A DNA stretch of 64,000 nt from a bacterium (GCA_003232385.1 QIJE01000028.1:1-64000), one strand, 5' to 3'. Numbered from the stretch's first letter, positions 1-64,000 are shown. Notes: a model not told the origin generated them from the sequence alone. Program-made: numbers and translations.

Positions 1-54
1 AGAGAAGGCGGACACACGGTGGGCGCCGGCGTTATAACCGAGGTTGTGGAATAA
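1..54 (+). CDS. tuf: Elongation factor Tu, C-terminal end (truncated by window start)
   Basis: Frame 1 reads REGGHTVGAGVITEVVE*, the EF-Tu C-terminus, just upstream of rpsJ. Confidence 0.93.
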   Translation, partial: REGGHTVGAGVITEVVE

Positions 55-102
55 TTAAATAATTAACTAACATGGAAACGAAAGGGGCAATATAAAATTA
101 AG

Positions 103-414
103 ATGGAAATTCAAAAAACAAGAATCAGACTTAAGGCATATGATCATAAACTGTTGGATCAGGCGGTTGCCGAAATTGTAGAGACGGCAAAGCTGACGGG
201 TTCTAAAATTAGCGGACCTATACCCTTACCTACTAAAATTAATAAATATTGCGTTTTACGGTCTCCCCATGTCGATAAAAAATCAAGGGAAGAGTTTGAG
301 ATGAGGACGCATAAAAGGATTATCGATTTGCTGGAGCCGAATCAAGCCACCATGGATGCGTTGACGAAATTAGATTTATCTTCCGGTATTGATGTCGATA
401 TTAAGCAGATTTAA
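103..414 (+). CDS. rpsJ: 30S ribosomal protein S10
   Basis: 103 aa; S10 motifs ([13 protein letters not shown]..., [29 protein letters not shown]). Confidence 0.98.
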
Positions 415-435
415 TTGAGGGCTGGAGTTTTAATT

Positions 436-1083
436 ATGATAAAAGCGTTAATTGGAAAAAAAATTGGAATGACCCAGGTATTTAATCAGGAAGGTATGAT
501 AGTGCCGGTTACTGTTATTAAAGCGGGACCGTGTACCGTCGTTAGGAAAAAAATTAAACAGACCGATGGATATAATGCAGTGCAGGTCGGCTTTGGAGAG
601 GTTAAGTCGTTTCGTCTAAAAAAGCCTGTTCTTGGTCAGTTTACGAAAAGCGGCATATCACCGTTGAAGATATTGAAAGAATTTAGGAGTTCGGAATCGG
701 ACGATTTAAAAGTCGGCGACATAATGGACGTTTCAATGTTTAATGACGTAAAATCCGTATCTATTAGTGGGGTTACAAAAGGAAAGGGTTTTCAGGGCGT
801 TGTTAAAAGATGGGGTTTTGCCGGTGGTAAAGATACACACGGTTCCCGGTTTCATAGGGCGCCTGGTTCAATAGGGCAGTCGTCTTTTCCGTCCAAGGTA
901 TTTAAGGGCATGAAAATGGCTGGCCATATGGGCACGGATAAATGTACCGTCTTAAATTTGAAGGTAGTAAAGGTGGATCTCGATGAGAATCTTTTATATG
1001 TTAAGGGTGCCGTTCCGGGTGCTAACAACGGTATAATATATGTATATGCGGCAGATAAATCGGGAAGAAAATTAAATAAATAA
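436..1083 (+). CDS. rplC: 50S ribosomal protein L3
   Basis: MIKALIGKKIGMTQVF...; ATG at 436 preferred over upstream TTG at 415 in the ORF track. Confidence 0.97.
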   Translation: MIKALIGKKIGMTQVFNQEGMIVPVTVIKAGPCTVVRKKIKQTDGYNAVQVGFGEVKSFRLKKPVLGQFTKSGISPLKILKEFRSSESDDLKVGDIMDVSMFNDVKSVSISGVTKGKGFQGVVKRWGFAGGKDTHGSRFHRAPGSIGQSSFPSKVFKGMKMAGHMGTDKCTVLNLKVVKVDLDENLLYVKGAVPGANNGIIYVYAADKSGRKLNK

Positions 1084-1111
1084 TTTAAATTAAAAAAACG
1101 GGATCGATATA

Positions 1112-1747
1112 ATGTTAGAAAATGCCGAAATATTAAACATTAAAAACGAAAATGCCGGCAATATTGCATTAAATGAAAAAGTATATTCCTATCCGGTCAA
1201 AGAATCGCTAATAAAAGAATATGTTTTATTGACGCTGTCGAATAAAAGGCTCGGGTTAGCTTCCGTGAAGAACAGGAAAATGGTATCCGGCGGCGGAATC
1301 AAGCCGTGGAAGCAAAAGGGAACGGGTAGAGCGAGAGCGGGTTCAATCAGGTCTCCACTATGGAAAGGAGGCGGAACTATTTTTGGTCCCGGAAACGAAA
1401 GAAATTATAAAAAGGATATGCCTAAAAAAGCCAGAAAGGCGGCATTGAAGTCGGCTTTATCTTATCTTTTAAAGGAAGAGAGAATTATTTTTATGCAGGA
1501 TTTTGAAATTCCGGAGATTAAGACCAAGCAGATGCAATTTATTTTTGTTAATTTGGGCATAAAAAAGGGTTTATTAGTATTGCCTACCGTAAATGCGGAT
1601 AATAAGATAGCAAAATCTACGAAAAATCTTATGCATTATAAGGCGGTTAGCATAAACTCTCTCAATATTTTAGATTTACTTAAATACGAAAAAATACTTA
1701 TTACAGTTAAGGCAAATGAAGAATTAGAGAGGAATCTTGCATTATGA
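1112..1747 (+). CDS. rplD: 50S ribosomal protein L4
   Basis: GGGIKPWKQKGTGRARAGSIRSPLWKGGG L4 signature; operon position. Confidence 0.97.
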   Translation: MLENAEILNIKNENAGNIALNEKVYSYPVKESLIKEYVLLTLSNKRLGLASVKNRKMVSGGGIKPWKQKGTGRARAGSIRSPLWKGGGTIFGPGNERNYKKDMPKKARKAALKSALSYLLKEERIIFMQDFEIPEIKTKQMQFIFVNLGIKKGLLVLPTVNADNKIAKSTKNLMHYKAVSINSLNILDLLKYEKILITVKANEELERNLAL

Positions 1748-2031
1748 AAGAATTAAATACGGTTGTAGAAAAAGCGATACTTTCGGAAAAAAGTTTGAAG
1801 CTAAGAGAGATGACGAATACATACGTTTTTAATGTCAATAAAAAGGCAAATAAAAAAGACATTAAGGATGCGATCGAGAAATATTTGAATGTTAAAGTGG
1901 AAGAAGTAAACACGATGATTAATCGAGGTAAATTTAGGCGGGTCGGAAAGTATACCGGTAAATTACCCAATTTTAAAAAAGCTTACGTAAAATTAAAAGA
2001 AGGTCAGAGAATCTCTGCCTTGGAAGCATAA
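1744..2031 (+). CDS. rplW: 50S ribosomal protein L23
   Basis: 95 aa; ATGA overlap with rplD; L23-like. Confidence 0.96.
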
Positions 2032-2047
2032 TCCGGAGACGATATCA

Positions 2048-2875
2048 ATGCCATTAAAAAAATATAAGCCTACATCAAGCGGGAGAAGGTTTCAAACTGT
2101 TTCTGATTTTGCGGAAATTACTCGTGATTTTCCGGAAAAAAGTCTTCTTTCTAAATATAAAAAGAATGCAGGAAGAAACAATTACGGTAGAATTACCGTA
2201 AGGCATCAGGGTGGCGGACATAAAAGAAGATATAGAATTATTGATTTTAAAAGAGATAAAAGAGATATTTCGGCACGTGTCGCGGAAATAGAGTATGATC
2301 CTAACAGGTCGGCAAGAATTGCTCTTTTACATTATATTGATGGTGAAAAAAGATATATTTTGTGTCCCAACGGTTTAAAACAGGGAGATAGCGTTATATC
2401 ATCCGAAAAAGCTGATATTCAGCCGGGGAATTGTATTCCGTTATATAATATTCCTGCAGGAACCATGATTCATAATATTGAGATGAAACCGAATTCCGGT
2501 GGAAAACTTGTTAGAAGCGCAGGAACCTATGCGGAACTCCTTGGGAGAGACGGCGGGTATGCACAGATCAAGATGCCTTCGGGAGAATTTAGGTTAATTC
2601 GGGAAAAGTGCTATGCAACTATAGGTCAAATAGGAAATGTCGATCATGAAAATATAAGTATAGGTAAAGCAGGCAGGTCCAGGTGGATGGGAATTAGGCC
2701 GTCGGTAAGAGGCGTCGCCATGAATCCCGTAGATCATCCGCATGGAGGAGGAGAAGGAAAGACGTCGGGTGGTCGTCACCCCGTTACGCCGTGGGGTGTA
2801 TCTACAAAGGGTCATAAGACCAGAAAAAATAAACGGACGTCTAAATATATTATTTCAAAAAGAAAAGGCAGATAA
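2048..2875 (+). CDS. rplB: 50S ribosomal protein L2
   Basis: [29 protein letters not shown] signature. Confidence 0.98.
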
Positions 2876-2917
2876 TCTCTGTTAATTTGCCGACAAAATA
2901 AATTAGGAGAAATAAAT

Positions 2918-3220
2918 TTGGCTAGGTCTATTAAAAAAGGTCCTTTTTCTGACGAGTCGCTTTTGAGAAAGGTTGAAAAGGCGTTTAATTCTAACGATAA
3001 AAAGATAATAAAAACATGGTCCAGGAGATCCACTATAATACCTTCTATGGTAGGCTTTACATTTGCTGTTCATAACGGAAAAAAATTTATACCCGTTTTT
3101 GTAAGCGAAAATATGGTTGGACACAAACTCGGGGAATTTAGTGCAACCAGGACTTTTACTATGCATGCCGGAGATAGGAAGGCAAAAGTTAAGAGCAGCG
3201 GCGGATCATCTAAAAAATAA
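2918..3220 (+). CDS. rpsS: 30S ribosomal protein S19
   Basis: [10 protein letters not shown]...; TTG start with upstream aggaga. Confidence 0.97.
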
Positions 3221-3238
3221 AAATAAAGGGGTTGGGAA

Positions 3239-3571
3239 ATGGAGTTCAAAGCAGAAGCAAAATACATTAAGGTGTCCCCTCAAAAAGCAAGGCTTGTAGT
3301 TGATCTCGTTAGGGGGAAAAAGGTTTACGACGCTATAAATATACTTAAGTTTACAAAAAAAAAGTCTGCCGTTTTTGTATATAAGTTGTTAAAATCCGCA
3401 TTGGCTAACGCAGCCGGAACGGGAAGGGTGGATATAGATAATTTGGTTATATCTAAAATAAACGTCGATATGTCTTTATCTCTTAAAAGGCTCATGCCTA
3501 AGGCTATGGGTAGAAGCGCAATCGTTAAAAAGCGTATGAGTAGTATTAAAATAGTTCTTGAAGAAATTTAA
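3239..3571 (+). CDS. rplV: 50S ribosomal protein L22
   Basis: KYIKVSPQKARLVVDLVRGKKV...MGRSAIVKKRMSSIKIVL. Confidence 0.97.
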   Translation: MEFKAEAKYIKVSPQKARLVVDLVRGKKVYDAINILKFTKKKSAVFVYKLLKSALANAAGTGRVDIDNLVISKINVDMSLSLKRLMPKAMGRSAIVKKRMSSIKIVLEEI

Positions 3572-3586
3572 AATCGGAGGTAGATT

Positions 3587-4222
3587 TTGGGGCAGAAAGT
3601 TAATCCAATCGGGTTTAGAATAGGCATAAATAGAACTTGGGATTCGAGATGGTATAGTGATCGTGATTATGCAAAACTTTTGCATGCCGATTTGAAAATC
3701 AGAGATTTTTTAAAAAAGAGACTGTATTCTGCCGGTATATCGAAGATTAATATAGGTAGAAAAGCCGAAAAATTAATTATAGATATATTTTCTGCTCGAC
3801 CCGGTATGATATACGGCAAGAGAGGTTCTTCGGATTTTGATAATCTAAAGAACGAATTAGCTAAAATTAGTACGATGAAGAATAAAGATATTAACGTAAA
3901 CATAGTTGAAGTCAAAAAACCGGAATTAGATGCCGTTTTGGTAGCCGAAAGCATCGCATTACAACTTGAAAAACGTATTGCTTTTAGAAGAGCTATTAAA
4001 AAGAGTATTACTATGGCATTAAAAAGCGGCTCAAAGGGTATAAAAATAGCCTGCGGCGGCAGGCTTGCCGGAGCTGAAATAGCAAGGACGGAATGGTATC
4101 GGGAAGGAAGGGTTCCGTTACATACATTGAGAGCAAAGATTGATTACGGCACTGCCGAGGCTAATACGACATATGGAAAAATAGGCATCAAGGTATGGAT
4201 ATATAAAGGGGATGTTCTTTAA
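3587..4222 (+). CDS. rpsC: 30S ribosomal protein S3
   Basis: [26 protein letters not shown] start with upstream cggagg. Confidence 0.98.
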
Positions 4223-4251
4223 AAATAACGGTAAAGTAAAGGTGATCAAAA

Positions 4252-4665
4252 ATGTTAATGCCGGCTAAAACGAAATATAGAAAGCAAATGAAGGGAAGAA
4301 TGAGAGGGAAAGCCACTCGCGGTAATTCTCTTGCATTTGGAGATTTTGGGCTTAAGGCCGTTGAGTGCGGATATATAACGGCAAGACAAATTGAAGCTGC
4401 AAGAATTGCGATGACAAGATTTGTGAAAAGGGGCGGTAAGATCTGGATAAGAATGTTTCCGGATAAACCTATCACAAAAAAACCAGCAGAAACGAGAATG
4501 GGTAAAGGAAAAGGCAGCGTTTCCGAATGGGTATGTGTTGTTAGACCGGGGTTGATCCTGTATGAAATGGAAGGAATATCCAAAGATATCGCTATAGAGG
4601 CACTACGGTTGGCATCTCATAAATTGCCTATTAAGACCATATTTATAGAAAGAGGGGAGTTTTGA
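4252..4665 (+). CDS. rplP: 50S ribosomal protein L16
   Basis: [19 protein letters not shown]... signature. Confidence 0.98.
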
Positions 4666-4668
4666 TAT

Positions 4669-4854
4669 ATGAAATTTAACGAATTAAAAGCAATGAATGA
4701 TGATGAGCTTAAGGCTAAAGAAGCCGATTTTAGAAAAGAAATTTTTAATCTTACTATTCAAAAATCAATAGGCGCATTGGAAAATCCAAAGAGGATTAAA
4801 ACCGTAAAAAAGTCTATAGCGAGAATAAAGACAATTTTAAACGAGAAGAAGTAG
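4669..4854 (+). CDS. rpmC: 50S ribosomal protein L29
   Basis: 61 aa; L29 size, sequence and operon position. Confidence 0.95.
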   Translation: MKFNELKAMNDDELKAKEADFRKEIFNLTIQKSIGALENPKRIKTVKKSIARIKTILNEKK

Positions 4855-4863
4855 GGGATAACT

Positions 4864-5094
4864 ATGAAAAAAACATTTATAGGGGTTGTTTCATCGGATA
4901 AGATGGACAAAACTGCCGTAGTAAAGGTGTCCGATATGGTAAAGCACCCTGTTTATAAAAAATATGTTAAGAAGGTTAGGAAGTTTAAGATTCATGACGA
5001 AAAGAATATTACGCACATAGGAGATAGGGTTTCATTTGTGGAGACCCGCCCGTTATCTAAAGAAAAGAAGTGGAATCTTAAGGAGATTCTTTAA
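4864..5094 (+). CDS. rpsQ: 30S ribosomal protein S17
   Basis: GVVSSDKMDKTAVVKV...HDEKNITHIGDRVSFVETRPLSKEKKW. Confidence 0.97.
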   Translation: MKKTFIGVVSSDKMDKTAVVKVSDMVKHPVYKKYVKKVRKFKIHDEKNITHIGDRVSFVETRPLSKEKKWNLKEIL

Positions 5095-5137
5095 TTTGAC
5101 ACAATCAGATTAAAGAAATCATATGAGGCTATAAAAA

Positions 5138-5506
5138 ATGATTCAAATGCAGACAGTTTTAAAATCCGCCGATAATTCAGGGGCAAAAAAGCTTATGTGC
5201 ATTAAGGTTCTCAGGGGTTCGAGGCATAGGTATGCTAAGATTGGCGATGTGATAGTTGTTTCGGTAAAGGAAGCAATCCCTAATTCAAAGGTTAAGAAAG
5301 GCGACGTCGTTAAAGCCGTTATTGTGAGAACGATCAAAAAAACAAAACGTCCCGACGGAAGCTACATAAGGTTCGATAATAATTCGGCGGTTTTGATAAA
5401 TAATCAGAATGAACCGATAGGGACACGTATATTCGGTCCGGTAGCAAGGGAATTAAGGGCAAAAAAGTTTATGAGGATTATATCCTTGGCTCCGGAGGTT
5501 TTATAA
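5138..5506 (+). CDS. rplN: 50S ribosomal protein L14
   Basis: [28 protein letters not shown] signature. Confidence 0.98.
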
Positions 5507-5507
5507 T

Positions 5508-5822
5508 ATGGCTATTAAATTAAAAAAGAACGACAATGTAATGATTTTAGCGGGTAAAGAGAAGGGTAAAACCGGGAAAATTATCAGCATAAATAGAGAC
5601 GATAATAGGGTATATGTCGAAAAGATAAATATGGTAAAGAGGCACATGAAATCCGGAAGTGCTCAGAAGCCCGGAGGCATTATCGATAAAGAGGCGCCTA
5701 TCAATATTTCCAACGTCGCTTTGTATTGTTCTAAGTGCAAAAAGGCAGTCAGGTTTTCAGTCAAACTTAACGATGACGGAAAGAAGGTCAGGCTGTGTAA
5801 GAAATGCGGGTTAGAAGTTTAA
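5508..5822 (+). CDS. rplX: 50S ribosomal protein L24
   Basis: KOW-type N-terminus (LKKNDNVMILAGKEKGKTGKI); C-terminal CSKC...CKKC. Confidence 0.97.
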   Translation: MAIKLKKNDNVMILAGKEKGKTGKIISINRDDNRVYVEKINMVKRHMKSGSAQKPGGIIDKEAPINISNVALYCSKCKKAVRFSVKLNDDGKKVRLCKKCGLEV

Positions 5823-5839
5823 TTTTGGAGGATTAAAAA

Positions 5840-6382
5840 TTGTTTTCGAGATACAAGGAATTTTATAAAAAAGAGGTTGTTCCCAGGCTTATAAAAGAGA
5901 CTGGTTATAAAAACATCCATCAGATACCTAAGTTAGAGAAAATTGTCATCAATATGGGGCTCGGAGAAGCAACATTTAATTCTAAGATTATAGAGCAGTC
6001 AATTGCGGAGCTTGCTAAGATTTCAGGTCAAAAGCCTGTAATTGCAAAAGCCAGGAAATCTATTGCGGCGTTTAAATTGAGGGAGAATCAAGAAATAGGC
6101 TGTTTTGTTACGTTGAGAGATAAAAAGATGTATGATTTTTTTGATAGGCTTATAAATATATCGCTTCCGAGGGTTAGAGATTTTAAGGGGGTTTCTAAAA
6201 AATCTTTTGACGGTCGAGGGAATTATACCTTAGGGGTAAAGGAACAGCTTATATTTGCCGAGATAAGCTATGAACTTGTGGAAAAAATTAAAGGAATGAA
6301 TGTAACGATAGTCACGACGGCAAAAAACAATGAAGATGGCTATAAACTTTTGAAAAGTTTTAATTTTCCTTTTAGAAATTAG
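5840..6382 (+). CDS. rplE: 50S ribosomal protein L5
   Basis: [14 protein letters not shown]...; TTG start. Confidence 0.97.
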
Positions 6383-6394
6383 GAGATAGGGGAT

Positions 6395-6580
6395 ATGGCA
6401 AAAAAATCTATGATATTTAAAGCATCTAAAAAGCCTAAGTTTAAAGTCAGGGTGCACAGCAGGTGTCCAATTTGCGGAAGACCCAGAGGCTACTATCGGA
6501 AATTTGATATGTGTAGAATCTGTTTTAGGACATATTCTAATAAAGGGCTGATTCCGGGTGTTACTAAGTCAAGCTGGTAA
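6395..6580 (+). CDS. rpsN: 30S ribosomal protein S14, zinc-binding type
   Basis: 61 aa with [22 protein letters not shown]. Confidence 0.97.
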
Positions 6581-6619
6581 TTAATTTTAATATATTGTAA
6601 GCGAGGGTAAAGAGAAAAA

Positions 6620-7018
6620 ATGACGCATCCTATTTCAGATATGGTTGTCAGAATCAAGAATGCATATAAGGTTGGCAAAGAGAGGGTGAGTATGCCTTAT
6701 TCTAAATTAAAGGAAAATATATGCGAGATTTTAAAGGAAGAGGGTTTTATCAATGATTTTACTATTGAAAATGTCGATTTAATTTCAATTAAGAGCATTA
6801 ACATAAAACTTGCGTATTTCGAAAAGGTAAAACCCGTCATAGTAGACATAAAAACGACGAGTACCCCTGGTATAAAGTTTTACAAGAAAGTCAAAGATAT
6901 GAGGCGCTATAAGAATGGTTTGGGTGTTGAGATTTTTTCGACTTCGTCCGGAATACTGACTGATGTTTCTTGTAGAAAAGAAGGGGTCGGCGGACTTTCA
7001 TTGTTAACAGTTTTTTAG
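6620..7018 (+). CDS. rpsH: 30S ribosomal protein S8
   Basis: MTHPISDMVVRIKNAYKVGKERVSMPYSKLK. Confidence 0.97.
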   Translation: MTHPISDMVVRIKNAYKVGKERVSMPYSKLKENICEILKEEGFINDFTIENVDLISIKSINIKLAYFEKVKPVIVDIKTTSTPGIKFYKKVKDMRRYKNGLGVEIFSTSSGILTDVSCRKEGVGGLSLLTVF

Positions 7019-7048
7019 TAATATTAAGGATAAAAAGGTGCTCATAAA

Positions 7049-7588
7049 ATGTCGAGAATAGGTAAAAAAGCGATAGAAATTCCAAAAAGTGTTAAAGTAG
7101 AGATAAAGGGAGATATGGTTACTTCTTCGGGACCGCTGGGAAAACTGACGAAAAAAATTCCCGAAGGAATTATTTTAGATTTGTCAGAATCGAGTATTGC
7201 CGTTAAACTGAAAGATAACAATCCGAGTTTTGAAAAATATACCGGTTTAACGAGAACCATTATAGCCAATGCGGTAATCGGAGTAGTAAATGGTTTTTCT
7301 AAGGATTTAGAGATAATAGGGGTTGGATACAAGGCGGAAGTAGAAAGCAAAAATCTTGTATTAAATTTAGGTTATTCTCATCAGGTAAATTTTATAATTC
7401 CTGAGGGAATTAAGATAGTCGTTAATAAAAATACATTATTAAAGGTTTCCGGTATCGATAAAGAGCTTGTCGGATTTGTCGCTTCCAGAATAAGGGGATT
7501 AAGAAAACCCGAACCTTATAAGGGAAAAGGGATTAAATATTCGGATGAAGTTATAAAAAGAAAAGTCGGTAAGGCATCCGGAAAATAA
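7049..7588 (+). CDS. rplF: 50S ribosomal protein L6
   Basis: MSRIGKKAIEIPKSVKVEI...PEPYKGKGIKYSDEVIKRKVGKASGK. Confidence 0.98.
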   Translation: MSRIGKKAIEIPKSVKVEIKGDMVTSSGPLGKLTKKIPEGIILDLSESSIAVKLKDNNPSFEKYTGLTRTIIANAVIGVVNGFSKDLEIIGVGYKAEVESKNLVLNLGYSHQVNFIIPEGIKIVVNKNTLLKVSGIDKELVGFVASRIRGLRKPEPYKGKGIKYSDEVIKRKVGKASGK

Positions 7589-7615
7589 ATAATTTTAGAA
7601 TAAGAAGGATTACTT

Positions 7616-7972
7616 ATGAAGGATAAAATTAAAAAAAGATTGCATAGGAAAGCACACGTAAAAAAGACGATGAAAGATAATTCGAGGCCGAGATTGTGTG
7701 TTTTTAAAAGTTTGAATAATATATATGCGCAGGTTTTTTCCATTGATAATGACGTATTGGCACATGCTTCTTCGCTTTCTAAAGAATTAAGGGCAAAAAT
7801 TAAAGGGCATAGCGGAAACGTGGAGGCTGCGAAAATAGTAGGCACAGAAATAGCCGAGCAATGCAAGCGAAAATCCGTGCATAGCATTGCATTTGATAGA
7901 AACGGATATATTTATCACGGAAGAGTTAAGGCATTAGCTGATGCCGCAAGAGAAAACGGTTTAAATTTTTAG
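7616..7972 (+). CDS. rplR: 50S ribosomal protein L18
   Basis: RPRLCVFKSLNNIYAQV...FDRNGYIYHGRVKALADAARENGLNF. Confidence 0.97.
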   Translation: MKDKIKKRLHRKAHVKKTMKDNSRPRLCVFKSLNNIYAQVFSIDNDVLAHASSLSKELRAKIKGHSGNVEAAKIVGTEIAEQCKRKSVHSIAFDRNGYIYHGRVKALADAARENGLNF

Positions 7973-7981
7973 GAGGATGAT

Positions 7982-8467
7982 TTGAAAAAATTAAGCGTCG
8001 AAGATTTAAATATTCAGGATAAAGTTATCCATATTTCAAGGGTTGCAAAGGTTGTTAAGGGTGGAAGAAGGTTTGGTTTTTCCGCTTTAGTCGTCGCAGG
8101 AGATCCCGATGCTAATTTTGTAGGCGTAGGTTTAGGCAAGGCCAAAGAGGTTCCGGAAGCAATCAGAAAAGGCACGGAACAGGCTAAGAAAAATTTGATA
8201 AGAGTTAAGGTTCATAAAAATACTATCCCCCATGAGCAGTACGGTAAAAGCGGAGCCGGTTATGTATTTATGAAGCCTGCACCTGAAGGGACGGGAATAA
8301 TCGCCGGCGGAGCAATGAGGGCTATACTTGAGCTTTCGGGCATTAGGAATGTTTATGCGAAGTCAATAGGTTCGTCTAATCCTCATAATGTTGCGAATGC
8401 TACGTTGGAATGTATTTCATCCCTTTTTTTTAAAGGTGAACTTATCAAAAGAAGAAGAAGAATATAA
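7982..8467 (+). CDS. rpsE: 30S ribosomal protein S5
   Basis: [27 protein letters not shown] start. Confidence 0.98.
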
Positions 8468-8509
8468 ATAAATATTTATTTTTAAGCAAGCATAGGGGAT
8501 TAAAATTAA

Positions 8510-8944
8510 ATGATTAATTTGAGTAAGTTCGATAAATATAACAATAGAAAGATAAAAAGATTGGGCAGGGGTTCCGGTTCCGGGCACGGTCAGACATCCG
8601 GAAAAGGAAACAAGGGTCAGAATGCAAGGTCCGGCGGAGGTGTAAGACGGGGGTTCGAAGGTGGACAGATGCCGTATATTAGAAGAGTTCCTAAGAGGGG
8701 TTTTATAAATCCTTGCAGGGAGGAATTAGTGATTGTTAATTTAGTGACTTTGGAAAATTTGAAGGATATCGATATAAACATTGATATCTTGAAGAATAAC
8801 AGAATCTTAAAAAAGAACGACGATAAGTTCAAACTTTTAGGTTCCGGAGAAGTAAATCGCAAAATTAACGTGGTATGTAATAAGATTTCTAAAAATGCTA
8901 AAGAAAAGATTGAAAAAAATGGCGGAACAATAAGGATAATATAA
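8510..8944 (+). CDS. rplO: 50S ribosomal protein L15
   Basis: RLGRGSGSGHGQTSGKGNKGQNARSGGGVRRGFEGGQMP. Confidence 0.97.
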   Translation: MINLSKFDKYNNRKIKRLGRGSGSGHGQTSGKGNKGQNARSGGGVRRGFEGGQMPYIRRVPKRGFINPCREELVIVNLVTLENLKDIDINIDILKNNRILKKNDDKFKLLGSGEVNRKINVVCNKISKNAKEKIEKNGGTIRII

Positions 8945-8947
8945 ATA

Positions 8948-10246
8948 ATGGCGCAAGGTTTTGAAAATTTAGGAAAAATTCCGGAATTAAGAAATCGTAT
9001 ACTTTATACACTTTTAATGTTTGTCGTGTTCAGAGTAGGGGTGCATATAACTACTCCGGGTGTTAATCCTACCGCTTTAGCTCAATTTTTTAGCGCTTCC
9101 AATAGTAATCTATTTGGGCTCTTTAATATGTTTACGGGAGGAGCGTTAGCCCGTTTTTCGATATTTTCTCTCGGTATTATGCCGTATATCAGCTCGGCAA
9201 TAATATTCGAAATGCTTCCTATGGTTGTTCCGTCTCTTGATAGGCTGCAGAAAGAGGGAGAGGCGGGAAGAAAAAAGTTTATGCAGTATATAAGGTACGG
9301 TACGGTTATTCTTTCTTTGTTTCAAGCTATGGGAATAACCTACGGAATCGAGGTTATGCGGAGTCCGTCAGGTTTGCCGGTAGTTAATCATCCGGGCTTG
9401 AGTTTTATGGTTATATCCGTTATAGCCCTTACTGCCGGAACCGTATTTGTAATGTGGATAGGCGAAGAAATTTCGGAGCATGGAATCGGAAACGGTATTT
9501 CTCTTATAATATTTGCCGGTATCGTTGCGGCTATCCCCGCAGCATTTATAAATGCGCTTAAGATGGTGCGACTTGGCGAACTCAATATAATGTTATTGAT
9601 TTTAATTGTCGCAATGATGATTTTAGTCATTGGGTTTATCGTATTCGTAGAATCGGCACAAAGACGCATTCCCGTGCAGTATGCGAAAAAGATGGTAGGG
9701 AGGAAATTATATTCGGGGCAAAGTAGCTATCTTCCGTTGAAGGTGAATACGCCCGGCGTTATTCCACCTATTTTTGCTATGTCCATACTTCTGTTTCCTA
9801 CTACTATTGCTAATTTTATTAAGATACCTATATTTGAGGGCATATCTAGATATTTAAATCCTGCAGGAGTGCTTTATAACGCGATTTATGTTATATTGAT
9901 TTTTTTCTTTGCCTTCTTTTATACTGCTATTACGTTTAAAGTGGATAATGTTGCCGATGATTTACGTAAATACGGCGGTAACATTCCGGGAATTAAACCG
10001 GGTAAATCGACGGCTACATATATAGATAGAATTTTAAACAGGGTTACGTTTATCGGAGCGATATATGTTTCGTTAGTTTGTTTATTGCCGACCATCTTGA
10101 TTAACCAGATACATGTGCCGTTTTATTTTGGAGGTACGGGACTTTTGATAGTAGTAGTAGTAGCTATGGATACTATAGTGCAGATTCAATCTCATTTGCT
10201 ATATAGGAATTACGATAGCCTGCTTAAGAAAGCGTCTAAAAAATAA
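8948..10246 (+). CDS. secY: Protein translocase subunit SecY
   Basis: 432 aa multi-pass; GNGISLIIFAGI, PGIKPGKSTATYIDRILNRVTF. Confidence 0.98.
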   Translation: MAQGFENLGKIPELRNRILYTLLMFVVFRVGVHITTPGVNPTALAQFFSASNSNLFGLFNMFTGGALARFSIFSLGIMPYISSAIIFEMLPMVVPSLDRLQKEGEAGRKKFMQYIRYGTVILSLFQAMGITYGIEVMRSPSGLPVVNHPGLSFMVISVIALTAGTVFVMWIGEEISEHGIGNGISLIIFAGIVAAIPAAFINALKMVRLGELNIMLLILIVAMMILVIGFIVFVESAQRRIPVQYAKKMVGRKLYSGQSSYLPLKVNTPGVIPPIFAMSILLFPTTIANFIKIPIFEGISRYLNPAGVLYNAIYVILIFFFAFFYTAITFKVDNVADDLRKYGGNIPGIKPGKSTATYIDRILNRVTFIGAIYVSLVCLLPTILINQIHVPFYFGGTGLLIVVVVAMDTIVQIQSHLLYRNYDSLLKKASKK

Positions 10247-10305
10247 GAATGCCCCGGTTTTATGGGTCAACAATATAATATTAAATAATAAAGAGGGAAA
10301 AAGAG

Positions 10306-10953
10306 ATGAAAAGCAAAATTTATATTTTAATAGGTCCTCCGGGGGCAGGTAAGGGAACCCAGGCTAAGAATATTGCAAGTAATAAGGATTTTGTTCTTAT
10401 TTCCACCGGCGATCTTCTGAGGGACAATGTCGGGCGTAAAACCGAACTCGGCGCGATTGCAAAATCATATATGGATAAAGGGGAACTTGTCCCTACCGAA
10501 CTTGTTACTAAAATGATAAAGGCTAATATTAAACAAAACATTGGGAAAAACGGATTTTTGTTTGACGGGTTTCCAAGGGATTTATCTCAAAATTCTCTAC
10601 TTGACGAAATGCTAAAAGAGTTCGACTTGGAAGTAGATAGGATAATTTATATAGACGTGAAAGATGAAACCATATATGAAAGACTTACTAACAGAAGGAT
10701 ATGCCCAAAATGTAAAGATGTTTACCATATGAAATATAATCCTCCCAAAAAGGATGAATTGTGCGATAACTGTGAAGAGCAGTTGATAACGAGAGATGAC
10801 GATAAATTAGATGTTATCAAGAAGAGATTGGATGTTTATCATAATTCAACGCAGCCTTTAGTGGATTATTTCGAAAAAATGGGCAAGATAACTAAAATTA
10901 ACGGAGAAAAAGCTCCAAAAGAGGTTGAGGCAGAGATTATTTCCAATATATAA
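10306..10953 (+). CDS. adk: Adenylate kinase, with C-x2-C...C-x2-C in the LID
   Basis: IGPPGAGKGTQAKNIA Walker A; RRICPKCKDVYHMKYNPPKKDELCDNCEEQL. Confidence 0.97.
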   Translation: MKSKIYILIGPPGAGKGTQAKNIASNKDFVLISTGDLLRDNVGRKTELGAIAKSYMDKGELVPTELVTKMIKANIKQNIGKNGFLFDGFPRDLSQNSLLDEMLKEFDLEVDRIIYIDVKDETIYERLTNRRICPKCKDVYHMKYNPPKKDELCDNCEEQLITRDDDKLDVIKKRLDVYHNSTQPLVDYFEKMGKITKINGEKAPKEVEAEIISNI

Positions 10954-10960
10954 GCAATAG

Positions 10961-11701
10961 ATGATAAACCTTAAAAATAAAGTAGATATCGAAGGGATAA
11001 AAGCTGCGGGGCAGATCGTAAGGAAGGTATTATTGGAATTATCCGGTATTACAAAACCGGGCATTAAAACAATTGAATATGATATAAAATCGGAAAAGTT
11101 GGTGGCGTCATTAAACGCATCGCCGGCATTTAAGGGATACAACGGGTTTCCGTATTCTGTTTGCGTATCTGTGAACGATGAAGTCGTTCATGGTTTTCCT
11201 TCTCAAAGGAGACTTAGGAACGGTGACATAGTTAGTTTGGATTTTGGTTCCTATTATAAGGGTTATTATGCGGATGCGGCGATTACTCTTGCCGTAGGGG
11301 ATGTTTCAAATACGGCATCGGATCTTATGAGTGTTACCGAGAATGCCTTGAATATTGGAATATCCAAGGCGGTTTGCGGTAATAAAATAAACGATATCTC
11401 TTTGGCGATAGAAAATTTTGTAGTAAGCAATAAATGTTCGGTTGTAAAGGATTTTGTAGGTCACGGAGTCGGATTTAAATTGCATGAGGACCCACAGGTT
11501 CCGAATTATTATGTTAAAGGGAACGATATTTTGATAAAAGAAGGTTTAGTAATAGCCATTGAGCCGATGGTAAATGAGCTTGAATATAAAGTGAGGGTTA
11601 AGAAAAATAGGTGGACGGTTATTACTAAAGATAGAGGGTTCTCCGCTCATTTTGAGCATACCGTCGTGGTAACTAAAGAAGGACCGCAAATTCTAACATA
11701 G
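10961..11701 (+). CDS. map: Type I methionine aminopeptidase
   Basis: [19 protein letters not shown]...[17 protein letters not shown]...IEPMV...[12 protein letters not shown]. Confidence 0.97.
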
Positions 11702-11709
11702 GAAAATTT

Positions 11710-11931
11710 ATGGCAGGCAAAGAGGATCTGATAGAAGTCGAAGGGACGGTTGTTGAGCCGTTGCCCAACGCCATGTTCAGGGTTGAATTGGAAAATGGCT
11801 ATAAGGTATTGGCTCATATATCCGGAAAAATGCGCATGCATTATATTAAAATTCTTTCCGGCGATAAGGTGACCGTTCAATTGTCGCCTTACGATTTAAG
11901 CAGGGGACGCATCGTATTTAGAGGGAAATAA
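11710..11931 (+). CDS. infA: Translation initiation factor IF-1
   Basis: 73 aa; [35 protein letters not shown]. Confidence 0.97.
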
Positions 11932-12000
11932 TTTATAAAATAATGATAATAATTTCGATGTGTGTTTTATTTAACAGGGCACATATTAGGGGAGTTAAAA

Positions 12001-12114
12001 TTGAAAGTGAGATCTTCGGTAAAAAAAATATGCAGTAAATGCAAGGTTATAAGAAGAAAGGGAGTCGTAAGAGTAATATGCGAAAACCCTAAACATAAGC
12101 AGCGTCAAGGTTAA
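12001..12114 (+). CDS. rpmJ: 50S ribosomal protein L36 (missing from supplied ORF track)
   Basis: TTG-start ORF: (M)[36 protein letters not shown], upstream aggggag. Confidence 0.95.
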
Positions 12115-12127
12115 AAAGGGAGGCAAT

Positions 12128-12508
12128 ATGGCGAGAATTTCCGGTATAGATTTACCAAAAAACAAAAGAATTGAAATTGCCTTGACTTATATTTACGGTA
12201 TAGGGCGGTCGTTATCTATTAGGATTTTAAATAAAGCCGATATCGACATAAATATCAAGACAAAAGAACTGACCGATATCCAAGTTAACAGTATTAGGCA
12301 GATAATAGATAACGGATATGAAGTAGAAGGAGATTTAAGAAGAGAAATACAGATGAACGTGAAACGGCTTATTGATATAGGCAGTTATAGAGGATTGAGG
12401 CATAGAAGGGGTTTGCCGGTAAGGGGGCAGAGGACTAAAACTAATGCAAGAACAAGGAAAGGGCATAGGAAATCTTCAATTAATATAAAGACGGCGAAGA
12501 CAAAATAA
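12128..12508 (+). CDS. rpsM: 30S ribosomal protein S13
   Basis: [26 protein letters not shown]...[24 protein letters not shown]. Confidence 0.98.
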
Positions 12509-12552
12509 AGTCAGAAAATTAATTTTTAATTTAGGACCTATTCGAGGTATAA

Positions 12553-12948
12553 ATGGCTAACACAAAAAAAAAGGCGGTAAAGAAGAGAAAAGAGAAGAAA
12601 AATATTCAAAATGCAATTGCTCATATAAGGTCGACGTTTAATAATACTATAGTTAGTATTACTGATTTAAACGGAAACGTTCTTTCATGGGCGAGCTCAG
12701 GCACAAGCGGATTTAAAGGCTCCAGAAAAAGCACCCCGTATGCGGGGCAGATGGCTGCCGAACAGGCGGCAAAAAAGGTATCGGATTATGGAGTTTCTAA
12801 TATAGAAGTTTATATAAAGGGTCCGGGCGGAGGCAGGGAATCTGCATTAAGAGCTCTTCAGAGTTCCGGTCTTAATATTACGTTAATAAAGGATGTTACT
12901 CCCATACCTCACAACGGATGCAGGCCTCCGAAAAGAAGACGGGTTTAA
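12553..12948 (+). CDS. rpsK: 30S ribosomal protein S11
   Basis: [27 protein letters not shown]...[13 protein letters not shown]. Confidence 0.98.
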
Positions 12949-13014
12949 ATCTTTAAAACGTTAAAAATTATAATTATTAAGTTAAGCAAGCTATGAAATT
13001 TATGAGGTGAAAAG

Positions 13015-13641
13015 GTGGCTAAGTACAGTGGTGCAGTTTGTAAATTATGCAGGAGAGAAGGCGAAAAACTTTTTTTAAAAGGAGATAGGTGTTATTCCGA
13101 TAAGTGTTCATACGATAAGAGAGAATATGCTCCGGGAGAGCATAAGAATATGAGGAGAAAATTATCCGAATACGGAGGGCAGCTCAGAGAGAAACAGAAA
13201 CTAAAAAGATCTTACGGACTTATGGAAAAACAGTTTAAAAAGACATATATAATTGCAGAAAGAATGAGCGGAATTACAGGAGAAAACCTGATTTCTCTAT
13301 TGGAAAGAAGGCTTGACAATGCTGTTTATGTGTTAGGATTTGCCGTTTCTCGCAAGCTTGGAAGACTCTTAGTTGCGCACGGACATTTCTTGGTTAACGA
13401 TAAAAAGGTAGATATCCCTTCATTTGTTTTGAAACAGGGGGATAGGATCACTGTTCGCGAGAAAAGTAGAAAATACGATGTCATAAAAACTTCATTAGAG
13501 TCTGCCGCGAGAAGATCGTGTCCCGAATATTTCGAATTGAATGCGGATGCCTACGAGGGCACGTTAAAAGCGATTCCGGAAAGGGATGAAATCATGTCTA
13601 CGGTAGACGAAAAGCTTATAGTAGAACTTTATTCTAAATAA
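13015..13641 (+). CDS. rpsD: 30S ribosomal protein S4
   Basis: GTG start; CKLCRREGEKLFLKG...LERRLDNAVYVLGFAVSR. Confidence 0.97.
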   Translation: MAKYSGAVCKLCRREGEKLFLKGDRCYSDKCSYDKREYAPGEHKNMRRKLSEYGGQLREKQKLKRSYGLMEKQFKKTYIIAERMSGITGENLISLLERRLDNAVYVLGFAVSRKLGRLLVAHGHFLVNDKKVDIPSFVLKQGDRITVREKSRKYDVIKTSLESAARRSCPEYFELNADAYEGTLKAIPERDEIMSTVDEKLIVELYSK

Positions 13642-13670
13642 GCGTCAAATAAAATTTTTTCGGAGGCGAT

Positions 13671-14681
13671 ATGAAAAAAGATTGGCTTTCGCTTATTAAG
13701 CCAAAGAAGATAGAATTCGAGAAAGAAACATATACCGATTATTACGGAAAATTAACGGTAGAGCCGTTGGAGAGAGGTCTTGGTATTACCATTGGCAATG
13801 CCGTTCGTCGGGTTCTTTTGTCATCAATAGTAGGATATAAAATATCCGAGATTAAGATTGAAGGTGTGTCACATGAATTTACTTTTATTCCGGGAGTTGT
13901 GGAAGATATTACGGAGATTATATTAAATTTAAAAGATATCGACTTTGACATTACTTCCGATCAGCCCGAACCGGCATATATAGATATCGACAGAGAAGGC
14001 GATGTTTATGCCTCGGATATTAAAACGTCGCAAAACATTGAGGTAGTAAACAAAGAGAAGAGGATTCTAAAGATAGCCGAAGGCGGTAGTTTTAAGGCTC
14101 AAATGCTTGTCGTCGGAGGCAGAGGATATGTACCCAGCGAACTTAATTCCCGTGAGGAGGCCCCTGTAGGGACTATTTTCTTAGACGTTTCTTTTTCACC
14201 GGTCAAAAAGGTTACCATGGATGTTTCCTATGCAAGAGTCGGGGGGATAACGGATTACGATAAACTCGTAATAGAAATATTTACAAACGGTTATATTACC
14301 CCGGAGGATGCTCTTACTTCCGCATCTTTAATGCTACAAGAACAAGTTTCGGTCCTTGCAACATTTGGAGAAATGGACCAATTATCACTATCGGATAAAA
14401 AGGTGCAACCGGATGCAGAGAAGCTGTCGGAAAATCATTTAAACGAGAACTTGTTTAAGAACGTAGATGAGCTGGAGCTTTCCGTCAGATCTGCAAATTG
14501 TCTTAAGAATGCCGATATAAAAACAATCAATGAGTTGGTTCAAAAAACCGAAGGAGAAATGTTAAGAACAAAGAATTTCGGCAGGAAGTCTCTTAATGAG
14601 ATAAAAGAGGTTTTATCTACTATGGGATTGGGTTTTGGGATGAAGGTAGATGATGTGGCTATACGAAAACAAGAGAAATAA
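13671..14681 (+). CDS. rpoA: DNA-directed RNA polymerase subunit alpha
   Basis: [25 protein letters not shown]; alpha-CTD ([22 protein letters not shown]). Confidence 0.98.
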
Positions 14682-14710
14682 TTTGTCAAATATTATATTT
14701 AGGGGTTAAA

Positions 14711-15076
14711 ATGCGTCATAGAAAAATTAAGACAAGACTAAATAGAACGTCTTCGCATAGGGCTGCTTTACTTAGAAATATGGCCTCTTCGCTTATAGAG
14801 CATGAAAGAATAGAAACAACCCTACCTAAGGCCAAGGTTTTAAGGGGCTACGTAGAAAGACTTGTTACGCTGGGGAAATTAGACACTACGGCTAGAAGGC
14901 GAGCCGTATTCTCAAAGTTAAGAAATAAAGAAGCGACTACTAAACTTTTTAAAGATTTGGGGCAGAGATTTAAAGATAGACCGGGAGGATATGTTAGAAT
15001 AATCAAGACCGGTTATAGGGCGGGCGATGCCAGTCCTATAGGGTTCATCGAGTTTGTCGCGAAAGAAAAAGGATAA
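14711..15076 (+). CDS. rplQ: 50S ribosomal protein L17
   Basis: [45 protein letters not shown]. Confidence 0.98.
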
Positions 15077-15124
15077 GCCGATTTATAAGTAGGTATTGAA
15101 CGACTATGATAAAGAAAAAAAATA

Positions 15125-15133
15125 TGATATAAT
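15125..15133 (+). promoter_or_regulatory. Candidate extended -10 promoter of the trp cluster
   Basis: TGATATAAT (TGnTATAAT) 9 nt before the trpE ATG. Confidence 0.5.
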
Positions 15134-15142
15134 CCCTACGTT

Positions 15143-16669
15143 ATGCCTATTATAAATTACGAGGATGTTTTAAACACGCCGGAAGCATTCAATGTCATTC
15201 CAGTTGTCTATGAAATTAGCGGCGATATGGAAACTCCGATATCGATGTTTTCGTCTTTCCACAGGGAGTCCTATGCGTTTTTTTTCGAGAGTACGGAAGG
15301 CATAGGAAAATGGGGAAGGTATTCCTTTATATGCTTGAACCCGTTTTTAACGATAAGTCTTCGAGGAGACGCACTTAGCATTGATAATTTTACCGATTAT
15401 CAACTTGAATTTCCCTCAAGTATAAGCCTTAAAAATTTGGACGGAGATGTTTTTTCATACGTAAAGAAGGTTCTGTCTCATTTTAAGCTGTATAAGAATG
15501 GATTGTCGGAAGATTTTATCGGAGGGTTGTTCGGTTATTTAGGATATGAAATAAATGGTCTTATCGAAAAATTGCCTCCGCAAAAAGCCGATATTACGGA
15601 TGTATATGATCTTTTCTTTATGCTCCCCAGAGATATAGTTGTTTATGACGCTTTAAATCAGGCCATTAAGATAATATCTTTTTTGTTTAGAGATAATTCA
15701 AACAGAAAACGGCTGAAAAAAGATTACGAATCGACGCTTCAAAGGATAGACAGGATATCCGGAGTTATTAAAAAGAGGAAATTCGAATCTAAAGAAGACG
15801 AAAACGATAAAAATTCCGGTATAGAGGTAGAAGACGAAACGAATTTTAACGAATTTGAGAGAAATGTTTTATCCGCCAAAGAATACATACTTCGTGGAGA
15901 TATATTCCAGGTTCAGGTATCTCGCAGAAAAAAAATCATCAATCCGCCAGACCCTTTTCTCTTCTATCGCGCCCTTAGGCTTATAAATCCTTCTCCCTAT
16001 ATGTTTTATCTCAAGATCGGTGATTTTGTCATTGCAGGCTCATCCCCAGAAAACTTAGTAAAACTTACGAACCGCGACATCGAAACGAGGCCTATCGCCG
16101 GTACCATAAAAAGGGGTGAAGATTCTGCATCCGATGATATCCTTGCAGACGAACTGCTGAATGACCCTAAAGAACGAGCGGAACATATCATGCTGGTGGA
16201 TTTAAGTAGGAACGACATAGGGAGGGTTTCAGAAAAAGGAACCGTTAAGATTGAAAAACTCATGTATATCGAAAAATATTCTCATGTTCAGCATATAGTT
16301 ACGAGCGTCTTGTCTCAGATTAAAGACGGGTTGGACGCATTTGATTTAATTAAGGCAACGTATCCGGCGGGTACCGTTACCGGGGCTCCGAAAGTAAGGG
16401 CTATGGAAATAATAAATGAGTTAGAGAATTCAAAGAGAGGGGTATATGCCGGGGGCGTAGGCTATTTCGATTTTTTAGAAGATAACGGTTGCCGGAAAAT
16501 GGAATTTTGCATAACTATCAGGACGGCGTTATTTAAAAAAGGAGCGGCTTATATTCAGGCTGCCGGCGGTATAGTATATGATTCCACCCCGGAAAACGAA
16601 TTTGCGGAAACAGAAAATAAATTGAGACACTTAATGGCGGCATTTAATCTTGCGCATAGACTTAACTAA
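15143..16669 (+). CDS. trpE: Anthranilate synthase component I
   Basis: FQVQVSRR...GSSPENLVKL...RPIAGTIKRG...VTGAPKVRAMEIINELE; followed by trpG. Confidence 0.95.
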   Translation: MPIINYEDVLNTPEAFNVIPVVYEISGDMETPISMFSSFHRESYAFFFESTEGIGKWGRYSFICLNPFLTISLRGDALSIDNFTDYQLEFPSSISLKNLDGDVFSYVKKVLSHFKLYKNGLSEDFIGGLFGYLGYEINGLIEKLPPQKADITDVYDLFFMLPRDIVVYDALNQAIKIISFLFRDNSNRKRLKKDYESTLQRIDRISGVIKKRKFESKEDENDKNSGIEVEDETNFNEFERNVLSAKEYILRGDIFQVQVSRRKKIINPPDPFLFYRALRLINPSPYMFYLKIGDFVIAGSSPENLVKLTNRDIETRPIAGTIKRGEDSASDDILADELLNDPKERAEHIMLVDLSRNDIGRVSEKGTVKIEKLMYIEKYSHVQHIVTSVLSQIKDGLDAFDLIKATYPAGTVTGAPKVRAMEIINELENSKRGVYAGGVGYFDFLEDNGCRKMEFCITIRTALFKKGAAYIQAAGGIVYDSTPENEFAETENKLRHLMAAFNLAHRLN

Positions 16670-16675
16670 AAAATC

Positions 16676-17242
16676 ATGATATTAGTTATAGATAATTATG
16701 ATTCTTTTACCTATAATATAGTGCAGTATATAGGCGAATTAGGATATGACGTTTTGGTTTTCAGAAACGATGCCTTGGGGGTTTCGGATATTTTAGAAAT
16801 GAATCCCGAGAAGATAGTCATTTCGCCGGGGCCTAAAACACCTTCTGAGGCGGGAATTACGGTAGATATTATTCGGAATTTTCATTCTACGACGCCTATA
16901 CTAGGGGTTTGTTTGGGACATCAAGCTATAGGAGAGGCGTTCGGTGCAGATATAATAAGGGCGGAAAACATTATGCACGGAAAGGTTTCATCTATAAAGC
17001 ACGATTCCTCCGTTATTTATAGAGATATATCAAATCCGTTCAATGCGACGAGGTATCATTCTCTTGTAATAAAAAAAGAAAATCTTCCGAAAATTATAAA
17101 AATAACCGCTACGAGTTTGGACGATAACGAAATTATGGGTATAGAAATTAAAGGTTTTAGAGTTTACGGCGTTCAATTCCATCCCGAGTCGGTACTCACT
17201 TCATGCGGAAAGCAAATAATTAATAACTTTTTATCGATATAG
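16676..17242 (+). CDS. trpG: Anthranilate synthase component II (glutamine amidotransferase)
   Basis: ILVIDNYDSFTYNIVQY...GVCLGHQAIGEAFG...YGVQFHPESVLT. Confidence 0.96.
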   Translation: MILVIDNYDSFTYNIVQYIGELGYDVLVFRNDALGVSDILEMNPEKIVISPGPKTPSEAGITVDIIRNFHSTTPILGVCLGHQAIGEAFGADIIRAENIMHGKVSSIKHDSSVIYRDISNPFNATRYHSLVIKKENLPKIIKITATSLDDNEIMGIEIKGFRVYGVQFHPESVLTSCGKQIINNFLSI

Positions 17243-17294
17243 CGGTACAATTTGGTGGTATGCCGATAAAAAGGGAGACAAACTAATAAATCAA

Positions 17295-18326
17295 ATGGAG
17301 AAATATTTTATTAAAGACTTGTTGGAATGCGTTCTATCCGGCCGCGATTTAAGCAGAGATGAATCGTTTGATATCTTTAATATGATTCTAAGCGGAGAAC
17401 TGACCAACGCTCAAATAGCTTCTCTCTTGACATCCCTGAAAATTAAGGGAGAAACCGTTGACGAGATAGCGGGTGCGGCGCTTGCAATGAAAGAAAATGC
17501 CGTAAAGATATCTTTGGGAAATAAAATTAAATCGGGACCGGTAGATACATGTGGAACCGGAGGGGATTCCGGGAATACTTTTAATATATCCACCTGCGCC
17601 GCTTTGATTGCAGCCGGCGCAGGTATTAAAATAGCAAAACATGGAAATTATGCCGTTTCGTCTAAATCGGGAAGCGCCGATGTTCTAAAAGAGCTCGGAG
17701 TAAATATTTTTTTAGACGCAGAAGGGGTTTTGAGGTCGATAGAGTATGCGAATATAGGGTTTTTATTTGCCCCTGAGTTTCATACGGCAATGAAATATGC
17801 GGCTTCGGTAAGGAAAGAATTGGGATTTAAAACAATATTTAATATACTGGGTCCGTTAACTAATCCCTTAGGCGTAAAAAAACAGGTAATTGGGGTTTAT
17901 TCCAGAAGTCTATCTGAAAAAATAATCGAGGTTCTTAAGATATTTAATATCGGGAGGGCTTTTGTTGTGCATAGCAGGGACGGCATGGACGAGGTCGGTT
18001 TATCGGGCATAACCGATATTTACGAGTTAGACGCGGGCAGCATAAAATATTTTGAGTTTAATCCGAAAAAATACGGTTTTAATTTTTTTACGCCGAACGA
18101 ATTTAAATCATTATCGGTTGATTCAAGTGCGAAAATTATATATGATATCTTAAGGGGTAATACCGGTCCAAAGAGCGATATCGCAATTTTAAATGCAGGA
18201 TTCGCAATTTTGGTTTCCGGTGCGGTTAATGATTTGCAGGATGCTTTTGGCGCGGCGAGGCGTTCAGTAGAATCCGGCGATGCATTAAATGCCCTAAAAA
18301 ATCTTATTGAGATTTCTAATAAATAA
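17295..18326 (+). CDS. trpD: Anthranilate phosphoribosyltransferase
   Basis: DTCGTGGDSGNTFNISTCAALIAAGAGIKIAKHGN. Confidence 0.97.
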   Translation: MEKYFIKDLLECVLSGRDLSRDESFDIFNMILSGELTNAQIASLLTSLKIKGETVDEIAGAALAMKENAVKISLGNKIKSGPVDTCGTGGDSGNTFNISTCAALIAAGAGIKIAKHGNYAVSSKSGSADVLKELGVNIFLDAEGVLRSIEYANIGFLFAPEFHTAMKYAASVRKELGFKTIFNILGPLTNPLGVKKQVIGVYSRSLSEKIIEVLKIFNIGRAFVVHSRDGMDEVGLSGITDIYELDAGSIKYFEFNPKKYGFNFFTPNEFKSLSVDSSAKIIYDILRGNTGPKSDIAILNAGFAILVSGAVNDLQDAFGAARRSVESGDALNALKNLIEISNK

Positions 18327-18349
18327 GTGTTATTAATATAACGGTAAAA

Positions 18350-19174
18350 ATGATTTTAGACGATATTTTAAAAGAAAAGACAATAGAGATAGAAAAATTT
18401 AAGGCATCTATAAACGAATCCGAATATAAAGCCGAAGCATATGGTGTTTTTAGGGGATTAAGAAGCCTAAGGGGGGCATTAAAACCGCGATCTAACGGTG
18501 AGGCTGTATCTTACCGAATTTGCAGTATAATTGCCGAAGTCAAAAAAGCCTCTCCTTCTAGAGGAAAGATGGTATTTAATTATAAGCCGGATGAGATGTC
18601 CGTCGCCTATGAAAAAGGCGGCGCAAGTGCAATATCGGTTCTTACGGACAAGAGATTTTTTATGGGTAGTTCGTCAGATATACTGAAAGTGAGAGAATCC
18701 GTTAAACTTCCCGTATTGAGAAAGGATTTTATCATAGACGAAATTCAGGTTTTTGAATCAAAAATGATAGGAGCGGATGCAATTCTTTTAATACTTAAAG
18801 TTTTAACCGAGGTGCAATACAAAAAACTTCTTGCGCTTGCAGACGAACTTTCGTTGGATGTCCTTACGGAGATATCGAATGAGAATGAGTTGGAGACGGC
18901 GTATAAATATAATGCCGAGATTATAGGTATTAATAGCAGGGATTTAAGAACTTTTAAGACCGATTTGTTTAAAACCGCCGCCATCGCCGAAAAAATACCT
19001 CCCGGCAAATTAATCGTTGCGGAAAGCGGTATCAGCGGCAGGGGAGATATAGAGATGCTGATGAAAAGAGGGATAAACTCTTTTCTTATAGGAGAAGCAG
19101 TCGTTAAGTCGGAAGATGCCTCTAAAACATTGAAGGATCTTTTGTTTCCTTATGCTATAAATAATTATTTATAA
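18350..19174 (+). CDS. trpC: Indole-3-glycerol phosphate synthase
   Basis: IIAEVKKASPSRGKM...LRKDFIIDEIQVFESK...IGINSRDLRTF. Confidence 0.97.
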   Translation: MILDDILKEKTIEIEKFKASINESEYKAEAYGVFRGLRSLRGALKPRSNGEAVSYRICSIIAEVKKASPSRGKMVFNYKPDEMSVAYEKGGASAISVLTDKRFFMGSSSDILKVRESVKLPVLRKDFIIDEIQVFESKMIGADAILLILKVLTEVQYKKLLALADELSLDVLTEISNENELETAYKYNAEIIGINSRDLRTFKTDLFKTAAIAEKIPPGKLIVAESGISGRGDIEMLMKRGINSFLIGEAVVKSEDASKTLKDLLFPYAINNYL

Positions 19175-19180
19175 ATTTTA

Positions 19181-19888
19181 ATGTCTCGCTTAACGTTTAA
19201 CGTTCCTAAGATAAAAATATGTGGTATAACCAATTTGGACGATGCCCGCAGTGCATTGGAATGCGGTGCCGACAGTTTAGGTTTTGTCTTTTACGAAAAG
19301 TCTAAGAGGTTCGTTTCGCCTGAAAAGGCCAAGCGGATCATATTTGAACTTCGAAGGGATAAAAAAGAATATTGCAGAGATTTCTTGTCGGTTGAGAGGA
19401 ATGTTATAATTACAGGTGTTTTCGTAAACGAGAGCATAGAAACCGTTACAGCGCTGATGAATAATACGGATATTGATATAATTCAGTTATCCGGGACGGA
19501 ATCCTTAGAGTACATAGAAGAATTAGGCATAGGCAAAAATGCGGTTTTAAAAGCGGTACATATAGAAAAAGAAAAAGATATAGAAAAAATTTCTTATTAC
19601 GAAAATGCCGGCGTTAATGTGCTTGTCGATACATTTGCAGGGCGAGGTATATATGGAGGAACCGGTTCCTCTTTTAATTTAAATCTTTTGAAAAATATAA
19701 ATCCTAAAAATTTGATTATAGCCGGCGGAATAGGTCCGGATAATATAAAAGATATTATTCAAGCCATAAGACCTTATGGCATAGACCTTTCCTCAAAAAT
19801 AGAGGGTATACCGGGCAAAAAAGACTACGACAAAATGGTTTTATTTTTTAGAAATCTTAAGGGGGCTGCATATGAAATTGCCCGATAA
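19181..19888 (+). CDS. trpF: Phosphoribosylanthranilate isomerase
   Basis: [32 protein letters not shown]. Confidence 0.96.
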
Positions 19889-21053
19889 AAAAGGTCATTT
19901 CGGTGATTACGGCGGAAGATATATATCCGAAACATTGATGCCTGCCGTTATAGAATTGGAGAATTTTTACAAAGGCATACGGAATGATAAAGCCTTTATA
20001 AAAGAGCTTAATTATTATTTAAAAAATTACGTTGGCAGGCCTAGCCCGCTATTTTATGCAAAAAGGCTTTCCGATGTTTACGAATCGGAAATATACCTTA
20101 AACGGGAGGATTTAAATCATACCGGAGCCCATAAAATTAATAACACCGTAGGACAGGCTTTACTTGCGGTTAAAATGGGGAAAAAGAGGGTTATCGCCGA
20201 GACCGGAGCCGGTCAACACGGTGTCGCTACTGCCACCGTTTGTGCCCTTTTTGACATAGAGTGCGAAGTATTCATGGGCAAAAAGGATATAGAAAGGCAG
20301 AAGCAAAATGTTTTTAAAATGGAACTTCTCGGCGCTAAAATAAATTCTGTAGAAGCAGGGGCGCAGACCCTTAAAGACGCCATGAATGAAGCGTTAAGAG
20401 ATTGGGTTGCAAATGTTAAAACCACATATTATATGATAGGTACGGTTGCCGGTCCTCACCCGTACCCTTTAATAGTCAGAGATTTTCAGTCGGTTATAGG
20501 AAAAGAGGTCTTAAAACAGATTGATAAACTTCCGGATATCCTGATAGCTTGCATAGGGGGCGGAAGTAATGCCATGGGGTTATTCTATCCATTTCTAAAA
20601 TACGACAGCATTGATATGTACGCCGTGGAGGCGGGCGGTTTAGGGATTTCCACGGGAAAGCATGCCGCCTCTATTTCCGGGGGCAAACCCGGGGTTTTAC
20701 ACGGGAATAAGACGTATCTCCTTCAGGATGAATTCGGAAGAATATCCGAAGCCCATTCAATTGCGGCCGGATTGGATTATCCGGGCGTAGGCCCCGAACA
20801 CAGTTATTTTGCGGATAAAAAGAGGATTATTTTCGACAGCGTAACGGATGCGGAGGCTGTTTCCGCCTTTCAAATGTTGTGCAAGTCCGAGGGTATTATC
20901 CCGGCGCTGGAAAGTGCGCATGCAATCGCATATTTGGAAAAAATAAAGAAACAAATAAAAGGAAAAACCGTTATTGTAAACCTTTCCGGTAGAGGAGACA
21001 AGGATATGCATACTGTTTCCGATTATCTTTCGCTCGGGAATAAACACAGGTAA
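19872..21053 (+). CDS. trpB: Tryptophan synthase beta chain
   Basis: [13 protein letters not shown]...[16 protein letters not shown]...[11 protein letters not shown]. Confidence 0.98.
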
Positions 21054-21054
21054 T

Positions 21055-21861
21055 ATGAAAATGATAAAAGAAAACAAAATAGATAATATTTTTAATTTAT
21101 TGAGATCTCAAAATAAGACGGCTTTTATACCGTTTATATCCATAGGAGATCCGGATATCGAGACATCGTTGGAGATAGCAAAAACATTGATAGACGCCGG
21201 TGCCGATATAATAGAATTGGGGTTCCCTTTTTCCGACCCTATGGCAGACGGAAAGGTAATACAGAGATCTTACGAAAGGGCGCTAAAGAACAGAATTTCC
21301 ATGGAAGATGCCTTTAATTTTATAAAGAGACTCAAAGCCTATCGGGATATACCGGTTATTTTTTTTACATATTATAATCCCGTTTTCGTAATGGGATCCA
21401 AATTTGCAGAAGATGCCGCGGATGCCGGAGTTGACGGCGTTCTGGTTGTTGATTTACCCCCCGAAGAGAGTGATGAATTTAACAAATATATAAGAAAAAA
21501 GAAAATATATCAAATTTTTTTACTCACTCCCACGACCGGAATAGATAGAATGAGGTATGTACTGTCTTATGCCAAGGGTTTTGTGTATTATGTCAGCGTT
21601 GCGGGGGTCACGGGGGCAAGAAAAAATTTGCCGGACGAGATTTGTTCCAATGTTAAAAATATTCAAGGCATAAGCGCTATTCCTGTTGGAGTGGGTTTTG
21701 GAATTTCCTCCGGAGAACAGGCAAAAGCTATAAAAGAATATGCCGATGCCGTAATAATAGGTTCGAAGATTATCCAATTTATAGAAAGCAATATTAACGA
21801 CAAATCCAAGATTTTAGAAAAAATAGCCGAATTTTCACATGGCATAACATCCTGTCTTTAA
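21055..21861 (+). CDS. trpA: Tryptophan synthase alpha chain
   Basis: ADIIELGFPFSDPMADGKVIQRSYERAL. Confidence 0.97.
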   Translation: MKMIKENKIDNIFNLLRSQNKTAFIPFISIGDPDIETSLEIAKTLIDAGADIIELGFPFSDPMADGKVIQRSYERALKNRISMEDAFNFIKRLKAYRDIPVIFFTYYNPVFVMGSKFAEDAADAGVDGVLVVDLPPEESDEFNKYIRKKKIYQIFLLTPTTGIDRMRYVLSYAKGFVYYVSVAGVTGARKNLPDEICSNVKNIQGISAIPVGVGFGISSGEQAKAIKEYADAVIIGSKIIQFIESNINDKSKILEKIAEFSHGITSCL

Positions 21862-21892
21862 TTTAATCTATTCGCTTATAGGTCAATATGAT

Positions 21893-22729
21893 ATGCTTTT
21901 ATTCAAAACAAAAGGCAAAAAAAAGGAACAGGGGAAACTTAATATACCGGAAGGGTTGTGGATTAAATGTCCCAGTTGCAGTGAGATTATTTATAAAAAG
22001 GAATTAGAAAGAAACCTTGAGGTTTGCCCAAAATGCGATTATCATTTTAGGCTTAAAGCAGATAGGAGAATAGAAGTAATATTCGACGAGGGTAGTTTTC
22101 AAAAGCTTTTCGAAGATATAATTGCGTTGGATTTGCTTAATTTTTCTGATACAAAAAAATATAAGGATAGGTTGAAAGAAGATAATGAAAAAACAGGGCT
22201 TTCCGATGCGGTAGTTTCCGGAGAGGGCAAGATTTACGGCATTAGGGTAGCTTCCTCTATTTTTGATTTTAACTTTATGGGCGGTTCTATGGGGAGGGTT
22301 GTGGGAGAGAAAATTGCGAAGACTTTCGAATACGCTATTTCAAATAAGCTTCCGGTGATAATTTTTTCATCCTCCGGCGGAGCAAGAATGCAGGAGGGAA
22401 TTTATTCGCTTATGCAAATGGCGAAGACCGTCGCCCTCGTTTCTGAATTTAACAAAATGGGAATTCCTTATATATCAGTTTTGACCGATCCGACAACCGG
22501 TGGCGTATCGGCAAGTTTCGCTACCCTCGGAGATATCATAATTGCGGAGCCGAGAGCCCTAATAGGTTTTGCCGGTCCCAGAGTCATAGAGAAAACCATC
22601 CATCAGAGTCTTCCTGAAGGGTTTCAAAGATCAGAGTACCTCTTGGAACACGGAATGATAGATATGATAGCGGAAAGAAAGGATTTAAAGGACATTTTAA
22701 AAAACCTGTTGATTCTTATTCGTCAATGA
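21893..22729 (+). CDS. accD: Acetyl-CoA carboxylase carboxyltransferase subunit beta
   Basis: Zn motif CPSC...CPKC; SSGGARMQEGIYSLMQMAKT...LTDPTTGGVSASFA. Confidence 0.97.
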   Translation: MLLFKTKGKKKEQGKLNIPEGLWIKCPSCSEIIYKKELERNLEVCPKCDYHFRLKADRRIEVIFDEGSFQKLFEDIIALDLLNFSDTKKYKDRLKEDNEKTGLSDAVVSGEGKIYGIRVASSIFDFNFMGGSMGRVVGEKIAKTFEYAISNKLPVIIFSSSGGARMQEGIYSLMQMAKTVALVSEFNKMGIPYISVLTDPTTGGVSASFATLGDIIIAEPRALIGFAGPRVIEKTIHQSLPEGFQRSEYLLEHGMIDMIAERKDLKDILKNLLILIRQ

Positions 22730-24018
22730 GTAGATTAGATACGGTTTATAATGCAGGCGGTTCTTTTATGAATTTAGGTCTTGAGAGAATAAAAGTGCTG
22801 TTGCGTTATGCAGGTAATCCGCAAGATCGGTTGAAAACGATCCATGTAGCTGGAACTAACGGAAAGGGTTCCGTCAGTATGCTGCTGTCCAATATTTTAA
22901 AAGAGCATGGTCTAAGGGTAGGTTTATATACCTCTCCTCATTTAACGGCTTTTGCCGAAAGAATAACCGTTAATAATGAAAAAATAAAAGATAGTGACAT
23001 CGAAAGACTTGATGGTTTTTTTCAAGATATTATCTTAGTAAACGATGATTTCAAGAGGCTAAGTACCCCATCTTTTTTTGAACTTACGACAGCAATGTGT
23101 TTTCAGTATTTTTTTGAACAAAAGGTTGATATAGCCATAATTGAAGCCGGTTTAGGGGGAAGATTAGATGCGACTAACGTAATAAAACAACCGCTTATTT
23201 CCATAATTACGAATGTGGCGATGGACCATAAGAATATTCTGGGAAATTCTCTTAAAAGAATTGCATTAGAAAAGGCCGGTATCATAAAAAAAAACTCTAT
23301 TATCGTTTCTGGAGATAGAAAAAATAAGACAAAAAATATTATAGGAGAATATGCTTCAGGTTTAAATGCGGCATATTTTTCTGCGGATGACGTTAAAATA
23401 TTTAAGAAAAAAGATTTTTATGATTATTATGGTTTAAAATTAAGAATAAAAAATATAGAATTGAACAATAAGGCATTGTATCAAAAATATAATTTAAGAC
23501 TCGGAATCTTCTCGGCGGAGATTTTGAACAAGTATTATAAAAACAGTTTAAACCTGGAATTAAATGAAAACTTTACAAGAAAAGGGATATCAAAATTCTA
23601 CAATGAAGGAAGATTTGAGATAATAAAACATAAAAACAGCTGTATTGTTTTAGACGGGGCTCATAATCCCGAAGGCATCAGATCTCTTATACTTTCATTG
23701 CGCAGGGTTTTTTCGAATAGGAATTTTATAATTATTTTTGCAGTTATGAAGGATAAAGATTATGAGACTATTTTAAGAAGATTATCGTCGTTAAGCGGAG
23801 AATTATATTTTATAGCATTAAACGACGATAGGGCGCTAAGTAAAGAGGAATTAAACACGTTTTTAAAAAATCATAATTATTTTAAAAACGTGTTTATATT
23901 CGAGAGTATAAAAGATGCATTGGAATCGGCGGTTCGTAATAAAAACAAGGATGACGTCCTTCTTGTTTGCGGCTCGTTTCGCCTTTTGGGAGAATTTAAA
24001 AGAACCGTCGTTAGTTAA
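22726..24018 (+). CDS. folC: Folylpolyglutamate/dihydrofolate synthase
   Basis: VAGTNGKGSVSMLLSNIL...LYTSPHLTAFAERITVN...EAGLGGRLDATN; ATGA overlap with accD. Confidence 0.95.
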   Translation: MSRLDTVYNAGGSFMNLGLERIKVLLRYAGNPQDRLKTIHVAGTNGKGSVSMLLSNILKEHGLRVGLYTSPHLTAFAERITVNNEKIKDSDIERLDGFFQDIILVNDDFKRLSTPSFFELTTAMCFQYFFEQKVDIAIIEAGLGGRLDATNVIKQPLISIITNVAMDHKNILGNSLKRIALEKAGIIKKNSIIVSGDRKNKTKNIIGEYASGLNAAYFSADDVKIFKKKDFYDYYGLKLRIKNIELNNKALYQKYNLRLGIFSAEILNKYYKNSLNLELNENFTRKGISKFYNEGRFEIIKHKNSCIVLDGAHNPEGIRSLILSLRRVFSNRNFIIIFAVMKDKDYETILRRLSSLSGELYFIALNDDRALSKEELNTFLKNHNYFKNVFIFESIKDALESAVRNKNKDDVLLVCGSFRLLGEFKRTVVS

Positions 24019-24040
24019 TTATTTATTTTAAGGGTCGTTT

Positions 24041-26278
24041 ATGAGAAAGTTAGCCGTTATATTATTTAGTCTCTGCATCTCCGTTATATTTTATTCTTAC
24101 GGCATGAAGGAATCGTATGCCGTTCAAAAAATGCCCATATATATTTCTGCAAATAAGGTTGTTTATAACAAAAATAAACATACATATATTTTTACGGGAG
24201 ACGTAACGGTAACCCGCAAAACATTTCATTTAAACGCAAGCAGGGTAACCTATTTTTATAAGACGGATTTAGCGGTTGCCACGGGAAACGTTATAATGTA
24301 TTCCAAGGGTACGATCACGAAGGCTAAAGAGATTAGGGTGCATTTAAAGAGTAATATCGGAACCATATATAGCTCTCATATACATTATCTTAATAAGAAT
24401 ATATATATTTACGGAAAGAAAATTTATCACAGGGGTAATGGATTTTATCAGGTAAAGGACGGCTACTTGACTTCATGTGGAAGAAAGCCCCCTTCATGGA
24501 AAATATACTCGGGATTTTCCGATATATATGAGGGAAACTATGCTTACTCCTTTAATTCTATTTTCTATATTCATAATGTGCCGGTTTTTTATCTTCCTAT
24601 TATGATTACGCCCATCAAGACAAAAAAATCTTCAGGGCTTTTGATTCCTACTATGGGCTATAGTACCATCAGAGGGTTTCAAGCCGGTGCCGGATATTAT
24701 TTTGATCTGGGAAGGTCGCAGGATTTGACTTATTATCTGAATTATTACAGTATTTTGGGTTTCGGAAATTCACTAAAATATAGATATAGCCTTAGTCCGC
24801 ACTCTCACGGTTTTATTTACGGATTTTATATGCATGAAAGAGACAACCGAAAAAGTTTTTCTAAGTCCCATAGTTTAACGAGATACCTTCTGTTTTCGCA
24901 TAATATGTATTTCTTGAATAATTTAGCTATTAAGGCCAACGTTAACGTACCTTCCGATAATGCTTTTTACTCTAATTTTTCTACAAATGTCTACCAGATG
25001 ACGAAGCATAGGCTGTCGTCTAATTTTTCCGTAACGGATAATTTTGACGGTTATTCTGCCAGAATAAATTTTTTAAGATTTGATAACATATTTGTTCCGA
25101 ATTATACCACGGTTAACCAATATCCTTCCATTTCATTGGACGGAGAGTCGGAGATAGGGTATTTTTTGAATAATCCGCTATATTTTAATTTGCACTCATC
25201 CATAAATGTTTTCAGGAGCGCCGCATATCTTAGCGACGACAGGATAGATATGTATCCGTCGGTTTATATGCCCGTTAATGTCATAAGCGGTATTCATATA
25301 ACTCCGAAAGCGGGCTTAAGGTATACGGGTTATTATGATATAAAAAACGGATATACCGGCGATTCTTATGCCGATAAGAACAGGCGGATTTACTATGCAT
25401 CTGTGGATAGCAATGCTACTCTTTTTAACGATTATGTCACTTCTTCTAAAAAGAATGACGGTTATTTAGCGTTTTTAACGCCGTATATAAATTACAATCT
25501 CGTAAAGCCGGTCAATCAGTCCGACACGCCACTAATAAGCCAGACCGATTATATCCCCCCGGAAAGTGCATTTAAATACGGATTTAATTTTAATCTTGAA
25601 AGTTATACCGACAAAGGCATGAATAACCTACTGAGATTCAGCCTGTATCAGTATCACTCTATTTCCGGCAATTTTATAAATCCGATAAACTATTTTAACT
25701 ACGATAATGCAAACTCTGATATCATTGCCAGAATTAAAGTACATCCCGTGCCGAATGTGTATATATTCGGCAATGGAAGCTATGACGATTACAACTATAT
25801 ATTCCATAATTATAACGTTAACTCGCAGGTAAGAGATTTCAGGGGGGATTCTTTTAGGATAGGTTATACGGAAATTAACGATATTCAGGGGTATCTTACT
25901 ACATTAAACAAGTTTAATTCTACCGATTTAAACTTGTTTCCGCAAACCGTGTCGGCTATTACCCGCCTTAACACACTTTCATATGCGAGTCTGTCTGCGA
26001 AATTGGATATTATAGACGGTTTCAGCATAAACGCTACGGAAAATATAGATTTGACGATACACAAAGATATATCTAATTCAATAGGCATAACTTATCGAAA
26101 CGGATGCATAGGTTTCATAGCCGACTATATGAATCTGCCGTATTTTCACCAATGGGCATTTTCCTTTGGTATAATACTTAGAGGTATAGGGACATACGGA
26201 TTCGGCAATATGATTTCGCCCGGGGCGTCAAAGTCCGGCTTAACGATGAGCGGTCCAAGCTTTAGCAATAAATTTTGA
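24041..26278 (+). CDS. lptD: LPS-assembly protein LptD
   Basis: Signal peptide; OstA-like N-terminus (PIYISANKVVYNKNKHTYIFTGDVTVTR); LPIMITPIKTKKSSGLLIPTMGYS; beta-barrel-like remainder. Confidence 0.85.
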   Translation: MRKLAVILFSLCISVIFYSYGMKESYAVQKMPIYISANKVVYNKNKHTYIFTGDVTVTRKTFHLNASRVTYFYKTDLAVATGNVIMYSKGTITKAKEIRVHLKSNIGTIYSSHIHYLNKNIYIYGKKIYHRGNGFYQVKDGYLTSCGRKPPSWKIYSGFSDIYEGNYAYSFNSIFYIHNVPVFYLPIMITPIKTKKSSGLLIPTMGYSTIRGFQAGAGYYFDLGRSQDLTYYLNYYSILGFGNSLKYRYSLSPHSHGFIYGFYMHERDNRKSFSKSHSLTRYLLFSHNMYFLNNLAIKANVNVPSDNAFYSNFSTNVYQMTKHRLSSNFSVTDNFDGYSARINFLRFDNIFVPNYTTVNQYPSISLDGESEIGYFLNNPLYFNLHSSINVFRSAAYLSDDRIDMYPSVYMPVNVISGIHITPKAGLRYTGYYDIKNGYTGDSYADKNRRIYYASVDSNATLFNDYVTSSKKNDGYLAFLTPYINYNLVKPVNQSDTPLISQTDYIPPESAFKYGFNFNLESYTDKGMNNLLRFSLYQYHSISGNFINPINYFNYDNANSDIIARIKVHPVPNVYIFGNGSYDDYNYIFHNYNVNSQVRDFRGDSFRIGYTEINDIQGYLTTLNKFNSTDLNLFPQTVSAITRLNTLSYASLSAKLDIIDGFSINATENIDLTIHKDISNSIGITYRNGCIGFIADYMNLPYFHQWAFSFGIILRGIGTYGFGNMISPGASKSGLTMSGPSFSNKF

Positions 26279-26339
26279 GTATTGACGGCTGACGACGTTA
26301 ATTGACGACAATTTAACGGATTCAATTTTAAGGTATCTT

Positions 26340-27347
26340 ATGAAAACATATCTTGTAACCGGAGGTCTCGGGTTCATAGGTTCGAATTTTATACGACATG
26401 TCTTGGACAAGCAAGAGGAAATTACGGTAATTAACGTTGATAAAATAACGTATGCGGCAAATCCCGGAAATATTCCGAATGGAGCGAAGAACTACAGGTT
26501 TTATAAGACGGATATTGCGGATAATATAGGATTATCTAAAGTTTTCGACGAAAACGATGTAGACTGCGTAATTAATTTTGCGGCGGAATCACATGTAGAC
26601 AGATCTATAATGACTCCGGGGATTTTTATTAAAACCAATGTGGACGGAACGGCAAACCTGCTGGAATTATCTCTCAAACATAATGTTAAAAGATTCCTGC
26701 AGATTTCGACCGACGAGGTTTACGGTTCATTAGGCTCGACGGGAAAATTTAGCGAGGCTACGCCGCTCGCACCGCGCAGTCCCTATTCTGCATCAAAGGC
26801 TGCCGCAGACATGTTGGTTATGTCTTTTTTTCACACTTACGATATGCCGGTTTTAATATCAAGATGTTCCAACAATTACGGGCCGTATCAATTTCCGGAA
26901 AAACTGATTCCTCTCACTATCATTAATGCGTTGCATGATAAAGATATACCGCTTTACGGCGACGGAAGGAATGTTAGAGACTGGATATATGTTGCCGACC
27001 ATATTGCCGGAATATCCTTGATATTGGAAAAAGGGGAGCCGGGTGAGATTTATAACATCGGCGGAGATTCCGAATTAGAAAATATAGATATAATAAATCA
27101 TATATTGAATAGGCTTAACGGGTCGCGTTCTCTAATAAAGCATGTAAAAGACAGGCCGGGACACGACAGAAGGTATGCTATGGATTTTTCTAAGATTGCT
27201 TCGAAAATGGGATTTTCACCTAAATACAGCGTAGATAAAGGGATAGAATATACGGTAAACTGGTATTTAAAAAATAAAAATTGGTGGAAGGAGATATTAT
27301 CCGGGGATTATAGGGAATATTATAAAAAAATGTATGAATATAGGTGA
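26340..27347 (+). CDS. rfbB: dTDP-glucose 4,6-dehydratase
   Basis: TGGLGFIGSNFIRHVL...FAAESHVDRSI...STDEVYGSLG. Confidence 0.94.
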   Translation: MKTYLVTGGLGFIGSNFIRHVLDKQEEITVINVDKITYAANPGNIPNGAKNYRFYKTDIADNIGLSKVFDENDVDCVINFAAESHVDRSIMTPGIFIKTNVDGTANLLELSLKHNVKRFLQISTDEVYGSLGSTGKFSEATPLAPRSPYSASKAAADMLVMSFFHTYDMPVLISRCSNNYGPYQFPEKLIPLTIINALHDKDIPLYGDGRNVRDWIYVADHIAGISLILEKGEPGEIYNIGGDSELENIDIINHILNRLNGSRSLIKHVKDRPGHDRRYAMDFSKIASKMGFSPKYSVDKGIEYTVNWYLKNKNWWKEILSGDYREYYKKMYEYR

Positions 27348-27353
27348 GGTTTC

Positions 27354-28223
27354 TTGATGATAAAGATTGCCCTTATCGGTTCGACCGGAATGTTGGGCAT
27401 AGATGTGAATGCGGTGTTTAAAGGGATGGGTTTCCTTATCAAAAATTTTAACTCCAAAAATTTAGATATAGCGGATTCTAAGGGAGTTCATGAAGCATTA
27501 TGCGGCTTTAGCCCCGATTATATTATAAACTGTGCCGCATATACCGACGTAGACGGGGCAGAGACGGAAAAAGAGAAGGCTAATGCGGTTAATAATATCG
27601 GTGTTCAAAATTTGGCCGATGCGGCTTTAATTTTAGGTGCTAAAATAATACATTTAAGTACCGATTATGTATTTGACGGGACAAAAAGGTCGCCTTATCT
27701 TGAAGACGATGCCCCTAAGCCTATTAACGAATACGGATTATCAAAACTTAACGGAGAAAAGGCGTTAATAAAATCAGGAGCAAGCTATATAATATTGCGG
27801 ACTTCATGGCTATACGGCAAAAACGGAAAAAATTTCGTAAATACGATATTGAAATTAGCAGACAGCCGTAAAAAAGTAGAAGTCGTAGCCGATCAATTCG
27901 GTTGCCCAACGTATACTAAAGACGTAGCTTATGCTATATTTAAAATCATTACGAAGGATAATTTTAAAAATGAAGTATATCATTTAACCAACTCCGGTCA
28001 GACATCCTGGTATGAATTTGCCATTGAAATAGTGAGTGTCTTTAAAAGGGTTAATTGTGAAATATCTCCGGTAACTTCGGATAAGTTTTTAAGATCGGCT
28101 AAAAGGCCGACTTACGGCGTATTGGATAATTCTAAAATTAAAAGGGATTATGATATAGAGCTGAGGCCATGGAAGGACGCCGTTAAAAAATACTGCAACG
28201 ACATAGGGTATTTTATTGCTTGA
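27354..28223 (+). CDS. rfbD: dTDP-4-dehydrorhamnose reductase
   Basis: ALIGSTGMLG...NCAAYTDVDGAETEKEKANAVN...STDYVFDGTKRSPY. Confidence 0.94.
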   Translation: MMIKIALIGSTGMLGIDVNAVFKGMGFLIKNFNSKNLDIADSKGVHEALCGFSPDYIINCAAYTDVDGAETEKEKANAVNNIGVQNLADAALILGAKIIHLSTDYVFDGTKRSPYLEDDAPKPINEYGLSKLNGEKALIKSGASYIILRTSWLYGKNGKNFVNTILKLADSRKKVEVVADQFGCPTYTKDVAYAIFKIITKDNFKNEVYHLTNSGQTSWYEFAIEIVSVFKRVNCEISPVTSDKFLRSAKRPTYGVLDNSKIKRDYDIELRPWKDAVKKYCNDIGYFIA

Positions 28224-28239
28224 AAAATCTCATTTTAGA
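28224..28239. repeat. Left arm of 16-bp perfect inverted repeat flanking the cytochrome gene
   Basis: AAAATCTCATTTTAGA, reverse complement of 28721-28736. Confidence 0.85.
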
Positions 28240-28322
28240 TATATAATGTTTACTGTAGAAGATATGCCGTCTCTAAAAATAGATCATTTTAAAGATAATT
28301 AATGTTATTCAATGGAGGTTGT

Positions 28323-28730
28323 ATGAAAAATTTTTTTCCGGCAGTTATTTTTATTTTAGCTTCATTGTTTTTGGTCGGCACTCTAATAGCTACTTCCGCA
28401 AATGCAGATACTTCGTCTATGTCCAATAACGCACAGCTGATAATTAAGGGTAAAGGGCTGTTTTTTTCGAAGAGTATAGGGACCAACGGACTTTCATGTG
28501 CCTCTTGTCACGTTTACAGCGTGGGTACCTATATAAATATGCATGGCAAGGGAAAGGTTATAAAGCCGATAAAAAATGCCGTTAAAGGACTTACGGCGAT
28601 GTTTAAGAAACAACATGCGCATACGACGTTTGAAAAGAAAATAGACATGTGTGTCAGAATGGCACTTAAGGGACACTTATCGAAGGGAGATTTAGAGGCT
28701 TTAAGCGCCTATGTTAAGTCTCTAAAATGA
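28323..28730 (+). CDS. Small secreted monohaem cytochrome c
   Basis: Signal peptide, single CASCH haem site; ATG at 28323 preceded by ggaggttgt (track start 28302 probably too early). Confidence 0.8.
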   Translation: MKNFFPAVIFILASLFLVGTLIATSANADTSSMSNNAQLIIKGKGLFFSKSIGTNGLSCASCHVYSVGTYINMHGKGKVIKPIKNAVKGLTAMFKKQHAHTTFEKKIDMCVRMALKGHLSKGDLEALSAYVKSLK

Positions 28731-28736
28731 GATTTT
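28721..28736. repeat. Right arm of 16-bp perfect inverted repeat (contains cytochrome stop codon)
   Basis: TCTAAAATGAGATTTT. Confidence 0.85.
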
Positions 28737-28751
28737 ATTTAATATTTTTTA

Positions 28752-28792
28752 AAAGCGCTTTTTTTATATAAGAGGAAGCGCTTTATTTTTTT
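28752..28792 (+). terminator. Intrinsic terminator after cytochrome c
   Basis: AAAGCGCTT...AAGCGCTTT stem followed by ATTTTTTT. Confidence 0.75.
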
Positions 28793-28798
28793 ATAGAG

Positions 28799-29404
28799 AT
28801 GATGAAAATGTATAAAACATTTGCAGGCGGCATAAAAAATAGATTTTTAGCCGGATTGACGGTTATTATCCCGGGTGCTATTACCGTTTTTATAATAGCG
28901 TGGTTTCTCTGGGAAATTAACAGGATATTTAATCCGTTTTCTATATTTATAAAGCGCTATATTCACGTATATATACCTGATATCGGATTAATTCTCTTAT
29001 TCTTGTTAGTACTCGTTTCCGGTTTTCTCGTAACCCATTGGGTGGGTAGGGCGATTGTTAGTTTATATGAGAACGTGATGCTTAAAATCCCGATAGTAAA
29101 TCTACTTTATAAATCTACAAAACAGTGGGTCGATATATTTTCTCCGGGCAAAAGCTCATTTAAAAAGTTTGTTTTAGTCAGATACGGGGGCGATAAATTT
29201 ATTTTCGGTTTTCTAACCTCATATACCGGAATCGACGGGGACGGCAAGGATGATTATGCGGTCGTATATATTCCTACAAATCATCTTTATATAGGTATAA
29301 ATATAATTGCTAAAAGAGAAGACATAATAGAGACGAAACTTAAGGTAGAAGAAGGTATCCAGATAGTCCTTTCCGCGGGAATAGCATTTCCGGAAAAGCT
29401 ATAA
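28799..29404 (+). CDS. DUF502 family membrane protein
   Basis: NRFLAGLTVIIPGAITVFIIAWFLWEI...IPIVNLLYKSTKQWVD. Confidence 0.85.
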   Translation: MMKMYKTFAGGIKNRFLAGLTVIIPGAITVFIIAWFLWEINRIFNPFSIFIKRYIHVYIPDIGLILLFLLVLVSGFLVTHWVGRAIVSLYENVMLKIPIVNLLYKSTKQWVDIFSPGKSSFKKFVLVRYGGDKFIFGFLTSYTGIDGDGKDDYAVVYIPTNHLYIGINIIAKREDIIETKLKVEEGIQIVLSAGIAFPEKL

Positions 29405-29418
29405 AAAGGAAATATACA

Positions 29419-30441
29419 ATGAATATACTAGTAACCGGTGGGGCAGGATACATAGGAAGCCATACGATTATAAGCCTTATAGAAAACGGGTTCTCCGTTA
29501 TAGCCTTGGATAATTTTTATAGTGGGCACAAAGAGGCGGTTGACGCCGTAGAACAGCTTACGAAGGCAGATATAATGCTATATAACGGTGATTTTTCAGA
29601 TATAAATCTGCTGGAAAATATAATTAAAAAACATAATATAAGCGGAGTTATTCATTTCGCCGCCCGTAGTCTTGTCGGCGAATCTATGAAAAGGCCCGTC
29701 GAATATTATAAAAATAATATATCGGGAACTATTATATTCCTGGAATTTCTTAAAAAAAACGGAGTGAATAATATAGTTTTTTCATCTTCTGCCGCCGTTT
29801 ACGGCATACCGGTCAGGGTCCCCATAGTCGAAGCAAGTCCTATTACACCTATAAACGTTTACGGTTTTACGAAAACCGTGATAGAAAACATGCTTGAAAG
29901 CATGAGGGATGCGTATGGATTTAATTATATATCGCTGAGGTATTTTAATGCGGCGGGGGCACATAAATCAGGTATGATAGGCGAAGACCATAATCCCGAA
30001 ACACACCTTATACCCAATGTATTAAAATCTATCGCATCCGGCAAAAAAAGGGCGACGGTATTCGGTAACGACTATCCGACCGAAGACGGGACGGCTATAA
30101 GGGATTATATACACGTAAGCGATCTGTCCTATGCTCACGTAGTTGCCGTCAAGCATTTGATAGAGAATAAAAGGGGTATAGGCAATACCTATAATCTTGG
30201 TTGCGAAAAAGGGTACTCTGTTTTAAGTGTGCTTAGGAAGATAGAAGAAATAACCGGAATAACGTTGGATATAAAATTTGCGGAAAGAAGAGAGGGTGAC
30301 CCTGCCGTATTGATTGCAAGCTACGAAAAAATCAGGAGAGAACTCGGGTTCGAATTGAAATATAATATTGAAGATATTATAGGTTCTGCATGGAAATGGC
30401 ATTCAAGCCGTTTAAACGGTTACGAAGGGGGTGTATGTTGA
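29419..30441 (+). CDS. galE: UDP-glucose 4-epimerase
   Basis: VTGGAGYIGSHTIISLIENGF...ALDNFYSGH...YFNAAGAH. Confidence 0.94.
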   Translation: MNILVTGGAGYIGSHTIISLIENGFSVIALDNFYSGHKEAVDAVEQLTKADIMLYNGDFSDINLLENIIKKHNISGVIHFAARSLVGESMKRPVEYYKNNISGTIIFLEFLKKNGVNNIVFSSSAAVYGIPVRVPIVEASPITPINVYGFTKTVIENMLESMRDAYGFNYISLRYFNAAGAHKSGMIGEDHNPETHLIPNVLKSIASGKKRATVFGNDYPTEDGTAIRDYIHVSDLSYAHVVAVKHLIENKRGIGNTYNLGCEKGYSVLSVLRKIEEITGITLDIKFAERREGDPAVLIASYEKIRRELGFELKYNIEDIIGSAWKWHSSRLNGYEGGVC

Positions 30442-31007
30442 CAAACAAACTAAAAGCTTTCTCACTATTTCCGGCGGTCTTTTCGTTTGTTATCGATAAC
30501 AAGCTTAGGAGAATTTTAGAAAATATGGATAGAAAGATGATCCCTATGGGCGTTAAACCGGGAATGAAAGTACTTGAGATAGGCTGTGGAAGCGGATTTG
30601 TAACGGAGTTTTTGTCTAATGCCGTTGGTGATGCCGGATTTGTTATTTCAATAGACGTTCAAGAAAATATGATAAAGAAAGCTAAAAAAAAGCGGGCTCA
30701 TTTAAAAAATGTAGAATTTCTTATTCAGGATGTTTCCGATTTAAATACCGTAAAAGACGAAGCGATAGACCTTGCTTTTTGTTATTATTCTTTTCATGAG
30801 GTAAGTGATAAAGAAAAGGCGGTTTCAGAGCTGTTACGCACTTTAAAACATGGAGGTCTTTTGTCGATTAAAGAGCCGAAATTAAGGGTTAAAGAAAAAT
30901 ACGTACGCTCCCATAAAGAATTTATTGCCGGCAAGGGTTTTCGGTTCGTCGAAAGCATTAAAAAATGTGATTTTTTGGGTTGTTATCTTAAATTTGTTAA
31001 GGATTAA
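30435..31007 (+). CDS. Class I SAM-dependent methyltransferase
   Basis: VLEIGCGSGFVTEFL; start at 30435 after gaagggggt. Confidence 0.87.
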   Translation: MLTNKLKAFSLFPAVFSFVIDNKLRRILENMDRKMIPMGVKPGMKVLEIGCGSGFVTEFLSNAVGDAGFVISIDVQENMIKKAKKKRAHLKNVEFLIQDVSDLNTVKDEAIDLAFCYYSFHEVSDKEKAVSELLRTLKHGGLLSIKEPKLRVKEKYVRSHKEFIAGKGFRFVESIKKCDFLGCYLKFVKD

Positions 31008-31026
31008 GTTCGATATTCATGACGCA

Positions 31027-31785
31027 ATGCATAATAGATTTTATATACGAGAAAAAATAGATAGCTGTTTTGGAGACGAAATTGTTTTAAAATCTATAGC
31101 CGGCCATATTAAGGCATTTCGCAGGAAAATAGACGATAATATCGAGTTATACGACGGCTCGGGTAACGTATATTCTGCAAAAATAGTCCGGATTACTCAA
31201 AAAGATATTAACGTAAAATTAATATCAAAAAAAACTTATCCTGCAAGAAATGCAAAAATTTCGCTTTTCTTGCCTCTTATTACTTCGCATGTAATGGATC
31301 AAATTATTGCGAGGGTTTGCGAACTTGAGGTGAATAATATTTTTCCCGTAATTACTGAAAGGTCGATTAGCTTGAAAAGCGAGAAAGAAATAAATTTTAA
31401 ATTGTCTAAATGGGATAAAATTTCCAAGGGAGCAATGATTATTGCCGGAAAAAAATTTTCTACGGTGGTGAACATACCGCTAACGTTATCCGATTCATTC
31501 GAATTAGTGAAAGATTTCAGATTAAAATTAATAGCATATCCAAAGACCGACGTCTTTTTAAAGGATTATCTCATGGCCTTAGATTTTAGCCTGAAAAACA
31601 TTTCAATTGGAATATTTATAGGTCCGGAGGGCGATTTCTCTAGTTTTGAAATGGAATTATCAAAAAAATATGGTATTATGCCTGTAAAGTTGTCCAATTA
31701 TATTATGAGTACATTCGTTTCTTCTATTTATTCCATATCTAATTTAACATGTTTCGCTTTCTCGGAAAATAATTATGAATCTTAA
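31027..31785 (+). CDS. rsmE: 16S rRNA (uracil-1498-N3)-methyltransferase family
   Basis: MHNRFYIREKI..., IGPEGDFSSFEMEL; start refined from 30925 to 31027. Confidence 0.85.
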   Translation: MHNRFYIREKIDSCFGDEIVLKSIAGHIKAFRRKIDDNIELYDGSGNVYSAKIVRITQKDINVKLISKKTYPARNAKISLFLPLITSHVMDQIIARVCELEVNNIFPVITERSISLKSEKEINFKLSKWDKISKGAMIIAGKKFSTVVNIPLTLSDSFELVKDFRLKLIAYPKTDVFLKDYLMALDFSLKNISIGIFIGPEGDFSSFEMELSKKYGIMPVKLSNYIMSTFVSSIYSISNLTCFAFSENNYES

Positions 31786-34700
31786 ATTTATAGAGTTATT
31801 CGGGTTTAAAACATTTCCCGATAAGATTAGAATACCCTTTAATTCAGGTATTAATGTAATCATAGGTCCCAACGGATGCGGCAAAACAAATATCGTCGAC
31901 GCAATAAGGTTTATTTTGGGAGAGCGTAATTTAAAAGATTTAAGGCTTAAAAATATGAACGATATAGTATTTCACGGCTCAAACATTCGAAATCAATCGT
32001 CCGTAGCCCTATGCAGAGGGGTTTTTGATAATAGTTCAGGGGCTAATTTTAGATATAAAGATTTTTCAGAAATAATGGTCGAAAGGAGGCACTTTAAAAA
32101 TAAAGATACGGAATACAGGATTAACGGTATTTCGGTCCCTTATCAAGAATATGTCGATTTTTTTAACGAAAGCGGTTTGTCGAGACACTATTCCATAATG
32201 GATTCGTCTAAAATCAATACTATTTTAAATTATAAACCCGGCGATTTGAGACTTTTTTTTGAAGAAGTCTCCGGAATAACAAAGTATAAGGTTCAAAAAA
32301 GAACGGCATTAAAGAAGTTAAGCGCCTCTAGATTGAATTTGTTGAGAGTTGGCGATCTATTGGGGGAGGTAGGGAACCGGCTTGCTCTTTTAGAAGAAGC
32401 CTCTAAAAAAATGGAAGAATATAAAAGGATCGAAATAGAAAAAAAACGGTATGCTTTTGCCCTATATGATCGGACAAAAAGAAAAATAAATATAGAAATA
32501 GATAAATATACCAAAGAACTTGATCTCTATTCCTTAAAGTCGGCGGCTACATCCGCGAAAAGTAGTTCAGTTTTAAATAGCCTAACCGATTCAAAGGCGT
32601 CTTTTGATATTATGGAGGCGGAATATAAGCATAGAATGAATGAGAAAAATGAAACCGTGATAGACTTGACGAAGCTTAATTCCGCTGTAGAATACGGCAA
32701 TTTGGCCGCAAAGAATTTAGAGTCCGAAATCTTGGAAAAGGTCGGGGATATAACAGCGCAGAATAAATTGAAAGACGAGGACGTCCTTAAGCTTGAAAGT
32801 TTCAAAAATAGATTAATTTCGGAAGAATTTGATATCAAAAAACTGCAAGAAAGGCTGAATATATTAAAAAAATTGACTGAGGATAAAAAATCGTTTGTCG
32901 TAAAAATCAAAGATGAAGCGAAGATCATAGGCAACGAAATTTTCAAGATCCTTGAAAACTCTCAGAATCATAACAACAAATTAATTTTTAACGGCAAAAA
33001 CATTAAAAACATCGAGACAAGAATTAACGACACAAAGGAATTTATAATAAAAATTTCTGCGGAGGTTAACGATGCCGAGAATGCTTTGGGCGAAAAAATT
33101 AATGCAGTGAGGAATATAGCCGTCGTCATTGAAGGTCTAAACAGGGAGCATCATAACTGTAGCCAAAATTTATCGCAATTATCAGACGAACTAAGTAGAT
33201 GCAAGATTAGGAAAGACGGCGTGGAAAAAGAGCTGATGAAAATAGATATAGACATATCTAAACTTACCGATTTTATAGATAATCACGAAGGATTCTCAGA
33301 GGGTGCGAAGAAATTTTTGAATGCCGCGAGGGATTATGAAATTCATCCCCTATCGGATTTAATTGAAGTCGAATCAGGATTTGAAAACGCCGTGTGGGAA
33401 AGTGCAAGCGGGATACTTGAGTCATTTTTTGTAGATAATATTGCGGATGCCGAAAAAGCATTGCGCTATATAGGTGATAACGGAATTGGAGAAATAAAAA
33501 TTTTTATTCCGGATAAGAGGCGCAGTAAGCCCTTTAACGGTAAAAATGGGGTTGGTAAAGTCGACGAAAAGTTAGACGTCGTTCCGTTGGCGGATACAAT
33601 ATCGTTTAGTTCACGAAAAATAGATTTAGAAGATATAGGGATGAATTTTTATTATTCTAAAGATATTGAAACCGTCTTGAAATATATAAAGGAGAAGGAT
33701 TTTTTCCCCGAGGTTAATATTATAACCGACAACGGAACTATCTTTTTTTCTAACGGACTTATCATAAGCGGCAGGGATAAAAATATAGAAAGCCAAAATT
33801 TACTTCTTAACAAAAAGAAACTATCGGAATACAAAAAACTGATGGCACGAAAACAAGACGAATTTAATAGAGAAGATTTATTATTTAACGAGAGACAGTC
33901 GGCGATAAGCAAGCTTAGCCTTGAAATAGTTCGAATAGATAAAGATATTAAGGCAAAAGAAATGGAAGAGCTAACGATAAAAAACGATATCAAATATTTG
34001 GAGAGTCAGATAATTAAGTCCAAGGATAGGCTTAGCATATTAAAAAAAGAATCGAATAGTCTCGAAACGGAAAAAGTAACGGCATACGGCGAAGAAGAAC
34101 GATTAAATAAAGAAATTGCAATTCTTGAAGACAAACTAAAATCGAAATCGGACGAAAAGGTTATTATAGAAAAGAATTTACGGAACCTCGAAACAGAATT
34201 TGATAGAGCGAAAGAAGACGAAGTGAAATTGAGAATAGAGATTAATTCGGCGGAACAAAGTATTAATTTTTTAAAAAAACAGATTGGCGATTTAGATTCC
34301 GACATGCTTAATTATGATAAAAGAATTAAATCCTTAGTAGCACAGAAAGAAGAATTAAAGAAGGAACTTGAGCGTATGACCCGCAGTCTGTCCGTCAAGC
34401 AAGATGATATTCTAATTTTAAACGAATCTATCAAAGCTATAGATGGTAATATTCATGATATGGAGATTAATCTGGAAAATTTGAAAAACAATATAAACGA
34501 TATGGAAAAAGATATGGAAAATACGAACAGGCAAAAATTAAATATAGAGAGAAAGAGAGAATCAGTGTCGATGCGCATAAAGGTTAATGGAGAAAAACTC
34601 TCGGAATTAGATTCCGATAGGAATTTAAGCGGCCTTTACATTGATTTTTCGGCAGAGGATGAAAATTTTATTCCCGTTGCAGAAGAAATAAACGATGAGG

Positions 34701-35371
34701 ATATTAGGCTGAATATAGAAGGACTTAATAAAAAAATAATTGATTTAGGCGATATAAATATGAATGCGACCAAGGAATATAACGGAGCATTGGAGAGAGT
34801 AGACTTTTTAAACAAGCAAAAAAAAGATCTTGAAAGTTCCATTGAGATATTGCAGGGGATAATTAATAAACTTGATACGGCGTCTAAGGAAAAATTTAAT
34901 TCCGTCCTTGCACGGATAAGGCAAAAGTTTAACGAACTTTTCGTATTTTTATTTGACGGCGGTCATGCCGATATATTAAATGTCGAGGGCAAAGTAGAAA
35001 CGGTGGATGAAGAAGACGGGCAGGGGGAGAATAATCTCTCGGGCATGGAGATCAATGTGCAGATACCGGGAAAAAAGTTTTCCGGTATAAATATTTTGTC
35101 GCAGGGCGAAAGGGTATTGGTGGCGGTAAGCCTTCTTTTCGCCGTATTCTTCGTGAAGAAAACCCCGTTTTGCGTAATAGACGAAGTAGATGCACCGTTA
35201 GATTATGCAAATAATGCCAGATATAACAGGTTAATAACGGAGGTGTCTAATTATTCGCAGGTAGTTTTGATAACGCATAATAAAAAGACTATGGAAATAG
35301 GAAAAAATATTTTCGGGGTCACATTGAGACATCCGGATATTTCGGGTATAGTTTCCGTTTCCATGAATTAA
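31775..35371 (+). CDS. smc: Chromosome segregation protein SMC
   Basis: 1198 aa; GPNGCGKTN Walker A, coiled coils, hinge, C-terminal LSQGERVLVAVSLLFA...IDEVDAPLD. Confidence 0.94.
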   Translation: MNLKFIELFGFKTFPDKIRIPFNSGINVIIGPNGCGKTNIVDAIRFILGERNLKDLRLKNMNDIVFHGSNIRNQSSVALCRGVFDNSSGANFRYKDFSEIMVERRHFKNKDTEYRINGISVPYQEYVDFFNESGLSRHYSIMDSSKINTILNYKPGDLRLFFEEVSGITKYKVQKRTALKKLSASRLNLLRVGDLLGEVGNRLALLEEASKKMEEYKRIEIEKKRYAFALYDRTKRKINIEIDKYTKELDLYSLKSAATSAKSSSVLNSLTDSKASFDIMEAEYKHRMNEKNETVIDLTKLNSAVEYGNLAAKNLESEILEKVGDITAQNKLKDEDVLKLESFKNRLISEEFDIKKLQERLNILKKLTEDKKSFVVKIKDEAKIIGNEIFKILENSQNHNNKLIFNGKNIKNIETRINDTKEFIIKISAEVNDAENALGEKINAVRNIAVVIEGLNREHHNCSQNLSQLSDELSRCKIRKDGVEKELMKIDIDISKLTDFIDNHEGFSEGAKKFLNAARDYEIHPLSDLIEVESGFENAVWESASGILESFFVDNIADAEKALRYIGDNGIGEIKIFIPDKRRSKPFNGKNGVGKVDEKLDVVPLADTISFSSRKIDLEDIGMNFYYSKDIETVLKYIKEKDFFPEVNIITDNGTIFFSNGLIISGRDKNIESQNLLLNKKKLSEYKKLMARKQDEFNREDLLFNERQSAISKLSLEIVRIDKDIKAKEMEELTIKNDIKYLESQIIKSKDRLSILKKESNSLETEKVTAYGEEERLNKEIAILEDKLKSKSDEKVIIEKNLRNLETEFDRAKEDEVKLRIEINSAEQSINFLKKQIGDLDSDMLNYDKRIKSLVAQKEELKKELERMTRSLSVKQDDILILNESIKAIDGNIHDMEINLENLKNNINDMEKDMENTNRQKLNIERKRESVSMRIKVNGEKLSELDSDRNLSGLYIDFSAEDENFIPVAEEINDEDIRLNIEGLNKKIIDLGDINMNATKEYNGALERVDFLNKQKKDLESSIEILQGIINKLDTASKEKFNSVLARIRQKFNELFVFLFDGGHADILNVEGKVETVDEEDGQGENNLSGMEINVQIPGKKFSGINILSQGERVLVAVSLLFAVFFVKKTPFCVIDEVDAPLDYANNARYNRLITEVSNYSQVVLITHNKKTMEIGKNIFGVTLRHPDISGIVSVSMN

Positions 35372-35430
35372 ACAAGCGCTTACAAACATAAGTAAAATTG
35401 ATATCCTAAAATTTAAAGGAAAATTCAAAG

Positions 35431-36342
35431 ATGAAAATATTCGAAAAGTTTAAAAGTTTAGCCGGAAGCCTTAAAAAAACAAAAGAAGGGTTATCCGGCA
35501 AGATGAACGCTATTTTTAGTTCCGGTAAACTTAATAGTGAAGATTTAGACAAAATAGAAGAGGCACTAATTTTATCCGATATATCGTACCGAACGGCATC
35601 GGAGATAGCCGATGGAGCTAAAAAAAGAATGTTGGGATTTAAAGAATCAAGCCCGGCTATCATTAGAGAAGTATTGAGGGATGAAATAAAATGTAAAATT
35701 TCTAAAAATTTTCCGGAAATTAAAGTGAAAAACGGAAAAAATATTTTCATGATTGTCGGAGTCAACGGGGTCGGTAAGACTACTACCGTAGGAAAATTAG
35801 GCAAGTACTATACCGAAAGGGGCAAGAAAGTTATTATTGCTGCATGCGATACGTTTAGGGCGGCGGGAAAGGAACAATTGGAAATTTGGGGACGCAGAAC
35901 GGGTGTTGAGGTAATATCCGGAAAAGAGAACCAGGACCCGGCATCGGTTGCTCATGATGCCATTCAAAGATTAAAGGATAGAGATTTTGATCTTTTATTA
36001 ATAGATACAGCGGGGAGACTCCACAATAAGAAACATCTGATGGAAGAACTGTTAAAAATAAAAAGAGTTGCTTCAAAATCGTTCGGCAGCGAGCTGGATG
36101 AGGTCCTAATAATTATAGATAGCAGTTTGGGGCAAAACTCAGTAGTTCAAACTGAGCAGTTTAAGGCCATTATCGACATCAGCGGTGTTATAGTGACGAA
36201 ATTGGATGGTTCGGCTAAAGGGGGAATAATTATAGACATTATACATAAGTTAGATTTGCCGGTAAGATTTGTTGGAACAGGGGAATCTCCAGATGAAATA
36301 TCTGAATTTTCCCCTGAAATATTCGTAAACAATTTATTTTAA
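35431..36342 (+). CDS. ftsY: Signal recognition particle receptor FtsY
   Basis: VGVNGVGKTTTVGKLG...AACDTFRAAGKEQLEIW...VTKLDGSAKGG. Confidence 0.95.
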   Translation: MKIFEKFKSLAGSLKKTKEGLSGKMNAIFSSGKLNSEDLDKIEEALILSDISYRTASEIADGAKKRMLGFKESSPAIIREVLRDEIKCKISKNFPEIKVKNGKNIFMIVGVNGVGKTTTVGKLGKYYTERGKKVIIAACDTFRAAGKEQLEIWGRRTGVEVISGKENQDPASVAHDAIQRLKDRDFDLLLIDTAGRLHNKKHLMEELLKIKRVASKSFGSELDEVLIIIDSSLGQNSVVQTEQFKAIIDISGVIVTKLDGSAKGGIIIDIIHKLDLPVRFVGTGESPDEISEFSPEIFVNNLF

Positions 36343-36352
36343 ATATTTGTTT

Positions 36353-36778
36353 CTATTTTATTTCTATTTTTTTCGGCGAGGATGCTGCACTCTTTTTGAG
36401 CACTATTTCAAGTTCCCCGTTTTTGAGAGAAGCAGTAGCGCTCTGTTTTTCCGCTTCGGCAGGCAAGTCTATAATTCGATAGAAAGAACCGTACTGAATC
36501 TCTTTGCGGTAAAAATTTTCCCTCTTCTCTTCTTTTTCCTGTTTATGCTCTCCTTTTATAATAAGCTGTTTTTCGTTGACTTCAATATTAATATTTTCCT
36601 TAGGGATACCCGGCACTTGAGCCTTAACTATTATATTTTCATCTTTCTCCAAGACATCCACCTCAGGTTCGATATAGCCGACCTTAGTTCTTATAACCGG
36701 ATTAAAAAAATCAAAAAAACTTTTCTCGAACTCATTTCTTATAGGGTAAAAAGGATCAAATTTAACAATATTTTTCAT
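36353..36778 (-). CDS. Small heat shock protein, Hsp20/alpha-crystallin family
   Basis: Alpha-crystallin domain (IIVKAQVPGIPKENINIEVNEKQLIIKGEHKQE); upstream ggagg. Confidence 0.93.
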   Translation of the reverse strand: MKNIVKFDPFYPIRNEFEKSFFDFFNPVIRTKVGYIEPEVDVLEKDENIIVKAQVPGIPKENINIEVNEKQLIIKGEHKQEKEEKRENFYRKEIQYGSFYRIIDLPAEAEKQSATASLKNGELEIVLKKSAASSPKKIEIK

Positions 36779-36858
36779 AATTCAACCTCCTTTTATATTT
36801 TAATTTAAATGGCTACGTTATAAAAACACAAAAGTAAAATTACCGTATATATGCTTTG

Positions 36859-36886
36859 AGTATATCATAAAAAATTTATTTTTCAA
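36859..36886 (-). promoter_or_regulatory. Candidate sigma70-type promoter of hsp20
   Basis: Minus strand TTGAAA-16 nt-TATACT with extended TGA. Confidence 0.55.
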
Positions 36887-37061
36887 TATTTGGACAACTC
36901 CCGTTAAATTTTATCTTGACAAACTTGTCGAAATAAATAATAATTAAGTAAGAATACATTACTAAATCAATAATGTATTCGTCAAAGACGATTAAATTAC
37001 AATATAAATAACAAATCATCGATAAAATCAAAATAAATACATAAAGGGCATTCAACCTCTA

Positions 37062-38408
37062 ATGAGAAATTCACGAACAGCCGAGATTAGCGAAGATGTC
37101 GAGAAAGGAGACGGAGGACATAGACATAAAGAGGAAAAAAAATCAAAATATAGATTTTCAATATTAGGCAAAAGGTCTTTATATAGATTTTTTCATTTTT
37201 TTAAGGTTTTAGGTCCCGGCTTTATCGTTATGATTGCGGATATGGATGCGGGGTCGGTAACAACGGCAGGTGTTTCCGGGGCGCAATGGGGCTATAAGCT
37301 GATACCGCTTCAAATTCTTTTAATTCCGATATTGTATCTTATACAATCAATGACGTCGCGATTAGGATGTGTTACAGGAAAAGGGCATGGAGAGCTTATA
37401 CGCGAATATTACGGAGAAAAATGGGCGATGTTTGCAACGGTTACCCTTTTTCTTGTCGTTTTTTCGGCATTAATAACAGAGTTTTCAGGCATCGCAGCAA
37501 GTGGAGAAATATTTGGAATACCGAAAATACTTACGGTTGGAGCAAGTTTTTTAGTATTGCTTTTAGTTATGTTTACAGGAAGCTATAAAAAGGCTGAAGG
37601 CATTGCCCTTATTTTTGCTCTATCCACGCTCATTTTCATTCCTGCCGCATTTTTTGTCCATCCAAATATTCACGAAATTATTTTTGACGGATTACTTGGT
37701 AAACAGCCGTTGAACGATAAAAGATACATATGGCTTATAGCGGCAAATGCCGGCGCGGTCATAATGCCGTGGATGATATATTATCAGCAAAGTGCGACCG
37801 TGGAAAAAAAATTATGCAGAAAAGACCTCAAACTTGCAGAAACGGATACCCTGATAGGCAGCATACTGACTCAACTTCTCATGATAGCGGTAATAGTTAT
37901 GACGGCAGCAACGCTTTTTAAGGCCAATATCGTGCCCTCTACCGCTAAAGCAATCGGCATGTCGCTAATACCTCTTGCCGGAAATTATGCCGGCCTTCTT
38001 TTTTCAATAGGGCTTTTCACTTCAAGCCTGTTGGCCGCGTTCGTTGTTTCTATGTCTTTTACATGGGCAGCCGGTGAGACGTGGGGGTATAAACACAGCC
38101 TGAGCCATAAATTAGGCGAAGCTAAGGCATTTTACTTCGTATATGTCATTTTAATTTTTTTTTCCGCCCTGCTCGTTTTGATCCCCGGGCTTCCCTTGGT
38201 GACTATAATGGTAGATGTCGAGGCATTTAACGGATTTGTGCTTCCCATAATTCTCGGTTTTTTAATAATGCTTGCGGGAAGCAAAAAGATTCTCGGAAAT
38301 TATGTTTATTCTAAACCGGCGCTTTTCAGCGTAGGAATTTTGGGTGTGATAATGGTTGTGCTTGGTATTATTACCGTATTACCCCAGGGTTGGTTTTCCT
38401 GGATTTGA
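37062..38408 (+). CDS. NRAMP-family metal ion transporter, divergent
   Basis: LGPGFIVMIADMDAGSVTTAGVSGAQWGYKLI...LGCVTGKGHGELIREYYG; multi-pass. Confidence 0.85.
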   Translation: MRNSRTAEISEDVEKGDGGHRHKEEKKSKYRFSILGKRSLYRFFHFFKVLGPGFIVMIADMDAGSVTTAGVSGAQWGYKLIPLQILLIPILYLIQSMTSRLGCVTGKGHGELIREYYGEKWAMFATVTLFLVVFSALITEFSGIAASGEIFGIPKILTVGASFLVLLLVMFTGSYKKAEGIALIFALSTLIFIPAAFFVHPNIHEIIFDGLLGKQPLNDKRYIWLIAANAGAVIMPWMIYYQQSATVEKKLCRKDLKLAETDTLIGSILTQLLMIAVIVMTAATLFKANIVPSTAKAIGMSLIPLAGNYAGLLFSIGLFTSSLLAAFVVSMSFTWAAGETWGYKHSLSHKLGEAKAFYFVYVILIFFSALLVLIPGLPLVTIMVDVEAFNGFVLPIILGFLIMLAGSKKILGNYVYSKPALFSVGILGVIMVVLGIITVLPQGWFSWI

Positions 38409-38745
38409 GTTAAAAAGCGTAAAAAATATACAAATATTTTGCCTCCCTTGTTTCATTTTCATGTCAAGATAACAGAAAATGTGTCGTTGCAATTATCTTT
38501 TAACCCCGTTAAATTTTTATATTACCTTGTTGCCATCCGTATAACTCGCTATAAAAACCTTCTAAATTCCTTCAAAATATGCCTCCGGAGGCATTTCGTA
38601 ATATTATCTTAATAAAAATTTAATCTAAAGGAAATATAATTTTCACAATACAGAAATATTTAAATCGTATAATTTTAACTATAGGGCAGCCATAAAGATT
38701 TAAAAATAAAAATAATAAATATTTAATTATTAAGATTAAAATTTT

Positions 38746-40389
38746 ATGAATATTAAATATGCCTTTAGTATCAAGATTAATACGATTATTATTTTGTCGT
38801 GTATTATTCAGCTTTTATTTTTTAATATAAATTCAAATTTTGTTTACGGTAAAACAATGCAGGGGAATAAAGACGGAAATTTCGATATGTTGCTTAAAAA
38901 ATACGGTATAAATCTTAAAAAGCCGCAAGTCATTCCAATAAACAACATAAGCGGCGGATATAATTACCGAAACCGCAGCGGTAATAGTTTTTTGCATAAA
39001 GCCGACATTAAACGGACTATTATGCCGGTTTTTCTTAAGCAGAGGGTTTCACTATCCGGTGACGGAAATGTAAAATCCGCATTAATGCTTCTGTCTCGTG
39101 AAATAGGGATCCCAATAATATTTTATCGCGGTTTTCCGAATAAATTAAAAAATGAGGTTTATTTTAAAAATACTAGATTATATAAAGTTTTGAACGGGCT
39201 TATAACAGATAGCGGTTTTAAATATGTTTACAAAAACGGAGAAATAATTGTCTATGTAGCAGAAGAAAAAACCTTTCATATACCCGTTTCCGATTTATTA
39301 TCCTCTTTTTCCTCTACGGTTGGAATGACGGGAATGAATATTCAGAATAATAACTCGAACAGCATAGCGGCAACAGGTTCTGGAGGCGGCAGCAATATAA
39401 AAGACGGCGATAGCACTGCCGGAAGCGTCAAGACTCCGTCTGACCCCTCCGGCTCACTTTCTTTGAGCTTATCGGAATCCGACAGTCTTTACAATATTGT
39501 TTCAAATAACATAAAAGTAATGCTCGCAAAAGAAGGGAGATATTTTATCAATCGAAAAGACGGGGTTATATGGGTTAAGGGCAGGGTATCGAATGTAGAA
39601 GAGGTATCTCGTTATATAAAGGGTATCAACAAATTTTTCTCTAAACAGGTTTTTTTAAAAGTGGAAGTAATAGATGTAAATTTAAATAGGGGATTTCAGA
39701 CCGGCGTAAACTGGAATTTATTATTTAATAAGGTGTTTAAAGCAGACGCATTAGGGATAAATGCGGTTTCTATTTCCGCTCGGCTTGCTTCTGGAAATGG
39801 CATCAATGATAACGCCCCCTACATAGGATTCACCGGTTCCGGCAATAGCGCCGCTATTCTGAGTGCGCTTAAAATGCAGGGTTCGGTCAACGTTATATCC
39901 CAACCGAGATTGATACTGATGGATGGTCAGACGAGATTAATATCTTCCGGAACTATCACGCCTTACGTCTCAAGTGTTCGAACAATGGCATTGAGTTTGT
40001 CTCAGACGGAAACTTATCCGGTTATATCTCAGGTACAGACAGGGCTTTCCATATCATTTACCCCGCATATTAATTTTAAAGACGATTCGGTTTCGGTTAC
40101 ATTAAGCTTGATAGATAATTCCATCACGGGATATCGGTCTTTCTCTGTTAGCGGGTCAAGTTTTAGCAATCCCGTAATAGAGTCCAAAAGTTTTGCCGAT
40201 ACGGTAAACGTAAAATCCGGCTCCACTATACTCGTCGGCGGGATATTAACTACGGATAAAACTGAAAATAGCTACGGGATACCTCTGTTGTCTAAAATTC
40301 CGCTAATCGGCAATTTATTTAAATCGATAAACGATAGAAGTCACAAAGAAGACTTGCTTATTATGCTAACACCTAAAATTATTCCATAA
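38746..40389 (+). CDS. Secretin (PulD/MshL/PilQ superfamily)
   Basis: N-terminal hydrophobic segment; VNVISQPRLILMDGQTRLISSG...VKSGSTILVGGILTTDKTENSYGIPLLSKIPLIGNLFKS. Confidence 0.92.
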   Translation: MNIKYAFSIKINTIIILSCIIQLLFFNINSNFVYGKTMQGNKDGNFDMLLKKYGINLKKPQVIPINNISGGYNYRNRSGNSFLHKADIKRTIMPVFLKQRVSLSGDGNVKSALMLLSREIGIPIIFYRGFPNKLKNEVYFKNTRLYKVLNGLITDSGFKYVYKNGEIIVYVAEEKTFHIPVSDLLSSFSSTVGMTGMNIQNNNSNSIAATGSGGGSNIKDGDSTAGSVKTPSDPSGSLSLSLSESDSLYNIVSNNIKVMLAKEGRYFINRKDGVIWVKGRVSNVEEVSRYIKGINKFFSKQVFLKVEVIDVNLNRGFQTGVNWNLLFNKVFKADALGINAVSISARLASGNGINDNAPYIGFTGSGNSAAILSALKMQGSVNVISQPRLILMDGQTRLISSGTITPYVSSVRTMALSLSQTETYPVISQVQTGLSISFTPHINFKDDSVSVTLSLIDNSITGYRSFSVSGSSFSNPVIESKSFADTVNVKSGSTILVGGILTTDKTENSYGIPLLSKIPLIGNLFKSINDRSHKEDLLIMLTPKIIP

Positions 40390-40396
40390 TATACTC

Positions 40397-42085
40397 ATGA
40401 GAATCGGAGATTATTTAATATCAAAAGGAAAGTTGACGGATTCACAATTAAAGGATACGCTTCTCGTGCAGTCTATAAACGGCGAGAAGTTGGGCGACAT
40501 ACTTGTTGAAAGCGGTTATGTAAATGACGTGGATATAATAGATTATTTAGTTCAGGATTCAGGTAAGGAATTTTTTCAAGAATTATGCGGCCTTTGTATA
40601 AATAAAAACGAAAATGAAAGGCTTGGATTTAGTTTTCTTTATAGTATTCCCGCAATAATTCTAACAAGAGGCGACGATAACTATATAGTTTGCAGCGAGA
40701 TTACGGAAGACCTCTCGGAGAAAATGGCTTTTGATGAAAATTTGGCCGGATTTAAAATAGGATTATCGACAAAAAGAAAGATTTACGGAGCCCTTAATAG
40801 TACTTTTATCAGCAAATCCGGTTCTTCGGAAAAAGATATATTGGATGAAGCCATAGATAGCGCCTTATTAAAAGGTTCGCCTAATTTAAGGATTAAGCGT
40901 TCGGAAAGTTTTTACGCGGTAATAATGGATACAGATGCAAGACAGGAAACTATAAGGGTTTTAAGCATGGAGTCGGGTCAAAGAATAATAAATATCATAG
41001 CTGCGCACTGCCAGGCAACATTGAAGAAAGGCGAAGGATTAGATGCTAAGTTTATATTCGTTTCCAATTTCTATAAGGGCGTTAAGGTTGATATCAGGGT
41101 TGCGTTCTTACCTATTTCTTCCAAGTTAGATAAAGAGTTGGCGTTATTTGAAGCCGTTTTGAGAATTCACGGCCTTAATAAAGTTATAGATTTTAAATAT
41201 ATCGGATTTTCAGACCGTAAAGCGGAATTATTGAAAAAGGCATATATATATCCGGATGGGTTGATTATTTCTACCGGACCGACCGGTTCCGGGAAAACTA
41301 CCACATTTTATGCGATGTTGAAACTTTTGTCCCAAAAGAAAAAATCTATTATTACGATAGAAGACCCGGTTGAGATTGAACTTAGGGAGTCAAATATAAC
41401 TCAGATGAATATATCGGATAATTTTGGATACGAGGAAGCTATCAGGGTCATGTTGAGAAGCGAACCGGGTATAATGATGGTCGGTGAGATTAGAGACGAG
41501 ACAACAGCAAAATATGCCTTAATTGCGGCGGAAACCGGACATCTCGTTCTTACTACGCTGCATGCCAATTGTTCTCTTGCAATATTTAACAGGTTTAAGT
41601 CTTTGAACGTCGACTTATTACAGCTTTTTTCGCTTTTAAGGTTCGTAACGGCTCAAAGACTTTATACGCCGCTCTGTTTTTCCTGTAAAAAAGAGATTTC
41701 TTTTGAAAAATTACCGCCTTTATATAGAAATGCCATGAAGGAAAGATTTGAATCCGGTATCGATATGCTGTCTTCAGCAAGCTATGACTTTATAAAATCC
41801 GATAAAGTCTTGGGGTTAGATTCGGTATATGTCGGGGGCAAAAACAATTGCGTCGATTGCGGGGGGACAGGGTACGCTAAAAGGAAGCCTATTATTGAAA
41901 TTGCAGAGTTTAACGACGCCGTGAAGGAGGAAATATATAAAGATTCGGCCGTCTTATTTAATCATTCTAAATTGGAAGAAATATTACTAAACCTATCCGG
42001 CTTTGAATCGTTAAAAATTCAAGCGTTTCAAAAGTTAATAAACGGCGAGATAGATCCGGAGACTTATTTTAATCTTTCAAATTAA
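40397..42085 (+). CDS. GspE/PilB-type assembly ATPase with MshEN-like N-terminus
   Basis: STGPTGSGKTTTFYAML; EDPVEIEL; MVGEIRDETTAKYALIAAETGHLVLTTLHAN; C-x2-C pairs. Confidence 0.94.
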   Translation: MRIGDYLISKGKLTDSQLKDTLLVQSINGEKLGDILVESGYVNDVDIIDYLVQDSGKEFFQELCGLCINKNENERLGFSFLYSIPAIILTRGDDNYIVCSEITEDLSEKMAFDENLAGFKIGLSTKRKIYGALNSTFISKSGSSEKDILDEAIDSALLKGSPNLRIKRSESFYAVIMDTDARQETIRVLSMESGQRIINIIAAHCQATLKKGEGLDAKFIFVSNFYKGVKVDIRVAFLPISSKLDKELALFEAVLRIHGLNKVIDFKYIGFSDRKAELLKKAYIYPDGLIISTGPTGSGKTTTFYAMLKLLSQKKKSIITIEDPVEIELRESNITQMNISDNFGYEEAIRVMLRSEPGIMMVGEIRDETTAKYALIAAETGHLVLTTLHANCSLAIFNRFKSLNVDLLQLFSLLRFVTAQRLYTPLCFSCKKEISFEKLPPLYRNAMKERFESGIDMLSSASYDFIKSDKVLGLDSVYVGGKNNCVDCGGTGYAKRKPIIEIAEFNDAVKEEIYKDSAVLFNHSKLEEILLNLSGFESLKIQAFQKLINGEIDPETYFNLSN

Positions 42086-42121
42086 TTTTACGCTGTTCTT
42101 AATTCAGGGTGCGATGTCATT

Positions 42122-43411
42122 ATGAAAAATTTCTTAGTAAGGTACTATGGTCCGGAAGGATGTGTTCTAATAAAAAATATTCAGGCGGAAAGATCGTCCG
42201 ATGTCAGAATCAGGTTAGCCTCGGAAGGTTATCTGTCGTCATTTGTGGTGCCCAATATATTTTTAAATATATTTCATCCGATTAAAAATGCGGGAATGAA
42301 GGATAAAGAACTTTCCGTATTTTTTGTCGAGCTTCATCAACTTGCGCAATCGGTCGGTTCTATCGGCAAGGCTTTTTATTATATAAGTAAAAATAAAAAG
42401 GAAGGTAAGGAATCAAAAACAAATAAAAAACGGAAAGAAAAATTTATATATCTCGTAAAGTGGCTTTACGATGATCACAGGCGGGCAAAAATAAAAAACC
42501 GTAGAAAGCTTGTCGGAGATTGCACGGTTATGTTAGGGAAAGGATATACCTTGGGGGAAATTTTTAAGGTTAATTATTTTGAAGAATTAGTCCTATCTTT
42601 AGTCGACTTGGCGGCTTCAACCGGTAATTACCCCGAGGTCTTTTTAAAAATTTCGGAATTCTTCGATGCCAAAGATTTATATAGAAAAAATGTCGTAGGG
42701 ACGATGGCCTATCCTGCATTTCTGTTTTTTCTGCTTTTTACGGCATTTACAGTATTTTTATACTATATAATTCCGACATTTGCTTCGTTTTTTAGCCAGT
42801 TTTCCCGAATACCGTCTTCGACCGAATACGTGATCTGGCTATTTGCTTATATAAAAAGCATATTTATATACATTATAGTTTTAGCCGTTTCTATTTTTAC
42901 AATAATAATTTTTGATCTATTTGAAATAAAATCAAGGTTACTGGCACTGTTTTTAAATATTCCGACCGTCAGAAATATTTTTAATTACAATTATCTCAGC
43001 TGGTTCTTTTACAGGTTTTCCCTCATGATTTCATCGGGACTCACAATTACCGTCATGTTCGATTATTTTAGAAACAATACGGAAAAGAGGTATTTTAAAT
43101 ATAAATTTGATTTGGTATATAACTGCTTGATGAGCGGTTTTACCTTGCGGGATTCTTTAGACAATGCGGATTTTTTAAGTGAAGACGTCATAGAATCTAT
43201 AGGTTATGGGGAGATAGGGGGGTTTTTGCCGGATACCATACTGAGGTTGTCCAAGGATTTTAAAGAAAAGTCTAGTTATGCCATGCACTTATTTACCAAG
43301 ACGCTGTTCTTTTTAGTCATGGCTTCCGTGGTATTCTTTTTACTTTTGATGTTTTTTTCGTTATTTTTGCCGCTTATACAGGGGATGGTTAGTCTGCCGG
43401 GGAGTTATTAA
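42122..43411 (+). CDS. GspF/PilC-type inner-membrane platform protein
   Basis: Two polytopic GspF-like repeats (VGTMAYPAFLFFLLFTAFTVFLYYIIPTFASFF; NYLSWFFYRFSLMISSGLTI). Confidence 0.88.
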   Translation: MKNFLVRYYGPEGCVLIKNIQAERSSDVRIRLASEGYLSSFVVPNIFLNIFHPIKNAGMKDKELSVFFVELHQLAQSVGSIGKAFYYISKNKKEGKESKTNKKRKEKFIYLVKWLYDDHRRAKIKNRRKLVGDCTVMLGKGYTLGEIFKVNYFEELVLSLVDLAASTGNYPEVFLKISEFFDAKDLYRKNVVGTMAYPAFLFFLLFTAFTVFLYYIIPTFASFFSQFSRIPSSTEYVIWLFAYIKSIFIYIIVLAVSIFTIIIFDLFEIKSRLLALFLNIPTVRNIFNYNYLSWFFYRFSLMISSGLTITVMFDYFRNNTEKRYFKYKFDLVYNCLMSGFTLRDSLDNADFLSEDVIESIGYGEIGGFLPDTILRLSKDFKEKSSYAMHLFTKTLFFLVMASVVFFLLLMFFSLFLPLIQGMVSLPGSY

Positions 43412-43476
43412 TAAGAATAATGAATAAATTTATCTAACTTCATCTATAAAAAGCATTTATGGGGAGGAACAAAAAT

Positions 43477-44049
43477 ATGACAGTGAGAGAAGACGCATCA
43501 GGATTCACTTTAATGGAAATCATAGTAGCAATGATCATCGTCGGCATATTGTCTGCCGGCGGATTAATGGTTTACAACGGACTTATCGGATCTTCTAACG
43601 TTACGGCGGCGGTCCAATCTATTTCCAAGCTCGAATCGGCAGTCAATTCGTATGTGCAGGTAAACGGGGGGAGTATTATTCCCCCTGCCGGCATTACGTT
43701 ACCGCATGCAATGCAGGATAATAACTTGATTCCTGCGTCGTGGACCGTTAATGCGAGTGACGTAACCCCTCCCAATAAGGGTTTCGTGCAAAGTTATTAT
43801 ATTGCTACCAATGCAAGTCCCGGACGGTATGATTACGTCATAGGCATAGTCGCTCCGCAGATGACCAATGCACAGGCGCTAAATATATGTGATTCTTTAG
43901 AAAATTCTATTTCGGGCGTTAACGCAAACGAGGGTACCGGTTTTAATATAGGTAGCGGGAGAACATGTTTAAGTAATTTATTCGGAGGTAATGCCGCTAA
44001 TGCCAACAATTCTATTTTTCATGGAAATTTAACATTTACCTTTAATTAA
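43477..44049 (+). CDS. Type IV major pilin-like protein
   Basis: Class III signal ASG/FTLMEIIVAMIIVGILSAGG with Glu5; two C-terminal Cys (NICDSLE, RTCLSN); ATG 43477 has ggggagg upstream. Confidence 0.87.
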   Translation: MTVREDASGFTLMEIIVAMIIVGILSAGGLMVYNGLIGSSNVTAAVQSISKLESAVNSYVQVNGGSIIPPAGITLPHAMQDNNLIPASWTVNASDVTPPNKGFVQSYYIATNASPGRYDYVIGIVAPQMTNAQALNICDSLENSISGVNANEGTGFNIGSGRTCLSNLFGGNAANANNSIFHGNLTFTFN

Positions 44050-44086
44050 AAAAATATAATAACTGTATTTATTAAACCTTAATCCT

Positions 44087-44737
44087 TTGATCATTATGAG
44101 ATATCTTATATTGTTACTGCTATTATCATCGTCATGGTTTGTCGTTTTTAATCCAAGCGTTTTTTTAAAATTATGTTATGGACTTAGCGAGGGTAAGATT
44201 TATAACAAGCAGGCCCAAAATATCGTAGATACGGCAGATTTAATCGTAAAGGCGGAGCATGCGCACCTGTTTGACAAGGGGAGTTTCGCCGACTTAGCCG
44301 ATCTTGAAAGGGAAAAACCTCCATATTTAAGTCCGATGGCCATTTATGTTCGTAACGGTGAAGAATGTATTAAAAAGAAATTATTTGAAAATAGCGTTTA
44401 TATTTGCATAGAGCTTAAAAATAAAAAAAATGAATTAAATATTTTTATGCCGAAATATTCCGCTTCTTCCGATATCGTATCGCGGGAAATTAGCGAAGGC
44501 ATTACAGGCACAGCGGGGCAAATTGTTTATGGCTCCGACGCGGCGAAGGTTTCCTTTGCATTGAATAAATACGGCATGTCTCATACCGATTCTGCTGTTA
44601 CCGTCAATTCAACTTTGACGAGTCCGAATGTGAACGGCGGCATAAGTTATGTCAATGCCGATGTAAAAAGCTCTCTTTTGAGCAAAATTATAAAGACTAC
44701 GGTTGGATTTTTAACCTCAATCTTAACCCTTTTTTAA
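44087..44737 (+). CDS. Uncharacterised protein in pilus-like locus
   Basis: 216-aa ORF with N-terminal hydrophobic segment and hydrophobic C-terminus, between two pilin genes. Confidence 0.7.
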   Translation: MIIMRYLILLLLLSSSWFVVFNPSVFLKLCYGLSEGKIYNKQAQNIVDTADLIVKAEHAHLFDKGSFADLADLEREKPPYLSPMAIYVRNGEECIKKKLFENSVYICIELKNKKNELNIFMPKYSASSDIVSREISEGITGTAGQIVYGSDAAKVSFALNKYGMSHTDSAVTVNSTLTSPNVNGGISYVNADVKSSLLSKIIKTTVGFLTSILTLF

Positions 44738-44767
44738 GAAAAATGCAGGAGAAGGAGGCGATAGAAT

Positions 44768-45784
44768 ATGTTTATGCGATTTATCATTGCCGGTATTATA
44801 GCGGGCAAGGGCAACAATAAAGGATTTTCACTAATGGGAGTTGTTGTTTCCATAATCATTGTTTCCATAATGGCGGTTATGTCGATACCGGCACTTAAGG
44901 GGGCGTTATTCGAGGACAGGGCAAATAACGTCTCCATACTTGCAAATACGCTGATAAACGCCGAAAGCACTTACGTAAATAATAAGAGAAAGTTCGGCAA
45001 CATATTGCCCCTTCAAAAAGCAGATTATTTATCTCAAGGACTTGGAATAAACCTTATTAAAGGTAAGTCTTATCCAAATTGTATATACGGTACTATAGAG
45101 TCTAAAAACGATACTAAAATATGCCTCAGCGTTAATAACGGCATCGTTAGCGGTACCCCCGGAGAAATAAGCTATGCGCTTACCATATCGGTCGCCGACA
45201 ATCGCGTATCGGGTAACTATTACAACTACTATAGGGAGGTGAGCGATAATATACCGGGAAGTTCCATAGTTAACGGCAAGAAAATAATTTACATAGATCC
45301 TATAGCCATAAGCAGTTACGGTGGCGCTTACGGTCCGTATGTAGGAAAGAATTTTTATATAACGGGAGCAGCTTGCTATATCAGGAGATATTACCGCGTA
45401 AAGGAGAGGTTCGGCTATCGTAAATACGAGAGAGTAGTGAGTGACGGGCCCCTTAAACTTTATTTTATAGTGGAGGCGGTGAGGGGTGACGAGGCAATAT
45501 TGAGTTATGCCGATGATTCGGTTTTTAATTGCATCGATAAAAAAATTCCTATTTACAAATATAATGCAGGAGACTCTTATACCTCTGTTACATGGATAAA
45601 TGGGGCATTCCAAAATTCCTATCTCCCCGAAGTCAGGGGAATGGTCGAATATGAAATTTGGAACAGAATTCGTAATATAGTAACCGACTATGTTCCGATA
45701 AGACCGTCCGGCTATGAAATAGAAATACCGGCGGATTACTTACCGAAATTGATAAATTTGAATCAAACCAATACGGAGAATTAA
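44768..45784 (+). CDS. Large pilin-like protein (candidate minor/tip subunit)
   Basis: KG/FSLMGVVVSIIIVSIMAVMSIPALKG prepilin-like N-terminus; ggaggcg upstream. Confidence 0.78.
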   Translation: MFMRFIIAGIIAGKGNNKGFSLMGVVVSIIIVSIMAVMSIPALKGALFEDRANNVSILANTLINAESTYVNNKRKFGNILPLQKADYLSQGLGINLIKGKSYPNCIYGTIESKNDTKICLSVNNGIVSGTPGEISYALTISVADNRVSGNYYNYYREVSDNIPGSSIVNGKKIIYIDPIAISSYGGAYGPYVGKNFYITGAACYIRRYYRVKERFGYRKYERVVSDGPLKLYFIVEAVRGDEAILSYADDSVFNCIDKKIPIYKYNAGDSYTSVTWINGAFQNSYLPEVRGMVEYEIWNRIRNIVTDYVPIRPSGYEIEIPADYLPKLINLNQTNTEN

Positions 45785-45856
45785 AATGCGTTAAATTTGG
45801 AGCACAGGGGTTTGGGTTTATAAGCGTAAATAAAAATAATTATAACATGATTTTAA

Positions 45857-47053
45857 ATGCTTAAGAATATAATTTATATAGAAGAGTACGGAATATACCA
45901 GTACTTCGACGGCGGCAAATCCGTTTTTTCGCATGATAATCCGAATGAGGCCGAATACGGCGGGGGAGTTGCCGCGGTTGCCGTGATATCCAAAAATATA
46001 AATTTTTCCGCGATTTATAAAAAAGATATCGGGCGGGCGACGAAATCCGGTTCCCTTAAATATCTCAGCAAATATTACGGGAGCAAATCTTATTTTGTCG
46101 CTTTTAACGGCAGTAAAGAATATGGAATATATTATAGTCTACCCTCTAATATCAAGGAATATTATTTATTAAAAGGTATTGATTTCGTTATACCTTACGA
46201 TTATTTGGCAATATTATTTTTAAATTTTTTAAATGAAAAGCTGAATGCGGATAAGTACGGCAGATTCATTTTTGTCGAAGAAACAGAAAATATTTATAAA
46301 ATTACGGTAATTACAAATGGATTTAGCGTATTTCCAGTGATTAGTTTTAAAGGGGACATGCTGAATGAAAATTTGTCGCTCTTGATAGCCAAACTGAATT
46401 TTAAAGGAGTCAAAATAGAAAAAATATTTATAAACGGCAACGATGAGGATTTTAATCATAATATCAACGCATTATTCCCCGAAGCCGGAATAATTAATTT
46501 TAATACGGGAGATTTTTTTGAATTTTTTGATAATATGGAGAGGCAGACGCCGCATTTCGAAAATCCGAATGTTAAATTAAAAGAGCTCCGTATTAAAAAA
46601 AATAGACTGAATAATATTTATATGGGGGCATTAATCGTTTTTATCATTATAATACAATTTACTATTCTATCCGTAAACAAAAAAATATATACGGAAAGTC
46701 GGGGAATCAATGTTTTAAACAGTAGTATCGGTTATTTATCAAGACAGATAAAATACGAAAGGCGGAAAGCTTTTTTTAATGAACACTTTGAGTCCCCCTA
46801 TATTCTCCCTTATTTAAAGAGGCTTATATCGATTTTTCCAAAGGGGATGAAAATAAAAAGCCTCATCATAACAAAAGTAAAAAATATATATGCGGTGAAG
46901 GGAACAGCTTTTGTTTTTGGCGGATATAGAAGTTTTGCCAAGAGTTACGATATGCTTTTAGAAAACGCGTCATCCTTGAAAAATATGCATTTTTCATACG
47001 ATTTAGATAAATTTGAAAGACCCTATATTAAATTTTACGGAAACATAAAATGA
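45857..47053 (+). CDS. GspL/PilM-PilN-like bitopic assembly protein
   Basis: ~260-aa N-terminal domain, one TM (IYMGALIVFIIIIQFTILSV), then PilN-like periplasmic domain; ATGA overlap with next ORF. Confidence 0.55.
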   Translation: MLKNIIYIEEYGIYQYFDGGKSVFSHDNPNEAEYGGGVAAVAVISKNINFSAIYKKDIGRATKSGSLKYLSKYYGSKSYFVAFNGSKEYGIYYSLPSNIKEYYLLKGIDFVIPYDYLAILFLNFLNEKLNADKYGRFIFVEETENIYKITVITNGFSVFPVISFKGDMLNENLSLLIAKLNFKGVKIEKIFINGNDEDFNHNINALFPEAGIINFNTGDFFEFFDNMERQTPHFENPNVKLKELRIKKNRLNNIYMGALIVFIIIIQFTILSVNKKIYTESRGINVLNSSIGYLSRQIKYERRKAFFNEHFESPYILPYLKRLISIFPKGMKIKSLIITKVKNIYAVKGTAFVFGGYRSFAKSYDMLLENASSLKNMHFSYDLDKFERPYIKFYGNIK

Positions 47054-47565
47054 AAAAATTTGAGAATGGCAAACCTATTGCGATAGCCTTGTTGTCTCTA
47101 TCGGTCATTTATTTGTTTTGTTTTAATCTATTTCCGCTAATTCGTGATTGTTATAGGTTAAATATCGTCTATATCAATAAAACACATAGAGAAAAATCAT
47201 TAGAAGTTAAGCTGAGCAATTTGAAAAGAGTAAAACTCATGAGATTTAAGGCAGGATACCACAGGTTGTCCACCGATATTTTAACGATATTGTCGTATAT
47301 AAATTATCTGAAAAAAAGCGGTCTTGATATTAAGGTTAAAACAAACACAAGGGGCTATGAAAATAATTCATCCTTGAATTTTAAAGATATGACAATAGTG
47401 TTGAAAAAAATTTACAATATCGGCATCGTATTTTCATTTTTAAAAACATTTAATGCATTTCCGATAGAGATTAAAAAAATATCTTTAGTATCTGTTAATG
47501 GCATGAATGCCGTTATATACATTAAGCTAATCGGATTAGTTAAAGAGAGAGGGGTTGCAAAGTGA
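47050..47565 (+). CDS. PilO/GspM-like inner-membrane protein
   Basis: Short N-terminus, single TM, predicted coiled coil, ferredoxin-like-sized domain; position. Confidence 0.5.
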   Translation: MKKFENGKPIAIALLSLSVIYLFCFNLFPLIRDCYRLNIVYINKTHREKSLEVKLSNLKRVKLMRFKAGYHRLSTDILTILSYINYLKKSGLDIKVKTNTRGYENNSSLNFKDMTIVLKKIYNIGIVFSFLKTFNAFPIEIKKISLVSVNGMNAVIYIKLIGLVKERGVAK

Positions 47566-48119
47566 CTGTTGCCGGTATTTTAAGCCTTTTTAAGGGCACA
47601 ATCAAGTGGATTATACTCGCAGTTGGCGGAATTTTCGTCATAATTTTAATTTTAGGGCTAATGAAAGGCGAATCGGGGGGATTCAAAAGCCATATAGTAA
47701 AATCCCGTCATCTCAGCAATAAAGAAAAAGGCAGAGTCGTAACGAAAAGGTCGACGGGCAGTGCCGGCAATATTGCCAAGTTGAGGGATATATTCAATCT
47801 TCCGGATAAAAGGGATATGAAGTTCAATTCCCACTTTGCTCTTTCCGTAAAAAATAACGGGATAGATTCTTCGCGTCATTCGGGCGACGTATTGCCATAT
47901 TTTTTTAATAGCGTAAAGATTAAAAAGTTTTCCAATGATATAATACTGCATCCGTCTTTAATATTTACGGGCGGCAAGGTTGCTTTGATCAAAATCGATG
48001 GAAAACCTTACTATGTTCATGCCGGAACAAACATAAAAGATATTTTTATAATAAAGGTCGGGCTATCCGGCGTAAGCTATTCATATAAGGGAAAAATAGA
48101 ATATTTAGGCTTCAAATAA
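47562..48119 (+). CDS. PilP/GspC-like inner-membrane protein
   Basis: GTG start overlapping previous stop; single TM; C-terminal ALIKIDGKPYYVHAGTNIKDIFIIKVGLSGVSYSYKGKIEYLGF. Confidence 0.5.
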   Translation: MTVAGILSLFKGTIKWIILAVGGIFVIILILGLMKGESGGFKSHIVKSRHLSNKEKGRVVTKRSTGSAGNIAKLRDIFNLPDKRDMKFNSHFALSVKNNGIDSSRHSGDVLPYFFNSVKIKKFSNDIILHPSLIFTGGKVALIKIDGKPYYVHAGTNIKDIFIIKVGLSGVSYSYKGKIEYLGFK

Positions 48120-48137
48120 AAAAAAGCGGTTAATAAT

Positions 48138-48803
48138 TCAAATGGTCGTGAATTCGAGACTGTTTATGGAAATCAATTCTAAAAGGGATATTATGTTGGA
48201 ATAATACATAACTTGATTTTCGGGATTTGCAACATTAATATCGTCCTTATTTTCGTAAACCGTATTTTGCATAAATTCATTTAATATTTTATGACCTAAG
48301 TACATTATTTTTTTTAGTTTTATATTTGTTCTATTTTTTGCATTTATATCTTTTTCGCCATTCAAGAAAAATATATCAATATTTTCTTTAAAAAAAGAGC
48401 TTACGGCAAGAGTAAAATTCGGAATATACGCCTGTTTTTTAAATGTAGGATACCCGTAAAGTTTACCGATATTAAATTTTATTAAGACTATGGCGTTATT
48501 TATGCTTTTTAAATTAGCGGTGAATTTTATCAATCGTACAATTTCCGGCAAAAATTTTTTGTAGTCAGTCATCTTTTTTTTATTTTTCGGTGAGGCAGTA
48601 ACTGCCGTCACAAGTTTGTTGATTTCATTGCATATTCTCATCGTATCATTTTTGATTATGGTTTCGAAGTCGACATTATGCCGCTTGTAATTATTAGATA
48701 TAAGCTCAGTTAATATCTCCTCAAGGTCCTGCTCAACGATATCTGAAAATTCCGTTGCTTTCGCATCTAATATTTTCGTCATATCATTGTTGTTTATCAT
48801 CAT
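48138..48803 (-). CDS. Uncharacterised protein, no recognised family
   Basis: Intact 221-aa ORF on minus strand, convergent with pilus-like locus. Confidence 0.65.
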   Translation of the reverse strand: MMINNNDMTKILDAKATEFSDIVEQDLEEILTELISNNYKRHNVDFETIIKNDTMRICNEINKLVTAVTASPKNKKKMTDYKKFLPEIVRLIKFTANLKSINNAIVLIKFNIGKLYGYPTFKKQAYIPNFTLAVSSFFKENIDIFFLNGEKDINAKNRTNIKLKKIMYLGHKILNEFMQNTVYENKDDINVANPENQVMYYSNIISLLELISINSLEFTTI

Positions 48804-49058
48804 AAATATACCAAAAATAAAAAATTACTTATATGTTATACATATATTATATTATACGATATAAAATTAGTATGTATTTATTGTACCCTACTTTGACGCA
48901 TCGCCCAATTTAAATTAATAAAATAGCACGTTTTAATTTTTTTGAGGATTTAAAACGTATTCGACATAGAGATTGCATAGGTGATTCCTGAGTATTTAAT
49001 TAGGTCGAAATTTTAAGTATTTTTGTGTATAATGTTACATATTCGATTTATTTCCAAT

Positions 49059-49135
49059 GTGTCCGTAGCTCATTTGGATAGAGCGCAGGACTCCGACTCC
49101 TGAGGCAGCGGGTTCAAATCCCGCCGGACACACCA
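49059..49135 (+). tRNA. tRNA-Arg (anticodon CCG), CCA encoded
   Basis: GTGTCCG/CGGACAC acceptor, CAGGA-CTCCGAC-TCCTG anticodon arm, GGTTCAAATCC T-loop, ACCA end. Confidence 0.95.
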
Positions 49136-49449
49136 TTAAAAAGTAGGACACGTATCTTATGCTATGGGCAGTCAATAGACATTGAAGAACTCATAAAAGA
49201 GGGGATTTGCGGTAACCGGTTTCATTTATTGAAAAATGAGGATAATAACACCGTTAAATCTCTGAATCGTAATTTAGATTGGCGATAGAAAAGAATAAAG
49301 ATTTATGGCTTTTTCTTTCCATTTATTTTTAAAAATATAGATATGGATGGTAAAAATTTCTTGCATTTTTATAGCATATTATATAAAATTTTTAAATTCC
49401 TTTAGTTTTATTTTATTAAGATATATTATTTGTGCACACTATTAATTAA

Positions 49450-50934
49450 ATGATTTCGGTTCCAATTCTAATCAACTTTGGCACTGACGGGTTCAGAGGC
49501 ATTATCGGGGACAATTTTACATTTAAAATTGTTAATCGTATAAGCTTGTCGTTAGGCAGGTATTTAAAGGGTGCCTCGCGGGGCACCGTTGCCATAGGAT
49601 ACGACACGAGATTTTTGTCCAAAGAATTTGCGATTACAGCCGCGGAAGCTCTCGCCTCCGCGGGTATACGAACAATATTGAGCGATAATTTTTGTCCTTC
49701 GCCGGTTTTATCCTATTTCGTTAAAAATAAGACGTGCAGCGCCGGTATAATGATTACCGCAAGCCATAATCCGTATATGTTTAATGGATTAAAATTTAAA
49801 AGTTCTTTCGGCGGTTCTATGCTTGAGCGGGACGTGAAAGAAATAGAGAGAATTGCTAACGGCCCCGATTTTGATGAAGAAACCGCAAAAATAAATTATT
49901 ATGTCGACTCAGATACGCTTAAAAGTTATGCCGACAACGGTTTCGAATATGCCGATTTTAAAAGCGATTATATAAAACATATAATAGAATTTACCGGCTT
50001 CGGAGATGCGATACACGATGCGGATAGTAATACTTTAAGGAGATTGGACGTTACGATAGATCCCATGTTTGGTGCCGGTATAGGATATTTATCCGATATA
50101 TTAAATAGATTTTCTGTTAAATGCGATTTAATAAACGAAGGTGTTAACCCGTCTTTTCCCGGGTTGAATCCGGAGCCGATAGATAATAATTTATGTAAGT
50201 TAAAATCATTTCTTAAAAAAAAGGGTGCCGGAAACAAATTTGCCCTCGGCTTGGCTACCGATGGGGATGCCGATAGGATAGGGGCCGTTGATTTTAACGG
50301 ACATTTTATCGATTCCCACAAGATTTTTTCTATTATTTTAAATTATCTTATTAAAGAGGGCTATTCGGGAAGCGTGGTCAAGACTGTTTCCGTATCTAAA
50401 TCCATAGATAATATCTGCAAAAATCACGGTTTGAAACTGTTTGAGGTACCCATAGGATTCAAACATATTGCCGCCGTTATGATAAAAGACGGCAGTGATG
50501 TATTTATGGGCGGAGAGGAATCGGGAGGGATAGGGATAACATCCCATTTACCGGAAAGGGACGGCATACTTAATGCGTTAATGCTGCTCAAGATTATGCT
50601 TGTCAGTCGAAAAAACATAAACGAACTTTTAAACGATATTTTCGATGAACCGTATCCATATTCATACAAAAGAGAAGACTTGCATTTGCCGAAAAAGGAT
50701 AAGGAATCCTTGATAAACGATTTAAACAGTGGCGTTTTTAGGGTACCGTTCGAAAAAGAGGTAATTTCTACTAATTTTATGGATGGGTTTAAGTTCGAAT
50801 ATCAAGATGACTCATGGCTTTTGGTGCGTCCGTCGGGAACGGAGCCTGTTTTAAGAGTTTATGCCGAAAGCAGAGATAAAAAGAGAACGGAATTGTTAAT
50901 AAATATGATAAAGAAAGAAATATATAATTTATAA
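49450..50934 (+). CDS. Phosphoglucomutase/phosphomannomutase (alpha-D-phosphohexomutase) family
   Basis: FGTDGFRGIIG, MITASHNPYMFNGLKFK, ATDGDADRIGAVD, GGEESGGIG, RPSGTEPVLRVY. Confidence 0.92.
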   Translation: MISVPILINFGTDGFRGIIGDNFTFKIVNRISLSLGRYLKGASRGTVAIGYDTRFLSKEFAITAAEALASAGIRTILSDNFCPSPVLSYFVKNKTCSAGIMITASHNPYMFNGLKFKSSFGGSMLERDVKEIERIANGPDFDEETAKINYYVDSDTLKSYADNGFEYADFKSDYIKHIIEFTGFGDAIHDADSNTLRRLDVTIDPMFGAGIGYLSDILNRFSVKCDLINEGVNPSFPGLNPEPIDNNLCKLKSFLKKKGAGNKFALGLATDGDADRIGAVDFNGHFIDSHKIFSIILNYLIKEGYSGSVVKTVSVSKSIDNICKNHGLKLFEVPIGFKHIAAVMIKDGSDVFMGGEESGGIGITSHLPERDGILNALMLLKIMLVSRKNINELLNDIFDEPYPYSYKREDLHLPKKDKESLINDLNSGVFRVPFEKEVISTNFMDGFKFEYQDDSWLLVRPSGTEPVLRVYAESRDKKRTELLINMIKKEIYNL

Positions 50935-50979
50935 ATAAACAAATATCAATAAAATTTATTTTCGAAATACGAAAAAAAG

Positions 50980-50988
50980 TGTTATAAT
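50980..50988 (+). promoter_or_regulatory. Candidate extended -10 promoter of eno
   Basis: TGTTATAAT 49 nt before eno ATG. Confidence 0.55.
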
Positions 50989-51037
50989 ACCACAATAATT
51001 ATTTTAAAGTTAAGCAAATTTTAGAGGGCTATTTGCA

Positions 51038-52330
51038 ATGAGCGAGATTATAGAGATTAAAGGCAGGCAGATTTTAGATTCAAGGGGAAATCCAACTATC
51101 AGCGTCAAAGTTTCTTTAGAGAGCGGCATCAGCGGATCGGCAGCCGTACCTTCAGGGGCGTCTACCGGAGAATATGAGGCTTACGAAAAAAGAGACGGCG
51201 GTTCCGCTTATGGCGGTAAATCCGTTCATTCCGCCATAGAGGGTATAAATGATATCATATCAAAATCCCTAAACGGAATAGACAGCTATTCGCAGAGGCT
51301 CATCGACGATATAATGATGAATCTTGACGGTACGCAAAATAAATCCAACCTTGGATCGAACGCAATTTTAGCCGTATCGTTAGCCGCAGCGGTTGCATCG
51401 GCAAATGAACTGGAAATTCCGCTTTATCGCTATTTAGGCGGTGCAAACGCGCATGTTTTGCCGGTTCCGATGATGAATATATTGAACGGCGGACAACATG
51501 CAAATAACATGCTTGATTTTCAAGAATTTATGATCGTTCCCGCGGGAGCTAAATCTTTTTATGAAGCCCTTAGAATGGGAGCGGAGGTATACCAGGAATT
51601 AAAAAAATTACTTAACGAAAAGGATATGCCGACGGCAGTAGGCGATGAAGGGGGCTTTGCTCCGCATCTTCAGAACAATATGGAGGCAATAATTTTAATA
51701 GTTGAGGCCATAGAAAGAGCAAGGTATCAACCGGGAAAAGATATTTTTATCGCCCTTGATCCTGCGGCAAGCGAATTTTATTTCGACGGTAAATATATTC
51801 TTAAAGAGGCGGGTAAGGAAACGGTATTAGGGATTGACGAGATGGTTGAAATGTATGCCGGCTATGTGGATAAATTTCCTATCATATCCATAGAAGACGG
51901 AATGGCACAGGATGATTTCGCCGGATTTTCGCTTTTGCTTAAAGAACTCGGTGGCAAGATTCAAATCATAGGTGACGACCTTACGGTAACGAACCGGAGT
52001 CGCATAATGAAAGCCGTTGATTCCCGCTCAATAAATTCCGTTTTGATAAAATTAAATCAAATAGGTTCGTTATCGCAAACGTTGGATGCGATTGAGTTGA
52101 CGCAAAGAAATAATATGAGTGCCGTTATATCTCATAGATCGGGAGAAACCGAGGATACCTTCATTGCAGATTTATCCGTCGCTGTGAATTCCGGATTAAT
52201 CAAAACAGGTGCTCCGGCTCGCTCCGAAAGAGTCGCAAAATATAACAGGCTCTTACAGATAGAAGAAGAATTGGGTTCTAATTCTGCATATAATGGACTT
52301 AAAGCCTTTAAGGGTGTTAAAGTCGTTTGA
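51038..52330 (+). CDS. eno: Enolase
   Basis: GRQILDSRGNPTISVKV, GDDLTVTN, SHRSGETEDTFIADL. Confidence 0.98.
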   Translation: MSEIIEIKGRQILDSRGNPTISVKVSLESGISGSAAVPSGASTGEYEAYEKRDGGSAYGGKSVHSAIEGINDIISKSLNGIDSYSQRLIDDIMMNLDGTQNKSNLGSNAILAVSLAAAVASANELEIPLYRYLGGANAHVLPVPMMNILNGGQHANNMLDFQEFMIVPAGAKSFYEALRMGAEVYQELKKLLNEKDMPTAVGDEGGFAPHLQNNMEAIILIVEAIERARYQPGKDIFIALDPAASEFYFDGKYILKEAGKETVLGIDEMVEMYAGYVDKFPIISIEDGMAQDDFAGFSLLLKELGGKIQIIGDDLTVTNRSRIMKAVDSRSINSVLIKLNQIGSLSQTLDAIELTQRNNMSAVISHRSGETEDTFIADLSVAVNSGLIKTGAPARSERVAKYNRLLQIEEELGSNSAYNGLKAFKGVKVV

Positions 52331-52394
52331 GCTAATACCCTATTTAAAAATATACGAATAAATAACAATAAAAACTAATATTAAGGAGGTTGTT

Positions 52395-52658
52395 ATGGCT
52401 TTTACTATTACCGATGAATGTATTGCTTGTGGTGTTTGCGTTCCGGAATGTCCGAATAGCGCAATCGCTGAAGGGGATATATATACTATAGACCCCGTTG
52501 TTTGTACGGAATGCTATGGATATTTCGATACCCAGCAGTGTGCTTCCGTTTGTCCCGTAGATTGCTGTATTCCGGATGAAAACCACAAGGAATCGAAAGA
52601 TGAGCTTAAGGAAAAGGCGTTAAAAGCACATCCTGATAAAAAAGACTGGAAGTTCTAA
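52395..52658 (+). CDS. 2[4Fe-4S] ferredoxin (Alvin/YfhL-like)
   Basis: CIACGVCVPECP and CTECYGYFDTQQCASVCPVDCC. Confidence 0.93.
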   Translation: MAFTITDECIACGVCVPECPNSAIAEGDIYTIDPVVCTECYGYFDTQQCASVCPVDCCIPDENHKESKDELKEKALKAHPDKKDWKF

Positions 52659-52902
52659 TTAACCCGATTTTATTTATAAATTGCATAGGTTTAAATTTTT
52701 CTATATATTTATGGATATTTTAATATTTCCGAAATATGTTTATATAAAAAGAAAATATCGGGAGGTTTGAGCTTAATACTCTAAAATAAGTCGGAACTGT
52801 GGTATTTTTTATGATTATCAGATAATTAGCAGGTAGTTTCGGTATTTTGCCTCCCGTTATATTTTAATATATTAATTGTAATTTACAAAAGGCTGAGAGA
52901 TA

Positions 52903-53448
52903 ATGATTAAGAACGATAACTGGATAGAAAAAATGGCAAAGGGCGGAATGATAAGCCCTTTCGAAAGCTCTCAGGTTAGAGACGGAGTCATATCTTACGG
53001 GGTTTCTTCTTACGGCTATGATTTGAGAATATCTAACGAGTTTAAAATATTTACCAATATAAACAATACCGTAGTAGATCCAAAGAAGTTTGATACAAAA
53101 TCATTCGTCGACTTAGTATCAAACGTATGCATAATCCCTCCTAATTCTTTTGTCCTGGGGATGTCCGTAGAATATTTTAAGATTCCCAGAAACGTCATAA
53201 CTATTTGCCTGGGAAAATCAACTTACGCAAGGTGTGGAATCGTAGTAAACGTTACGCCGTTTGAGCCGGAATGGGAAGGATTCGTAACCTTAGAGATTTC
53301 AAATACTACACCTCTTCCCGCAAAGATTTATGCCAATGAGGGAATTGCGCAGGTTCTTTTTTTTGAAGGGGAAGAACCCAAGACATCCTATAAAGATAAG
53401 AAGGGCAAATATCAGGCGCAGGTCGGAATAGTTCTTCCTCGCTTATAA
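52903..53448 (+). CDS. dcd: dCTP deaminase
   Basis: [62 protein letters not shown]. Confidence 0.95.
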
Positions 53449-53833
53449 ACATAACAAGATTATTCCTCCTATTTTTATCTCTCTTTTTAAAAAAACGATG
53501 TGCGAAGAAGCATTAGGTCTATCGTAATTATTAAATAAGCAAGTTTTAACGACTGCATACTGCAATTGATAGATATTTCCGAATATTAGCGATCCCCGCG
53601 TAAGTTTAGATAAACTATAGTATTTTGCTATATAGTAAAAAAACTTTAAGCCAAAATTATTAAAATTAAAAATGATAATATGTCAATAAATCGATTAAAT
53701 TAAAGAAAAATCGATTAAATTAAAGAAAATATTCATTATATTGATTTGTTCTTTGGAATACATCAATATAGCTGTATATATGTAAATATTACGGTATTGT
53801 TTTTTTAAAAACATAAGCGTATATTAAATAAAG

Positions 53834-53860
53834 TTAGCACTCAATAGGTGTAAGTGCTAA
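53834..53860 (+). promoter_or_regulatory. CIRCE element (HrcA operator) upstream of groES
   Basis: TTAGCACTC-N9-AAGTGCTAA; one mismatch to TTAGCACTC-N9-GAGTGCTAA. Confidence 0.92.
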
Positions 53861-53915
53861 TTACTAAAATATATAAAATTAAAATAAAACAATAATTAAC
53901 AAGGAGAAGTAGCTT

Positions 53916-54203
53916 ATGAAGATTAAACCGTTGCAGGACAGAGTCTTAGTGGAAAGGCTCCAAGAAGAAGAAAAGACTAAGGGAGGGATTATTATTCCGG
54001 ATTCCGCAAAAGAAAAGCCCATGCAGGGGAAGGTAGTTGCCGCCGGAGGTGGCAGGGTTTTAGAAGATGGAAAGAAGATCCCGATGGACGTAAAAGTCGA
54101 TGATATTGTCTTATTTGCTAAGTATTCAGGTAACGATGTTAAAATAGATGATAAGGAATACCTTATTATGAAGGAAGACGATATCTTGGCTATAGTGGAA
54201 TAA
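53916..54203 (+). CDS. groES: Co-chaperonin GroES
   Basis: [44 protein letters not shown]. Confidence 0.98.
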
Positions 54204-54255
54204 CTAAGAGATATCTATTGAAATTTAACTTAACTATTATTTATTAATAATTTAA

Positions 54256-55932
<1,677 letters not shown>

Positions 55933-55988
55933 TAAATCCGTATGTTCGTAGCGTGTAATTTTTAACGCTTACAATATATTAATAGATA

Positions 55989-56031
55989 ATGCCGGAAGTG
56001 CATGTAAGTTTGTGCCTTTCGGCATTTTTTG
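55989..56031 (+). terminator. Intrinsic terminator after groEL
   Basis: ATGCCGGAAG...CTTTCGGCAT stem then TTTTTG. Confidence 0.75.
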
Positions 56032-56074
56032 TTTATTTGACTTTTTTTACGTAATAGTTTAAAATTCAATCACT

Positions 56075-56602
56075 ATGGGGCATTTAGAACATAAAGAAGA
56101 CGCAAAAGCCAATAAGCCGTTAAATGTATACGTTGTTACTCTGAGCGATACGAGGCGGGAAAACAACGATGAAAGCGGGAAATACATAAGAGAACGGCTT
56201 ATCTCTTTTTCGCATAACGTTTCCGGGTATAGCATTATAAAAGACGATAAGGATTTATTAGAGGGTCTTGTCGTTAAAATTTGCCTGCCGGATGTAAAAT
56301 TACCGATAGATGCCGTAATAATAAACGGCGGCACCGGCGTTTCCTTTAAAGATATGACCTATGAAACCCTTAGGGATATATATGATAAAGAGTTATATGG
56401 TTTCGGAGAATTATTTAGAAGTTTGAGCTACAAGGAAATAGGGTCTTCGTCTATCATGTCTCGGGCTTCTGCCGGCATATACAACGGTAAGATAATTTTT
56501 TCCGTGCCGGGTTCTATGAATGCCGTAAAATTAGCGATGGAAAATATAATACTCGGCGAAATCGGTCATATTTATTATGAAATATCGAAACATCTTACTT
56601 AA
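56075..56602 (+). CDS. MoaB/Mog family molybdenum cofactor protein
   Basis: VYVVTLSDTRRENNDESGKYI...INGGTGVSFKDMTYE...SRASAGIYNGKIIFSVPGSMNAVKLAME. Confidence 0.88.
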   Translation: MGHLEHKEDAKANKPLNVYVVTLSDTRRENNDESGKYIRERLISFSHNVSGYSIIKDDKDLLEGLVVKICLPDVKLPIDAVIINGGTGVSFKDMTYETLRDIYDKELYGFGELFRSLSYKEIGSSSIMSRASAGIYNGKIIFSVPGSMNAVKLAMENIILGEIGHIYYEISKHLT

Positions 56603-56644
56603 TTATTCTAATTTGTTTCTATAATGAGGCGGGTTTGACATAAT

Positions 56645-57322
56645 ATGATAAATGTAAATATTAGGTTTTTTGCAGCCTTTAAAGAATTAATAGGAAAAAA
56701 TGAATTAAACATGAATGTTTCGGACGGCTCTTCCATAAAGGACGTTATGGCAAGTGTAGAGAAAACTTATCCGGAAGTGAAAGACATTCTTAATATTTCT
56801 AAGTTTGCAGTTAACATGGAATATCAAGATATTTGCGTAAAGCTGTCCGACGGAGATGAGATAACCATTATTATGCCGGTTAGCGGCGGTATTTCCAATG
56901 CTTCCGAGAATGACTCATATGTGGAAATAACCTATGAAAAAATAGATATGGGTAGGGTTTTCGATTTTGTTTCCGATCCTTCAGCCGGTTCCGTTCTTTT
57001 GTTTCATGGGACGGTAAGGGATAACGATGAAGGGATGCCGGTAAAATATTTATTTTACGAGGCTTACGAAGAAATGGCCATTAAGGAAATTCGGAAACTA
57101 ATCAATAACGCCCGCGCCGATTTTAACATTACAAAAGTTGCCGTTATACACAGGATGGGAAAAATAGAAATAGGAGGGGTATCCATATCTATCGGAATTT
57201 CAAGCCCTCATAGGGTAGATTCTTATTTGGCATCCAGGTTTTTGATAGATAATATAAAAGAGACTGTTCCTATATGGAAAAAAGAGGTTTTCGACGATAT
57301 GAGCAAATGGAAGCGGATATGA
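56645..57322 (+). CDS. Fused molybdopterin synthase MoaD-MoaE
   Basis: MoaD-like ~82 aa ending in GG, then MoaE-like domain (GSVLLFHGTVRDND...AVIHRMGKIEIGGVSISIGISSPHR...VPIWKKE). Confidence 0.87.
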   Translation: MINVNIRFFAAFKELIGKNELNMNVSDGSSIKDVMASVEKTYPEVKDILNISKFAVNMEYQDICVKLSDGDEITIIMPVSGGISNASENDSYVEITYEKIDMGRVFDFVSDPSAGSVLLFHGTVRDNDEGMPVKYLFYEAYEEMAIKEIRKLINNARADFNITKVAVIHRMGKIEIGGVSISIGISSPHRVDSYLASRFLIDNIKETVPIWKKEVFDDMSKWKRI

Positions 57323-57361
57323 GAAGAAACTGAAAGCTATAGCGGAAGCGTCAAACGAGGT

Positions 57362-60340
57362 TTGTTTATAATGAAAGATTTATTTTTAGGTATAGATATC
57401 GGTTCTACAACCGTTAAATATGCCATTTTAGACGAAAATCTGAATGTTGTAAAAAAGAAATACGTTAGGTCGAACGGGGAGTCCGTTAAGACTGCCTATA
57501 ATGTTTTAAAGGATATTTTTAGTGAATTTCACGAGGATAGATTTGCGGGAATAGGTGCCACCGGTTCCGGTTCCCGAACCATCGGAGAGATTCTGGAAAT
57601 TCCAAATATAAACGAATTAGTAGCCCAAACGGAATCCGTAAAATATTTTTATCCGGATGTTAGAACGGTCATTGAGATGGGCGGACAAGATTCGAAGTTT
57701 CTTATCTTAAAAAAAAGTGAAGAGACGGGGCAGATTTTTCTTGAAGATTTCGGGTTAAATGATCTATGCGCGGCGGGGACGGGTTCTTTTCTTGATCAGC
57801 AGGCGGAGAGACTCAATATAAACATAGAAAACGAATTCGGGCAACTTGCTTTAAAATCAAAAAATCCCTCAAAGATAGCGGGGAGATGTACCGTGTTTGC
57901 AAAGTCGGATATGGTGCATCTTCAACAGATTTCTACGCCGGTCGAAGATATCGTGGCGGGCTTGTGTTATGCGGTTGCAAGAACGTTTATCGGGACCATT
58001 GCAAAAGGAAGGAAATTCGAAAAACCTATTATTTTTCAGGGGGGTGTTGCTTTTAACCGTGGAATGATTAAAGCCTTTGAGAATATTTTAGGTATTGAGA
58101 GCGGAGAACTTATAATACCGGAACATCACACCATTATGTCATCAATAGGGATTGCCATAATATCCCGGAGTAAAAAAGATTTTAAATTCAAAGGTCTTGA
58201 GCCCCTTAAAGACTTCATTGAGAAGAATAAGCTTACCGGTAGATATCGCGATAAATTAGACAGGAAGAACATTGATCATTGCGACACTTCAGATGTTGAC
58301 GGCTTAAATGCCCTCAAATCGTATTCCGGCATTACTGTTCCGGTATATATAGGTATAGATACCGGTTCCGTGTCGACTAATATTGTTTTGTTAGATGAAA
58401 ATAAAAGACTTTTAATTAAAAAATATAAAAAAACCAACGGAAAACCGATAGAGATGGTGAGGGATACTCTTTATGAAATTCATCTGTTGTTAAAAAATTT
58501 TGACGTAAATGTTTCGGTTGAAGGGGTTTGCACCACCGGTTCCGGAAGATATTTAATTGCCGATTATATCGGCGCTGATATAGTAAAGAACGAGATAACC
58601 GCACAGGCGGCGGCGGCTATTTTTATCGATAAAGATGTAGATACCGTTTTTGAAATAGGCGGGCAAGATTCTAAATATATAAGAATAAAAGACGGAGTAG
58701 TGATCGATTTTGAAATGAATAAGGCATGCGCGGCGGGGACGGGTTCTTTTTTGGAAGAGCAGGCACAAAAGCTCAACATAGATATTATTGGTGAATTTTC
58801 CGATAAAGCCTTTAACGCCGGCAATTCTTGCGATTTAGGCGACAGATGTACCGTTTTCATGGAATCCGACCTTATTTCTCATCAGCAAAAGGGGGCAAAT
58901 AAAGACCAGCTTATCGCCGGTCTCGCATATTCCATCGTAGAAAATTATCTTAATAAAGTAGTTATGGGCAAACCGATAGGGGAACATATACTTTTTCAGG
59001 GCGGAGTTGCTTCCAATCAAGCCGTCGCAAGTGCTTTCGGAAGTATTTTAAACAAAAAAATAGTCATTCCGGAAAATAATGAAGTAACCGGAGCCATCGG
59101 TAGCGCTCTTATCGCTTTTAAAAATAACGGTCCGTCAAAATTTGTCGGCTTTGATTTAAGAAGCAGGGAATATTCTCAGGAATCATTCGAATGCATGAAA
59201 TGCACCAACCTTTGCGATGTTAACAAGGTAACGGTAGGACGGGAGCCGTCTCATTATTACGGCGCAAGGTGCGATATATTTGAGATAGATAAGAATAAAA
59301 TAGAGAAAGGAGAAAACTTTTTTAAATTCAGAAAAGAGCTTTTATTGGAGGGGTATTCCGCCGAAAATGAAAATGATTTTTCAAGACCCCGCATCGGTAT
59401 TACCTTATGCCTCGAGACATACGATCTGTTTCCGTTCTATAATGAATTTTTTACAAGATTGGGTTTTAATGTTGTTTTATCCAACGAAACGAACAGGTCT
59501 ATTGTTAATTTGTCCAATATGCTTTCAGTAACCGATACATGTTTTCCGGTAAAAGTGATGCTTGGTCACGTAAGAAACCTGATGGATAAAAAAGTAGATG
59601 CAATTTTTCTTCCGGCATTAGTTAATAGAGAAAAAAACCATAATTTTCAGGCGAATACTTGCCAATGTCCATATATTCAAGGTATTCCGTATATGATAAA
59701 ATCGCTTATTGATTTTAGTCAAACAAAAGTCATATCTCCTAAGTTGAGGTTATCCGGCAGCAATTATGACTATGATTTAACCATGAGTAGTATCGTGTCA
59801 CAGTTCAAAGACCTGCATATGCCTATTTCGAAGGGTAAAGTGATGAATGCATTCAATCGTGCGGTCAAAAAACAAAAAAGATTTTTCGAAACCTTAAAAA
59901 ATAAGGGCAAAGAGGTTTTAGATAAATATAATAATATTATTGTGTTGGTAGGCAGACCTTATAATACCCAAGATGAAGGGATTAATTTATCTATTTCCAA
60001 TAAGATAGCATCGCTCGGTTTAACCGTTGTTCCTATGGATTTTCTTGATATTTCCGGTGTTTCTATCTATGAAGAACATGACAACATGTTTTGGCATTCG
60101 GGGCATAAGATTCTTTCCGTGGCTAAAATAATAATGGATAATCCGAAGCTTAATACCGTTTATATTACCAATTACGCCTGCGGCCCGGATTCGTTTATTA
60201 AAACTTTTTTTGCCGACTACATGAAGCATAAACCTTATCTCGAGATGGAAATCGACGAACATAATGCCGATTCGGGATATGTAACTAGACTTGAAGCTTT
60301 TTTCGACAGTGTATATAAATTCGGAATGGAAAATGTTTGA
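57362..60340 (+). CDS. Acyl-CoA dehydratase activase (BadF/BadG/BcrA/BcrD/HgdC family), tandem ASKHA domains plus DUF2229-like region
   Basis: LFLGIDIGSTTVKYAIL and VYIGIDTGSVSTNIVLL; two CAAGTGSF; C-terminal RIGITLCLETYDLFPFYNEFFTRLGF... Confidence 0.87.
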   Translation: MFIMKDLFLGIDIGSTTVKYAILDENLNVVKKKYVRSNGESVKTAYNVLKDIFSEFHEDRFAGIGATGSGSRTIGEILEIPNINELVAQTESVKYFYPDVRTVIEMGGQDSKFLILKKSEETGQIFLEDFGLNDLCAAGTGSFLDQQAERLNINIENEFGQLALKSKNPSKIAGRCTVFAKSDMVHLQQISTPVEDIVAGLCYAVARTFIGTIAKGRKFEKPIIFQGGVAFNRGMIKAFENILGIESGELIIPEHHTIMSSIGIAIISRSKKDFKFKGLEPLKDFIEKNKLTGRYRDKLDRKNIDHCDTSDVDGLNALKSYSGITVPVYIGIDTGSVSTNIVLLDENKRLLIKKYKKTNGKPIEMVRDTLYEIHLLLKNFDVNVSVEGVCTTGSGRYLIADYIGADIVKNEITAQAAAAIFIDKDVDTVFEIGGQDSKYIRIKDGVVIDFEMNKACAAGTGSFLEEQAQKLNIDIIGEFSDKAFNAGNSCDLGDRCTVFMESDLISHQQKGANKDQLIAGLAYSIVENYLNKVVMGKPIGEHILFQGGVASNQAVASAFGSILNKKIVIPENNEVTGAIGSALIAFKNNGPSKFVGFDLRSREYSQESFECMKCTNLCDVNKVTVGREPSHYYGARCDIFEIDKNKIEKGENFFKFRKELLLEGYSAENENDFSRPRIGITLCLETYDLFPFYNEFFTRLGFNVVLSNETNRSIVNLSNMLSVTDTCFPVKVMLGHVRNLMDKKVDAIFLPALVNREKNHNFQANTCQCPYIQGIPYMIKSLIDFSQTKVISPKLRLSGSNYDYDLTMSSIVSQFKDLHMPISKGKVMNAFNRAVKKQKRFFETLKNKGKEVLDKYNNIIVLVGRPYNTQDEGINLSISNKIASLGLTVVPMDFLDISGVSIYEEHDNMFWHSGHKILSVAKIIMDNPKLNTVYITNYACGPDSFIKTFFADYMKHKPYLEMEIDEHNADSGYVTRLEAFFDSVYKFGMENV

Positions 60341-60384
60341 CGATGGACACGGTATATCCGTATAGGATTTAGATTATAGTTCAA

Positions 60385-60574
60385 ATGAAATTGCATTTAA
60401 AATAAAAAAAATCAGGTTATAACTTGATCCATCAAAAACCAGCCATTATAAGAATAATCTCGGAATTAAAAAAATACCCGACTATTAAAAGATGTGCATA
60501 GTAAACTTAAAGAACTATATCCTATGATTTCTTTAAATACGGTTTATGTAGCGGTTGTTATGAAAAACGGCTAA
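60385..60574 (+). pseudogene. Fur/PerR-family regulator remnant
   Basis: MKLHLK*KKSGYNLIHQKPAIIRIISELKKYPTIK /frameshift/ DVHSKLKELYPMISLNTVYVAVVMKNG*; Fur DNA-binding domain pattern. Confidence 0.65.
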
Positions 60575-60577
60575 CGG

Positions 60578-60600
60578 TTGACTAACCGGCGGTTAGTCAA
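60578..60600. repeat. Perfect hairpin TTGACTAACC-GGC-GGTTAGTCAA, possible terminator of the minus-strand operon
   Basis: 10-bp perfect inverted repeat overlapping the stop codon of the minus-strand ORF. Confidence 0.7.
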
Positions 60601-61189
60601 TTTCTGCGGCATAATCATATCCCTTTAGAATAACTTGTATGATGTTTTTCTTTTCCGCATCGTTTTTTGAAAACGAAACGGCTTCTTTGCATACCGAATC
60701 TACGTCAAGTAATCCGCTTTTCGCTGTAAAAGCCCCTATCAGCGCTATATAAGAGCTTACCCTGTTTTTTCCCATAGCCTCTAAATCTATTATCTCCCTT
60801 AACGGTATTTTATAAATATTTTTAGTCTTCTCGCCTATTTTTTGCGTAACGGTGTCGTTATCGGCAAGAAAATAATCGCAGACGTTAAAAGTAGAGTAAT
60901 CGGTAAAAATTAACGTATCCTTATTCATAAACGGGATATAATTTAATATGGATTGGTAATCTAAACTTATGATTGCATTTATATTCTGGAGACAGCTTGC
61001 AGATTCTAATTTGCCTACTTTTAAAACGGCATATGTGAGGCTGTAATTGGATATATTTGACGTAGGCTTGATTGTAAGTGATGTATTAAAGTTTTCATTT
61101 TTTAACGAGAAATAAATAAACTTGCTCAGGTATTTAATTTCCTTAAAATCCGCGCCGTTTAGTATGAGGTTATAATTTATATTTTCCAT
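60593..61189 (-). CDS. Divergent indolepyruvate oxidoreductase beta-subunit-like protein
   Basis: Downstream of the IorA-like ORF; internal GKNRVSSYIALIGAFT resembles the IorB region; overall weak. Confidence 0.45.
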   Translation of the reverse strand: MENINYNLILNGADFKEIKYLSKFIYFSLKNENFNTSLTIKPTSNISNYSLTYAVLKVGKLESASCLQNINAIISLDYQSILNYIPFMNKDTLIFTDYSTFNVCDYFLADNDTVTQKIGEKTKNIYKIPLREIIDLEAMGKNRVSSYIALIGAFTAKSGLLDVDSVCKEAVSFSKNDAEKKNIIQVILKGYDYAAEID

Positions 61190-61195
61190 ATTTTG

Positions 61196-62932
61196 TTAAA
61201 GATTAATTTTATTTTCAAGCGATTTTTTTACTCTGACCCTTTTTCTTCTTTTTGGTTTTATTGCATTATGTGGGCATATATCTATGCATAACCTACAAAA
61301 ATTACATATCTCGGCATCGATAACTATGTTTTTATCATTGTTTATTTTAATTGCAGGGCATTTGGTCTTCTGATAACACAATTTGCATTCGAATTTATCG
61401 CAGATCCGGCTGTTTATATAAAGATATGTCGCATAGTTTAAATTGCGTCCGCTTTTTGCAAAATTTTTACAATCGTTGTCTATGAATATGACCGACGCAT
61501 TATGTCCGACATTTGAGTCCTTGAGGCTCATCCCCTTCCTTATAACAGCCTTCTTAACGGTTTTTAATAAAGGATGAGACATTAAACTTTCCATATCGTA
61601 ATCGAAGTCGTAAATAGATTTATATACGACGAATATCATACCGTCTTTTTTACTGAATTTCTCAATCTGTTCGGAAAATTTTAACGAGGAAATAAAGACG
61701 TAAAATGTTTTGGTCAAATCTTTTGGGCTTAAATTAAATGTGAAATAAAGGGGATTGTCGATTATAAGTATATTCTGAAACGAAAATTTTAACGCGCTTG
61801 AATTTAAGAGGGGAAAACAGTTTTTATCTCCTATTAAAATATAATTTTCGTTAGAATCAATTTTCTTTTCTAAGTTTTGTAAAAAAATAAACATATTACA
61901 GCCTATACAAAAAGACGACGGGGTTTTAACTTCGGTTATTTTAAAATCGTCTATGCAGAAGCCGGGTATTATCTGACTGTCGTTCTTTGTTTCAATAAGC
62001 TTAAAACTCTTATATTTTAATACCGGTTTGTCATTTTCCAAGAACATGCCCGGCAACCGGTGGCGTAACAAGGTGCAATCATCAAACACATAAATGTTTT
62101 TATAAAAGTCCCTGCAGTCGTCTTTTAACAATTTTTTGAAACCGACGGAATCAAAAGGGTTTAAGAGATTAAATAAAATGATGTCCGAATTCCTTGAAAG
62201 CTCATCATTTTCGATAATACGATGAAAATATTTTGCATCCGTCAGTACAAGGTTATTAGCGGTCTTTTTTTTGAATAACTTAATATGGCTGCCGGTATTT
62301 TTAAAAAATTGAATATTCTGCTTAACATCCGTCGGGGTGCTTCTGTTCCTGCTGTCGCCGAAAAACAAGCGCGGTTTTGTCGCCGTTCGTTCGGAGTATC
62401 CTTTTTTTTCATCGTGGATATATTCATTCATAACCGAGTCGTTTAAGTAGATAAGAACCGGTAATTTCAATTTTTCTGAAAGTTCAAAATAGTAGTGCAT
62501 ATATTGTAAAAAATCTGAGATTTTGCAGTAATTATAAATAGGAAAAATGCTTTCCAACGCGTAAGAAACCCTTTTTACCCCTTTCTTTTTGAAAAGAAAT
62601 ATAACTATGCCGCCGTTGATATTTTTACCGTCGGTAAAATATTTCTCTAAATTAGTGAAATTAAAGAACGACCGGTCGTAAGCAAATCCCATAGCCCTTT
62701 TATTGGAGAGACTCAGGGAATATATGGAAGTCCATAGAAAATTCGTATCTGAATAAAACTTTAAAAGATTAGCCTCCGGAATTTCCGACAAAAGAGGGGT
62801 AATCTCTCCGTCAAAAAAGATATTGTCTATTCCGTTATTTAAAGCCGTTTTAGATAAAAATTCAATTCCGTTTATAATATTATAATTTCGTTTTTTAATG
62901 TTTAGGCTTATATTTTTTTTAAATATCTGCAT
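61196..62932 (-). CDS. Divergent indolepyruvate ferredoxin oxidoreductase alpha-subunit-like protein
   Basis: PSSFCIGCNMFIFLQNL (compare Cys-Gly-Cys-Pro-His region of IorA); C-terminal CKLCYQKTKCPAI and CNFCRLCIDICPHNAI. Confidence 0.65.
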   Translation of the reverse strand: MQIFKKNISLNIKKRNYNIINGIEFLSKTALNNGIDNIFFDGEITPLLSEIPEANLLKFYSDTNFLWTSIYSLSLSNKRAMGFAYDRSFFNFTNLEKYFTDGKNINGGIVIFLFKKKGVKRVSYALESIFPIYNYCKISDFLQYMHYYFELSEKLKLPVLIYLNDSVMNEYIHDEKKGYSERTATKPRLFFGDSRNRSTPTDVKQNIQFFKNTGSHIKLFKKKTANNLVLTDAKYFHRIIENDELSRNSDIILFNLLNPFDSVGFKKLLKDDCRDFYKNIYVFDDCTLLRHRLPGMFLENDKPVLKYKSFKLIETKNDSQIIPGFCIDDFKITEVKTPSSFCIGCNMFIFLQNLEKKIDSNENYILIGDKNCFPLLNSSALKFSFQNILIIDNPLYFTFNLSPKDLTKTFYVFISSLKFSEQIEKFSKKDGMIFVVYKSIYDFDYDMESLMSHPLLKTVKKAVIRKGMSLKDSNVGHNASVIFIDNDCKNFAKSGRNLNYATYLYINSRICDKFECKLCYQKTKCPAIKINNDKNIVIDAEICNFCRLCIDICPHNAIKPKRRKRVRVKKSLENKINL

Positions 62933-63056
62933 AACAATCCGTCGATTAAATTTGTTCTAAATTTTTGGTATTTGAAAAATGCCTTATTGTATCATAAAAA
63001 GGCAAAAATAACTATGACGAGAAGATGATAATCTAAGTGTATTTAATGAAAAAACG

Positions 63057-63065
63057 TGTTATAAT
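63057..63065 (+). promoter_or_regulatory. Candidate extended -10 promoter
   Basis: TGTTATAAT upstream of the permease ORF. Confidence 0.5.
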
Positions 63066-63147
63066 GTAAAGTTGTGTTGTTCAAAACTATCCATACTATC
63101 CATTTGTTATTCGTTTTCTTAATTTTAAAAAATAGGGGGGTACTATC

Positions 63148-64000
63148 TTGCATCTGATAATTTATTACTTGATCGCATTTTTATGGGCAATATTTACGGG
63201 TTTCATGTTTTCATCTACGGGGGCGGCCGGAGGAATACTTGCAAGTTTTGGTTTTATCACTATTCTGGGCGTTCAAGATGCCAATTCTATTAAAGTTATG
63301 AGCGAGATACTCGTGTTAATTTCTCCGATCGTTATCCTACATTTTTATTTAAAGCAAAAAAGATTTAAAAAATTAAAAAAGATACTGTTTTTAGTCGGCT
63401 CTACGCTTGGACTCGGCGGACTTTTAGGTGCTTCGTTAGGTTCATGGATTTCAAAGTCATACCTTTCCGATCTTAAATCCTTCAAATATTTTTTCGGATA
63501 CATAGCCTTTATGGTGGTCATACTAATGGTTTATAAAATGATTAAACAAAAACATAATAATAAAAACGGCAAAAGCAAAAAACTTAACGTCGATGAATTT
63601 AGCTCGCTGAAAGATGGAGAGATGAGTAAATTCTCGTTTAAAACAATTAATGTTAAAATTGACGGTGAGGTCTACCCTATACATCCGATTTTTATTTTTA
63701 TTGCCGGGTTTTTGATAGCGATTCTGGCAGCGATGTTCGGAGTAGGCGGGGGATTTTTGTTCGTTCCGTTTTTAACCGACATAGTAGGGTTTCAGGTCTT
63801 TTTTGCAGCGGCAATAAGCATATTGTCGGTTTTAATTATTGCTGCCGTAAGCGTTTCCGTGTATCTTTCGATGGGTGTTCATGTGATAGTGCCGCTTTTA
63901 GCGGTAAGTTTAGTCGGTATTTTAACCGGTTCCGCGATAGGACCCAAGCTGTCAAGGCACGTCCCTAATGATTGGTTAAGATATGCCGTTATAGCACTGC
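63148..64000 (+). CDS. TauE/SafE-like (sulfite exporter) membrane permease, truncated by window end
   Basis: TTG-start ORF open to window end: LHLIIYYLIAFLWAIFTGFMFSSTGAAGGILASFGF...; later AAMFGVGGGFLFVPFL. Confidence 0.82.
   Translation, partial: MHLIIYYLIAFLWAIFTGFMFSSTGAAGGILASFGFITILGVQDANSIKVMSEILVLISPIVILHFYLKQKRFKKLKKILFLVGSTLGLGGLLGASLGSWISKSYLSDLKSFKYFFGYIAFMVVILMVYKMIKQKHNNKNGKSKKLNVDEFSSLKDGEMSKFSFKTINVKIDGEVYPIHPIFIFIAGFLIAILAAMFGVGGGFLFVPFLTDIVGFQVFFAAAISILSVLIIAAVSVSVYLSMGVHVIVPLLAVSLVGILTGSAIGPKLSRHVPNDWLRYAVIAL

Follow-up and report, generated by a model that had tools for sequence, protein, structure and literature searches.

In our opinion, the nine-gene operon described here is rather probably a complete type IV filament machine gated by c-di-GMP, belonging to a distinct lineage on the type IVb (T4b) side and carrying a GspK-type tip. 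It was found in a 64,000-nucleotide stretch of bacterial DNA (the window; GCA_003232385.1, QIJE01000028.1:1-64000). This reading is built on the set of parts, a conserved operon, a common clade, retained catalytic residues, the loss of Glu5 from one pilin and the homology of an 'orphan' protein to that pilin, all of which are observed. Within the type IV filament superfamily, the operon looks like an undescribed branch restricted to one family, and no paper on this lineage was found in the literature searched.

All nine reading frames claimed by the earlier note are present on the plus strand at 38746-48119, with short gaps or 4-nt overlaps between neighbours (4 nt each for the L-O and O-P gene pairs):

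38746..40389, + strand: secretin, 547 aa, with a signal peptide, an STN-type N-terminus and a secretin barrel (PF00263, 123 bits)
40397..42085, + strand: assembly ATPase, 562 aa, with an MshEN N-domain, an altered N2 domain, an intact catalytic core and a tetracysteine (T2SSE, 201 bits)
42122..43411, + strand: inner-membrane platform, GspF/PilC-like, 429 aa (T2SSF, 70 bits; tree; profile search)
43477..44049, + strand: major pilin, 190 aa, G/FTLME, 9-aa leader (N_methyl, alignment, conservation, ribosome-binding site)
44096..44737, + strand: 'orphan' with a Sec-type leader, a pilin-like body and a conserved hydrophobic C-terminus ending in Phe (hhalign, profile)
44768..45784, + strand: putative large GspK-type tip pilin, 338 aa, G/FSLMG, without Glu5 (N_methyl, sub-threshold as a protein)
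45857..47053, + strand: GspL/PilM-PilN-type protein (L) with a predicted actin-like cytoplasmic domain, one TM helix and a periplasmic domain (AlphaFold and Foldseek)
47050..47565, + strand: probable PilO/GspM-like inner-membrane protein (O) with an N-terminal TM helix (hhalign; position and architecture)
47562..48119, + strand: probable PilP/GspC-like protein (P), a TM helix and a C-terminal beta domain (hhalign)

Pfam supports the identities proposed earlier for the first four genes (Secretin, T2SSE, T2SSF and, in the first pilin, N_methyl). Neither Pfam nor NCBIfam has an accepted family for the orphan, L, O or P, O having just a sub-threshold DUF match; these four are conserved in relatives and are therefore regarded as genes. 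Of the nine proteins, the major pilin is the best conserved (mean pairwise identity among relatives 0.79) and P the least (0.46). Two starts were revised: ATG 43477, with GGGAGGA upstream and a 9-aa leader, is the probable start of the major pilin rather than 43459, and the orphan probably begins at ATG 44096, not at TTG 44087. Promoter and terminator scans of the locus did no better than on shuffles. Horizontal gain was also considered, and composition gave no signal of it (GC 36.4% at the locus, 36.8% over the window).

The leader of the major pilin is MTVREDASG, followed by FTLME, and the C-terminal part of the protein bears one Cys pair. The large pilin (338 aa versus 190 aa) has FSLxG and lacks Glu5 in 12 of 12 copies (the window copy and 11 orthologues), and its group 2 and group 3 homologues likewise lack Glu5; N_methyl gives it 20 bits as a protein (threshold 21.2) and 23.9 bits in the genome search. 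A large pilin without Glu5 is a hallmark of GspK (PMC5207764), and by its size relative to the major pilin and the lack of this residue the protein fits the GspK family. The 216-aa reading frame, taken earlier for an orphan, turned out to be a divergent pilin-like paralogue of the large pilin: hhalign relates the two with 88% probability (E 3e-6, 128 columns), and the profile of the orphan independently retrieves large pilins. Its N-terminus resembles a Sec signal peptide and has no pilin motif, and the protein may be read as a tip-pilin paralogue diverted to Sec export. Foldseek matches of an AlphaFold model of the large pilin (pLDDT 45) were meaningless, and the model was set aside.

Foldseek pairs the AlphaFold model of L (pLDDT 79) with PilM and with 4pht_Y, the cytoplasmic domain of GspL, at a probability of 1.00. 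This agrees with the GspL/PilMN-like identity suggested before and points to a GspL-type fusion in which an actin-like domain is followed by a single TM helix and then a periplasmic domain; L gave no match in a profile search of the PDB. L, O and P match their group 2 counterparts by hhalign at 99, 98 and 96.5%, respectively, and group 2 P matches group 3 P at 96.7%. The position and architecture of O suggest a PilO/GspM-like protein, and the last gene is probably PilP/GspC-like.

The likeness to R64-type order seen by the earlier note holds for the secretin-ATPase-platform-pilin series, whereas the order as a whole is mainly that of E. coli gspD-E-F-G...K-L-M. The alignment genes are not oddly distal, as had been thought, since L and M occupy their normal T2SS place and a PilP/GspC-like gene comes last. 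Such an order, with a GspK-type pilin directly upstream of L, favours a type II-like secretion system, in which a short periplasmic endopilus, with a GspK-type tip blocking the secretin exit, would push out the orphan or other substrates. The operon has no retraction ATPase, which also fits secretion, and identity as high as 0.79 in the major pilin would be expected of a shielded pseudopilin more than of an exposed pilin; however, its C-terminal Cys pair is as in T4P pilins, GspH, I and J are missing, and the scores fall below the equivalog cut-offs of GspD (125 bits for the secretin versus 351) and GspE (177 bits for the ATPase versus 630). In the AU test, grouping of the secretin clade with T2SS was rejected (p-AU 0.005). 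Gene order and the conserved major pilin speak for secretion, the Cys pair and the phylogeny for a pilus; we consider secretion somewhat unlikely.

Alignment of the ATPase motifs, at positions taken from PMC5424180, revealed that Walker A, the Asp box, Walker B, the His box, both arginine fingers (R234 and R256 in the window ATPase) and the tetracysteine (two CxxC pairs) are retained. As all catalytic motifs are kept, the enzyme should be active. A supposed loss of catalytic arginines, with the RxRxDG and PQDGR motifs replaced, was ruled out because neither arginine finger is lost. The N2 domain departs from the usual form: groups 1 and 2 show SPNLRIKR or similar in place of ASDxHxEP and GLDAKF or similar in place of PQDGR, the arginine fingers are separated by extra residues, and the zinc loop is longer. 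In Geobacter PilB, the inter-chain arginine R455 occupies a position at which arginine is reported to be conserved solely within the PilB/GspE clade (PMC5424180). By our own mapping to the QRLxR motif, counted from the His box, its equivalent is Arg or Lys in every sampled PilB, GspE, MshE and HofB and is missing in this clade and in two readable R64 rows.

The ATPase scores 51 bits with NF053729 (cut-off 38), the model of the c-di-GMP domain MshEN, and its N-terminus matches the MshE N-domain 5htl in the PDB. Compared with the published motif (PMC5013675), MshEN motif I deviates at just one position, besides a conservative Ile; in motif II the final Gln, the equivalent of Gln61 of MshE, is missing. 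The host genome has nine GGDEF matches. GGEEF proteins are encoded in five of the six closest sister operons, as are HD-domain proteins (5/6); their presence speaks for a tie between the clade and c-di-GMP.

MshL is the best NCBIfam model for the secretin (160 bits, below the cut-off of 250), ahead of the PilN model (123 bits versus a cut-off of 288); of the 17 clade secretins, 5 show STN and 3 show Secretin_N. Together with the MshEN domain, the MshL match may suggest a divergent MSHA-type adhesive pilus under c-di-GMP control, its I-J-K genes moved to the end. The closest sister operons keep an L-O-P-secretin order, and all MSH loci are reported to be, like this one, without a peptidase and may borrow one from another system (PMC6668835). 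Yet MshM, mandatory in the MSH model (PMC6668835), is missing from the operon and its immediate flanks, and the ATPase is without the inter-chain arginine found in all sampled MSH. The AU test did not reject grouping of the ATPase clade with MSH (p-AU 0.136) and marginally rejected it for the secretin clade (p-AU 0.03). A divergent MSHA pilus appears quite improbable.

The trees of ATPase, secretin and platform included E. coli gsp and hof, R64-type plasmids, MSHA systems above or near the MshL cut-off, the host T4aP and several T2SS; Tcp-type T4b pili were left out, and we assigned several of the reference labels ourselves from the gene context. Three operon types form one clade (ATPase 100/100, secretin 100/99, platform split 94/95), which falls outside the sampled MSHA, T2SS and T4aP sequences in all three trees. 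Nesting in an Msh, Tcp/R64 or T2SS clade with the same gene order, named in the earlier note as the finding that would speak against novelty, was not seen among the clades sampled. The ATPase clade pairs with R64 at 96/96 after removal of outgroups and long rows, and the secretin clade is sister to R64 at 96/94 (99/97 after removal of two long branches). The absence of the inter-chain arginine, a discrete character, agrees with this placement. Both the clade and R64 are on long branches, and the T4b affinity is tree-supported but may reflect attraction of long branches. Grouping of the ATPase clade with T4a rows was not rejected (p-AU 0.104), and that with T2SS was narrowly not rejected (p-AU 0.0515). 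Separately, only hypothetical proteins are annotated near the secretin of an Opitutaceae plasmid (L197), and a search of 386 genomes for the R64 PilN family gave no match but carries no weight, as its controls were not detected either.

ATPase orthologues occur in 17 of 30 family genomes, namely the host and 16 others (61-74% identity). The same family also has two sister operon types and two further sets of ATPases, more distant at 37-39% and 31-36% identity, and the best ATPase matches outside it are at the level of ordinary PilB. A clade platform profile, searched in about 780 genomes (386 and 399 of another phylum), gave 388-598 bits on complete clade copies and no more than 151 bits on anything else. 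No high-scoring platform copy was found in four family members (G003, G004, G018 and G025) with 96-100% completeness, and the system is therefore accessory. In all samples searched, the lineage is confined to one family of acid-mine bacteria, presumably Candidatus Acidulodesulfobacterales of acid-mine sites (PMC6776010).

Synteny in relatives is well kept: 10 related loci that are complete repeat the exact nine-gene order, and in L048 the first seven genes stand in order up to the contig end. In L045, the machine genes and major pilin are intact, the orphan and tip pilin are missing, and about 18 nt separate the pilin from L; the orphan was not found elsewhere in that genome, and a pilin search gave just a weak match. 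Either the tip module is dispensable in L045, or the L045 machine is idle.

The host genome (1.54 Mb, 95% complete) has three secretins. It contains a single prepilin peptidase (Peptidase_A24, C2:96833), a separate T4aP set with pilB-pilT-pilC (on C2) and pilM-to-pilQ-like genes, a second PilT-like ATPase on C4 (two genome-wide) and a further PilB/GspE-GspF-like pair on C10. As noted earlier, no peptidase, PilT, transglycosylase or pilotin is recognised within the operon; the peptidase and both PilT-like ATPases lie outside the locus, and peptidase and PilT are therefore available in trans. Diderms usually take up DNA with a T4aP, and the presence of a separate one with pilT argues against the operon being a DNA-uptake pilus, as does the lack of a recognised ComEA- or ComEC-type gene in it. 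Although compact systems of such kind can serve uptake, and ComGB is the NCBIfam model that the platform matches best (125 bits, under its cut-off), this role is highly improbable. Of the earlier proposal of an undescribed envelope machine for pilus formation, secretion or DNA uptake, a type IV filament machine outside the sampled clades survives, and its third function is rated low.

According to the preferred reading, a c-di-GMP-gated filament with a GspK-type tip, the single genomic prepilin peptidase would process both the major and the large tip pilin, the latter, without Glu5 as in GspK, priming or capping the filament. By homology, the ATPase would power polymerisation of the major pilin through the platform, which L, O and P would align with the secretin, and the MshEN domain could couple extension to c-di-GMP. 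The Sec-exported orphan might be a tip partner or a carried protein, comparable to CofJ and TcpF of T4b systems. The long branches, the unrejected grouping of the ATPase clade with MSH, the missing Gln61 equivalent, L045 without a tip module and the T4a-like leader with Phe+1 weigh against this explanation. A bolder proposal, that the operons represent a separate T4b-side filament class of one deep lineage, with the GspK-type tip and a Sec-switched carried paralogue as minor pilins and growth set by c-di-GMP at the motor, is put forward tentatively and is rather doubtful.

A naturally compact and distinct branch joins a superfamily whose minimal tip and assembly needs remain debated. L045, which keeps the rest of the machine without orphan and tip pilin, is a natural deletion for testing the need for a tip complex. 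In sister operons, a likely c-di-GMP synthase stands beside an MshEN motor, and local signalling to one filament becomes directly testable.

The predicted ATPase, GspF/PilC platform, pilin with a class III signal and secretin place the locus in the type IV filament superfamily. T4aP have separate PilM and PilN, whereas L is fused here, and the ATPase falls outside PilB rows and is without the inter-chain Arg. The E. coli gsp T2SS shares the D-E-F-G...K-L-M order, a large Glu5-less pilin before L and a GspL-like fusion. Its secretin and ATPase sequences, however, exclude those described here, H, I, J and O are missing (the K-like pilin and the pilin-like orphan alone represent minor pseudopilins), and the GspC gene, whose product has HR and PDZ domains, stands first there, while the gene with a probable PilP/GspC-like beta domain (hhalign) is last here. 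MSHA systems have in common with the locus an MshL-best secretin, an MshEN N-domain and a single peptidase-less locus, and differ in MshM, the MshL cut-off, gene order and the ATPase arginine.

R64/IncI is the nearest sampled lineage by secretin and ATPase; the inter-chain arginine is missing in both, and both have the secretin-ATPase-platform-pilin order. In contrast to this locus, R64-type loci insert PilO and PilP between the secretin and ATPase genes and carry a transglycosylase and a peptidase of their own. T4b pilins have a long leader and a non-Phe first residue, unlike the major pilin here, which is T4a-like in its short leader and its Phe+1. By literature description, TCP and CFA/III resemble the locus in a single operon with a single large minor pilin, no retraction ATPase and a co-encoded secreted protein; their minor pilin initiates assembly, with the tip carrying the co-encoded protein out (PMC5207764, PMC9565799). 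Also by literature description, the locus is set apart from them by its tip pilin without the Glu5 that TcpB keeps and by an orphan that is itself pilin-like.

Sister filament operons in loci of related genomes encode GGDEF proteins whose GGEEF motif is intact. Most of these operons additionally encode an HD-domain protein, and the one in L055 has a full HD-GYP signature:
L052 16256-16927, GGDEF protein
L053 10433-11086, GGDEF protein
L054 510-1163, GGDEF protein
L056 9883-10578, GGDEF protein
L057 7142-7861, GGDEF protein
L055 404-1024, HD-domain protein with the full HD-GYP signature
The sister operons are predicted to be filament operons equipped with their own c-di-GMP enzymes.

In the sister groups 2 and 3, a small lipoprotein-like protein is encoded adjoining the gene of an SLT lytic transglycosylase:
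L053 552-1609; L058 13717-14936, SLT lytic transglycosylase and small lipoprotein-like protein
Neither protein was found in group 1 (the window operon and its orthologues).

In L045, one relative, the orphan and the tip pilin are both missing, the major pilin and the GspL/PilM-PilN-type gene being spaced by about 18 nt (11531-11549), and every machine gene is intact.

Downstream of the window operon lies the following gene:
48138-48803, 221-aa protein, no family assigned
Relatives also have it conserved close to the operon, though on the opposite strand. In several of them, a 510-aa MFS transporter gene sits convergently between it and the PilP/GspC-like gene; this transporter is absent from the window (48119-48138).

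Group 2 operons also encode a small secreted protein:
L055 1027-1602; L053 2396-2809, small secreted protein
A Pfam search of it gave no match. By eye, it resembles an STN/secretin N-domain. It is possibly a separate secretin collar protein.
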